This document shows, piece by piece, positions 1 to 46,083 of a stretch of DNA of 46,083 nt. Source of the stretch: Amaricoccus solimangrovi (GTDB taxonomy: Bacteria > Pseudomonadota > Alphaproteobacteria > Rhodobacterales > Rhodobacteraceae). Under the pieces are notes generated by a model. That model was given only the letters and a program-made list of their open reading frames with translations. It did no database searches and was not told where the DNA came from. Made by a program: the position numbers and the translations under genes. Location: assembly GCF_006385685.1 (NCBI RefSeq), contig NZ_VFRP01000029.1:1-46083 (forward strand), written 5' to 3'. How positions within the stretch are numbered: the stretch's first letter is position 1; the number at the start of each line of letters is the position of its first letter.

Positions 1-198
1 GGTCATGGCGGAGTGAGGCGCCACGGTGGCGGACCGCTCGGCTTGGAGGTAGTCGGAATAGGACCGCTGGGGCTGGGGCTGGGGCTGGCCCCGGAAGTCA
101 GCTTCGGCGGCCCGATCGGGGAAGCGTTCGCGGACGGCCTGGGCCTTGGCGACCATCGCGGCGTCGTATTCGGCGGAGCCCTTCACGAGGTCGGTCAT
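1..198 (-). CDS. Small hypothetical protein of the integrated element, 3' part outside the window
   Basis: The reading frame starts at an ATG at 198 and stays open to the left edge, so only the first 66 residues are visible. It begins MTDLVKGSAEYDAAMVAKAQ, and a short Gln-Pro repeat (QPQPQPQ) lies in the middle. The ATG follows the stop codon of the upstream gene (TGA at 202-200) after a single base, so the two are almost certainly co-transcribed and translationally coupled. I recognise no family. Its place in a run of very short, tightly packed genes fits a phage or phage-like module. No function is assigned. Confidence 0.6.
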   Translation of the reverse strand, partial: MTDLVKGSAEYDAAMVAKAQAVRERFPDRAAEADFRGQPQPQPQRSYSDYLQAERSATVAPHSAMT

Positions 199-199
199 C

Positions 200-643
200 T
201 CAGAGGCCCTTCTGGTCGAGGTTGGTGGCGCGGCGGAACTGTCGGTCAAGCTCCTCCGGGGTCTGCTTCCTCGGGCGCATGTGGGCGGGCGTCGGAGTGA
301 ACCCCGAGGGGGACCCGTAGTTGGTGAAGTCGGCAACCGTGGTCGGCTTCTCGCCCTCGAAGTCCGGGGGGAGATTGTCCGCGTCCTTCTTCAGGGCGGC
401 GGCCTTCGCCTTGGCCTCGGCCATCGCGGCCTTGGCTTCGGTCATGATGCGGTCGGCCTCGGCGTTGAGCCGGGAGCGGAGGTTGCGGAGATGGTCGGCG
501 GTCTCCTGTCCCTTCGGGTTCCTCTGCATGAGGGTCTGAAGGTGGAGCTTGGCGGAGTTGAAGTTGTAGGCCACGGGGGCGCTTTCTGCGAGCCGATAGG
601 CAACGCGGTAGGAGGGTGTGGGGTGAGCCCGTAGGACGGGCAT
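200..643 (-). CDS. Hypothetical Ala/Lys-rich coiled-coil protein (147 aa)
   Basis: The frame has an ATG at 643 and a TGA at 202-200. The middle of the protein, roughly residues 50-90, is a heptad-like run rich in Ala, Lys, Glu and Arg and is probably a helical coiled coil. The N- and C-terminal parts are polar, and there is no signal peptide or membrane segment. It belongs to the same leftward run as its neighbours and is coupled to the next gene with one base between stop and start. I do not recognise the family. A small structural or scaffold-like phage protein is possible from context, but this is inference only. Confidence 0.55.
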   Translation of the reverse strand: MPVLRAHPTPSYRVAYRLAESAPVAYNFNSAKLHLQTLMQRNPKGQETADHLRNLRSRLNAEADRIMTEAKAAMAEAKAKAAALKKDADNLPPDFEGEKPTTVADFTNYGSPSGFTPTPAHMRPRKQTPEELDRQFRRATNLDQKGL

Positions 644-696
644 CTTGATCAGGGGGTGTCAGGTATCGGCCGAGACGGAGACGGCCGTCCTGAGGG

Positions 697-927
697 CTAC
701 GTGTTAGCCGCCGGGAGTGTGTTCGGGGTGTAGCGGACGAACCGGGCGGACGTGTGGTCGTTCTCCATGATGCGGTGTCCCGCCCACTCGGAGAGCGAAC
801 ACGTCCGCTTGAATACCGGGATGCCGTTGCGGACCCACTCCACATGCTCGTTCGGGTCGGCACCCTCGCGGATGAGGCGACGTGCACGCTTGCACAGGCT
901 CTCTGTGCCGGTGATCTCGATGAGCAT
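697..927 (-). CDS. Small hypothetical protein (76 aa)
   Basis: I choose the ATG at 927 rather than an upstream start at 1002 because it lies one base after the TGA of the preceding gene (931-929), the same coupling seen at the other junctions of this run. The protein starts MLIEITGTESLCKRARRLIR. It has a basic N-terminal helix and a mixed C-terminal half that includes VEWVRNGIPVFKR. It carries two cysteines (in ESLCKR and KRTCSL) but no zinc-binding pattern. No signal peptide or membrane segment is visible, and I recognise no family. Confidence 0.55.
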   Translation of the reverse strand: MLIEITGTESLCKRARRLIREGADPNEHVEWVRNGIPVFKRTCSLSEWAGHRIMENDHTSARFVRYTPNTLPAANT

Positions 928-928
928 G

Positions 929-1144
929 TCAGAGGCGGGGAATGCTGAGGCCGGTGCCTGCGGAGGCGCCGGGGACGTTGAGGCCGCCTTTGGTCCGGTC
1001 AACGCGGAGGGCGTTGCGTCCCGTCGCGGAGGTCCTTCGGGCGGACTGGCTGTCGCCGGGGGTCTCGAATTGGGCCGGGGCGACCTTCTCGATAACGGGC
1101 GCCGGGGTCGGCTTGTGATCGGGGATGTTCGGAGCGAAGGACAT
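929..1144 (-). CDS. Small phage-like protein with Gly/Pro-rich C terminus (71 aa)
   Basis: The frame runs from ATG 1144 to TGA 931-929. The N-terminal half is Pro-rich. The C-terminal half, with RRTSATGRNALRV followed by a Gly-rich GLNVPGASAGTGLSIPRL, resembles the C-termini of short proteins encoded near structural genes in podovirus-like phages. That resemblance is from memory and is weak evidence. The start lies two bases after the stop of the upstream gene, and its own stop is one base before the next start. This places it firmly in the operon. Confidence 0.5.
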   Translation of the reverse strand: MSFAPNIPDHKPTPAPVIEKVAPAQFETPGDSQSARRTSATGRNALRVDRTKGGLNVPGASAGTGLSIPRL

Positions 1145-1146
1145 GC

Positions 1147-1461
1147 TCAGGCCATCCCCGTCTTCTGCCAGAGGGGCAGGACGCCACGGCTCCCGGCGGT
1201 GCGCTCGGCTGCGGGGACGAGGCCGCGCAGGCCGTCCATGGTGACGAGGTGGGAGCGGACGCGCTTCGGGTCTTCCCGGTGGGTGAAGACGTAGGCCACG
1301 CCCGGGCGATCAATGCGGGGGCAGGCGTCACGGGAGGGACCGGAGGCGCGGGCGGCGATCACGGCGGCGTCGGCCTGGGCGACCATGAGGCGGCATTCGG
1401 CGGGCGTCAGGGTCGGCCACGGCTTGTAGCTCGGGCGGACGGAACGATGGCGCGAAGGCAT
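1147..1461 (-). CDS. Hypothetical protein (104 aa), first gene of the small-gene run
   Basis: An ATG at 1461 is preceded by a GGAG-type ribosome site about ten bases upstream. The protein is basic at the N terminus (MPSRHRSVRPSYKPWPTL), then has an Ala-rich helix (LMVAQADAAVIAARA). Its C-terminal half has the look of a small folded domain (GVAYVFTHREDPKRVRSHLV). No family is recognised. It heads a block of five genes reading leftward with 1-53 base gaps, and a hairpin at 1531-1549 separates this block from the BRO-N gene upstream. Confidence 0.5.
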   Translation of the reverse strand: MPSRHRSVRPSYKPWPTLTPAECRLMVAQADAAVIAARASGPSRDACPRIDRPGVAYVFTHREDPKRVRSHLVTMDGLRGLVPAAERTAGSRGVLPLWQKTGMA

Positions 1462-1530
1462 GGGGGGTGCTTTCTCCGGGGCGATAGCCGCCGGGGTTGC
1501 AGGGTGGTGGGTCTGGAGGAGGAGGACGAG

Positions 1531-1549
1531 GAGCCCCCGCGAGGGGCTC
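1531..1549. terminator. GC-rich hairpin between element genes
   Basis: The arms GAGCCCC (1531-1537) and GGGGCTC (1543-1549) pair perfectly over seven bases with a five-base loop. The hairpin lies between the end of the BRO-N gene and the next gene downstream on the minus strand. There is no T tract, so it may be a weak or Rho-assisted terminator or a processing site rather than an intrinsic terminator. Confidence 0.35.
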
Positions 1550-1562
1550 GCTCAGGGGCGCT

Positions 1563-2114
1563 TCAGGTCCAGCGGGAGGGGCGACGGCGGCGGCCCTTGC
1601 TCAAGAGCCGGAAGGCGGAATCCCTCGCCTCGATCTCCTCCTCTCGGACGATACCGGCGATGACGCGGATGGCCCCGGTGACTTCGGCCAGCTTCTCCTC
1701 CGCGAGGTGTTCCTGTCCGAGGATGTAGCCACCGTGCTGGCGGATGGAGGGGAGGACGGTCTCGGCAATCCAGTCTTGGAAGTCGAGCGCGGCCTCTTTG
1801 TCCGACCGCATGATGAGCCGGTAGAGCCCGGCCTCGGAGACCGCGACCAAGCCACGGTTCGGGAAGGCCGAACCCCCATCCAAAATCAGGTTAGGAATTT
1901 CGGAACGGAGGACGAGCCGCTTGTGCCTGTTGGGGATGCGGCGGAGATGCGGGGTCGTGCCCTTCGCAAGGTCGAGGCCGATGGCGATGCAGATGTCGCG
2001 GACGATGAACCACGGCTTGCCGTCGATCATGATGGCGCGGACGGCGCCGTTGCCGAGGTCAGCCGGGAGCGGGAAGGATGGGGAGGCGCTGGGCGCGGCG
2101 GGGAGGTTGTTCAT
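1563..2114 (-). CDS. BRO-N domain (phage antirepressor-type) protein
   Basis: The N-terminal 110 residues carry the BRO-N pattern found in phage antirepressors and baculovirus BRO proteins: a short hydrophobic strand, then IDGKPWFIVRDICIAIGL, and later the paired motifs GLVAVSEAGLYRLIMRS and FQDWIAETVLPSIRQHGGYI. Known family members bind DNA or repressors and act in lysogeny control. The C-terminal part is a charged helix with an Arg-rich end (KGRRRRPSR). I start it at the ATG at 2114 (MNNLPAAPS), because the longer form only adds a low-complexity leader. A second BRO-N protein lies at 3642-4070. The target of either protein cannot be told from sequence. Confidence 0.85.
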   Translation of the reverse strand: MNNLPAAPSASPSFPLPADLGNGAVRAIMIDGKPWFIVRDICIAIGLDLAKGTTPHLRRIPNRHKRLVLRSEIPNLILDGGSAFPNRGLVAVSEAGLYRLIMRSDKEAALDFQDWIAETVLPSIRQHGGYILGQEHLAEEKLAEVTGAIRVIAGIVREEEIEARDSAFRLLSKGRRRRPSRWT

Positions 2115-2426
2115 GGTGAGATGATGCCTTGATGGCGGACACGGCTTCACGGCCCGCTAGGGGCTCGTTCAGGGCGTGCTCAGGGTGTCGTGAGGGGAGG
2201 CGGAGGGGGCGGACCGGTTGGTTCCGGTCTCGTTCTCGTTGGCTGCGGAAGCAGCGTTCCGGCTGTGCCGGGCCTGTCAACCGTCACGGTGATGGCATCA
2301 TGGGTGCCCGGTTATCCCGGGTCTTGTTCTTGCGCGGCGTCTCACGAGGCGGCGGAGGCGACCTGTCCCCCGGGCATTCCTCGCATTGCTTGGGGGAGGT
2401 CGAAGGTGAGGGGTGATCTCCGTAGG
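2115..2426. other. 312-base spacer in the element, no gene seen
   Basis: No convincing reading frame lies here. It includes one copy of a 17-base direct repeat (2398-2414; the other copy is at 3112-3128). A perfect minus-strand TTGACA at 2280-2275 could be a -35 box for the BRO-N gene, but the sequence 17 bases downstream is a poor -10. It is probably the promoter and leader region of the BRO-N gene. Confidence 0.4.
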
Positions 2427-2786
2427 TCAGCCAGGACGAGGAACGCGGAGGACGCGGACCCTCCGGGGCTCGCTGGCGGCGGTAGCCGCATTCCTGCTTT
2501 GCAGGGAGGGAACCCGAGGGAGCACCTTCGGGGTGGCGGACACATCTTCCTCGGGTGCCTCTAGCAGGTGGAGGGCAGCGATTGCCCGGCTGTGATCAAC
2601 CTCGTCCTTCGGTCCATACCGCTCATGATGAATGCGGGCTCGGGTCTCCTGCTCATGGGTGGCCCTCCATTCGGCCTCGGCCTCCTTGGCTTCCTCCCGG
2701 CTGTCGTAGGTCCCGACATAGAAGGAGGTGTCAGCGATGGAGGCGATGGCCGCCCACCTCCCGGGCCTTGCTTGGTAGACGGACAT
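2427..2786 (-). CDS. Small protein with an AP2-like beta-strand region (119 aa)
   Basis: The start is the ATG at 2786, which has AAGGA five bases upstream. The N-terminal portion, MSVYQARPGRWAAIASIADT followed by FYVGTYDSREEAKEAEAEWR, has the strand-strand-helix look of AP2-like DNA-binding domains seen in phage HNH proteins (GxWxAxI...xxGxYxTxEEA). The rest is helical and charged. The last 30 codons run through a copy of an interspersed hairpin repeat (2481-2506), so the C-terminal tail may be a repeat-derived extension. AP2-like assignment is by pattern only. Confidence 0.55.
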   Translation of the reverse strand: MSVYQARPGRWAAIASIADTSFYVGTYDSREEAKEAEAEWRATHEQETRARIHHERYGPKDEVDHSRAIAALHLLEAPEEDVSATPKVLPRVPSLQSRNAATAASEPRRVRVLRVPRPG

Positions 2787-3641
2787 TCTGGTCCTTATGC
2801 TGTCGGTGCTGATGCTGTCAGGGTGGTGAAGGGCGCCTTCCGCTACCCTCTCGGAGGGAGAGGACACGGGAAGATGTCCTTCAGGTGGGGACAGGTGTCT
2901 GGGGGTGCTCGGTCTCCTCGGTCTCCTCCGAGGAGGTCATCCCCCGATCAGTGAACGGTGAAGGAGCGCCTTCACACCCTCCTCCTCCGGAGGCACTCGT
3001 GAAGGTTCACCTTCAAGGTATCACCCTCGGGTTGGTCCTCCTTGGAGATGATGATCGAGGGTCACACCCTAGCGCCTACCCTAGGGTAATTGATAAGGTG
3101 GAACCGGGGGGGGTCGAAGGTGAGGGGTAATTCCACCGCCAGATCGAATAATCCTTCAACTACAGAGTCTTATATGCACAACTTCATCCTTGCCATCAAG
3201 GGCATGCGAATCAGCCCTCGAAGGGCTCTTGCGAGTATGTCAAGGGGGATTGTGAGCAGGTGGCGAAGTTTCTTGAGGCGCGGAGAGGCTCGCACACGGC
3301 GATCTCGGGGGTGTCGAGGGGTGGAACGGCGGGGAGGGAAGACGGGCCTGTACGGGGCGCGTTGAGGGGTACTTGTGGTGGAGCTGGAGGTGGACACAAG
3401 ATGTGGGGGTGAGAGAGCCGGTGCGTGGGCGGAGGTGGTGCGGAGGTCACCGCCAGTTTTTCCGGCGGTGAACCCGAAGGTGGTGCGGAGGTGCTCCCGG
3501 AAGACGGAGATTCTGAATCACTGTCTGCGGCTTCTCCCTAAATTGAAATCATGGAGAACGCGCAGGTGGTGCGGAGGTGCTGCGGAGGTGGTAGCCGAAT
3601 TCCCGCTTTGCAGGGGTTCGCTGGGTTTGCCCGTAACGCCG
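2787..3641. other. Long repeat-rich noncoding region of the element
   Basis: I see no credible gene in these 855 bases. The region holds several kinds of repeat. Short palindromes cluster at 2915-3095 (CTCCTCCGAGGAG, GTGAAGGTTCACCTTC, and ACCCTAGCGC next to CCTAGGGT). A 17-mer at 3112-3128 is shared with 2398-2414. A perfect 14-mer GGTGGTGCGGAGGT occurs three times (3434, 3479, 3565), and a 7-bp hairpin lies at 3448-3470. A hairpin-bearing 26-mer at 3590-3615 is also found at 2481-2506. This could be an operator cluster, a replication or transfer origin, or a graveyard of small mobile repeats. The sequence does not decide. Confidence 0.5.
3434..3578 (+). repeat. Three perfect copies of a 14-base iterated repeat
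   Basis: GGTGGTGCGGAGGT occurs at 3434-3447, 3479-3492 and 3565-3578, with a shorter partial copy (GCGGAGGTG) at 3582-3590. Spacings are 45 and 86 bases. All three copies are in the same orientation within noncoding DNA, which is the arrangement expected of iterons or protein-binding sites. Confidence 0.6.
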
Positions 3642-4070
3642 CTACGGGTAAACGCGGAGGCCTCCCCCGCAGGGGAATGCGCTTCGCGCCAGCTCCTCGA
3701 TGGTGGCCTCACCGGTCAGGACCTTCTCCTCCCCGAGGACGTAGCCGCCGTCCTTGCCCGCCAGAGGCGGAGACCGCGAAGCGGGGATGGCCGGGAGGAC
3801 CGTCTCGACAATCCACGCGCGGAACGCCTTGGCGGCAGGCTTGCCGCTGTCCAGAACGAGGTCGTAGAGGCCGCTCTCGGAGACCACCGTCATCGCACGG
3901 CCGGGCGCCAGACCAAGGCTGGTCCGATCAGCCATGCGCTTTTTGTCAGCGATTACACGGGCATAGGCGAAGCTCGCCTTCTTGATGCCGAGCGCCTTGC
4001 ACACGTCCACCGCCACGAACCACGGCGACCCGTCGATCTCCACGACGCGGATGTTGTGGCCCTCGAACAC
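3642..4070 (-). CDS. Second BRO-N domain protein
   Basis: The protein has the same order of motifs as the BRO-N protein at 1563-2114: VVEIDGSPWFVAVDVCKALG, then MTVVSESGLYDLVLDSGK and FRAWIVETVLPAI. It is only 142 residues. The start is a GTG at 4070. No ATG, GTG or TTG lies between it and the in-frame stop further upstream, although the 22 codons before the GTG are open and protein-like (they include SGISNILGQGGASVHV). The C-terminal 20 residues look unrelated to the domain. The paired BRO-N genes in one element suggest antirepressor duplication or distinct lysogeny-control roles. Confidence 0.8.
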   Translation of the reverse strand: MFEGHNIRVVEIDGSPWFVAVDVCKALGIKKASFAYARVIADKKRMADRTSLGLAPGRAMTVVSESGLYDLVLDSGKPAAKAFRAWIVETVLPAIPASRSPPLAGKDGGYVLGEEKVLTGEATIEELARSAFPCGGGLRVYP

Positions 4071-4131
4071 GTGGACCGAGGCGCCACCCTGGCCGAGGAT
4101 GTTCGAGATGCCCGAGAGGGTGTTGTTGAGC

Positions 4132-4332
4132 CTACCTCACCCCAAAGTCATCATCAGGATAGACGATCTGGTGCAGGTCGTCGGTTGACAGCCGCTCTCC
4201 TCGGTCATCCCGGATAATCAGTTTCGGAACCCGAAGGACGCGACGCTCTGCCTCCTTGAGTGCTTCAGTAGCTGTTGCGACGGTTAGGCTCTCCCCGCCA
4301 CGCTGTCCGGTCCAACTCAAGATGAACGGCAT
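4132..4332 (-). CDS. Small hypothetical protein (66 aa)
   Basis: The ATG at 4332 has a strong GGGAGG ribosome site, so I prefer it to the in-frame start at 4368. The protein begins MPFILSWTGQRGGESLTVAT. It has a likely beta-alpha-beta make-up: a helix with TEALKEAERRV, then a strand PKLIIRDDRGE and an acidic C terminus. This pattern is common in tiny phage or plasmid proteins of unknown role. A good promoter candidate lies upstream at 4409-4436. No family is recognised. Confidence 0.6.
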   Translation of the reverse strand: MPFILSWTGQRGGESLTVATATEALKEAERRVLRVPKLIIRDDRGERLSTDDLHQIVYPDDDFGVR

Positions 4333-4408
4333 GCTTACCTCCCGGAGCTTATCGCGTCCTGCCGCCACGATGGACCGGAAACGCCACAGATACCACTACA
4401 GACATAGT

Positions 4409-4436
4409 GATATAATTGCAACACTGTGCCTATCAA
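4409..4436 (-). promoter_or_regulatory. Sigma-70-like promoter candidate
   Basis: On the minus strand TTGATA (4436-4431) and TATATC (4414-4409) are separated by 16 bases. The -35 box overlaps the stop codon of the resolvase gene. The -10 lies about 75 bases before the ATG at 4332, so this would give the downstream genes their own start of transcription. Confidence 0.5.
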
Positions 4437-5008
4437 GCCACAGCCTTCAGCTTCGCCACCGTGGCCCTCGCCACCCCAAGCTCCCCGGCAACCGCCTTCA
4501 CACTCAAGCCACTCGCCAGCATCCCCCTAGCGATCTCCTTCCGCTCCTCGCTCAGGGCCTCTGGGCGTCCACCCTTCTTGCCCTCCGAACGAGCCCGGGC
4601 AAGTCCCGCGTGGGTCCGCTCGATCAGAAGGTCCCGCTCCATCGTGGCGACTGCGGCCAGCATCGTCACCATGAGCTTGCCCGCCGTGCTTGTCAGGTCG
4701 AGGTCTCCAAGCTGAAGCACCACGACGCCGCATCCCATCTTCCCGAGGATGTCGAGGGTCCCGAGGATGTCGGAGGTGTTCCTCCCGAGGCGATCAAGCT
4801 TGGTCACAACGAGCCTACGCGGGCCGCTCACGGCCTTCAGCGCCGCCACGGTGTCCCGGAAGGCTGGCCGTTCCATGGCCGCTACGGAGCCGCTGACGGT
4901 CTCTGTGAAGGTCATGTTGGGGACGATGCCCTTGGCCTCCATCTCCCGAAGCTGGTTCTCGGTGGTCTGGTCGGCGGTGGAGACGCGGGCATAGACGGCG
5001 GTGATCAT
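4433..5008 (-). CDS. Serine recombinase, resolvase/invertase family
   Basis: This is a small serine recombinase of 191 residues, the usual length for resolvases and invertases. The N-terminal catalytic domain begins MITAVYARVSTADQ, with the nucleophilic Ser in RVST. It continues through the expected RPAFRD and LVVTKLDRLGRNTSDIL motifs and the long helix MVTMLAAVATMERDLLIERT. A helix-turn-helix ends the protein (GLSVKAVAGELGVARATVAK). Such enzymes resolve cointegrates or dimers, or invert segments, at short palindromic res-type sites. I use the ATG at 5008, which places RVST near the N terminus as in the family. Its substrate site may be among the palindromes in the element, but none is identified. 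Confidence 0.95.
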   Translation of the reverse strand: MITAVYARVSTADQTTENQLREMEAKGIVPNMTFTETVSGSVAAMERPAFRDTVAALKAVSGPRRLVVTKLDRLGRNTSDILGTLDILGKMGCGVVVLQLGDLDLTSTAGKLMVTMLAAVATMERDLLIERTHAGLARARSEGKKGGRPEALSEERKEIARGMLASGLSVKAVAGELGVARATVAKLKAVA

Positions 5009-5391
5009 GGCGAGGAACCTCGGCTCCGGGGTGTCAGTTGTCCAGGCCATCAATCACGTGGCAACAACTATGTCAAGCTGGTGTTGACGGCATACCTGAA
5101 GATGACATATGGAGGTGTCACTAAACGAACGTTTGATGGCATAGGAGGTGAGCAGGACAGTCCGACCATACCCCCCCCATCTCGAACACCCCATGCCCTC
5201 AGGGCGTGACAGGCTTCGGCTCAGGACGGCGCTCTCGGGCCGCCATGGGTTTTCCCCCCAGCGGGCAGGAAGGAGGCCCTCCTACGGGCTCCCTAGGGGC
5301 GCTGCGGGGGGCACGGGGGGTACGCGCGTGCTGCTATATTAATCTCGGGGCCTCAGATTTTTCCTCGGAATATTCGGGCTCCCGGCGTAGA
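5009..5391. other. Noncoding spacer upstream of the resolvase gene
   Basis: These 383 bases contain no gene I can support. Next to the resolvase is a minus-strand promoter candidate at 5048-5076. Further left-to-right the sequence changes from AT-richer (5060-5150) to GC-rich with homopolymer runs, then to an AT-rich patch near 5330-5380 just beyond the stop of the gene at 5392. The latter could serve as a transcription end for the integrase operon, but no clean terminator hairpin is visible. Confidence 0.4.
5048..5076 (-). promoter_or_regulatory. Promoter candidate for the resolvase gene
   Basis: On the minus strand TTGACA (5076-5071) is followed after 17 bases by TTGATG (5053-5048). The -35 box is perfect and the -10 box is weak. 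The position, about 40 bases ahead of the resolvase ATG, is right for its promoter. Confidence 0.4.
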
Positions 5392-5559
5392 TCAGCCTGC
5401 CCTGTCCACAAGCTTTGCCGCATACTTCGCGGCGGCGGTCAGCGCCTTCTCAGTCTTCTTGAACGGCTCCGGCAACCGGATGGTCTTCCCGTCTAGGCGA
5501 ACACTTACCTCCCCGGTCTTCCTGTCGAACAGGATGGTAACCTCTAGCTTGTCAGGCAT
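5392..5559 (-). CDS. Tiny hypothetical protein (55 aa) after the integrase
   Basis: The protein begins MPDKLEVTILFDRKTGEVSV and continues with RLDGKTIRLPEPFKKTEKAL. It looks like two beta strands followed by a basic helix, the make-up of a small DNA-binding or excisionase-like protein, though I cannot name a family. Its ATG (5559-5557) overlaps the stop of the preceding tiny gene by eight bases (ATGCCTGA), and that gene in turn follows the integrase stop by five bases. The three genes form one leftward operon. Confidence 0.6.
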   Translation of the reverse strand: MPDKLEVTILFDRKTGEVSVRLDGKTIRLPEPFKKTEKALTAAAKYAAKLVDRAG

Positions 5560-5716
5560 CGTCACTCCTCGCCCGCTCCCGCTCGGCCACAGCCTGAAGG
5601 AGGGCCTCACGCAGCTCACGCAACATCTTCAGATCGGCTTCCTTCGGCGCAGGGCGCGCGAGTTCCAGCGCAATCGTCTCCTCCACATACCGGAGGGTCG
5701 CCTTGAGGTCACGCAT
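5552..5716 (-). CDS. Tiny helical protein (54 aa) between integrase and next gene
   Basis: Reading the minus strand from the ATG at 5716 to the TGA at 5554-5552 gives 54 residues, starting MRDLKATLRYVEETIALELA. It is almost entirely helical and charged (later LKMLRELREALLQAVAERER), with a possible short coiled coil. Its start lies five bases after the integrase stop, and its end overlaps the next gene. This strict packing is the main evidence that it is real. Function unknown. Confidence 0.55.
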   Translation of the reverse strand: MRDLKATLRYVEETIALELARPAPKEADLKMLRELREALLQAVAERERARSDDA

Positions 5717-5721
5717 GTGGG

Positions 5722-6915
5722 TCACCCTTCCGCCACCTTCGGGGTTCGCTTCGGGACAATGTTCTCAGCCGCTTCCCGCTGCACCTCCACACTCACGTGA
5801 GCATAGTTCCTCAGCAAGACGCTAGGGCTCGACCAGTTCCCGGCCTGCATGACGGCGGCGACGCTGGCGCCCCGCTCCAGCATCCTCGTTGCGGCTGTCC
5901 TTCGGAGGTCGTGAAGGGTCGCGCTCGGGACTTCAGCGAGCTTGAGGGCGGTGTTCCATGCCTTCTTGATCTCGACAAGGTGGCCGGTCTTCCCGGTGCT
6001 CGGGAACAGCCAGCCTTCGGTCCTCCCCTTGGCGACCTTCTCCACCAACTCCCGGGCCTCCCTGCTCAGGGCAACCTCGGCCACCCTGCCCGTCTTGGTC
6101 CTCGTCTTGATCCAGACACCTCGGTCAAGGTCGAAGTCCTCGATACGGGCGCCGAGGACCTCGCTCCGGCGGCTGGTGGTCAGCAGGATGAGCCGGGCGG
6201 CTTGGTGTCCCGGGGTCGGGCTGTTCTCGATCACATACCACAGGCGTTCAACCTCGGCCTCGCTCAGGACCCGCTTGCGGGGCTGCTCGGTGGACCTCTC
6301 GATATTCTCGGCTATGGCGGAGGACAGGAGGTATCCCCGCCGCGTGGCGAGCCTCCAACAGCCTATGAGGGCTTGCCTGAGGCGGTTCGCTTGGTAGATC
6401 TTCCCGGTCCTGCGGAGGTCCCTCACGACGCGCTCCAGGGCTGGGCCGTCGATGTCGAGGAGCGGCATGCTCCCCAGCTTCGGGAGGGCGTAGATCTCCA
6501 GCATCCTGCGGGTGTCCGTCAGGTATGTGGCGGTTCTCCCCCGGTCCTCGATACCGAGGAGATACTCCTCCGCCAGCTTCCCGAAGGTCATGCTCTGGGC
6601 CTTGCGGGTTGCCTCACGGGTCCCCTCGGTGCTCTCTCGCAACTCCTTCAGCTTGATGCCAGCGAGCTTGCGGACCTCCTCCAAGCGGATGTTGGAGGTC
6701 TCCCCGAGCAGGAGCTTGACGTTCTTGCTACGGCTGTCGGTGGTCCTGAGGTAGTAGCTCGCCCGGCCGTTGGTGCGGATGCGGACACCCAGGCCTCGGA
6801 CGGCGGCGTCCATCAGCCATAGCTCCTTGTCCCGGGGCTTGCCGGTGCTCTCCCGGTCAACGATACGCTGGGTCAGGTTGACGCGGTCCTTGGGCGGTTC
6901 ACGAAGCGGGGACAA
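5722..6915 (-). CDS. Tyrosine recombinase, phage/element integrase
   Basis: The protein (397 aa) has the layout of prophage and island integrases: an N-terminal arm-binding region, a SAM-like core-binding domain around residues 105-195 (FGKLAEEYLLGIEDRGRTAT), and a C-terminal catalytic domain. The catalytic residues can be seen in order: Arg in TTSRRSEVLGAR, Lys in TRTKTGR, HxxR in LHDLRRTAATRML, Trp in place of the second His (MQAGNWSS), and the Tyr nucleophile in LLRNYAHV. Such enzymes insert elements at tRNA genes, and a tRNA 3' half lies only about 165 bases from its start. The start is a TTG at 6915, with AAGGA about ten bases upstream. No better start is in frame. Confidence 0.95.
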   Translation of the reverse strand: MSPLREPPKDRVNLTQRIVDRESTGKPRDKELWLMDAAVRGLGVRIRTNGRASYYLRTTDSRSKNVKLLLGETSNIRLEEVRKLAGIKLKELRESTEGTREATRKAQSMTFGKLAEEYLLGIEDRGRTATYLTDTRRMLEIYALPKLGSMPLLDIDGPALERVVRDLRRTGKIYQANRLRQALIGCWRLATRRGYLLSSAIAENIERSTEQPRKRVLSEAEVERLWYVIENSPTPGHQAARLILLTTSRRSEVLGARIEDFDLDRGVWIKTRTKTGRVAEVALSREARELVEKVAKGRTEGWLFPSTGKTGHLVEIKKAWNTALKLAEVPSATLHDLRRTAATRMLERGASVAAVMQAGNWSSPSVLLRNYAHVSVEVQREAAENIVPKRTPKVAEG

Positions 6916-7029
6916 AATGGGGACATCCTTCAGCCAGAAAAACTGTGAGGAATATCAATACACGTGCCGAATCCCCGGGGACAAGAGGATTGTGACGGTC
7001 CCGATAATGGGAAGATTTATTCTTTACTT

Positions 7030-7076
7030 GTCAGCATGTTGCTTCCATATCTGGAACAATTCTAGGTGATGCTGAC
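7030..7076. repeat. Inverted repeats beside the attachment site
   Basis: GTCAGCAT (7030-7037) is repeated in inverse as ATGCTGAC (7069-7076). Between them lies a second small inverted repeat, TTCCATATCTGGAA. They sit between the integrase start and the tRNA fragment, where integrase arm sites and excisionase sites usually lie. Confidence 0.45.
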
Positions 7077-7080
7077 TTCG

Positions 7081-7125
7081 TTGTGGATCAGGAGGTCCCC
7101 CGTTCAAGCCGGGGCGCTGGTACCA
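7081..7125 (+). other. 3' half of a tRNA gene, probable attachment site (attR)
   Basis: The sequence reads as the end of a tRNA: an anticodon-loop-like TTGTGGA, TCAGG, then AGGT before a T arm with stem CCCCG/CGGGG (7098-7102 and 7110-7114) around TTCAAGC, an acceptor strand CGCTGGT, A73 and an encoded CCA (7123-7125). No D arm and no 5' acceptor strand lie upstream, and the bases before the loop do not pair with TCAGG. The fragment therefore starts in the anticodon loop. With GTG as anticodon it would come from tRNA-His. A73 fits tRNA-His of alphaproteobacteria. I read it as the right end of the element, with the intact tRNA gene expected left of the window. Confidence 0.65.
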
Positions 7126-7226
7126 TGACCCCCCTCTTTCGCGGAAAGCCCTTCCGCCCGAAAACCGTTCCAATCGCGCGCGCGTGAGCGCATGATGCGT
7201 CCCGGGAAACGGTGGAGGGCGGCGGC

Positions 7227-8270
7227 GTGACCGGGCGGCTGACCATCGAGGCGAGCGACGTAGCCTCCTTCGGGGTGCCGATCGGCGTGCCGCATCTCTA
7301 TCTGGTGTTCGAGGATCTCGGAACCGGCGCGGAATACGTGCTGCGGGCCGGGCCGCGCGGCGAATGGCAGCTCGTGGGCTCGCCGATGCGGATCGAGATC
7401 AACGTGCCGATCGACCAGTCCGCGGACGACCGCGACGGCGAGACGCCGGCGCGGCGGCACGCGACGGATCTCGACTTCCAGGGGATCAGCGACGACGCCG
7501 CCTGGTCGCTGATGGTGAAATACGCCCGCGCGCTCGACGCGGCGCATTATGACTACAACGTCGCCGAGGAGAATTCGAACGCCTTCGTCGGCGCCCTGCT
7601 GAAGGCGGCCGGCGGCGATCCGGAGGCGATGCTGCCGCGCGGGATCGACGCGGACGAGGCGGTCGGCTTCGACCACTGGCGCGACATCGTGCGCGACGTG
7701 ACGCCCCCGGCCGACGGGATCTTCCGCGGCACCGGCGGCGGGGATGCGATGGCCGGCCTGCAGATGGATGAGGTGTTCCGGCTCTTCGGCGGGAACGACA
7801 CGCTTCATGCCGGGCGCGGCGCCGACAGGGCCGAGGGCGGCGGGGGCGACGACCGGCTGTTCGGACAGGCGGGCGACGACACGCTGAGCGGCGGGAGCGG
7901 CGCCGACCGGCTGATCGGCGGCGCGGGGGCCGACACGCTGCGCGGCGGCGACGGCGCCGACCAGTTCGTCTTCAAGTCGCCCGAGGCCAGCCTCGCGGAG
8001 CGCGACCGGGTCGCCGATTTCCACGTCGGCGAGGACAGGTTCGACATCTCCGCCATCGACGCGAACGTCTACCGGAGCGGGTCGCAGGACTGGCGCTTCG
8101 CCGGGCCCGACGACTGGCACGGCACCGGGCGCGTCTGGTTCGTCGAGGATCCGGACGGCGCGGCGAGCCAGCTGCGCGCCGATACCGGGCGGGCCACGCT
8201 CGTCGTCGCGCTGCTCGATGGCGCGGCGGTCCGGGCGGAGGATTACGCGGCGGACGATCTGATCCTCTGA
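7227..8270 (+). CDS. RTX (hemolysin-type calcium-binding) secreted protein
   Basis: The first 165 residues form an unrecognised domain. It contains VPHLYLVFEDLGTG and a conserved-looking HYDYNVAEENSNAFVGALL, reminiscent of a catalytic or binding segment. The region around residues 180-250 holds several RTX nonapeptides of the GGxGxDxLx kind (GGGGDDRLF, GGSGADRLI, GGAGADTLR, GGDGADQFV), which bind calcium in known proteins. The end, starting DRVADFHVGEDRFDIS, matches the C-terminal signal region of type I secretion substrates. There is no N-terminal signal peptide. Known relatives leave the cell through an ABC/HlyD/TolC exporter, and no exporter genes are next to it. I prefer the GTG at 7227, with GGAGGG seven bases upstream, to the GTG at 7212. 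Confidence 0.85.
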   Translation: MTGRLTIEASDVASFGVPIGVPHLYLVFEDLGTGAEYVLRAGPRGEWQLVGSPMRIEINVPIDQSADDRDGETPARRHATDLDFQGISDDAAWSLMVKYARALDAAHYDYNVAEENSNAFVGALLKAAGGDPEAMLPRGIDADEAVGFDHWRDIVRDVTPPADGIFRGTGGGDAMAGLQMDEVFRLFGGNDTLHAGRGADRAEGGGGDDRLFGQAGDDTLSGGSGADRLIGGAGADTLRGGDGADQFVFKSPEASLAERDRVADFHVGEDRFDISAIDANVYRSGSQDWRFAGPDDWHGTGRVWFVEDPDGAASQLRADTGRATLVVALLDGAAVRAEDYAADDLIL

Positions 8271-8276
8271 CCGGAA

Positions 8277-8294
8277 GCCCGCGGGGGCGCGGGC
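8277..8294. terminator. Strong hairpin after the RTX gene
   Basis: GCCCGCG (8277-8283) and CGCGGGC (8288-8294) pair perfectly around a GGGG loop, starting seven bases after the RTX stop codon. There is no T tract, so termination may need Rho or the hairpin may protect the mRNA end. Confidence 0.5.
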
Positions 8295-8857
8295 CCGGCC
8301 GTTCCTGGCGGAAGATCGTTCAGGCCAGGCCGCGCGTCCGACCCGCGGGCGCGGCTTACATGTGCGGACCGGCCGCGGCCGCCACGCCGGCCGGTGGCGG
8401 CGCGAAGCCACCACCCCCGCGAGTTCCATCCTCCCCGGACGTTTCCGCGCCGGAAACGATCCCGCGTGCCCCCGGCGGCGTATTCGCCGCGTTCCGCCGC
8501 GTTTCGGAACGAGAAATACGTTTACGTAATTCTCTCCCTTACTTTTCATCCTGGAGCATTGGCCAAGATCGGCGCGACATGTTATGATGCGAAGCACGGG
8601 GGATGAGTCCAATTACGGAATCATAGCAAAGATTACATCTCAATCTTTTTCGGAAAGGCGACTTTTGTCGCCCGGATTTCTGTTGTCTTATCATAGTATT
8701 GTGATTATTTATTAGACTAAAGTTTGACGACTCGTAATTATCGTGCTAAATGATTCTCGCCTTCGAACCAAAATTACGGACGCTGAAGGTAATCAGGGTG
8801 GAAACCTCCAGAATGGAATTGCGTCCATCTGGGAAAACTTTCTAGGGAGTGAGCCTA
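8295..8857. promoter_or_regulatory. AT-rich control region ahead of the Asn/Gly repeat genes
   Basis: The stretch holds no gene. From about 8510 to 8850 it is far richer in A and T than anything else in the chromosomal part of the window. It contains a near-palindrome TACGTTTACGTA (8518-8529), a perfect hairpin GGCGAC-TTTT-GTCGCC (8657-8672), and a promoter candidate at 8724-8752. The size and composition suggest a heavily regulated promoter, possibly a target of a nucleoid-associated silencer. Confidence 0.55.
8724..8752 (+). promoter_or_regulatory. Promoter candidate for the Asn/Gly repeat genes
   Basis: TTGACG (8724-8729) and TAAATG (8747-8752) are separated by exactly 17 bases. Transcription from here would give a leader of about 100 bases before the ATG at 8858. 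It lies at the end of the AT-rich region. Confidence 0.5.
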
Positions 8858-9340
8858 ATGACCATCACCAAAGCCGCCATCGCGACTTTCACCGCTGTTG
8901 TGTTCTCCGCGTCCCTCGCCATGGCCGCGAGCGGCAACGGGAATGGCAACGGGAACGGGAACGTTGGCAACCTCAACGGCAACGGAAACGGCAACTTCAA
9001 CCACGGTTCCTACAACGGGAACGACAACGGGAACGGCAACTACGGCAGCGGCAACGGCAACCTGAACGGCAACGTCAACCACGGTTCCTACAACGGCAAT
9101 TCCAACGGCAACTACAACAGGGGCAACCTGAACGGGAATGCCAACGGCAACTTCAACCACGGGGCCTTCAACGGCAACCTGAACGGCAACGGCAACCGCG
9201 GCGACGTCAACGGCAACATCAACGGCAACGGCAACCACGGTCGCAACAACGGCAACCTGAACGGCAACGTCAACTACGGCAGCGGCAACGGCAACGTGAA
9301 CGGCAACGGCAACAGCGGCGGCCGGCACCACCGGCGCTGA
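8858..9340 (+). CDS. Secreted Asn/Gly protein with nine tandem 13-residue repeats
   Basis: The protein is 160 residues. A Sec signal peptide (MTITKAAIATFTAVVFSASL, then AMA before the likely cleavage site) leads into a Gly-Asn run and then nine tandem repeats of 13 residues (residues 37-153) with consensus GxxNGNxNGNxN(H/R/Y). The tail is basic (GGRHHRR). There are no cysteines. I choose the ATG at 8858 because AGGGAG lies about nine bases upstream. The GTG at 8849 would overlap that site. Strict register over nine copies suggests a solenoid or fibre-forming fold, with stacked Asn ladders as in beta-helical proteins. That fold is inference. Two more repeat proteins follow. I recognise no named family. 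Confidence 0.8.
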   Translation: MTITKAAIATFTAVVFSASLAMAASGNGNGNGNGNVGNLNGNGNGNFNHGSYNGNDNGNGNYGSGNGNLNGNVNHGSYNGNSNGNYNRGNLNGNANGNFNHGAFNGNLNGNGNRGDVNGNINGNGNHGRNNGNLNGNVNYGSGNGNVNGNGNSGGRHHRR

Positions 9341-9353
9341 GTCGCGAGACCAG

Positions 9354-9381
9354 TCCACCGCCCCGGATCCGGGGCGGTGGA
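9354..9381. terminator. 28-base perfect palindrome after the first repeat gene
   Basis: Bases 9354-9381 are a perfect palindrome centred on GGATCC, with arms beginning TCCACCGCCCC. It starts 14 bases after the stop of the first repeat gene and ends 29 bases before the next ATG. In RNA it would form a very stable hairpin that could cut or attenuate transcription into the second gene, or set different mRNA amounts for the two proteins. Confidence 0.55.
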
Positions 9382-9409
9382 TGCGAAAACGCAACGGGGG
9401 ACCGAGACA

Positions 9410-9877
9410 ATGAAGACAATCCTGATCGCGACGGCCCTGCTCTCCGGCATGGCGCTCGCCGCGCCCGCCGGCGCCGCGGATTGGGGGCGCACCCGCGCGA
9501 CGATCGAGAGCCGCACCCAGGCCAGAGTCGGCACGGTCGTTGACAAGAACGGCAATGTGGGTGCCGGCAACACCGGACGGAACAACGTGGGATTCAACAA
9601 TTCCGGAAACGGGAACGTGGGAAGCGGAAACTCGGGCAACAAGAACGTCGGCAACAAGAACGGCGGACAAAACAACGTCGGCAGCGTGAACGGCTACGGG
9701 AGCACCGGAAGGAACAACGGAAATCAGAATATCGGAAATCACAACGGCAGTTTCAATTCCGGTGATAATAACGGGAACAAGAATATCGGTTCCTGGAACG
9801 GTAATTACAACGGCGGCAGCCGTAACGGAAATCGGAACATCGGGAGCGGGAACGGGAATTTCAACGGAAACCCGTGA
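9410..9877 (+). CDS. Secreted Asn/Gly protein with pentapeptide-like NxGxx repeats
   Basis: The 155-residue product starts MKTILIATALLSGMALAAPA, a clear signal peptide with likely cleavage after AGAA. A short ordered segment follows (DWGRTRATIESRTQARVGTV). From about residue 46 it is built of N-x-G-x-x units: nine in perfect register (NVGAG, NTGRN, NVGFN, NSGNG and so on), then looser NGNxN/NIGxx variants to the end. The pattern closely recalls the MPTR/pentapeptide-2 repeats of mycobacterial PPE proteins, which are not normally expected in an alphaproteobacterium. It differs in period from the preceding protein, so it is not a simple copy. The ATG at 9410 fits the signal peptide. It is likely exported to the periplasm or surface. 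No enzyme motif is seen. Confidence 0.8.
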   Translation: MKTILIATALLSGMALAAPAGAADWGRTRATIESRTQARVGTVVDKNGNVGAGNTGRNNVGFNNSGNGNVGSGNSGNKNVGNKNGGQNNVGSVNGYGSTGRNNGNQNIGNHNGSFNSGDNNGNKNIGSWNGNYNGGSRNGNRNIGSGNGNFNGNP

Positions 9878-9898
9878 CCGGATTTCGCCTCCCACCTT

Positions 9899-9919
9899 CC
9901 CGCGCCGGCGGGGCGCGGG
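9899..9919. terminator. GC-rich hairpin after the second repeat gene
   Basis: CCCGCGCC (9899-9906) and GGCGCGGG (9912-9919) pair perfectly with a five-base loop, about 20 bases after the stop codon of the second repeat gene. It has no T tract. Confidence 0.45.
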
Positions 9920-10031
9920 CGGCGGCTGATCCGGTTTCGCCCGCCCGCAGATCTTGATCAGGTGCGACGCTTCGCGCCGCGGACCCGGCTGTCCGTCCGG
10001 AGGTCGCCAGAGCTTTAGAGGCTTCAGGCCC

Positions 10032-10862
10032 ATGCGCTTCGTCATAGCATCCCTTGGCGTGCTGGTCGGCTGCTCAGCCGCCATCTCGCCATCGCCTTCG
10101 ACCAGGAACACGTCGGATTCCGCGATCTCCACCAACCTGCGCGGCGGCGCGGCCTATACCGGCGACCCCGGGACCGCGGCGAACACGACGACCGCCACGC
10201 GCGTCGACGGCGCGACGCCGGCGCCGGGCGGTTCCGGCGGTTCGGGCTATTCGTCGGGAGGCGACACGACCGGAACTTCCACGACCTCCGGCGGCTCCGG
10301 CGCTTCCGGGGGATCCACCACGACCGGCGGCGGCTCGAAAACTTCCTCCGGCGGAGGAAGCGGCGGTCAGGGAAACAACAACGGCAACAACAACACCGGT
10401 AGCAACAACGGAAACAACAATACCGGAAACAATAACGGAAACGACAACACCGGAAGCGGCAACGGCAACAACAACAGCACGAGCGGCAACGGCAACGGTT
10501 CGACCGGCGGCTCCACCGCGGGCGGCGGCGGAACCACGACCAGCGGCGGGACTGGCGGCGCCTCGGGCGGCCGGGGCAACAACAACGGCAACAACAACGT
10601 CGGCAACAACAACGGCAACCACAATTCCGGCAACAACAACGGCAACAACAACACCGCCAGCAATCAGGGCAACAACAACAGCTCCAGCGGGAACGGCAAC
10701 GGATCCCGAAGCTCCGGCGGCTCCTCCCGCGGGGGCGGCGGCAACGGGAATGGCAACGGCAACGGCAACACCGGGAACGGCAACGGGAACGGCAACGGCA
10801 ATGGCGGCGGGTTCGGCGGCGGTGGCGGCGGCTTCGGCGGGGGCGGCGGGTTCAGCTTCTGA
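10032..10862 (+). CDS. Asn/Gly/Ser/Thr-rich repeat lipoprotein
   Basis: The 276-residue protein begins MRFVIASLGVLVGCSA. Leu11-Val-Gly-Cys14 is a lipobox, so Cys14 is probably lipidated after signal peptidase II cleavage. A Ser/Thr/Gly linker of about 100 residues follows. Two matching 45-residue blocks come next (residues 116-160 and 184-228), each of five 9-residue units such as NNGNNNTGS and NNGNNNVGN. They are preceded by similar Gly-rich lead-ins, so one block arose by duplication. The end is a run of NG dipeptides and GGGGF/FGGG. The ATG at 10032 has AGAGG about ten bases upstream. Lipid anchoring makes it a natural candidate to tether or nucleate the two soluble repeat proteins upstream, but this is inference. 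Confidence 0.75.
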   Translation: MRFVIASLGVLVGCSAAISPSPSTRNTSDSAISTNLRGGAAYTGDPGTAANTTTATRVDGATPAPGGSGGSGYSSGGDTTGTSTTSGGSGASGGSTTTGGGSKTSSGGGSGGQGNNNGNNNTGSNNGNNNTGNNNGNDNTGSGNGNNNSTSGNGNGSTGGSTAGGGGTTTSGGTGGASGGRGNNNGNNNVGNNNGNHNSGNNNGNNNTASNQGNNNSSSGNGNGSRSSGGSSRGGGGNGNGNGNGNTGNGNGNGNGNGGGFGGGGGGFGGGGGFSF

Positions 10863-10889
10863 GCCCCGCCCGGCCCGGCGCGGCGCGCC

Positions 10890-13394
10890 TCACGGCCGGA
10901 CCAGCACCGCGACCGGGGCGGAGGCGAAGGGGGCGGTGGAGGGGTCGCCGCTGATCGCCGGGGCCACCAGATCGCGCCAGCCGCCGACGAGACCGAGCGC
11001 GGCGAGATCGGGCTCCACCGCCGTGCCAGGCAGGCGGGCGACGGTCACCAGCGTCGTCCCGTTCCAGCGCCGCGCGAAGGCGAGCAGCCGGGGATCGGCG
11101 GCCGCGACCGGGACATATTCCCCCCGCGCGTAGAGATCGGGCGCGCTTGCGCGATGCGCGAGCAGCGCCGCGATCAGCGCGAGCTTCGGCCCCCCGCCCT
11201 CGATCCCGCCCAGAAGCGGCGCCCCGACGCCCTGGTCGAGCGCGTCGAGCATTCCTTCCCGCGTGGAGAAATCGACCGGGCGCCGGTTGTCCGGATCGAC
11301 CAGGCTCTGCTCCCAGAGTTCCGCGCCGCGGTAGATGTCGGGGACGCCCGGCGCCGTCAGGCGCAGCGCCGTCTGGATCAGCGCGTTGCCGAGCCCGGCC
11401 GGGAAGAGCGCCGCCTCGGTCTCGCGGAAGGCGGCGAGGAAGCGGTTCTCGGGGCCGGCGTCGAGCGCGCGGTCGACGAAGGCCGCGAGCGCGGCCTCGT
11501 AATCGGGATCGCCATGCACCCAGCGCGTGTTGACCGCCGCCTCGCGCGCGGATTTCAGCATCGCCTCGCGCACGCGCTCGCGGAAGGCGCCCAGTTCCTC
11601 CACGCCCGGATGCCGGTCCGGCCGCCATTCCATCGGCCAGGCGCCGAGCAGGAGCTGGAAGAAGAACCAGGCCTCGTTACGGTCGATCGGGCGCGCGGGA
11701 TCCTCGAGCATCCCGAGCCAGGCCGAGGCGGCGCGGGCGAAGGCCGGCGGATCCTGCGTGATCGCGGCGATCCGGGCGCGCGCGTCCTCGCCGCGCTTGG
11801 TGTCATGCGTCGATCCGGTCAAGAGGCAGGCGGGCAGTTCCCGCGCCCGCGCCGCGTTCGCCGCGTGGAACTCCGCCACCGTCCCCGCGTAGCGCCCGGG
11901 CTCGCAGCCGACCTCGTTCAGCGCGATCAGCCGGGCGTGGCGGTAGAGCAGCGTGTCCTCCACGCCCTTCGCCGTCACCGGCCCGGTCAGCTGCTGCAGC
12001 CGGCGCAGGACCGGCATGCCCTCGGGCCGGGCGAGCGTCAGCAGCGCGGCGAGGAAGTCGAAGACCTCCGGCCCCAGTTCCGGCGCCCGCGCCCGCGCCC
12101 GGCCGAGCGCCGCGTCGATCCGCGCGTGGTCCGCGGGCGAGAGCCCGGCCGCGTCGGCGTAGGTGCGGTAGACGTCGAGCGCCGCGACCGTCTCGACCAG
12201 CGCCGCGCGCAGGATCTGCGGCGCGATGTCGCGCGCCTCCGGATCGGCGCGGGCGAGATCGACGATCCGGGCGAGCAGCGCGTCGAGCTCTCCCGCCATC
12301 CGGCCGGTCATGATCTCGATCTTGGCGGCGCGCACCATCCCCGCCACGTCCGGGACGCGGCCGACGAAGCCGGAATAGGCGTCGTCGAGCGCGCCGAGCG
12401 CCCCGGGCACCACCAGAAGCCCGTCGACCAGATTGGCGAATTCATAGCCGGTGGTCCCGTCGGTTCCCCAGTCGGCCGGCAGGGGCTCGTCGGCGCCGAG
12501 AATCTTCTCGACCCAGATCCGGACCGGCCGGGACACCGCCGAGCGGAGCCGCCGGCAATAGTCGCCCGGATCGTAGAGCCCGTCGACGTGATCGACCCTG
12601 AGCCCGTCGACCAGCCCTTCGGCCACGAGATCGAGAATGAGCCGGTGCGTCGCCTCGAACACCTCCGGCAGTTCGACGCGCAGCCCGGCGAGATCGCTGA
12701 CGGTGAAGAAGCGGCGGTAGTTGATCACGCCCCGGTCGTAGTCGAATTTCGCCACGCGCCAGTGCTGCCGGGCGATCAGCGCGTCGAGCGCGCCGCGGTC
12801 CGCGTTCAGCCGCGCGACCTCGGCCGGATCGTCGAGCGCGGCGACATCCTCCGCCCGCAGCGGCAGGCGGTGCGTCTCATGGGCCCAGACCGCCGGCCCT
12901 TCGGCGTCCACCTTCACCGCCAGATCGCCCGCCGCGAGCGCCGCGCCGTAGCACCTGCCGAGGATCGGCAGCAGCAGCTTGCCGGGCAGTTCCGGATGGT
13001 TCCAGTCGATGTCGAACCAGCCGGCATAGGGGCTCTCCGGCCCCTCGCGCAGCACGCTCTGCCAGTACCGGTTGTCGGTCCCCACCCCCATGTGGTTCGG
13101 AACGATGTCGAGGATGAGGCCGAGCCCGGCCGCGCGGAAATCGGCCGCCATCGCGCGGAACCCGTCCTCGCCGCCGAGTTCGGGGTTGATCCGCGTCGGG
13201 TCTATGACGTCGTAGCCATGCGTGCTGCCCGGCCGCGCGGCGAAGATCGGGGCGCAATAGACGTGGCTGACGCCGAGCCGCGCGAGATAGGGGGCGTGCC
13301 GGGCCGCGTCGGCGAAGCCGAAACCGGGACCGAACTGCATCCGGTAGGTGGCGCGCGGCGGCGCGGGCTGCTCGGTCACGGGCTGCTCGGTCAC
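10890..13394 (-). CDS. treY: Malto-oligosyltrehalose synthase
   Basis: This GH13 enzyme turns the reducing-end glucose of malto-oligosaccharides into a trehalose unit. The 834-residue length fits. The N terminus has RATYRMQFGPGFGFADAARH and YLARLGVSHVYCAPIFAARP. Further on come the typical GYDVIDPTRINPELGG, DIVPNHMGV and LRVDHVDGL segments. The TreY hallmark TAKGVEDTLLYRHARL lies in the second half. The GTG start (13394-13392) overlaps the treZ stop as GTGA, so the two are translated as a pair. The next step, release of trehalose, is done by TreZ. The carboxyl end is convergent with the repeat-lipoprotein gene, with only 27 bases between them. Confidence 0.95.
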   Translation of the reverse strand: MTEQPVTEQPAPPRATYRMQFGPGFGFADAARHAPYLARLGVSHVYCAPIFAARPGSTHGYDVIDPTRINPELGGEDGFRAMAADFRAAGLGLILDIVPNHMGVGTDNRYWQSVLREGPESPYAGWFDIDWNHPELPGKLLLPILGRCYGAALAAGDLAVKVDAEGPAVWAHETHRLPLRAEDVAALDDPAEVARLNADRGALDALIARQHWRVAKFDYDRGVINYRRFFTVSDLAGLRVELPEVFEATHRLILDLVAEGLVDGLRVDHVDGLYDPGDYCRRLRSAVSRPVRIWVEKILGADEPLPADWGTDGTTGYEFANLVDGLLVVPGALGALDDAYSGFVGRVPDVAGMVRAAKIEIMTGRMAGELDALLARIVDLARADPEARDIAPQILRAALVETVAALDVYRTYADAAGLSPADHARIDAALGRARARAPELGPEVFDFLAALLTLARPEGMPVLRRLQQLTGPVTAKGVEDTLLYRHARLIALNEVGCEPGRYAGTVAEFHAANAARARELPACLLTGSTHDTKRGEDARARIAAITQDPPAFARAASAWLGMLEDPARPIDRNEAWFFFQLLLGAWPMEWRPDRHPGVEELGAFRERVREAMLKSAREAAVNTRWVHGDPDYEAALAAFVDRALDAGPENRFLAAFRETEAALFPAGLGNALIQTALRLTAPGVPDIYRGAELWEQSLVDPDNRRPVDFSTREGMLDALDQGVGAPLLGGIEGGGPKLALIAALLAHRASAPDLYARGEYVPVAAADPRLLAFARRWNGTTLVTVARLPGTAVEPDLAALGLVGGWRDLVAPAISGDPSTAPFASAPVAVLVRP

Positions 13395-15166
13395 GGGGCA
13401 TCCTCCTCGATCAGGAACACGACTTCGCCGGCGGGCAATTCCGCGCCGGGACCGCCGAGGATCGCCCGGCCGGCGCCGGGCGGGACCGCGCGCGGCCGGT
13501 CGTCGAGATTGGCGCGCAGCCTGAGCGTCGCGCCGTCGAGGCGCCAGTCGACCGCGAGCACCCCCTCCTCCGCCGCGACGAGCCTCCCGCCGCCCCCGGG
13601 CGCGCGGGCGAGACGCGGCACGATCTCGCGCGCGCGGGTGGCGAGCAAGTCGCGCGTGCGTCCGAGCGCCGCGGCGCCCGCCTCGGTCTCGCGATGGCCC
13701 CAGTCGATCCGGCTCGCCGCGAGGCTGCCCGGCTCGTTCGGATCGGGAATGGTCGCGCGCGCCGCCTCGTCGCGGAAGGCCGCGAAATGGGCGAATTCGC
13801 GCCGCCGCCCCTGGCGCACGAGTTCGGCGAGTTCGCCGTGGAAATCGGTGAAGAAGACGAAGGGCGTGGTCTCGCCCCATTCCTCGCCCATGAACATCAG
13901 CGGGATATGCGGCGAGAGCAGCAGGATCGCCGTGAGCGCCCGGAGCCGCTCGGGCTTCGCGATCACGCTCAGCCGCTCGCCATAGGCGCGGTTGCCGATC
14001 TGGTCGTGGTTCTGCAGGAAATCGACGAAGGCCACGGGCGGCAGATGCGCCGAGGGCTGTCCTCTCCGCTGGTCCTGGAAGGCCGAATGCTCGCCCTGAA
14101 AGCCGAAACCCTCGGCGAGGATCCGGCCGAACACCTCCCAGTGGCCCTCCGCGAAATCGATATAATAGCCCTCGGTCTCGCCGGTCGCGATCACATGCGC
14201 GGCGTTGTGGAAGTCGTCGTTCCATTCCGCGGTATAGAGCGGCACACCGCCGTCCTCGCCCCGTTCGTGCAGATGGGTGACGTTGCGGTTGTCCTCGGTC
14301 GCGAGATGGATCGCGCGGTCCGGGAAGGCCGCGCGGATCTGGCGTGCGATGTCGATCAGGATCTCCGGATCGGACTCCGGGTCGCGCACGTAGTCGATCG
14401 CGTCGAGCCGGAGCCCGTCGAAGCGGTATTCCGCGAGCCAGCCCAGCGCCGCCTCGACGAAGAAGGCGCGCACCGGCGGCAGGTGATAGGCGATCGCCGC
14501 GCCCCAGGGCGTCTCGCCACCCTTCCGGAAGAAATCCGGCGCGTAGGCGGGAAGATAGTTCCCCGAGGCGCCGAAATGGTTGAAGACGATGTCGAGAAAC
14601 ACCATGAGCCCGCGGGCATGGGCGGCGTCGATCAGCGCGCGCAGGTCGTCGGGCGTGCCATAGGCGTTGTGCGGCGCGCGGAGCAGCACGCCATCGTAGC
14701 CCCAGCCCCGCGCGCCGTCGAACTGCGACAGCGGCATGAGTTCGATCGCCGTGAAGCCGGTCTCCGCCAGATGGTCGAGCCTCTCGATCGCCGCGCGGTA
14801 GGTGCCCTCCGGCGTGAAGGTCCCGACGTGCAGTTCACAGATCACCGCCTCGTGCCAGGGCCGCCCGGCCCAGTCCTCCGTCGCCCAGGCATAGGCGCCG
14901 GGATCGACGAGGAGCGAGGGACCGTGCACGTCGCCCCGCTGCGCCCGCGCCGCCGGATCGGGCACCATCAGCCCGTTCTCCAGCACGAAGCCATAGGCGT
15001 CCCCGGGCCGCGCCTCGGCGGCGAGCACGTACCAGCCGTCCGCCTCCGGCCGCATCGGCAGGTCGCGGCCGCCGAGGCGCAGCGTCAGCGCGCGCTGCGA
15101 CGGCGCCCAGAGCCGGAAGCGGTAGCCCTCCGCCTCCGGCTCCGCCCCCCAGAGGGGAGCGGTCAC
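13391..15166 (-). CDS. treZ: Malto-oligosyltrehalose trehalohydrolase
   Basis: TreZ cleaves the terminal trehalose from malto-oligosyltrehalose. The 591-residue protein has an N-terminal carbohydrate-binding fold (YRFRLWAPSQRALTLRLGG) and a GH13 catalytic barrel: VICELHVGTFTPEGTYRA, then GFTAIELMPLSQFDGARGWG, DIVFNHFG, FDGLRLDAIDYV with its nucleophile Asp, and LATEDNRNV with the Glu. FLQNHDQIGNRAYGER follows. The GTG at 15166 has GGAGG six bases upstream and gives the usual length. A longer frame to 15358 is probably just the divergent promoter region. It is the first gene of a treZ-treY operon. A debranching gene (treX) is not seen in this window. The pathway makes the compatible solute trehalose from stored glucan. 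Confidence 0.95.
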   Translation of the reverse strand: MTAPLWGAEPEAEGYRFRLWAPSQRALTLRLGGRDLPMRPEADGWYVLAAEARPGDAYGFVLENGLMVPDPAARAQRGDVHGPSLLVDPGAYAWATEDWAGRPWHEAVICELHVGTFTPEGTYRAAIERLDHLAETGFTAIELMPLSQFDGARGWGYDGVLLRAPHNAYGTPDDLRALIDAAHARGLMVFLDIVFNHFGASGNYLPAYAPDFFRKGGETPWGAAIAYHLPPVRAFFVEAALGWLAEYRFDGLRLDAIDYVRDPESDPEILIDIARQIRAAFPDRAIHLATEDNRNVTHLHERGEDGGVPLYTAEWNDDFHNAAHVIATGETEGYYIDFAEGHWEVFGRILAEGFGFQGEHSAFQDQRRGQPSAHLPPVAFVDFLQNHDQIGNRAYGERLSVIAKPERLRALTAILLLSPHIPLMFMGEEWGETTPFVFFTDFHGELAELVRQGRRREFAHFAAFRDEAARATIPDPNEPGSLAASRIDWGHRETEAGAAALGRTRDLLATRAREIVPRLARAPGGGGRLVAAEEGVLAVDWRLDGATLRLRANLDDRPRAVPPGAGRAILGGPGAELPAGEVVFLIEEDAP

Positions 15167-15367
15167 CGGCGCCTCCCGCTTCCGCGACCCCGTCCGAAAT
15201 TCTCGTAGCCTGACCGCATGCCGACGCCCTCGCTTCTCCGTCCCCCGCTCACCCATCGCGCGAACACCACGCCAGGTTCCGCCGCCGCGCGCGCCGCTTT
15301 CCCGCGCGCCGGGCGGGCCCGCCGGAAAATGATGCGCCGCGGCAAAAAACCTCGCCATTGAAACATC

Positions 15368-15395
15368 TTGACGCGTGGCACGGCGGGTCTATCGT
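15368..15395 (+). promoter_or_regulatory. Promoter candidate for the formate dehydrogenase operon
   Basis: TTGACG (15368-15373) and TATCGT (15390-15395) are 16 bases apart, about 45 bases before the first gene's ATG. AGGAGG (15427-15432) six bases before that ATG is a strong ribosome site. The intergenic region is shared with divergent treZ. Confidence 0.5.
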
Positions 15396-15438
15396 CTGCG
15401 CACCGATCTTCCCATGGATAGGCAACAGGAGGACGACG

Positions 15439-18400
15439 ATGAACGTGGACCTCTCGCGCCGGGGCTTCCTGAAGCTCGCCGGCGCGGGCGTGGCGGCGAC
15501 ATCGGTCGGTGCGATGGGCTTCGGCGAGGCCGAGGCCGCCGAGATCGCACATGTCCGGGCCTTCAAGCTCTGGACCACGACCGAGGCGCGCAACACCTGC
15601 CCCTACTGCTCGGTCGCCTGCGGCGTCATCCTCTATTCGAAGGGCGACGTGAAGGCCGGCGGCGCCGAGATCCTCCACGTGGAGGGCGACGCGGACCATC
15701 CGACCAACCGCGGCACGCTCTGCCCGAAGGGCGCGGCGCTCAAGGACTTCATCCATGCGCCGACCCGGCTCACCGAGCCCCGCTACCGCAAGGCGGGCGC
15801 CGACCGGTTCGAGCCGATCACCTGGGACGCCGCGCTCGACAAGATCGCGCGGGCGCTCAAGGACGATCGTGACGCGAACCTGATCACGACCAACGCGGAA
15901 GGCGTCACGGTCAACCGGTGGACGAGCACGGGCTTCCTCGCCGCCTCGGCCACCACCAACGAAACCGCCTGGGCGACGACGAAGGTCGTCAAGGCCCTCG
16001 GCGTCGCGGGATTCGACAACCAGGCGCGCGTCTGACACGGACCGACGGTGGCCAGTCTGGCCCCAAGCTTCGGTCGCGGTGCGATGACCAACTCCTGGAC
16101 GGACATCAAGAATACCGACCTCGTCATCGTGATGGGCGGCAACGCGGCGGAGGCGCATCCCTGCGGCTTCAAATGGGTGACGGAGGCGAAGGCGCGTCGC
16201 GGCGCCCGGCTGATCGTCGTCGACCCGCGCTTCACCCGCACGGCCTCGGTCGCGGATTACTACGCCCCGATCCGGCCCGGCTCGGACATCGCCTGGCTGA
16301 TGGGGATGATCCGCTGGATGATCGAGAACGACAAGGTCCAGTGGGACTACGTCAGGAACTACACGAACGCGAGCCTGCTCGTGAACGAGGGCTTCGGCTG
16401 GTCCGACGGGCTCTTCACCGGCTACGAGCCGGAGAAGCGCAACTACGACATGTCGACCTGGGAATACCAGATCGGCGATGACGGCTTCGCGCTCACCGAC
16501 CCCACGCTCCGGGATCCGCGCTGCGTCTGGAACCTCTTGAAGGCGCATGTCGATCCCTACACGCCCGAGATGGTGGAGCGGATCTGCGGCACGCCGAAGG
16601 ACCGGTTCCTGCGTATCGCGGAGATGATCGGGGAGTGCTCGGCGCCGGACAAGGTCATGACCTCGATGTACGCGCTCGGCTGGACCCAGCATTCCAAGGG
16701 CGCGCAGAACATCCGCGGCATGGCGATGCTCCAGCTCATCCTCGGCAACATAGGGATGCGCGGCGGCGGCATGAACGCGCTGCGCGGGCATTCGAACATC
16801 CAGGGCCTGACCGACATGGGGCTCATGTCGAACCTGCTCCCCGGCTATCTCAACATGCCGACGGAGAAGGACACCGATTTCGACACCTACCTGTCGAAGC
16901 GACAATACAAGCCGCTCCGGCCCGACCAGACGAGCTACTGGCAGAACTATCCGAAGTTCATGGTCTCCTACCTCAAGGCGATGTGGGGCGATCATGCGAC
17001 GAAGGAGAACGGCTGGTGCTTCGACTACCTGCCGAAGCTCGACGTCGCGAACTACGACATCCTCCGGATGTTCGACATGATGTACAAGGGGGAGGTCAAT
17101 CTCTACTTCTGCCAAGGGTTCAATCCGCTCCTCGCCTTCCCGAACCGCGCCAAGCTGACGACGGCGCTCTCGAAGCTGAAACTCCTCGTCACGATGGACC
17201 CGCTCGAGACCGAGACCTCGCGCTTCTGGGAGAACCACGGCGACTTCAACGACGTGGACCCGGCGGCGATCGAGACCGAGGTGATCCAGCTTCCCACCAC
17301 CTGCTTCGCGGAGGAGGAGGGCTCGCTCACCAACTCGGGGCGCTGGCTGCAATGGCACTGGCCGGGCGGCTCGCCTCCGGGCGAGGCGAAGCACGACACC
17401 TGGATCATGGCGCAGATCTTCCTGCGCGTGCGCGAACTCTACCGCCAGGAAGGCGGGACCGTGCCCGAGCCGATCCTGAATCTCAACTGGGACTACGCCG
17501 ATCCGAACGAGCCGACGGCCGAGGAACTGGCGAAGGAGATCAACGGCCGGGCGCTCGGCCAGGTGACCGATCTGGTCGACACCTCCAAGGTGCTCGCCGA
17601 GCCCGGAAAGCTGCTCCAGAACTTCACCCAGCTGCGCGACGACGGCTCGACCTCCTCGGGCTGCTGGATCTATTCCGGCTGCTGGAACGAGCAGGGCAAC
17701 AACATGGCGCGGCGGGATACCTCCGATCCCGACGGGACCGGGGCCTATCTCAACTGGTCCTGGTCCTGGCCGGTCAACCGGCGCATCCTCTACAACCGCG
17801 CCTCGGCCGATCTCGACGGCAACCCCTGGGATCCGGAGCGCAAGCTCGTCTGGTGGAACGGCGAGAAATGGATCGGCTACGACGTGCCCGACATCGCGGT
17901 GACCGCGAAGCCAGGCACCGTGATGCCCTTCATCATGAATCCGGAGGGCGTGTCGCGGCTCTTCTCGCGCGGGCTGATGCGCGACGGGCCGTTCCCGATC
18001 CACATGGAGCCGTTCGAATCGCCGGTCGCGAACTTCCTCAACCCCGATCTGCGCGGCAACCCCGCCGCCCGGATCTTCGAGGACGACGCGGCGCAGCTGG
18101 CGACCTCCGCCGACTTCCCGCATGTCGGCACCTCCTACCGGCTGACCGAGCATTTCCACTACTGGACGAAGCACAACCCGGTGAATTCGGTGCTTCAGCC
18201 GGAATTCTTCGTGGAGATCTCGGAGGAACTCGCCAAGGAGAAGGGGATCGGCAATGCCGACTGGGTCCGGGTCTGGTCGAACCGCGGCTCTATCAAGGCG
18301 AAGGCCTATGTCACGAAGCGCCTCAAGCCGCTGATGTGCGACGGCAAGGCGCTGCACGTCGTCGGCATCCCGCTGCACTGGGGCTTCACCGGCGCCGCGC

Positions 18401-18528
18401 GCAAGGGGTTCGGGCCGAATTCGCTCACGCCCTTCGTCGGCGACGCGAATGTGGAGACGCCCGAATCCAAGGCCTTCCTCGTCAATATCGAGAAGACCAC
18501 CCCGCCAACGGAAGGAGCCACGTCATGA
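15439..18528 (+). CDS. fdnG: Formate dehydrogenase-N/O type alpha subunit, selenoprotein
   Basis: This is the catalytic, molybdenum or tungsten bis-MGD subunit that oxidises formate to CO2 (1029 aa including selenocysteine). A twin-arginine signal (SRRGFLK, residues 6-12) sends it out of the cytoplasm. An FeS cluster motif follows: Cys54, Cys57, Cys61 and Cys95. Codon 199 is TGA (16033-16035) in the context NQARV[13 protein letters not shown], identical in layout to the Sec site of E. coli FdnG/FdoG. The frame continues without a break to 18528, so the TGA is read as selenocysteine and not as a stop. A SECIS hairpin lies just after it. Later conserved blocks include [25 protein letters not shown] and the C-terminal molybdopterin-dinucleotide domain. 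Its ATG-A overlap with the beta gene marks an operon. Standard gene callers will split it in two. Confidence 0.97.
16033..16081 (+). promoter_or_regulatory. Bacterial SECIS element
   Basis: Immediately after the TGA the mRNA can form the SelB-binding hairpin. The lower stem is ACCGA (16041-16045) with TCGGT (16070-16074), and CAC/GTG can close it at the base. The apical stem is GG-bulged T-GGCC paired with GGCCCC (16047-16064), and the loop AGTCT carries the GU. The bulged T is base 17 counted from the T of the TGA, exactly as in E. coli fdhF. The sequence is coding at the same time. Confidence 0.9.
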
Positions 18529-19496
18529 CCGCGGCGACGCCTCCGACCACCGCGCGGTCGAACCCGCCGGTCGAGCAGCTCGAGTCCTACTTCGGACCCC
18601 AGGATCTCGTCCGGCGCTCCGCGACCCTCGACCAGCCCGCGCCGGAACGCGAGCTCACGAAGGTCGCGAAGCTCATCGACGTGACCCGGTGCATCGGCTG
18701 CAAGGCCTGCCAGTCGGCCTGTATCGAGTGGAACGACACCCATCCGGAAATGGAGGATTTCGCGGGCAGCTACATGAACCCGCACGATCTCACGCCGGAA
18801 ATGTTCACGCTGATGCGGTTCACCGAATGGGAGAACCCGGAGACCAACCAGCTCGAATGGCTGATCCGCAAGGACGGCTGCATGCATTGCGAGGATCCGG
18901 GCTGCCTCAAGGCCTGCCCGGCGCCGGGCGCGATCGTGCAGTATTCCAACGGGATCGTCGATTTCATCCACGAGAACTGCATCGGCTGCGGCTACTGCGT
19001 CTCGGGATGCCCGTTCGACATCCCGCGCGTCTCCAAGGTCACCAACGTGGCCTACAAGTGCACGCTCTGTTCCGACCGCGTCGCGGTCGGCCAGGGGCCG
19101 GCCTGCGCCAAGGCCTGCCCGACCGAATGCATCAGCTTCGGCACCAAGGACGACATGAAGGCCCAGGCCGAGGAGCGGATCGCGGAACTGAAATCGCGCG
19201 GTTTCGAGAATGCCGGGCTCTACGACCCGGACGGCGTCGGCGGCACGCATGTGATGTATGTGCTCCACCACGCCGACAAGCCGGAGGTCTACGCCGGCCT
19301 GCCCGCCGAGCCCCGGATCTCGCCGGTGGTCGAGACCTGGAAGGGCGTCACCAAATATCTCGGCCTCGCCGCGATCGGGGCGATGGCGGTCGGCACGACG
19401 CTGCACGGGCTGATGGGGCGGGCGAACAAGGTCAGCCACGAGGACGAGGAGAAGGCCGAGGACCTCGTGGAGACCGAGGAGGGGACGAAGCGATGA
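18525..19496 (+). CDS. fdnH: Formate dehydrogenase beta subunit, four-cluster ferredoxin type
   Basis: This 323-residue electron-transfer subunit passes electrons from the FdnG active site towards the membrane. It has four cysteine motifs for [4Fe-4S] clusters: [11 protein letters not shown] (Cys56-66), [27 protein letters not shown], and [22 protein letters not shown] single C-terminal membrane helix ([19 protein letters not shown]) anchors it. The tail is acidic. The start ATG overlaps the fdnG stop (ATGA) and its own stop overlaps the next ATG. Compared with E. coli FdnH/FdoH, the N terminus has an extra 25-30 residues. The protein has no signal of its own and is presumably exported with the Tat-dependent alpha subunit. 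Confidence 0.95.
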
Positions 19497-20179
19497 AAAA
19501 GCGCGTCTACTCGCAGTCGGGCGACCGGATCGAAACCGTCGATCCGGTCTCGGTCCGCCGCTACGGGCCATGGACCCGGGGCAACCACTGGCTGACGGCG
19601 GGCTGCCTCGTCCTGCTGCTCGTCTCCGGCCTCTCCTTCTTCCACCCGTCGCTCTATTTCCTCTCCGGCCTCTTCGGCGGCGGGCAGACGGCGCGGATGC
19701 TCCATCCCTGGATCGGCGTCGTGCTGTTCCTGAGCTTCCTCGTGCTGTTTCTCCGCATGGTCCGGCTGAACCTGCCCACGCGCGAGGATGGCGTCTGGCT
19801 CTCGCAACCCGGCAAGGTGCTGGCCGCGAAGGAGGAGGAACTGCCCGAGATGGGCAAGTACAACGGCGCCCAGAAGATCGTCTTCTGGGCGATGACCGGC
19901 CTCATCATCGTGCTGATCATCTCCGGCATCATGATGTGGGAGCAGTATTTCGACGGGCTGGTCACGATCCCGACCCGCCGGATCGCGACCATCACCCATT
20001 CGATCGCCGCGGTGTTGATCATCTGCGTCTTCATCGTCCATGTCTACGCGGCGATCTGGACGCGGGGCACGATCCGCGCCATGACTCGGGGAACGGTGAC
20101 CGGCGGCTGGGCCTTCAAGCATCACCGCAAATGGCTGCGGGAACTGGCCCGGCTCGACCGGGCGGGCCCGGCGAAGTAA
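19493..20179 (+). CDS. fdnI: Formate dehydrogenase gamma subunit, cytochrome b556
   Basis: This membrane cytochrome b (228 aa) receives electrons from the beta subunit and reduces quinone. Four membrane helices can be seen, near [53 protein letters not shown] and [20 protein letters not shown]. Heme-ligand histidines sit in [23 protein letters not shown] and IVHVYAA. The ATG overlaps the fdnH stop, completing a translationally linked fdnGHI block. It is slightly longer than the E. coli subunits, with a basic C-terminal extension ([15 protein letters not shown]). Confidence 0.93.
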
Positions 20180-20215
20180 CCCCTGACCTGTGGCCGGTCG
20201 GCCCGGAGGTACGCA

Positions 20216-21127
20216 TTGCCCGCTGAGATCGCACCCGACCCGTCCCGGATCGGGGTCATCGCCGACCCCCCGTTCGCAATCCCGCCCGATCCCGCCGCGC
20301 TCTTCGCGCGACGGGCTACCCGCCTCGCCTTCCTCGCGAAATCGAGCCGGCTCGGACCCTATCTGAGCTTCCTCTCGGAACTCGCGGGAACGCAGGCCAA
20401 ACTCGCAGCCGCGCTTCCCGCGCCCGCCCCGCTCCCCGCGGAACAGGTCGCCCGGGCGCGCGCCGCCGGGTTGCCCCCGATCGAGGGCGCCGCGCTCGCG
20501 CGGTCCGGGGATCTCGCCACCACCATCTCCGCCTTCCTCGACGCCGCCGGGGCGATCCCGAAGCCCGAGCCCGCCCGCGCCGCGCTCGACCTCGCCCGCG
20601 CGGCGGGCCGGGGGGAATGGGAGCGGATGGCGCTGAACCTGATCGCGGCCACCGTCCCGGCCGAGGAGGCGGCGGTGCATCTCTACGTCGCCGCCGGGCT
20701 CCAGATCCACGCCGCCCGCCTCGCCGCCACGCTCGACGCGAAGCGCCTCGTCCCGGTCGGCACCGGCGCCTGTCCCTGCTGCGGCGGAAGGCCCGCGGTC
20801 TCGCTCGTGATGGCGCTCCCGAAGGTCGAGGGCGTGCGCTACGCCGCCTGCGCCACCTGCCAGACCCTCTGGAACGAGGTGCGGGTCAAATGCCTCGCCT
20901 GCGGCTCGACGAAGGGCATCGGCTACCGCTCGCTCGACGCCGAGGGCTCGGTCATCAAGGCCGAGGTCTGCGACTCCTGCCATTCCTGGGTGAAGACCCT
21001 CTACCAGACGAAGGACGCCGGGCTCGAGCAGATCGCCGACGACGTGGCGAGCCTCGGGCTCGACGCGCTGATGGGCGGCACCGACTGGCGCCGCGCGGGC
21101 TTCGACCCGTTCCTGATCGGCTACTGA
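20216..21127 (+). CDS. fdhE: Formate dehydrogenase accessory protein FdhE
   Basis: FdhE helps mature membrane-bound formate dehydrogenases and is thought to act as an iron-binding quality-control factor for the Tat-exported complex. The 303-residue protein has a helical N-terminal half and a C-terminal half with rubredoxin-like cysteine pairs: [26 protein letters not shown] and CDSCHSWVK. The start is an unusual TTG at 20216, supported by a perfect GGAGGT five bases upstream. No ATG fits. It begins 36 bases after fdnI, and its stop is one base before the selA start, which links enzyme maturation and selenocysteine synthesis in one transcript. Confidence 0.93.
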
Positions 21128-21128
21128 G

Positions 21129-22475
21129 ATGGACGGCCGCGAGACGCTCCGCGACCTGCCCTCGGTCGACCGGCTGCTCCGGGCGAACGCCGCGCTCGTC
21201 GAACGCCACGGCCGCGCCCCGGTGACGGAGGCGGCGCGCGCCCTTCTCGCGGAGATCCGCGCCGGCGCTTCGATGCCGCCCGACCTGGGCGCCGCGCTGG
21301 CCGAGCGCCTCGCGGCGGCGGAACGCTCGAACCTGCGCCCGCTCTTCAACCTCACCGGCACGATCCTGCACACCAACCTCGGCCGCGCGCTGCTGGCCGA
21401 GGCGGCCGTCGAGGCCGCCACCGCCGCGATGCGCGAGGCCGCGGCGCTCGAATTCGACCTCGGAACCGGCCGCCGCGGCGAGCGCGACTCCCACCTGCGC
21501 GGCCTGCTCACCGAGCTCACCGGCGCCGAGGATGCGACGGTCGTCAACAACAACGCCGCCGCCGTGCTGATCGCGCTGAACACGCTTGGGCAGGGCCGCG
21601 AGGCCATCGTCTCGCGTGGCGAGCTCATAGAGATCGGCGGCGCCTTCCGGATGCCCGACATCATGGAGCGCGCGGGCGTGAGGCTGCGCGAGGTCGGCAC
21701 CACCAACCGCACCCATGCGAAGGACTACCGCGCCGCGCTCTCCCCCGAGACCGCGCTGATCCTGAAGGTGCATCCGTCGAACTACCGGATCGAGGGCTTC
21801 ACGAAGGAGGTCCCCGGCACTGACCTCGCCGCCATCGCGCGCGAGGCCGGCGCGCCGCTCCTCAACGACCTCGGCTCCGGCACGCTGATCGACCTGTCCC
21901 GCTTCGGACTCGCGCGCGAACCGACCGTGCGCGAGGCGGTGGCCGAGGGCGCGGATATCGTCACCTTCTCCGGCGACAAGCTGCTCGGCGGGCCGCAGGC
22001 CGGGATCATCGTCGGCCGCCGCGACCTGATCGCGGCGATCAACGCCAATCCGCTGAAACGCGCGCTCCGCCTCGACAAGATCCGCCTCGCCGCGCTCGAG
22101 GCGACGCTCCGCCTCTACCGCGACCCCGACCGGCTGACCGGGCGCCTGCCGACCGCCCGCGCCATGGCCCGGCCCGAGCCCGAGATCCGCGCGCTGGCCG
22201 AAAGCCTCGCGCCCCGCGTCGCCGCCTGCCTCCCCGACGTCACGGTCGAAGTCACCGGCTGCGCCAGCCAGATCGGCTCCGGCGCGCTCCCCGTAGAGAC
22301 GCTGCCGAGCGCGGGCCTGCGTCTCTCGGGGCCCGCGCCGGAGAAGCTCGCCGCCGCCTTCCGCGCGCTGCCCCGGCCGATCCTCGGCCGCGTCGCGGGC
22401 GGCGCGCTGATCCTCGACCTGCGTTGCCTGGAGGACGAGGCCGGCTTCCTCGAAAGCCTCGCAGCCTTGCCATGA
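21129..22475 (+). CDS. selA: L-seryl-tRNA(Sec) selenium transferase
   Basis: SelA converts Ser-tRNA(Sec) to Sec-tRNA(Sec) with selenophosphate. At 448 residues it is close to the usual length. It contains the N-terminal tRNA-binding segment ([19 protein letters not shown]), the family motif [19 protein letters not shown] and the stretch [16 protein letters not shown]. The PLP lysine is Lys284 in [14 protein letters not shown]. The end is the small C-terminal domain. The gene begins one base after fdhE and overlaps selB as ATGA, so SelA and SelB are made from one message. It works with selC, selB and selD nearby. Confidence 0.97.
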
Positions 22476-24502
22476 TCATCGGCACGGCGGGCCATATCGA
22501 CCACGGCAAGACCGCGCTCGTGAAGGCGCTCACGGGCGTGGACGCCGACCGGCTCGCCGAGGAGAAGGCGCGCGGCATCACCATCGACCTCGGCTTCGCC
22601 TACCGCCACCTGCCCGGCGCGCCGGAACACGCGATCTCCGGCTTCGTCGACGTGCCCGGCCACGAGCGGTTCGTGCACACGATGCTCGCCGGCGCGGGCG
22701 GGATCGACTTCGCGCTGATCGTCGTCGCGGCGGACGACGGGGTGATGCCGCAGACGCGCGAGCATGTGGCGATCCTCGACCTGCTCGGGCTGAGCCTGGG
22801 CGCGGTGGCGCTGACGAAATGCGACCTCGCGGGCGAAGCGCGCCGGGCGGAGGTCGGCGCGGAGGTCGCGGCGCTCCTCGCGGAAACCGGGCTCGCCGGC
22901 GCGCCGGTCTTCCCGGTCTCGGCCGTCACCGGAGAGGGGATCGACGCGCTCCGCGGCCACCTCGCCGGGCAGGAGCGCGCGGCCCGTCCCCGCCCCGGGC
23001 AGGGCCGCGCCCGGCTGCTCGTGGACCGCTGCTTCACGCTCAGGGGCGCGGGGACCGTCGTCACCGGAACCGTGGTTTCCGGCGCCTTCGCCACCGGCGA
23101 GCGCGTCGCGGTCAGCCCCTCGGGCCTCACCGCCCGCATCCGCTCGATCCACGCGCAGAACACGCCCGCCGAGCGCGGCGAGGCCGGGCAGCGCTGCGCG
23201 CTGAACCTCGCGGGCGAAGGCGTCGCCAGGGAGGCGATCGCGCGCGGCGACGTGGTGCTCGATCCGGCCCTCCTCGCGCCGAGCGACCGGATCGACGCGA
23301 CGCTGCGCGTCCTCGCCTCCGAGCCGAGGCCGGTCGGCACCTGGTTCCCCGCCCGGCTCCACACCGGCGCGGCGGAGGTCGGCGCGCGCGTCGTGCCGCT
23401 CGGCGATCCGATCGGCCCCGGCGGCGCGGGCCTCGCGCAACTGGTGCTCGACCGCCCGGTCGCGGGCTTCGTCGGTGACCGCTACATCCTGCGCGACGTC
23501 TCCGCGCGCCGCACGCTCGGCGGCGGCGTCTTTCTCGACCTCCGTGCTCCCGCCCGGAAGCGGCGGACCGAGGCGCGGCGCGCGCTTCTCGCCGCGGCCG
23601 CGCCGCGGGATCCCGGCGCCGCGCTCGCCGGGCTGCTCGCCACCGGCGAACTGGTCGCCCCCGACGCCTTCGCCCGCGACCGCGCGCTCAGCGACGCGGA
23701 ACTCGCCGCGGCCGTCGCGGCGCCCGGGGCCGAGTGGTTCGGCGGTCTGCTCGCCGCTCCGGGAGGCGTCGCCCGGCTCCGCGCGGCCATCGGGGCGGAA
23801 CTCGCCGCCTGGCACGAGGCCAATCCCGAACTCCACGGCATGCCGCGCGAGAGGCTGCGCCTCGCGCTGACGCCCCGCCCGCCGAAGGAGCCCTTCCTCG
23901 ATCACCTGCGCGCCGAGGCCGCCGCCGGCCGGCTGGTGCTCGACGGCGCCTTCCTCCGCCTGCCCGGCCATGTCGCCCGGCTGACCGAGGCGGACGAGGA
24001 GATCTACGCCCGGGTCGCCGGAGGCCTCGGCGGCGCGGCGCGGTTCCGCCCGCCCCGGGTTCGCGACTTCGCGGGCGAACTCGGGCTCGACGAGGCCGAG
24101 ATCCGGCGGGTGATGAAGCTCTGCGCCCGCGCGGGCCGGGTCGACGAGATCGCGAAGGACCATTTCTTCCTGCGCGCCACCACCGCCGAGATGGCGGATT
24201 TCGTCCGCTCGCTCTCCGCCGCCGCGCCGGAGGGCTGGTTCACCGCCGCCGCCTTCCGCGACCGGATGGAGAACGGCCGCAAGGTCGCGATCCAGATCCT
24301 CGACTTCTTCGACCGCCAGGGCCTGACCTTGCGGCGCGGGGATCTCAGACGTATCAATCCGCATCGCGCCGATCTCTACGCGCGCGCGGGCTCCGATGGA
24401 GGAGAATCGTCCCCGGTGGGGCGTCCGGACTTCAAATCCGGGTGGGGCGGCGAGACCGTCCCGGGTGGGTTCGACTCCCATTCTCCTTCGCCGGACCCGT
24501 AG
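22472..24502 (+). CDS. selB: Selenocysteine-specific elongation factor SelB
   Basis: SelB is the EF-Tu-like GTPase that brings Sec-tRNA(Sec) to UGA codons marked by a SECIS. G motifs are clear: AGHIDHGKT near the N terminus, DVPGHERF and TKCD. The EF-Tu-like domains II and III follow, and then C-terminal winged-helix domains that bind the SECIS ([39 protein letters not shown]). The ATG at 22472 overlaps the selA stop. The frame runs 676 codons, but the last 34 or so are encoded by the selC tRNA gene and the spacer after it. The family fold ends near [10 protein letters not shown], so this tail is an overlap product rather than a domain. The stop TAG lies in an inverted repeat. Confidence 0.97.
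24398..24490 (+). tRNA. selC: Selenocysteine tRNA, anticodon TCA
   Basis: The 93 bases fold as a bacterial tRNA(Sec). The 8-bp acceptor is GGAGGAGA (24398-24405) with TCTCCTTC (24482-24489), one G-T pair. The D arm has CCCC/GGGG around GGT. The anticodon stem CCGGA/TCCGG encloses CTTCAAA with TCA at 24432-24434. A long extra arm, GGGGCGG/CCGTCCC, is typical of this tRNA. The T arm GTGGG/CCCAT holds TTCGACT. That gives the 8+5 helix used by SelB. The discriminator is G (24490). The next bases are CCG, so the terminal CCA is not fully encoded. The whole gene lies on the same strand inside the 3' end of the selB frame, so its mature form must be cut from a transcript that also carries selB. Confidence 0.95.
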
Positions 24503-24594
24503 GGCGGACATCTGTCCGCCTTCCCGCGGGACCAAGGCGGACATCTATCCGCCTTCCTCGCCGCGCCGGATGGCGGACAGCTGTCCGCCCTACG
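24498..24594. repeat. Triple palindromic repeat between selB/selC and selD
   Basis: Three 18-base palindrome-like units, with consensus GGCGGACATCTGTCCGCC, lie at 24503-24520, 24536-24553 and 24572-24589, spaced 33 and 36 bases apart. The outer ends form a perfect 13-base inverted repeat (24498-24510 and 24582-24594) containing CGTAGGGCGGACA. The stop codons of selB (TAG at 24500-24502) and of selD (TAG, 24592-24590) lie inside its two arms. The structure could act as a bidirectional terminator for the convergent genes. It also looks like a REP/BIME-type mobile repeat. Confidence 0.85.
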
Positions 24595-25651
24595 CGACGA
24601 CGACGACCGGATCGCCGGCCAGCACCTCGCCGATGCGCCGGGCCATCGGATAGCCGGCGGAGTGGATCGCGGCGAGGAGCAGGTCCGCCGCCCCCTCGGC
24701 GCAGGCGACGAGCAGACCGCCGGAGGTCTGCGGATCGGTGAGGAGCCTGCGCCGCCAGTCCGGCATATCCGCGGGCAGGCGTATCTCCTCGCCATAGCTC
24801 GCCCAGTTCCGCGTCGAGGCGCCGGTCGCGAAGCCGGCCTCCGCCAGCCGCTCGGCCTGTTCGAGCCAGGGCAGTTCCCGCGCCGCGATCCGGAGCGTCG
24901 CGCCCGAGCCCCGCGCCATCTCGAGCGCGTGGCCGAGGATGCCGAAGCCGGTCACGTCGGTGATCCCGCGCACCTCCGGATCGGCGGCGAGGTCCGCGCC
25001 GACGCGGTTGAGCAGCGTCGTCGAGGCGAGCATCTCGGCGTAGCCCGCCGCGTCGAGCGCGCCCTTCCGGATCGCCGCCGAATAGATCCCGACGCCGAGC
25101 CCCTTGGTCAGGATCAGCGCGTCGCCCGGCCGGGCGCCGGTGTTGCGCCGCAGCCGGTCGGGATGGACGAGGCCGGTGACCGCGAGGCCGTAGATCGGCT
25201 CCGGCGCGTCGATCGAATGGCCGCCCGCGACCGGGATCCCGGCCTCGCCGCAGACGCTGGCGCCGCCCCGCAGGATCTCCCGGATCGTCGCGGGGGCGAG
25301 CTTGTCGACCGGCATGCCGAGGATCGCCAGCGCCATGACCGGCCTGCCCCCCATCGCATAGACGTCGGAGATCGCATTGGTCGCGGCGATCCGGCCGAAG
25401 TCGAACGGGTCGTCGACCATCGGCATGAAGAAATCCGTGGTCGATATGACGCAGGCGTTCTCGTCCACCTGCCAGACGGCGGCGTCGTCCGAGGTCTCGG
25501 TCCCGACGAGCAGGTTCGGGAAGGCCCCCGGCGCCGGCTGGCCGGCGAGCAGGTCGCGCAGCACCCCCGGCGCGATCTTGCAGCCGCAGCCGCCGCCATG
25601 CGCGAGTTCCGTCAGCCGCGGTCCGGGCGCGCTTTCCAGTCCATCCGCCAT
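24590..25651 (-). CDS. selD: Selenide, water dikinase (selenophosphate synthase)
   Basis: SelD makes selenophosphate, the selenium donor for SelA, from selenide and ATP. The 353-residue protein has the N-terminal active site [13 protein letters not shown], in which Cys22 and Lys25 match Cys17 and Lys20 of E. coli SelD. The nucleophile is a plain cysteine, not selenocysteine, so SelD does not depend on its own product. The Asp-rich metal-ATP sites DDAAVW and [18 protein letters not shown] follow, then the AIRS-like fold with [14 protein letters not shown] and [16 protein letters not shown], and the end [12 protein letters not shown]. The ATG at 25651 has GGAGG seven bases upstream. It is convergent with selB/selC. 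Confidence 0.96.
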
Positions 25652-25898
25652 CTTCGCCTCCCCTTCGTCGCGCGGGAGGATAGCCAGCGGCGCGCATTGA
25701 CAAAAGGACGAAACGCCGCGGAACATCGCGCGATGGAATGCGCACACCCGGGCGCCGGCCGCGCCGCCGGCCTTCGCCGCCACGCCGCGCCCGGGCGGCG
25801 GAACCGCTTCCGCGCGGCGGTGAGGCGCGGGCGGAGCGACGCATCGACCGGGGCCACCGGAGAACCGGGGCCCGTGCCATGGCAAAGGGAGGATGGCC

Positions 25899-26990
25899 AT
25901 GAACCGACGTGACTTTCTGGCGAGCGCCGCGGGCGTGGCGGCGCTGGGCGCGCTGCCGCGCGGCGCCTTCGCCGCGGCGGAGTTCGCTCCCCGGCCGGGC
26001 GACTGGCGCACCTTCGTCGTCACCACGACGCTCGACATCCGGAAGGAGTCGGGCCCGGTCACGGCCTGGGTGCCGCTGCCCTCGATCGCGGCGGCGGACT
26101 GGATGGCGCCGGAGGGCGACCAGTGGCGCGGCAACGCCGACGCCGCCGAGGTCGTCACCGACGCCGCGACCGGCGCGCGGATGATCCGCGCGGAATATTC
26201 CGCCGGCACCGCCGCCCCGACGCTGACGGTGATCAGCACCTTCCGGACCCGCGACCGGGGCGAGGTGCTCTCCCGGACCGACGCGCCGCCGCTCGCCGCC
26301 CCGGCGCGCGCGCGCTATCTCGCCGCGACCGAGCTGCTTCCGACCGACGGCATCGTGAGGGAGACGGCGGAGCGCGTCACCGCCGGCGCCGCGACCGACC
26401 GCGAGAAGGCGGCGGCGCTCTACGACTGGGTGGTCGAGAACACCCACCGCGTGGCCGAGGTCCGGGGCTGCGGCCTCGGCGACGTGGCGAGCATGCTGGA
26501 GAGCGGCTATCTCGGCGGCAAATGCGCCGATATCAACGCGCTCTACGTCGCGCTCGCCCGCGCCTCCGGCGTGCCGGCGCGCGATGTCTACGGGATCCGC
26601 GTCGCCCCCTCGGCCTTCGGCTACAAGAGCCTCGGCGCGGGCGGCGAGACGGTGACGAAGGCGCAGCACTGCCGGGCCGAGGTCTGGCTCGAGGGGGCGG
26701 GCTGGGTGCCCGTCGATCCCGCCGACGTGCGCAAGGTCGCCCTCGAGGAGCCGCCGGGCGACAACGCGCTCGACAGCGCGAAGGTCGCCGCCGCGCGCGC
26801 GGCCCTCTTCGGCGCCTGGGAGGGCAACTGGATGGCCTATAACGACGCGCATGACCTGGTCCTGCCGGGCTCGGAGCACCGCGTCGCCTTCCTCATGTAT
26901 CCCCAGGCCGAGGTCGCGGGCGCCCTGCTCGACTGCCTCGACGCCCCGAATTTCGCTTATGCGATCAAGGCGGCGCCCATTACAACCTGA
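25899..26990 (+). CDS. Exported transglutaminase-like protein
   Basis: The protein (363 aa) begins [20 protein letters not shown], a twin-arginine signal with a long Ala-rich core. The C-terminal half is a transglutaminase/cysteine-protease-like core with the catalytic triad in order: Cys in [18 protein letters not shown], His in [11 protein letters not shown], Asp in [12 protein letters not shown]. Related bacterial proteins act on peptides or cross-link proteins in the periplasm. The substrate here is unknown. GGGAGG ends six bases before the ATG at 25899, so I prefer that start to the ATG at 25893. It is divergent from selD and stands alone. Tat export of a Cys-dependent enzyme would let it fold in the cytoplasm first. 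Confidence 0.88.
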
Positions 26991-27519
26991 GGTGAGACGC
27001 CGTCGGCGGAATTCCGAGCATTCCGGCGCCGGCGCGAATCCGCTGTCAGCAAGGCCCCGCCGATGCCCTCCCGACGCGCCGATCGACGCTGTGCGCCGGG
27101 CGGGAAAGTGGTAGAAACGTTTCAGTCGCCATCCGCGCACCTCTGGCGGATCGTCCGGCGAGGCCGATGAGGAGTTAGCAGTCCCTCATCGGCCGCTGGC
27201 CTCCCGCCCTTCATACCGCGCCGCGGGAAGTTGCCACATCCCCCCCGAAACGTGCCATACTCCCCTCGGGCGCGCGAGGGGCGCGCCACCGCAAGCAGCG
27301 CTGGACACCGATCTTGCACGAAAGCCGCCAACGGACGAAATCCTCCCCGCCGCGGATCAGGCGCCGCCCGCGCGACCGGATCGACGAGGGATGGTTCGGC
27401 TGGTCGCCCCGCCTCGGCCCGTTCTCGCGCGCCGTCGGCTGGAGCCTCTACCTGCTCGCCGCGATCGAGCGCGCCTTCATCCGCCCCACCCGGCGGGAGG
27501 GGCTGAGGAAACGGCGGCG
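26991..27519. other. Convergent spacer with a perfect hairpin
   Basis: Between the transglutaminase gene and cytochrome b561 there is no strongly supported gene. Features are a palindrome GAAACGTTTC (27114-27123), a perfect 11-bp hairpin (27162-27194), and a weak 69-codon frame at 27314-27523. GC falls slightly in the centre. Confidence 0.45.
27162..27194. terminator. Perfect 11-bp hairpin in the convergent spacer
   Basis: GGCCGATGAGG (27162-27172) pairs with CCTCATCGGCC (27184-27194) across an 11-base loop. It lacks a T tract on either side. It may be a shared terminator for the convergent genes or part of a small RNA. Confidence 0.4.
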
Positions 27520-27523
27520 CTAG
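27314..27523 (+). CDS. Possible small basic protein (69 aa), weak
   Basis: The frame gives a basic, Arg/Pro-rich N terminus, then GWFGWSPRLGPFSRAVGWSL and YLLAAIERAFIRPTRREG, which looks more protein-like than a random frame: one amphipathic or membrane-associated helix flanked by basic residues. Its end overlaps the end of the cytochrome b561 gene by four bases on the opposite strand. There is no clear ribosome site. It may be an artefact of GC-rich codon bias. Confidence 0.3.
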   Translation: MHESRQRTKSSPPRIRRRPRDRIDEGWFGWSPRLGPFSRAVGWSLYLLAAIERAFIRPTRREGLRKRRR

Positions 27524-28053
27524 CGCGGCGCGACGGGCGGCCACATCCGCGCCAGCACCCCGTCGCGCCGGACGAGCGCGTGATGGAGCGCGGCGCCCAC
27601 ATGCAGCGCGATCACCGCGATCAGCACGATGACGGTCGTCAGATGCACGGACTTCGCCGCCAGGCTCACCGATTCGTGCTTCGAGAAGAGCGGCGGGATC
27701 CCGAGCGCGTTCAGGAGCTCGATCGGAAAGCCGCCTGTCGTGACTCGCACATAGCCGCTCACCGCCATCGTCAGCAGCAGCAGATAGAGCAGCGCGTGCG
27801 ACAGCGCGGCGACGCGGCGCTGCGCGGCCGGGATGCTCTCCGGCAGCGGCGGCGGCGGGTGCCGGAGGCGCCAGACGATCCGCGCGAGGATCAGCGTGAG
27901 GAAGACCGAGCCGAGCCCCTTGTGCAGGATGAAGAGTGGATCTTGCACCGACCGGGGCAGATCCTGGATCATCGTCAGCCCAACGGGAATCATGACGAGC
28001 ACGATGAGCACGGTGGTCCAATGAAAGAGACGGGAGACGGTTCCGTATCCCAT
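27520..28053 (-). CDS. Cytochrome b561 family protein
   Basis: A di-heme membrane cytochrome of the bacterial b561 (CybB) family, 177 residues. It carries four hydrophobic helices with heme-ligand histidines: SRLFHWTTVLIVLVMI, FILHKGLGSVFLTLILARIV, LSHALLYLLLLTMAVSGYV, and VHLTTVIVLIAVIALHVGAAL with HHALVRRDG after it. Family members move electrons to or from quinones and some act as superoxide:quinone oxidoreductases. The substrate here is not known. The gene stands alone, convergent with the transglutaminase gene and divergent from the phosphatidyltransferase gene, 77 bases from the latter's GTG. Confidence 0.93.
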   Translation of the reverse strand: MGYGTVSRLFHWTTVLIVLVMIPVGLTMIQDLPRSVQDPLFILHKGLGSVFLTLILARIVWRLRHPPPPLPESIPAAQRRVAALSHALLYLLLLTMAVSGYVRVTTGGFPIELLNALGIPPLFSKHESVSLAAKSVHLTTVIVLIAVIALHVGAALHHALVRRDGVLARMWPPVAPR

Positions 28054-28130
28054 GTTCCCGCGCCCCTCCCTTGCCGGCCCGGGGCCAGCATAGCAGAGCG
28101 GCGCGCCCGGACCAGCGCGGAGCGATCGCG

Positions 28131-28862
28131 GTGAGCGAGGTTCCGGCGGGTTTCGACCCCGCGGCCGGCCGGAGCGCCCGGCGCGGCCTCTGGGGGGCCG
28201 CGGCGCCGCTCGCCGCGCTCATCCTCGCCGCCGCCTGGGCCGCGCCCGCCGGCGCGGCGCCGGCCTGCCTCGCGCTCGCGATCTTCGCCGTCGTCGTCGC
28301 GGTGGCGCGGGGCGGGCTCGACGGATTCCACCCGCCCGACCGGTTCGGCGCCGCGAACGCCGTCACGCTCGCCCGCGCCGGGGGCGCGGCGCTGATCGCC
28401 GCCGCGGGAATCGCAGGCGCCGCGCCCGCGGGCGCCGCCGCCTGGGGCGTCGCGCTCGCCTCGGCCGCGCTGCTCGCGCTCGACGGGATCGACGGCTGGC
28501 TGGCGCGCCGCGCCGGGCTCGCCTCGCCCTTCGGCGCCCGCTTCGACATGGAGGTGGACGCGCTGACCGGCCTCGCGCTCGCGCTCCTCGTCTGGCAGAT
28601 GGGCAAGGCCGGTCCCTGGGTGCTCGGCCTCGGCCTGATGCGCTACGCCTTCCTCGGCCTCGGCCGGCTCCGCCCCGCCTTCGCCGCGCCGCTGCCGCCC
28701 TCCCGGCGGCGCAAGGCGGTCTGCGTGGTCCAGCTGGCCGCGCTCACGCTCCTCGTCGCGCCGCCCGTCGTTCCGCCGCTCTCGCAGGCGATCGCCGCCG
28801 GCGCCCTCGCGCTGCTCGGCTGGTCCTTCGCGCGCGACCTTCTGTGGCTGGCGCGGCGATGA
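28131..28862 (+). CDS. CDP-alcohol phosphatidyltransferase family membrane protein
   Basis: This 243-residue membrane protein has the signature of enzymes that join a phosphatidyl group from CDP-diacylglycerol to an alcohol. The DGxxARxxxxxxxxGxxxDxxxD motif reads DGWLARRAGLASPFG then ARFDMEVD. Several Ala/Leu helices surround it. The usual products are phosphatidylglycerol-phosphate, phosphatidylserine and the like. The acceptor alcohol cannot be told here. A GTG at 28131 is my start, since the frame before it is Arg/Pro-rich and overlaps the promoter region. It is the first of three overlapping genes with a methyltransferase and a sulfatase-family protein, which suggests a lipid-linked or head-group-modified surface molecule. 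Confidence 0.85.
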   Translation: MSEVPAGFDPAAGRSARRGLWGAAAPLAALILAAAWAAPAGAAPACLALAIFAVVVAVARGGLDGFHPPDRFGAANAVTLARAGGAALIAAAGIAGAAPAGAAAWGVALASAALLALDGIDGWLARRAGLASPFGARFDMEVDALTGLALALLVWQMGKAGPWVLGLGLMRYAFLGLGRLRPAFAAPLPPSRRRKAVCVVQLAALTLLVAPPVVPPLSQAIAAGALALLGWSFARDLLWLARR

Positions 28863-29608
28863 CGACGCGGCCCGCCGCGCGCGATCTCGCCGGGCTTGCG
28901 CGCTCGCTCGTCATCTACCGCGCCAGGCCGTGGAAGAACCGCGCGCTCGCAAGGCTTTACGGGACGATCCTGCGGCCCGGCGATCTCGCCTTCGACATCG
29001 GCGCCCATGTCGGCAACCGGAGCCGCGCGATGCTGGCGGCGGGCGCCCGCGTCGTCGCGCTGGAGCCGCAGCCGCTCCTCCACGCCTTCCTCGCCCGCGA
29101 CCTGCCGCCCGGGGCCACGCTGATCCGCGCCGCCGCGGGCGCGCGCGAGGGTACCGGACAACTCGCGATCCCGCGCCTCCATCCCACCGTCGCCTCGCTC
29201 GCCCCCGGCTTCGCCGCCGAGATGGGAACGGCGCCCGGCTTCGCACATGTGCGCTGGGACGCGGCCGAGACGGTGCGCGTCACCACGCTCGACGCGCTCA
29301 TCGCCGCGCACGGCGCGCCGCGCTTCGTCAAGATCGACGTCGAAGGCTTCGAGGACGCGGTGCTGGCGGGTCTGTCGCATCCCGTCGGCTGGATCGCCTT
29401 CGAGACGCTGCCCGCCCTGCCCCGCGTCGCGGCGGCGAGCCTCGAAAGGATAAGCCTGCTCGGACGATACGAGTTCAACTTCATCTCCGGTGAGACCCGG
29501 GGCTTCGCGCTCGACGCCTGGACCGACGCCGCCGGGATCGCGGCGCTCCTCGCCCGCGCGGCCCGCTCCGGCGACGTCTATGCCCGACTGATCCGGGAGC
29601 CCGCGTGA
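28859..29608 (+). CDS. FkbM family methyltransferase
   Basis: The protein (249 aa) has the SAM-binding fold of FkbM-type O-methyltransferases: DLAFDIGAHVGNRSRAML with motif I, VVALEPQPLLHAFL with the acidic ribose-binding residue, and the family's FVKIDVEGFEDAVLAGL. The last helix region resembles GRYEFNFISGETR. Known members methylate sugars, macrolides and other small or surface molecules. The ATG at 28859 overlaps the stop of the phosphatidyltransferase gene, and its own stop overlaps the GTG of the next gene (GTGA). The set is therefore made as one unit, and the methyltransferase probably acts on the same surface compound. Confidence 0.9.
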   Translation: MTTRPAARDLAGLARSLVIYRARPWKNRALARLYGTILRPGDLAFDIGAHVGNRSRAMLAAGARVVALEPQPLLHAFLARDLPPGATLIRAAAGAREGTGQLAIPRLHPTVASLAPGFAAEMGTAPGFAHVRWDAAETVRVTTLDALIAAHGAPRFVKIDVEGFEDAVLAGLSHPVGWIAFETLPALPRVAAASLERISLLGRYEFNFISGETRGFALDAWTDAAGIAALLARAARSGDVYARLIREPA

Positions 29609-31191
29609 CCGGCTCCTTGGCGGGGATCGCGCTGCTGTGGCTCGGGCTGATCCTGCCCGACCGGGCGGCGGAGATCGCGCCGGGGGCGCTCGCGGTCTTT
29701 CCGCTCGAACTGCCGCCCGTGCTCCTCGGCCTCATGCTGCTCCGGGGCCGCGCGCTGACGGCGGCGCGTCTCCTGCTCGCCGCCGTCCTGGTCGCGCTGG
29801 CGGCGCTGCGGGGCGCCGACATCGCCGCCTACGCGGCCTTCGCCCGGCCGTTCAACCCCGCGCTCGACGGCGAACTCATCCCGGCGGCGGCGCGGCTCAG
29901 CGCCGGGACGATCGGAACGCCGCTGACGCTCCTGCTCTGCCTCGCGCTCGCCGCGGCGATCCTCGGCCTCGGCCTCGCGCTCTGGTGGGCCGCCGGCCGG
30001 GTCGCCCGGCTCGGTCCCGCGCGCGGCCGCGCCCGGGCCGGTCTCGCCGCGCTCTTCCTGCTCGCGCTCGTCCCCCCGGCGCTCGCCCTCGCGGGACGGC
30101 CGGCGCCCCTCGGCGACGCCCGCGCGACGCGGCTCGCCGCCGAACACCTGCGCGACACGCTCGCCGCGCGCGCGGACCTCGCCCGCTTCCGGCGCGAGGC
30201 GGCGCGCGATCCCTACGCCGCGACGCCGCCAGCCGCGATCCTGCCCGCGCTCGCGGGGCACGACATCTTCGTCGTCTTCGTCGAATCCTACGGCCGGACC
30301 GCGCTCGAGAACCCGCTCTATCGCCCCGCTACCGAGGCGCGGCTCGCCGCCGCCGAGGGGGAACTGGCCCGCGCCGGTCTCGCCGCGCGCTCCGGCTGGC
30401 TGACCGCGCCGATGATCGGCGGGCAGAGCTGGTTCGCGCATGGCACGCTGCTCTCCGGGCTCCGGATCGATTCGCAGGCCCGCTACGGCGCGCTGATCGC
30501 GAGCCCGCGGCTCACCTTCCCCCGCCTCGCCCGGCGCGCCGGCTGGCGCAGCGTCGCGGTGATGCCCGCGATCACGCTGGCCTGGCCGGAGGCGCGCTAT
30601 TTCGGCTACGATACGGTGCTGGTGGCGAAGGATCTCGGCTATCGCGGCGAGCCGTTCAACTGGGTGACCATGCCCGACCAGTTCACCCTCGCCTCCTTCG
30701 AGCGCCAGGCACTCGATCCCGCGCCGCGCCCGCCGGTCATCGCGGAGATCGCGCTCATCTCCTCCCACGCGCCCTGGACGCCGATCCCGCCGCTCATCCC
30801 CTGGGCCGAGGTCGGCGACGGGACGGTGTTCGACCGCTGGGCCACGACCGGGGAGAGCCCGGAAGTGCTCTGGCGCGATCCGGAGAAGGTGCGCGCGCAA
30901 TACGGCCGCGCGATCGACTACGCGCTCGCCACGACCTTCTCCTTCGCCGCGCGCCGGGCCGGGACCGCGCCGCTCCTGATCGTGCTCGGCGACCACCAGC
31001 CGGCGGAATTCGTCTCCGGCGGGATCGGCGGCCAGGACGTGCCTGTCCATGTGATCGGCCCGCCGGAACTCGTCGACCGGCTGGCGGGCTGGGGCTGGAC
31101 GCCGGGGCTCAGGCCCGCGGCCGCGGTCGCGCCCCGGCCGATGGCGGCGTTCCGCGACCGGTTCCTCGCCGCCTTCGGCCCCGGCTCCTGA
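29605..31191 (+). CDS. Sulfatase/LTA-synthase-like membrane protein
   Basis: The 528-residue protein has four to five N-terminal membrane helices (to about residue 165) followed by a large extracytoplasmic alkaline-phosphatase-superfamily domain. Its first motif is DIFVVFVESYGRTALENP, with the metal-binding Glu and a candidate Thr nucleophile. Later parts are GGQSWFAHGTLLSGLR and LIVLGDHQPAEFVSG, which contains a metal-binding Asp-His pair. This layout is shared by LtaS, OpgB and phosphoethanolamine transferases, which move phospho-head-groups from phospholipids. A GTG start overlaps the FkbM stop. With a CDP-alcohol phosphatidyltransferase in the same operon, transfer of a lipid head group onto a surface glycan or lipid is a sensible, unproven idea. 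Confidence 0.85.
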   Translation: MTGSLAGIALLWLGLILPDRAAEIAPGALAVFPLELPPVLLGLMLLRGRALTAARLLLAAVLVALAALRGADIAAYAAFARPFNPALDGELIPAAARLSAGTIGTPLTLLLCLALAAAILGLGLALWWAAGRVARLGPARGRARAGLAALFLLALVPPALALAGRPAPLGDARATRLAAEHLRDTLAARADLARFRREAARDPYAATPPAAILPALAGHDIFVVFVESYGRTALENPLYRPATEARLAAAEGELARAGLAARSGWLTAPMIGGQSWFAHGTLLSGLRIDSQARYGALIASPRLTFPRLARRAGWRSVAVMPAITLAWPEARYFGYDTVLVAKDLGYRGEPFNWVTMPDQFTLASFERQALDPAPRPPVIAEIALISSHAPWTPIPPLIPWAEVGDGTVFDRWATTGESPEVLWRDPEKVRAQYGRAIDYALATTFSFAARRAGTAPLLIVLGDHQPAEFVSGGIGGQDVPVHVIGPPELVDRLAGWGWTPGLRPAAAVAPRPMAAFRDRFLAAFGPGS

Positions 31192-31251
31192 GCCTTTAAG
31201 CACGGGCGGAACGGGCTATATCGAGCGCGAAACCGCCCGCCGGAGCCTCCG

Positions 31252-32253
<1,002 letters not shown>

Positions 32254-32262
32254 GGCGGATCG

Positions 32263-32341
32263 GGCGGCGAATATGCATAGGCTTATTCGCCGCCGACACA
32301 CCCGGCCCTGCGAATATGTCCATGCATATTCGCAGGGCCGG
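32263..32341. terminator. Two adjacent hairpins sharing a 12-base motif
   Basis: The first hairpin pairs GGCGGCGAATA (32263-32273) with TATTCGCCGCC (32284-32294). The second pairs 17 bases, 32302-32318 with 32325-32341, around a six-base loop. Both contain GCGAATATGCAT (32267-32278, and inverted at 32322-32333). They separate convergent genes and probably end both transcripts. Confidence 0.75.
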
Positions 32342-32344
32342 AGC

Positions 32345-32983
32345 TCACTTGGTCCCGAACAGCCGGTCGCCCGCGTCGCCCAGACCGGGCATGATGTAGC
32401 CCTTCTCGTTGAGCTTCCGGTCGAGCGCGGCGGTGACGATCGGCACGTCCGGATGCGCCTCCCGCATCCGTGCCACCCCCTCGGGCGCGGCGAGCAGGCA
32501 GAGGAAGCGGATGTCCCCCGCCCCCGCCTCCTTCAGGAGGTCGATGGCCGCGACCGAGGAATTGCCGGTGGCGAGCATCGGGTCGAGCGCGATCACCACC
32601 CGCTCCTCGAGATCGGCGGGAACCTTCGAATAGTATTGCACCGGCCTCAGCGTCGCCTCGTCGCGGTAGAGCCCGACGAAGCCGACGCGGGCCGAGGGGA
32701 TGAGTTCCAGCACCCCGTCGAGCAGCCCGTTGCCCGCGCGCAGGATCGAGATCAGCGCGAGCTTCTTGCCGGCCAGCGCCGGCGCCTCCATCTCGGTCAG
32801 CGGCGTCTCGATCGTGCGCGTCGTCATCGGCAGGTCGCGCGTCACCTCGTAGGCGAGCAGCAGGCTGATCTCGCGCAGGAGGCGGCGGAATCCGGCGGTC
32901 GAGGTCTCGCGCTCGCGCATCAGGGTCAGCTTGTGCTGGACCAGCGGGTGCTTCACGACGGTCAGATGCGGGGTTTCGGTCAC
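32345..32983 (-). CDS. upp: Uracil phosphoribosyltransferase
   Basis: Upp converts uracil and PRPP to UMP for pyrimidine salvage. Key motifs are [20 protein letters not shown] at the N terminus, [20 protein letters not shown], the PRPP-binding [19 protein letters not shown] and the end [18 protein letters not shown] use the GTG at 32983, which gives 212 residues, the usual length, and has GGAG nine bases upstream. Starts further out (ATG 33022 or GTG 33040) would add a leader of about 13-19 residues that is absent in typical family members. The gene ends four bases from the second hairpin. Confidence 0.95.
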
Positions 32984-33163
32984 GTCTGCGATCTCCGGAA
33001 AAGCGCGGGGTTTCGGCGCCATGCCGTTCGATCTTGTCACCGGCGGGAGGCGATGGGCAACGGCGAAGTCCGGCGCCGGCTCCGGAAGGCCGGGTTCGGC
33101 CGTGTCGCGCGGCCCGGCCGGGGGCCACGCGCGCGGGACGGCCGGCCGGTGCTCCGAGCGCCG

Positions 33164-34084
33164 CTACCCGGCCGGGGCCGGCTGGGCGGCGCGGCCGAAA
33201 TCGGGGGCGGCGGTGTCCTGGCCCGCGTCGATGATGCCGCGCCGGATCGCCCGCGTGCGGGTGAAATAGGCGCGCAGATGCTCCCCGTCGCCGAGCCGGA
33301 TCGCACGCTGGAGCGCGAAGAGTTCCTCGGTGAAGCGGCCGAGGATGTCGAGCGTCGCCTCCTTGTTGTTGAGGAAGACGTCGCGCCACATCGTCGGATC
33401 GGAGGCGGCGATGCGGGTGAAGTCGCGGAAGCCGGCGGCGGAATACTTGATGACCTCGCTCTCGGTCACGCGACTGAGGTCGTCCGCGACGCCCACCATC
33501 GTATAGGCGATCAGATGCGGCACATGGCTCGTCACCGCGAGGACGAGGTCGTGGTGCTCGGCGTCCATCACCTCGACATTGGCGCCGAGCGCCTGCCAGA
33601 ACGCCTCGAGCGCGGCGACGGCGCGCGGATCGGTGTCGGCGGGCGGGGTCAGCACGCACCAGCGGTTGTCGAAGAGCGCGGCGAAGCCCGCGGCCGGGCC
33701 GCTGTGCTCGGTCCCGGCGAGCGGGTGGCCGGGCACGAAATGCACGCCTTCGGGCAGGAGCGGCCGGATCGCGGCGATGACCGAGCCCTTGACCGAGCCG
33801 ACGTCGGAGACGGTGGCGCCGGGTTCCAGCGCCGGGGCGATCTCTTCCATCACCCCCGCCATCGCGCCGACGGGCACGCAGAGGATCACCAGATCGGCGC
33901 CCCGTACCGCCCCGGCGGCGGTGTCGTGGATCTCGCCGAGCCCGAGCCGCCGCGCCTCCTCCCGCGTCGCCCCGGTCCGGGCATGGCCGGTGACGGTGAC
34001 GGGAAGCCCCGCGCGGCGGATCGCGTGGCTGATCGAGGAGGCGATCAGCCCGAGGCCGATCAGGGCGACGCGCCGGTAGGCCAT
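33164..34084 (-). CDS. tyrC: Prephenate/arogenate dehydrogenase family protein
   Basis: This NAD(P)-dependent enzyme converts prephenate (or arogenate) toward tyrosine. It is 306 residues. The N-terminal nucleotide fold begins [20 protein letters not shown], in which the usual third Gly is Ala. The catalytic His is in FVPGHPLAGTEHSGPAAG. Helical domain motifs HVPHLIAYTMVG and AAGFRDFTRIAASDPTMW are characteristic of the family. Its ATG overlaps the stop of hisC by one base (TGATG), so both are made from one message. HisC-like aminotransferases also act in the phenylalanine and tyrosine steps, which explains the pair. Confidence 0.93.
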   Translation of the reverse strand: MAYRRVALIGLGLIASSISHAIRRAGLPVTVTGHARTGATREEARRLGLGEIHDTAAGAVRGADLVILCVPVGAMAGVMEEIAPALEPGATVSDVGSVKGSVIAAIRPLLPEGVHFVPGHPLAGTEHSGPAAGFAALFDNRWCVLTPPADTDPRAVAALEAFWQALGANVEVMDAEHHDLVLAVTSHVPHLIAYTMVGVADDLSRVTESEVIKYSAAGFRDFTRIAASDPTMWRDVFLNNKEATLDILGRFTEELFALQRAIRLGDGEHLRAYFTRTRAIRRGIIDAGQDTAAPDFGRAAQPAPAG

Positions 34085-35181
34085 CAGACGCGGGCCTCCG
34101 CGAAGGCGCGCACCACTTCCGCCACGCGGGCGCAGGCCTCGGCGTCGCCGATGGTGATCCTGAGGCAATCGGGCAGGCCGTAGCTTGCGACGCGGCGCAC
34201 GATGATTCCGGCCTCGCGCAGCGCGCGGTCGCAGGCCTCGGCCTCGGCCGCGTCGCGGAAGCGCGCGAGGATGAAATTCGCGTGGCTCTCGTCGGAGGGG
34301 ATCCCCGCGGCGGCGAGATCGGCGGCGAGCCGGGCGCGGTTCCCGGCGTTGAGCGCGCGGCAGCGGTCGGCATGGGCGGTGTCGCGGATCGCCGCCTCCG
34401 CGGTCACCAGCGCCGGGCCGGAGAGGTTGAACGGCCCGCGCACGCGGTTGAGCGCCGCGATCACGTGGTCCGGGCCGTAGCCCCAGCCGACGCGAAGCCC
34501 GCCGAGCCCGTGGATCTTCGAGAAGGTGCGGGTCATCACGACGTTGTCGCGCGCCTCGACGAGCCGCGCGGAGCCGTCGAAATCCCCGCCGACGAATTCC
34601 GCGTAGGCGCCGTCTACGACGAGGAGCGCCTCCGGCGGCAGCCCCTCGGCGAGGCGGCGGATCTCCTCCGCGCCGACCAGCGTGCCGGTCGGATTGGCGG
34701 GATTGGCGAAGAAGACCAGCCGCGTGCGTCCGGTGCAGGCGGCGAGGATCGCGTCGACGTCGACCCGGCGCTCGCGCTCGGGGACGACGACCGGCGTCGC
34801 CCCGGCGGCGAGGGCGACGATGCGGTACATGCCGAAACCGTGCTCGGTATGAATCACCTCGTCGCCCTCGCCGGCGTAGGTCTGGGCGAGGAAGGTCAGG
34901 ATCTCGTCCGATCCGGCGCCGCAGATGACGCGCTCCGGATCGAGCCCGTGCACCGCGCCGATCGCGGCGCGCAGCGCGCCGTGGCCGCTGTCGGGATAGA
35001 GCGCGAGATCGGCGGCGGAGGCCGCGAAGGCGGCGAGCGCGTCGGGGCTCGGGCCGTAGGGATTCTCGTTCGAGCTCAGCTTCAGCGCCCTCAGGCCGCC
35101 GATCCTGCTCTCGCCGCCCACGTAGAGCGCGATGTCGAGGATGCCGGGACGCGGACGGATCGTCGGATGGGGCTCGGACAT
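34084..35181 (-). CDS. hisC: Histidinol-phosphate aminotransferase
   Basis: A PLP-dependent fold-type I aminotransferase of 365 residues. Evidence includes [20 protein letters not shown] near the N terminus, [20 protein letters not shown], the [13 protein letters not shown] segment, [12 protein letters not shown] and the PLP lysine in [20 protein letters not shown]. The C-terminal part with [20 protein letters not shown] is typical. It forms an operon with a prephenate dehydrogenase. In many alphaproteobacteria this copy serves in both histidine and aromatic amino acid synthesis. Confidence 0.93.
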
Positions 35182-35251
35182 GACGGGGCCTCTGGCGGAA
35201 ACTGGCCGTCTCCTATCCCGCCGGGGCGCCGATTTCCAGCGCGATCGGCGC

Positions 35252-36925
35252 TCAGGCGCGCAGCGCGCCCGGCGCCGGCGGCGCGGTCTCGGCCGGGGGC
35301 AGCGGCAGTTCGATCCAGAAGCGCGAGCCGAGCCCCGCCACGCCGTCGAGCCCGATCCGCCCGCCCATCCGCGCCACGATCTCCGAGGAGATCGCGAGGC
35401 CGAGGCCGCTGCCGCCGTGGCGGCGGACCGCGCCGGCGTCGCCCTGTTCGTAGGGTCTGAAGATCCGCTCCCGGAGATCCTCCGGGACGCCGGGGCCGGT
35501 ATCCTCGACCTCGATCCGGGTATGGCCGGGGGCTGTCTCGCGCACGCGCACGAGAACGCCGCCGTCCTCGGTGAACTTGAGCGCGTTGCCGACGAGATTG
35601 GTCAGCACCTGCCGGAGGCCCTGGCGCTGACCCCGGCGCGGCGCCCGCGCGCCCGCCATGTCGAGATCGAGCCGGAGTCCGCCCGCGAAGGGCAGGAAGC
35701 GCGCCTCCTCGATCACCTCCTCGATCAGCGCGCGCAGGTCGAAATCCTCGATCTCCGCCTCCGCGGCGTCCTCGAGGCGGGAATAGTCGAGGATCCGGTT
35801 GATCACGTCGAGCAGGTGGAAGCCGGAGCGGCGGATGATCTCGACATTGGCGCGCGTGCCGGGGTCGAGCGGCCCCGCGAGCACGACGCTCGCCATCCCG
35901 ATCACGCCGTTGAGCGGCGTGCGCACCTCGTGGCTGACGGTGGCGAGGAGCCGGGTCTTGGCCGCGTCCGCGGCGCGCGCCTGTCCGGTCATCTCGGCGA
36001 GTTTCGCGGTGCGCTGTTCCACGCGCGCCTCGAGTTCGGCCCCGCGCGCCGCGACCTCGGCGAGCGCGTCGAGCCGGTCGCGGTTGACCGCGTGGACGAA
36101 TTGCGCGGTGACGATCAGCAGGTTGAGATAGAGCGTGGTCAGCAGATAGGCCGGATCGAGCACGCTGGTCCCCGCGTCGCGCAGCACGAGATAGAGCACG
36201 GCGTGCGCGGCGAGCAGCCCGACCAGCGCGCCGTCGAGCGTGCGCGGCTGGATCGCGACCCAGAGGCAGAAGGGCATCGAGAGCACGAGCGCGGTCCCGG
36301 CGGTGAAGCCCGGGTCCGTTTCGCGCAGGACGAGGGCGAGAACGGCGACGAGCAGCGCCCCCACCAGCGCCATCCGGATGGCGGGCCAGGGATCCTCCGC
36401 CACCGCGCGCCATTCGCCCGCGTGGGAGATCACCGGGAAGGCGGTGACGATGCCGAGCGGGAGGAAGAGCCCGATGACCGCGAGGAAGGGGGCCGGACGG
36501 TCGAGCGGGACGAAGCCGAGCCCGGCGGAGGCGGCGATGACCAGCCCGGTGACGAGGACGAAGATCCCGGCGCCGCCGAGCAGGACGAAGAGATCGCCGG
36601 TATGCGACCGGCCCGGCCGGCGCGGCCGGACCCGCCGGAGCGCGGCGCCCGCGATCCACGCGGCCAGCCCGTGCGCGAGCGCGATGGTCAGCGCGGACGC
36701 GGGCGGCAGGCCGATCAGCGTCTGCGCGAGGAGGAAGCCCGCGGCCACCGCCAGGGCCCCCGCGCCGCCGTGGCGCAGCCCGGCGGCGAGGGCGAGCCCC
36801 GCGGCCGGCGTGGCGCCCGCGACCGGGCCATGGCCGAACCCGAGGAAGCGCACCAGCAGGACGATCGCCCCGATCCCGAGGGTCACCCCGACGAGGGACA
36901 GGGCATCTCTTCGAAGATCGGTCAC
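35252..36925 (-). CDS. Membrane sensor histidine kinase, MASE1-like
   Basis: The N-terminal half holds eight or so hydrophobic helices resembling a MASE1 sensory domain (residues 1-290 of this form). A short coiled coil follows ([20 protein letters not shown]), then HisKA with the phospho-acceptor in [20 protein letters not shown]. The HATPase domain has [20 protein letters not shown] (N box), [12 protein letters not shown] and [12 protein letters not shown] (G boxes). There is no receiver domain and no response regulator next to it, so it is an orphan kinase. The signal is unknown. I favour the GTG at 36925, which has GGAG five bases upstream and begins the first helix. An ATG at 37018 would add 31 residues with no ribosome site. 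Confidence 0.9.
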
Positions 36926-37116
36926 CTCGGCTCCGCGGATCGTCTCGTCTGCGCTGACGCGGGAAACCGCCGGGGAGCATCGTCCCGGCGCCGGCTTCCG
37001 CGGGCGGGATTCGGTCATCCCGAGACGGCCGCCGGAGGCATGTCAGGCGAAGCGCGCGCACGTGTCAAGTGTGCGGGCGGCGGAATTGCGGCCGAATGCG
37101 AGTATCCGCCGCCCGA

Positions 37117-39354
37117 TCAGAAGAAGCTCTGCGGGTCGATGTCGACGGTGACGCGGACATTGGCCGGAACCGCGACGGCGGCGATCCAGGCGTGGATCGC
37201 GGACTGGATCGCTACCCCCTTCGGCGCCTTTACGAGCAGGCGCGCGCGCCAGCGGCCGCGGATCCGGGCGATCGGCGCGGGCGCGGGTCCGTAGACCTCG
37301 GCGCCGAGCGCGCGCAGCCCGTCGACGGCGCGGCCGAGCGCGCGGGCGGTCTCCCAGGCGCGGGTCTCGTCGGTTCCGGTGACGATGATGCCCGCCATCC
37401 GCCCGTAGGGCGGCGCGCCGGCGAAGCGGCGCTGCTCGGCCTCGGCGCGCCAGAAGCCCTCGTCGTCGTTCTCGAGGATCGCCCGGATCGCCGGATGATC
37501 CGGCAGATGCGTCTGGATGAGCGCGAGCCCCGGCCGCTCCGCCCGCCCGGCGCGGCCGGCGACCTGGCGGATCAGCTGGAAGGTCTTCTCCGCGGCGCGC
37601 AGGTCGCCGCCCTGCAGGCCGAGATCGGCGTCGATCACGCCGACCAGCGTCAGATGCGGGAAGTTGTGCCCCTTCGAGACCAGCTGCGTGCCGATCACCA
37701 GATCCGCGCCGCCGGCGGCGATCTCGTCGATCCGGGCCTTCAGTTCCGCCGCCCCCTGCGCGAGGTCGGAGGAGAGGATCGCGCGGCGCGCCCCGGGCCA
37801 GAGCGCCTCGGCCTCCTCGGCGACGCGCTCGACGCCGGGGCCGAGCGCGGTCATCTTGCCCTCGACCTCGCAGGCGGGGCAGCGGGTCGGGATCGGCCGG
37901 GTCGCGCCGCACTGGTGGCAGACGAGGCGGCCCCGGAAGCGGTGCTCGACCATGCGCGCGTCGCAATTGTCGCAGCCGACCTGATGGCCGCAGGCGCGGC
38001 AGATGGTGAGCGGCGCGTAGCCCCGGCGGTTGAGGAAGAGGAGCACCTGCTCGCCGGCGGCGAGGCGGTCGGAGACCGCGCGCGCCAGCGGTTCGGAGAT
38101 GAAGCGCCCCGGACCGGGCGCCGCCTCGCGCAGGTCGACCGCCGCCATCTCCGGCAGCCGGGCGACGCCGAACCGTTCGGGAAGCTCGAGGCGCGCGTAT
38201 TTGCCCGCCTCCGCGTTCGCCCAGGTCTCGAGCGAGGGCGTGGCGGAGGCGAGGACCACCGCCGCCTTCTCGATCGAGGCGCGCAGCACCGCCATGTCGC
38301 GGGCGTGGTAGATCACGCCCTCCTCCTGCTTGTAGGAACCGTCGTGCTCCTCGTCGACGACGATCAGGCCGAGATCGGCGAAGGGCAGGAACAGCGCCGA
38401 GCGCGCGCCGACGACGAGCTGCGCCCGCCCCTCCGCCACCGCCGTCCAGCCCCGGCGGCGGTTCGCCTGGGTGACGCCGGAATGCCACTCCACGGGGCGC
38501 GCGCCGAAGCGCGCCTCCACCCGGTCGAGGAATTCGACCGAGAGCGCGATCTCGGGCAGGAGCACCAGCGCCTGGCGCCCGGCGGCGAGCGCCTCGGCGA
38601 CGGCCTCGAGATAGGCCTCGGTCTTGCCCGAGCCGGTCACGCCCTTCAGCAGCGTCGTCGAATAGGCGCCCGAGGCGACGCGCGCGCGCAGCGTCGCGGC
38701 GGCGGCGGCCTGGGCGGGCGAGAGCGCGCGCGCCGGCGCCTCGGGATCGAGCCGGGGAAAGGGCGGGTCGCGCGTCACGATCTCGCGCCGGATCACGCCC
38801 GCCTTCTCGAGCCCGGCGACGACGCCATGCGAGACCCCGGCGAGCGCCGCGAGTTCGCCCGGCGCGAAGCCGAGGTTGCCGTATTCCGCGAAGGCCGCGA
38901 GCACGCGCGCGCGCGCCTCCGTCATCCGTTCGGGCACGTCCTCGGTCAGCCGCAGGAGCGGGCGCGAGGCCGGCGGCTCGCCGAGCCCGGGCGCCCGGCT
39001 CGCGAGGCGCAGCATCAGCGTGAGCGGGGTCAGCGTGTAATCGGCGGCCCGCGTCAGGAATTCGCGCATCTGTCCGCGCATCGGCGTCACGTCGAGCCGG
39101 CGGGCGATGTCGCGGAGCTTCTCCGGCGGGAAGCCGCCCCGCCCCGGCCCCCAGACCACGCCCAGCACCCGGCGCGGCCCGAGCGGCGCGGCGACGAAAT
39201 CGCCCACCGAGACGCCGCCCCCGGGCGCGCGGTAGTCGAGGAAGCGGTCGAGCCCCTCCGCCGTCAGCACCGCGACGGGCGTGCCCGCCGGGAATTCCGG
39301 CGGCGCGGCGGGGTCGCCGGGCAGGTCGGGTCGAGTGGGATTGAGATGTTCCAT
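37117..39354 (-). CDS. priA: Primosomal protein N' (replication restart helicase)
   Basis: PriA loads the replisome at stalled forks. This 745-residue protein has the 3'-end-binding N terminus (PVAVLTAEGLDRFLDYR), the Walker A box LLKGVTGSGKTEAYLE (about residues 235-250), the DEEH box VVDEEHDGS, and a zinc-binding region of paired cysteines: CRACGHQVGCDNCDARM and CHQCGATRPIPTRCPACE. Helicase motif V and VI segments follow: GTQLVSKGHNFPHLTLVG and QVAGRAGRAERPG. I use the ATG at 39354 (MEHLNPTRPD). An in-frame ATG at 39378 is the alternative. Opposite strand to DUF484 and xerC, as often in alphaproteobacteria. Confidence 0.96.
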   Translation of the reverse strand: MEHLNPTRPDLPGDPAAPPEFPAGTPVAVLTAEGLDRFLDYRAPGGGVSVGDFVAAPLGPRRVLGVVWGPGRGGFPPEKLRDIARRLDVTPMRGQMREFLTRAADYTLTPLTLMLRLASRAPGLGEPPASRPLLRLTEDVPERMTEARARVLAAFAEYGNLGFAPGELAALAGVSHGVVAGLEKAGVIRREIVTRDPPFPRLDPEAPARALSPAQAAAAATLRARVASGAYSTTLLKGVTGSGKTEAYLEAVAEALAAGRQALVLLPEIALSVEFLDRVEARFGARPVEWHSGVTQANRRRGWTAVAEGRAQLVVGARSALFLPFADLGLIVVDEEHDGSYKQEEGVIYHARDMAVLRASIEKAAVVLASATPSLETWANAEAGKYARLELPERFGVARLPEMAAVDLREAAPGPGRFISEPLARAVSDRLAAGEQVLLFLNRRGYAPLTICRACGHQVGCDNCDARMVEHRFRGRLVCHQCGATRPIPTRCPACEVEGKMTALGPGVERVAEEAEALWPGARRAILSSDLAQGAAELKARIDEIAAGGADLVIGTQLVSKGHNFPHLTLVGVIDADLGLQGGDLRAAEKTFQLIRQVAGRAGRAERPGLALIQTHLPDHPAIRAILENDDEGFWRAEAEQRRFAGAPPYGRMAGIIVTGTDETRAWETARALGRAVDGLRALGAEVYGPAPAPIARIRGRWRARLLVKAPKGVAIQSAIHAWIAAVAVPANVRVTVDIDPQSFF

Positions 39355-39510
39355 CGCCGGCCAGTCTTGGTCTATCATCGCGGCAAATCACAAGGGCCGA
39401 AGGGCCGGCAATCGAGAGAGCAGTCCCATGGGAGCATCCGACCGCGCGGCGCTTCGCCGTGCCCAGCCTTCTCAACCCGCGCCCCGCGCGGCGATCGCCG
39501 GGCCCGCGCG

Positions 39511-40230
39511 GTGAGCGCGGTCTCGGAGGAGGCGGCGAGCCTCCTGCGCGACCGGATCCTCGCGGATCCCGCGCTCGTGCTCGAAGACGACCAGGTGATG
39601 CGCGCGCTGCTCGCCGCCGACCGGCGGACGCAGGGGCGCAACGTGGTCGATCTGCGCGGCGTGCTGGTGGAGCGGCTGGAGGATCGGCTGGACCGGCTCG
39701 AGGACACGCATCGCGAGGTGCTGGCGGCGGCCTACGAGAATGTCGCGGGCACGAACCAGGTGCATCGCGCCTGTCTCGCGCTGCTGGAGCCCGCGGATTT
39801 CGAGGGGCTGCTGCGCGTGCTGACCCACGACGTCGCGATGATCCTCGGCGTCGAGGTGATCCGGCTCGGGCTCGAGGCGCCGGCGGCGCCGGCGGGGTCG
39901 AGCCTCGGACCGGAGGGGCCGCTGCGCGACGTGATGGTGGCGCTGCCGCGTGGCGGCGTGGACGCCTATGTGCGCCAGGGCCGGGGTCTCGGCGCGCGGC
40001 GCGTGACGCTGCGCCACGCCCGGCCGGAGGAGAACGCGATCTATGGCGCGCGCGCGGGCGAGGTCCGCTCCGAGGCGCTGCTGAAGCTCGATCTCGGCCA
40101 GGGCAATCTCGGCGGGCTGCTCGCGCTCGGCGCGGCGGACGGGCACCGGTTCCACCCCGATCAGGGCACCGACCTGCTGGGCTTCCTAGCCGGCGTCTTC
40201 GAGCGGGTGATGCGGCGCTGGCTGTCGTGA
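39511..40230 (+). CDS. DUF484 family protein
   Basis: The protein has 239 residues. It starts with a helix-rich segment (RDRILADPALVLEDDQVMRA) and a coiled coil of VDLRGVLVERLEDRLDRLED type. It ends with a GAF-like sensor domain (LLKLDLGQGNLGGLLALGAA, then DLLGFLAGVFERVM). DUF484 proteins are found next to xerC in many proteobacteria but have no firm function. The GTG at 39511 is the likely start, since there is no ATG in frame nearby. Its stop overlaps the xerC GTG start (GTGA), so XerC and this protein are co-translated. Confidence 0.9.
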   Translation: MSAVSEEAASLLRDRILADPALVLEDDQVMRALLAADRRTQGRNVVDLRGVLVERLEDRLDRLEDTHREVLAAAYENVAGTNQVHRACLALLEPADFEGLLRVLTHDVAMILGVEVIRLGLEAPAAPAGSSLGPEGPLRDVMVALPRGGVDAYVRQGRGLGARRVTLRHARPEENAIYGARAGEVRSEALLKLDLGQGNLGGLLALGAADGHRFHPDQGTDLLGFLAGVFERVMRRWLS

Positions 40231-41183
40231 CCGCGCCGGTGGTGAAGGCCCCCGACCGGCCCGCGCCGTCGGAGGGCGCGGTGGCGCTGCTCGGGGACTG
40301 GCTCGCGCAGCTGAGCGCGGTGCGCGGCGCGAGCCCGCGCACGATCACCGCCTATCGCCGCGACGTCTCGGGCTATCTCGGCTTTCTCGCGCTGCACGAG
40401 GGCGGCCCGATGGGGGCGGAGGCCTTGGCGCGGGTCGCGGTGCCGGACCTGCGCGCCTGGATGGCGGCGGAACGCGCCCGCGGCCTCTCGGCGCGCTCGC
40501 TCGCCCGGGCGCTCTCGGCGGTGAAGAGCTTCCATTCCTGGCTCGCCGAGGCGCGCGGCGCGCCGGCGCCGGCGGTCTCCGCGACGCGGGGACCGCGGAC
40601 GAAGCAGCGCCTGCCCCGCCCGGTCTCGCCGGACGCCGCGCGCGCGCTGCTGGCCGCGGTCGAGGCCCAGGCGGAGGAGCCCTGGATCGCGGCGCGCGAT
40701 CTCGCAGTGCTGACGCTGCTCTACGGCGCGGGGTTGCGCATTTCCGAGGCGCTGGGGCTGCGCCAGTCGGACGCGCCGCTCGGCGAGACGCTCCGGATCA
40801 CCGGCAAGGGCGGGCGCGAGCGGCTGGTGCCGGTGCTGCCGGTCGCGGCGCGCGCGGTGGAGGACTACCGCGCGCTCCTGCCCTACGCCCCCGGCCCCGA
40901 GGCGCCGCTCTTTCTCGGCGCGAAGGGCGGGCCGCTCAACCCGCGTCTGGTGCAGAAGGCGATGCAGACGGCGCGCACCGCGCTCGGTCTGCCGGCGACC
41001 GCGAGCCCGCACGCGCTGCGCCATTCCTTCGCGACGCATCTGCTGGAGGCGGGCGGCGATCTCCGCGCGATCCAGGAACTGCTCGGCCACGCCTCGCTCG
41101 CCACGACCCAGGTCTATACCGGCGTCGACCAGGCGCGGCTGATGGAGGTCTACGAGCGGGCGCATCCGAAGGCGCGGGGGTAG
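40227..41183 (+). CDS. xerC: Tyrosine recombinase XerC
   Basis: XerC works with XerD at dif to resolve chromosome dimers at division. The 318-residue protein has the core-binding N-terminal domain (RGASPRTITAYRRDVSGYL) and a complete active site: Arg in YGAGLRISEALGL, Lys in ITGKGGRERLVPV, HxLR in SPHALRHSFATHLLEAGG, His in IQELLGHASLATTQ, and Tyr in QVYTGVDQARLME. The start is a GTG that overlaps the DUF484 stop. An intrinsic terminator lies about 90 bases after the stop. Host-type rather than mobile-element recombinase, in contrast to the integrase at 5722-6915. Confidence 0.96.
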   Translation: MTAPVVKAPDRPAPSEGAVALLGDWLAQLSAVRGASPRTITAYRRDVSGYLGFLALHEGGPMGAEALARVAVPDLRAWMAAERARGLSARSLARALSAVKSFHSWLAEARGAPAPAVSATRGPRTKQRLPRPVSPDAARALLAAVEAQAEEPWIAARDLAVLTLLYGAGLRISEALGLRQSDAPLGETLRITGKGGRERLVPVLPVAARAVEDYRALLPYAPGPEAPLFLGAKGGPLNPRLVQKAMQTARTALGLPATASPHALRHSFATHLLEAGGDLRAIQELLGHASLATTQVYTGVDQARLMEVYERAHPKARG

Positions 41184-41274
41184 GAGTCGGTCGCGGGGGC
41201 GCGAATATCTCTGCTTCGCACTGGAAGCGACCCTTCGCCGCGGCGCGGCCAGCTCCGCAGCCATCTGCGCCGCG

Positions 41275-41292
41275 GCAGACGGTCTGCTTTTT
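41275..41292 (+). terminator. Intrinsic terminator after xerC
   Basis: GCAGA (41275-41279) pairs with TCTGC (41283-41287) over a CGG loop and is followed directly by TTTTT (41288-41292). A second, larger GC-rich inverted repeat (CCGCGGCGC with GCGCCGCGG) lies just before it. This is one of the few hairpins in the window with a proper T tract. Confidence 0.7.
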
Positions 41293-41419
41293 AGCCGTTC
41301 GAGACTGCGGCGGCGGGCAAGGAACTTGATGCGATCTGTTGTGTAGGGGACAACGTCTCATGCATTGAAAAGAGACGCGGGTGGGTGCCGCGCAGCACGA
41401 TGATCGAGGAGGCAATGGT

Positions 41420-42181
41420 GTGAGTTCAATGCAGTTCTCGTCCGCGGTAATCGAGAAAGTCGGCTTTTACGTTTACCGGTTGATCGACCCGCGGAACGGA
41501 GAGACCTTCTACGTTGGAAAGGGGAAAGGAAACCGCGTCTTTCAGCACGCGGGGGGATCACTCGGAAAGGAGGATCTTGAATGGACAGGCGAGGACGAGG
41601 TCTCGGCGAAGTTGAAGAGAATCAAAGATATTCGTCGTCAGGCCGAAGCAGGTTTCGGACTTGAGGTAATCCACGTCATTCATCGTCATGGGATGGACGA
41701 GAAAACCGCGTTTGAGGTCGAGGCGGCTTTGATCGATGCCTACCCAGGCCTCTCCAACGTCCAAGGGGGCCACAGCAGCGGCGATCGTGGCAGCATGCAC
41801 GCCAGTCAGATTCAAGCCAAATACGACCTTCCGGAACTTGGAGACTGCGCGGACCTGAAATTGCTGCTCATCAACATCAACGCCGTCGAGAGCGACAAAG
41901 GGTGGGAAAACGTCTATGATCAAGTCCGCACAAGCTGGCGCCTAAGTCCGGACCGCGCCCGTCAGGCCGATTTTATCATCGCCGTGTGGCGGGGGATCAC
42001 GCAAGCGGCATATGTCGCCGAAAGGTGGAAGGCACTCCCAACCGGACGGTATGAATTCGAAGGTCATCCGGCACCCACCGAGATTTGGAAGCGTCTGATC
42101 GGCTCGAACGGTAAGCGGGTGGTTCATCCAGACATGAAGCACCTGCAAAACCCCATTCGGTACTGGAATATCCCACAGTAG
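41420..42181 (+). CDS. GIY-YIG (LEM-3-like) nuclease-family protein
   Basis: The first 110 residues match the GIY-YIG fold of the LEM-3-like branch: EKVGFYVYRLIDPRNGETFY with the first motif, then FYVGKGKGNRVFQHAGG with the second, and a later Glu in FEVEAALIDAYPGLSN. Proteins of this fold cut DNA or RNA using a Tyr, Arg and Glu set. The C-terminal 130 residues have no named domain (VAERWKALPTGRYEFEGH). The GTG at 41420 has GAGGAGG seven bases upstream. An ATG at 41429 is less well placed. Its base composition is clearly lower in GC than its neighbours, and it stands alone between xerC and opgD, so it was probably acquired. Defence or mobile-element roles are possible but not shown. Confidence 0.8.
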   Translation: MSSMQFSSAVIEKVGFYVYRLIDPRNGETFYVGKGKGNRVFQHAGGSLGKEDLEWTGEDEVSAKLKRIKDIRRQAEAGFGLEVIHVIHRHGMDEKTAFEVEAALIDAYPGLSNVQGGHSSGDRGSMHASQIQAKYDLPELGDCADLKLLLININAVESDKGWENVYDQVRTSWRLSPDRARQADFIIAVWRGITQAAYVAERWKALPTGRYEFEGHPAPTEIWKRLIGSNGKRVVHPDMKHLQNPIRYWNIPQ

Positions 42182-42387
42182 GACCGCGTGGCTTCCGCCC
42201 GACTTTTCGCAAGAGCTCTGCTGTGGCCCGCGCCGGTTCGGGCGCGCCTTGTAGAGCGACGAGGTACGCGGCCGCTCCCGAAACAGCCACGCGAATGTCG
42301 CGTTGCAATGTTGAAAAATGGCGCAATGGGCTCATGGCCGGCAGCGACCCTCGCCGCCGGCACACCCGCCGTCGCGCGCCGCCCCGC

Positions 42388-43983
42388 TCAGGCGTGGGCG
42401 GCGAGGAGCTCGCGCATCTGGCTCGGGAAGACCTGGTAGAGCCAGGTCTCGCTCAGCGCCTGGCCCTTGAGGTGGACGTACATCCGGAGGTCGATCGGCG
42501 CGTCGGTCTCGTCCTCCGGGCCGATGTCGAGGTCGAACATCACCCGCCAGCCCTCCCGCGTCGCGATCGGATAGGCGACGGTCAGGCCGACCACGCCCCG
42601 GCTCGCCTGGACCTCGGCCTCCACCCCGCTCGTCCGGTCGAGGCCCTGGAAGCCCCGGCCGTCGAGGTCGCAGACGAACTTGACCGTGTTCGCGGGGCGC
42701 GGCTGGCCCGGCACGCCGCCCGCGCCGATCCGGGTCGCGGTGAATTGCGCGACCGGTGGCGTCGGGCTCGATTCGACCCAGTTGAGCTTGTAGGCGATGT
42801 CGAACTCGGTCCCGGCCGTCGCGGGCTGGGCCGGGCGCCAGAAGGCGCCGATGTTGTCGTGGATCTCGTCGTTGGTCGAGAGCTCGACCAGCATCACCGC
42901 GCCCGCGCCCCAGTCGCCCTTGGGCTCGACCCAGACGCTCGCGCGCTTCTCGTAGAAGACGCCGTCGTCCTCGTACTGGCGGAAGTCGCGCTCGCGCTGG
43001 GCGAGGCCGAAGCCCTTCACCCCGTCGGCGCCGAAGCTGTTCGTCATCGCATAGGGCGGGTTGTTGAGCGGGCGCCAGATCCGCTCGCCCGCGCCGGTCA
43101 GGATCTCGAGCCCGTCGCTGTCATGCACCTCCGGGCGCCAGTCGGGCGCGAGATAGTCGTTGTTCTTGCCGAACCAGAACATCGAGGTCAGCGGCGCGAT
43201 GCCGAGCCGGTCGATGTCGCCGCGCAGGAAGATGTTCGCGTCCACGTCCTGGAACACGCCCTGATCGCGGTGGGAGACGATGCGATAGGCGCCGGTCACC
43301 CGCGGGCTCTCCATCAGCGCGTAGGTGACGAGGCCGCCGTTCGGCGCCTTCTCGAGCCAGAAGCGCGAGAAGCGCGGGAATTCCTCCGGCGTCGCCGCGC
43401 CCGCGTCGATCGCGAGGCCGCGCACCGACATGCCGAACTGGCCGACATAGCCGGAGGTGCGCCAGTAGGAGGCGCCGAGGAAGGCCATCCAGTCGTCCTT
43501 CTGCTCCGGGTCCATCACCCGGAAGCCGGCGAAGCCGGTGCCCGCGCCGAGAAGCCGCGCCGGGTGGTCCTCCGGCATCTCGAAGAGCTTGGTCGAGAAC
43601 GGGATCTCCCGCGCCTGGCCGCCGTCGACCACGTACATCCTGACCGGCTCCTTGAAGTAGCGGCCGGGATGGAAGAAACGGACCTTGGACGCATCCGGGT
43701 CATTGGCGAAGAGCGTGTCCTCGGGCCGGTAGACGATCTGCTGGTGCAGGTCGTAGTCGATCGATTCGAGGATCCGGGCGTCGGGCACCTCGGGTGCGAC
43801 ATAGGGCCGCTTCGCGAGATCGCGCGCCATCTCGCGCAGGATGTCGAAGGAGAAGGGCTCGGCCGGGCCGGTGGCGAGCTGCGACACGCCTTGCGCCGCC
43901 GCGATCCTGGGCAGCAGGAAGAAGGCGCCGGAGGCGAGCGCCGCGGCGAGCGCGTCGCGGCGGGTGACAGGCGCGAGTGTCAA
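42388..43983 (-). CDS. opgD: Periplasmic glucan biosynthesis protein (OpgD/MdoG family)
   Basis: Family members act on periplasmic beta-glucan backbones (osmoregulated periplasmic glucans). The protein starts with a twin-arginine signal ([18 protein letters not shown]), as in OpgD rather than OpgG. It is followed by [37 protein letters not shown], the conserved [13 protein letters not shown] and [10 protein letters not shown]. It ends [17 protein letters not shown]. At 531 residues it is the right length. The TTG at 43983 has AGGAG nine bases upstream. A GTG at 44019 would add 12 residues. No glucosyltransferase opgH gene is adjacent. Confidence 0.92.
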
Positions 43984-44135
43984 GGAACCGTTCTCCTCGG
44001 ATAAGGGGCGGACAACCACCGGGCGGGGCGCCGCTTCTCGTTGCGGCGCGCATGCTAGCCGGGGGCCAAGCCGGTCTCAAGACATGCCGGCCTCAGGACA
44101 TGCCGGTCTCACGATCGGCCATCGGAGATTTGAGC

Positions 44136-44459
44136 ATGCGGAGCTTCGCGATCTATTCCCTCGCCGCCCTCGCCGAGATCGGCGGCTGCTTCGCCTTCTG
44201 GGCCTGGGCGCGGCTCGGGCGGAGCGCGCTCTGGCTGCTGCCGGGAATGGCCTCGCTCGCGCTCTTCGCCTTCGCGCTGACCCTCGTCGCGAGCGCCGCC
44301 GCCGGCCGGGCCTACGCCGCCTATGGCGGGGTCTATGTCACCGCCTCGCTCCTCTGGCTTTGGCGCGTCGAGGGGATCCGGCCCGACCGCTCCGACCTCG
44401 CGGGCGCGGTGATCGTCCTCATCGGCGCCGCGGTGATCCTCCTCGGGCCGCGCGGCTGA
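44136..44459 (+). CDS. YnfA family small membrane protein
   Basis: A 107-residue, four-helix membrane protein of the YnfA/UPF0060 family: [20 protein letters not shown], then [38 protein letters not shown] and [20 protein letters not shown]. The family is related in fold to small multidrug exporters and is reported to confer weak drug efflux, but its role here is unknown. The ATG has GGAG eight bases upstream. The stop is convergent with the CoxG-like gene, with three bases between them. Confidence 0.93.
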
Positions 44460-44462
44460 GGC

Positions 44463-44963
44463 TCACCCTCCGCCGCCGAGCACCCGGCCAAGCCAGCCCC
44501 GGCGCGGCTCCGGCTCCGGCCGCCCCTCGACGACGCGCTGGAAATTCTCGAAGAACCGGTCCGCCATCTTCTTCGCGAAGGTGTCGAGCAGCCGCGCGCC
44601 GAGATGGGCGAGCCGCCCCTCGACATGCGCGGTGACCTCGTAGTCGAGCAGCGTCGCCCCCTCGGGCGTCGCGCTCAGCGTCACATCCGCCCCGCCGCGC
44701 GCGCGCCCCGCGTTCGCGCCCTTGCCGTGGCAGACCAGCCGGTAGCGCTCGCCCGGCGTCACGTCCTCGAGCTCGACCCTTCCGTCGAAACTCGCGCCCA
44801 CGGGGCCGATGCGCTGGTGGACGCGCGCCTCGAAGCCGCGCTCCACGTCGCCCTCCATCGCCTCGCAGCCGGGAATGCTCGCGCGGAGCACCTCGGGATC
44901 GATCAGCGCCGCCCAGACCCGCTCCGGCGCGGCGCCGATCAGGCGCGAGCCCCGCATCTCCAT
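44463..44963 (-). CDS. CoxG-like SRPBCC family protein
   Basis: The 166-residue protein has the START-like fold of carbon monoxide dehydrogenase subunit G: MRGSRLIGAAPERVWAALID, then LRASIPGCEAMEGDVERGFE, a curved sheet with GRVELEDVTPGERYRLVCHG, and the end RLLDTFAKKMADRFFENFQ. CoxG-type proteins can help recruit the Cox machinery to the membrane. Many copies lie far from cox genes and have no known role, and there are no cox genes in this window. The ATG at 44963 has a strong GGAGGAAGG upstream. Confidence 0.9.
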   Translation of the reverse strand: MEMRGSRLIGAAPERVWAALIDPEVLRASIPGCEAMEGDVERGFEARVHQRIGPVGASFDGRVELEDVTPGERYRLVCHGKGANAGRARGGADVTLSATPEGATLLDYEVTAHVEGRLAHLGARLLDTFAKKMADRFFENFQRVVEGRPEPEPRRGWLGRVLGGGG

Positions 44964-45089
44964 GTACCTTCCTCCCTCATCCGGCCCCGGGGATATAGGC
45001 GCGATCGGGCCGCGCGGGGAGACTGCCCCTTGCACATCGGCGGCCCCCGGCCGGATAGTCGTGCGAAACGGTGAAACGGGAGGCGCGGC

Positions 45090-45395
45090 ATGCGCATCGG
45101 GCACATCCTTCTCATCTGGGCACTGACCGCCGGCGCGGCGGCGGCGCAGGAGGCCGGGGAACCGGCGACCGGCGGGCAGGACGTTCCGGAGGAGAAATGC
45201 TTCGGCGTCGCCCTCGCGGGCCAGAACGACGGCATCGGCATGGGCGGCGACACCGCGGCCTCCACGGTCGATTACCAGGGCAACGCCTGGATCTGGGTGC
45301 CGCGCGGCACCTGCCAGAGGATGCCCCTGCCCGCGCAGGCGGACGGGACGCCCCGGCGCGGGGCGATCCGGCCGTTGCAGCGGGATGGGGGTTAG
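45090..45395 (+). CDS. DUF2282 (bufferin-like) secreted protein lacking core cysteines
   Basis: The protein (101 aa) starts with a signal peptide ([20 protein letters not shown]). The mature part has the DUF2282 outline: [14 protein letters not shown], then [20 protein letters not shown]. Typical members have a Cys directly after the Asn-Asp and another a few residues on. Here that segment reads [14 protein letters not shown], so only the first and last Cys remain. Family members with all four cysteines are precursors of copper-binding bufferins, modified by DUF692 enzymes. No DUF692 gene is seen here. GGGAGG lies upstream of the ATG. Function unknown. Confidence 0.8.
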
Positions 45396-45467
45396 GAGTG
45401 GAACAAGGGAGCCGCCGCGCGTCGTCTATGCTGCAGAAACGGAGGTCCCGTCGACTAGAGGCGCGGC

Positions 45468-46083
45468 CTAAGCAATCGGAGGAGCGGCAAGGAGCCGCGA
45501 AGCCGTAATCGGGAAGTGCAGGTTCAACTGCTCGCGGAGGCGCTCGATCATCGGAAGGTACCACGGCGGAGCAAACGGAGAAACGACTACTCTCTTGATG
45601 AGAACGTCAACGTCGCAATCAAATGAGCGACCGGCAACCGGCGGATCATCTTTTTCGACAATGCCATCGAAGCGCATTGTGGTTTCATTCCATGAAGCGC
45701 TCTCCAACGAATCATGCATGTTGTTTGTATCCCAGTAAACTAGTCGCACTTCTTTTTCATACGCATAGCTTGCGCGCTTAACCAAAATCGTATCAAAACT
45801 GTTCGGGTTTCCAAATTCGATCGTTCCTGGTGCCACGTATCTTATCGCGCCGAGATAAAGGCTTTCTGGGTTGGACGAAAGTGCGGCCTCCAGTCTGCCG
45901 CCGTTGGTTACAACCGCAACGCCAGCCCCCGGCGAGCCGTAGATTTTCCACATTGCCACAGACTCATGCTCCGCAGCATGCCAGCAGTTTAGAGCCGGAC
46001 CCGAAATGAGTTGAGCGATATCATAGGGTTGTGATTCACGTCGGTTTGCGAAGACTGACGGAGATCCGATGCCCTGGACTGAT
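45468..46083 (-). CDS. DUF2971-like protein, 5' part outside the window
   Basis: The frame ends at 45468 and stays open to the right edge, so the N-terminal part is missing. A GTG at 45959 is not the true start, because the codons before it encode GPALNCWHAAEHESVAMWKI, the conserved stretch of DUF2971 proteins (CWH...E..AMW..Y). The rest has GAIRYVAPGTIEFG and a Lys/Tyr-rich stretch KRASYAYEKEVRLVYWDTN, which fits the family's FxKR..Y..E.E.R pattern. DUF2971 proteins are found in accessory regions, often near phage or defence genes, but have no firm function. The GC content is clearly lower than in the rest of the window. Confidence 0.75.
   Translation of the reverse strand, partial: SVQGIGSPSVFANRRESQPYDIAQLISGPALNCWHAAEHESVAMWKIYGSPGAGVAVVTNGGRLEAALSSNPESLYLGAIRYVAPGTIEFGNPNSFDTILVKRASYAYEKEVRLVYWDTNNMHDSLESASWNETTMRFDGIVEKDDPPVAGRSFDCDVDVLIKRVVVSPFAPPWYLPMIERLREQLNLHFPITASRLLAAPPIA

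Follow-up and report, generated by a model that had tools for sequence, protein, structure and literature searches.

Three adjacent genes for exported asparagine/glycine repeat proteins in Amaricoccus solimangrovi share a two-module grammar and may encode parts of one extracellular fibre or matrix

What could three adjacent genes do whose products consist for the larger part of asparagine and glycine? The question is raised by a locus of Amaricoccus solimangrovi within the window analyzed here (the whole stretch of DNA studied, 46,083 nucleotides). The open reading frames of the window include three consecutive ones on the forward strand: A (8858-9340, 160 aa), B (9410-9877, 155 aa) and C (10032-10862, 276 aa). 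All three begin with ATG and are preceded, as judged by eye, by a purine-rich stretch resembling a ribosome-binding site (AGGGAG at 8844-8849 for A, GGGGG for B, and AGAGG about 10 bases ahead of C), and their GC3 values are 0.92, 0.78 and 0.86, respectively. Inspection of the N-termini by eye, without a signal-peptide program, pointed to Sec-type signals on A and B, and to a short signal ending in the lipobox LVGC (residues 11-14) on C, a predicted lipoprotein that would be lipid-anchored. The mature chains, of 137, 132 and 263 residues, are very hydrophilic (GRAVY -1.1 to -1.5) and contain few acidic residues. Asn and Gly account for 39 and 30% of A, 29 and 25% of B, and 22 and 34% of C, and thus together for 54-69%. 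The initial annotation had described three neighbouring exported Asn/Gly proteins, two with Sec signals and the third with a lipoprotein signal, and the position of the reading frames as well as their N-termini agree with that description.

The three proteins share a grammar of two modules, NGNx with four residues and NxGxx with five. A is a run of ten contiguous 13-residue units NGNxNGNxNxGxx (i.e. 4+4+5) with a His/Arg C-terminal tail. B contains nine 5-residue modules, a break of eight residues and then mainly alternating 4+5, and C has 9-residue units (4+5), which can be seen in two blocks (one near residues 114-157, the other near 181-232), together with a glycine-rich tail. The chains were tiled with NGNx (S allowed for N) and NxGxx, and the coverage was compared with that of 300 composition shuffles. 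In A, 130 of the 136 residues after residue 24 fell within modules (shuffles: mean 67, maximum 90), and in B 99 of 131 (mean 47, maximum 68); for these two proteins the grammar is statistically established. The coverage of C (98 of 252) lay within the shuffle range (mean 103, maximum 133) because C is rich in Gly, Asn, Ser and Thr throughout, and the case for C therefore rests on the visible 9-mers and on tandem repeats at the DNA level. Eight of the 13 unit positions of A are invariant in all ten units; the codons vary at all three invariant Gly and at one invariant Asn, the other four Asn being always encoded by AAC. Of the periods first proposed, 13 (A) and 9 (C) hold, while 5 holds for the first half of B, which then changes to 9. 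Similarly, the units differ, as stated earlier, in their period but not in their building blocks, which the tilings show to be common to all three. The possibility that the genes are copies of one another was set aside, as their module orders and flanks differ.

Does the combination occur elsewhere? Among 248 genomes of the same family (own included), A had matches at E <= 1e-8 only in the window genome (G000) and in G150, a metagenome-assembled genome of another genus (Paracoccaceae bacterium isolate MO_005.B9), which gave the best foreign match (E 5.5e-19). Four matches of A in G150 cover three genes on one contig within 4 kb, and this locus contains four NG genes, P0005 to P0008, in 4.1 kb, among them genes whose products resemble A, B and C. 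More specifically, on contig L031 a LuxR-type regulator gene (6760-7563) ends 52 bases before the B-like P0005 (7616-8689), which has an extra C-terminal part and a VPLPA-type tail. Then come P0006 (8852-9394), with 13- and then 9-residue units, the C-like P0007 (9557-10171), a response-regulator-like ORF (10123-10635) and a C39 peptidase (G150:C28, 10628-11155) whose best NCBIfam family is FapD. The A-like P0008 (11265-11696) lies on the strand opposite to this run from P0005 to the peptidase, and after it comes a Crp-type regulator.

A and P0008 are 61% identical in their alignment. The alignment of B with P0005 needs no gap over 153 residues, and the two follow one plan, namely nine 5-residue modules, a break of 8-9 residues and then 4/5 modules. 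In the repeat part, the zero offset gives 55 identities in 107 positions, versus 39 for the next best of 21 offsets. Outside N and G, 5 of 34 aligned positions are identical, and it is therefore their layout and neighbourhood that support a relation between B and P0005. The block GNNNGNNN...GNGNGS is common to C and P0007; in the searches, C matched G150 weakly (E 0.0018) and another genome, G204, better (E 7.8e-5). Judged by eye, P0007 is without a lipobox, and the predicted lipid anchoring of C is not conserved. P0006 and P0008 carry a CxxC soon after the signal. The module coverage of P0005, P0006, P0008 and a further relative introduced below, P0009, exceeded that of every shuffle; that of P0007 (44) was inside its own shuffle range (maximum 48). 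Thus, as far as can be read from the sequences, the three types recur together in a second genus, in one case and not in a survey. The initial annotation had regarded the three as parts of one structure and had named co-occurrence as the check; the check was run and was positive in the one case found, which adds one independent instance, within 4.1 kb and in another genus, to that proposal.

Beyond G150 the distribution was sparse. Six of 385 genomes of the class matched P0008 at E <= 0.01 (own included). One of them, G325, belongs to another family and encodes, on a short contig and 241 bases from its end, P0009, an A-like, exported-looking 4+4+5 protein; the other four had no N/G-rich ORF on screening. 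A response-regulator-like gene at 0.7 kb and a LuxR-type gene at 1.4 kb from P0009 lie on the opposite strand. A single comparison of this LuxR-type gene with the response-regulator-like ORF in the G150 cluster gave a match of 31% over 129 residues (E 1e-11); the other regulator pair compared between G150 and G325 gave no match (E 0.26). LuxR-type genes are a very common class, and the 34 window ORFs scanned with Pfam included no LuxR-type match. P0005 had matches in six of the 385 genomes at E <= 0.001. Its matches include G311, G604, G329 and G476, and the matched loci of the first two showed no N/G-rich ORF on screening. Genome G378, from a third family, encodes an exported-looking NxG-repeat protein on one of its contigs. 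On another (G378:C4; L101 8507-15479) it has a row of four long NxG-repeat ORFs (424-601 aa), looser in pattern and with no Pfam family above the cut-off. Weak matches of A were found in 26 of the 248 family genomes at E <= 10; those in G192, G163 and G177 were short NGNG stretches in other proteins and were rejected, those in G030 and G120 were screened only, and the rest were screened via their short loci. Within the genus, 10 genomes, not all of them complete, were searched with B and none matched; a tblastn search of plasmids with A gave no match. Scans with A returned 99 fitting stretches in genome contigs and seven in viral contigs, none of which was confirmed; a scan of genome contigs with P0005 returned one locus, on the contig of G150 itself. 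The best reading of these data is that the system is patchily inherited.

The genomic context is in line with such a history. Trehalose genes of the treY/treZ type neighbour the trio, with treY convergent with C, and the 3' neighbours of treY differ in the three congeners with a treY match (G006, G009 and G001). Considering this difference, the distribution and the adjacent integrase and phage-type genes, the trio looks to have been gained or lost in a variable region. The region 1563-6915 contains an integrase, a resolvase and two Bro-N antirepressor-like genes and represents an integrated element beside the trio. A phage origin of the trio was set aside: the phage-type genes lie outside it and PHROGs returned nothing for A to C. 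Directly upstream of A, on the same strand, an RTX calcium-binding nonapeptide-repeat protein is encoded (7212-8270; PF00353, E 1.5e-14). It is not in the set seen in G150, and no RTX match was obtained for A, B or C. The protein also has a Peptidase_M10_C match (35.3 bits), with no catalytic domain among its Pfam matches. Further downstream, a molybdopterin oxidoreductase frame (15358-18528, forward strand) has one in-frame TGA at residue 226 and is otherwise open to 18528; with fdhE and a tRNA-Sec (24398-24492) nearby, it is likely a selenocysteine formate dehydrogenase.

Candidate expression signals surround A. Upstream of it an AT-rich stretch on the forward strand (8559-8694) contains promoter-like sites at 8559-8588 and 8665-8694, which are consensus matches only; the GC content is 0.41 in 8500-8749 versus 0.70-0.76 in the five blocks of 7250-8499. 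Between 8270 and 10950 there are four promoter-like sites, of which two overlap and one is on the reverse strand inside B, where 0.3 were expected from shuffles. Just after the stop codon of A lies a 13-bp hairpin without a U-tract (9353-9382, forward strand). For the 72 nt from 9338 to 9409 the folding energy is -38.4 kcal/mol (z -3.8), and none of 200 shuffles was as stable; the gap between B and C (9875-10010) had no extra stability versus shuffles (z -0.01). The hairpin is possibly a 3'-end stabilizer or an element of segmental expression. The pufBA mRNA of Rhodobacter carries a 3'-terminal hairpin that sets subunit ratios, as described in the available text of PMC10253847, and by analogy the hairpin after A might give more A than B and C.

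Structure prediction contributed little. AlphaFold2 single-sequence models had low confidence (pLDDT 49 for A and 53 for B), with short predicted strands every ~26 residues in A and every 18 in the second half of B. This spacing would fit a coil of two units, and it is a hint at most because AlphaFold2 has been reported, in the text available of PMC11795689, to predict unrealistic beta-solenoids for repeats. A parity signal for two units per coil was reached by 301 of 20000 permutations for the 5-mers of B, 1366 for A and 4060 for the 9-mers of B; among the relatives the numbers were 2133 for the 5-mers of P0005 and 17168 for P0008. The signal is suggestive for B only. A fold search with the model of A returned a single match, FapC (E 8.4, probability 0.01), which is meaningless, and the single PDB sequence matches of A (E 0.2) and B (E 1.6) were taken as chance; C had none. 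A and C had no match in Pfam, NCBIfam or PHROGs. The Knotted Solenoid fold was set aside, since the accessible part of PMC13123833 mentions no asparagine repeat. Within the open-access literature, with subscription journals mostly outside its scope, such Asn/Gly repeat proteins or their arrangement were nowhere described.

How, then, does the system relate to known fibres? With curli it has in common short exported N- and G-rich repeats and, beside the genes of the relatives, LuxR-type regulators, the broad class of CsgD. The curlin repeat (PF07012) had no match in A, B and C (E limit 1) or in P0005-P0008 (E limit 0.1), and CsgG (PF03783) was found in none of three genomes (G000, G150 and G325) against 4 of 14 controls; by these two sequence tests the system is not curli. 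A 2012 survey, as far as its available text goes, found many Alphaproteobacteria in which only curlin subunits were identifiable and suggested other amyloid pathways (PMC3521004), which leaves room for a fibre but does not show one.

The Fap system (FapA-F) likewise has several secreted repeat subunits per locus, and in G150 only the likeness extends to the C39 peptidase and the CxxC motifs. FapD acts in amyloid maturation. The peptidase of G150 matches FapD with E 4e-17 and 62 bits, far below the 330-bit equivalog cut-off. Of 295 family genomes two contain a match to it, namely G150 itself and G659, and the surroundings of the copy fetched from G659 showed no N/G-rich ORF; a search of the window genome with this single query, which could miss divergent copies, gave no match. 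CxxC is conserved in FapC according to the available text of PMC6173800. Among the NCBIfam matches of A, B, C and P0005-P0008 there was no Fap fibre family, in a library that may lack a FapB/C model, and the system cannot be filed as Fap. The tail of P0005 resembles a VPLPA-CTERM signal just below threshold (24.4 bits, cut-off 25.35), and the G150 genome has an exosortase; A, B and C had no VPLPA-CTERM match and the window genome no exosortase match. Each locus hence has one member with an anchor-type signal, the lipobox of C here and the near-threshold tail of P0005 in G150, and the earlier proposal of material at the surface or in a matrix, with one of the partners anchored, would stand in this form.

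Our best reading is a system distinct from curli and Fap that works in a similar way. Whether A, B and C indeed assemble as subunits into a single extracellular fibre or matrix belonging to the cell envelope we consider evenly poised. They would be exported by Sec, to judge from the signals read by eye, would cross the outer membrane and would then stack through their Asn/Gly modules. Each NGNx or NxGxx module may form one Asn-led turn, and therefore chains of different module order could still stack, much as the imperfect repeats of the curli and Fap fibres do. The bulk subunit would be A, as it is short and the strong hairpin after it could favour its mRNA segment; B might be a second or nucleating subunit; and C, through its lipid anchor, would hold the material on the outer membrane, a role that in the lineage of G150 could fall to the VPLPA-CTERM-like tail of the B-like protein. 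Such a material might be used in biofilms. What speaks for amyloid-like handling is circumstantial and was found in the relatives, not in the window: several repeat subunits per locus, the LuxR-type regulators, the C39 peptidase and the CxxC motifs.

An unlikely alternative is that the proteins are alphaproteobacterial counterparts of the Pentapeptide_2/MPTR proteins, that is, monomeric beta-helical surface adhesins or spacers rather than fibre subunits. The NxGxx unit invites the comparison: B just passes PF01469 (26.6 versus 26.4 bits), P0005 matches one Mycobacterium plasmid PPE protein (E 4e-4), and the MPTR repeats vary around NxGxGNxG, with XNXGX as the Pfam unit (PMC7028111 and PMC4858275, in the text available). 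However, A and C have no PF01469 match, and none of the three matches the PPE domain in Pfam; instead of this domain they carry Sec-type signals or a lipobox. Moreover, the additional 4-residue module NGNx breaks the pentapeptide frame, the proteins are several small, separate subunits of one cluster and not one long chain, and their host belongs to the Alphaproteobacteria, whereas 95% of the Pfam PP2 sequences were mycobacterial in a 2016 paper (PMC4858275, available text). Over 337 genomes of the class, PF01469 matched in 10 at E <= 0.001 (own included) and in five over the cut-off, and a composition screen of the returned loci gave no further protein of the 4/5 type.

It is rather improbable that the proteins are disordered, prion-like low-complexity secreted products that form a hydrogel or a phase-separated layer without a defined fold. 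Their hydrophilic, N/G-dominated composition with few acidic residues and the low-confidence models would suit this. Yet the strict spacing of N and G over the ten units of A, and the layout of B and P0005 in register, imply positional constraint. We consider it very improbable that the ORFs are functionless products of slippage-prone repeat expansion: such an origin would agree with the tandem DNA repeats, the patchy distribution and the lack of a B match in the ten congeners searched, but not with invariant residues encoded by varying Gly codons, the GC3 pattern, the export signals and the recurrence of the same three types in a second genus. Least credible is the ice- or mineral-binding scaffold of the initial annotation, with which regular repeats on exported proteins and the adjoining trehalose genes would agree, as no sequence or structure match pointed to such families, treY has other 3' neighbours in the congeners, and G150 bears the cluster without a treY match at E 1e-100.

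The fibre or matrix reading can be extended, tentatively and with more doubt than confidence, to a new fibre system apart from curli and Fap. This would use a two-letter Asn/Gly module code (NGNx = 4, NxGxx = 5), in which subunits of different module order stack together, one member bears the anchor, and lipid and exosortase anchors are swappable between lineages. If the proteins assemble, they would constitute a polymer of extracellular repeat proteins written in an unusually simple code, in which the 4/5 modules would predict the coil length, and would allow one to ask what the minimal sequence of a functional amyloid or beta-solenoid fibre is. In that case they would also provide a candidate matrix fibre for those Alphaproteobacteria that have no CsgG match.
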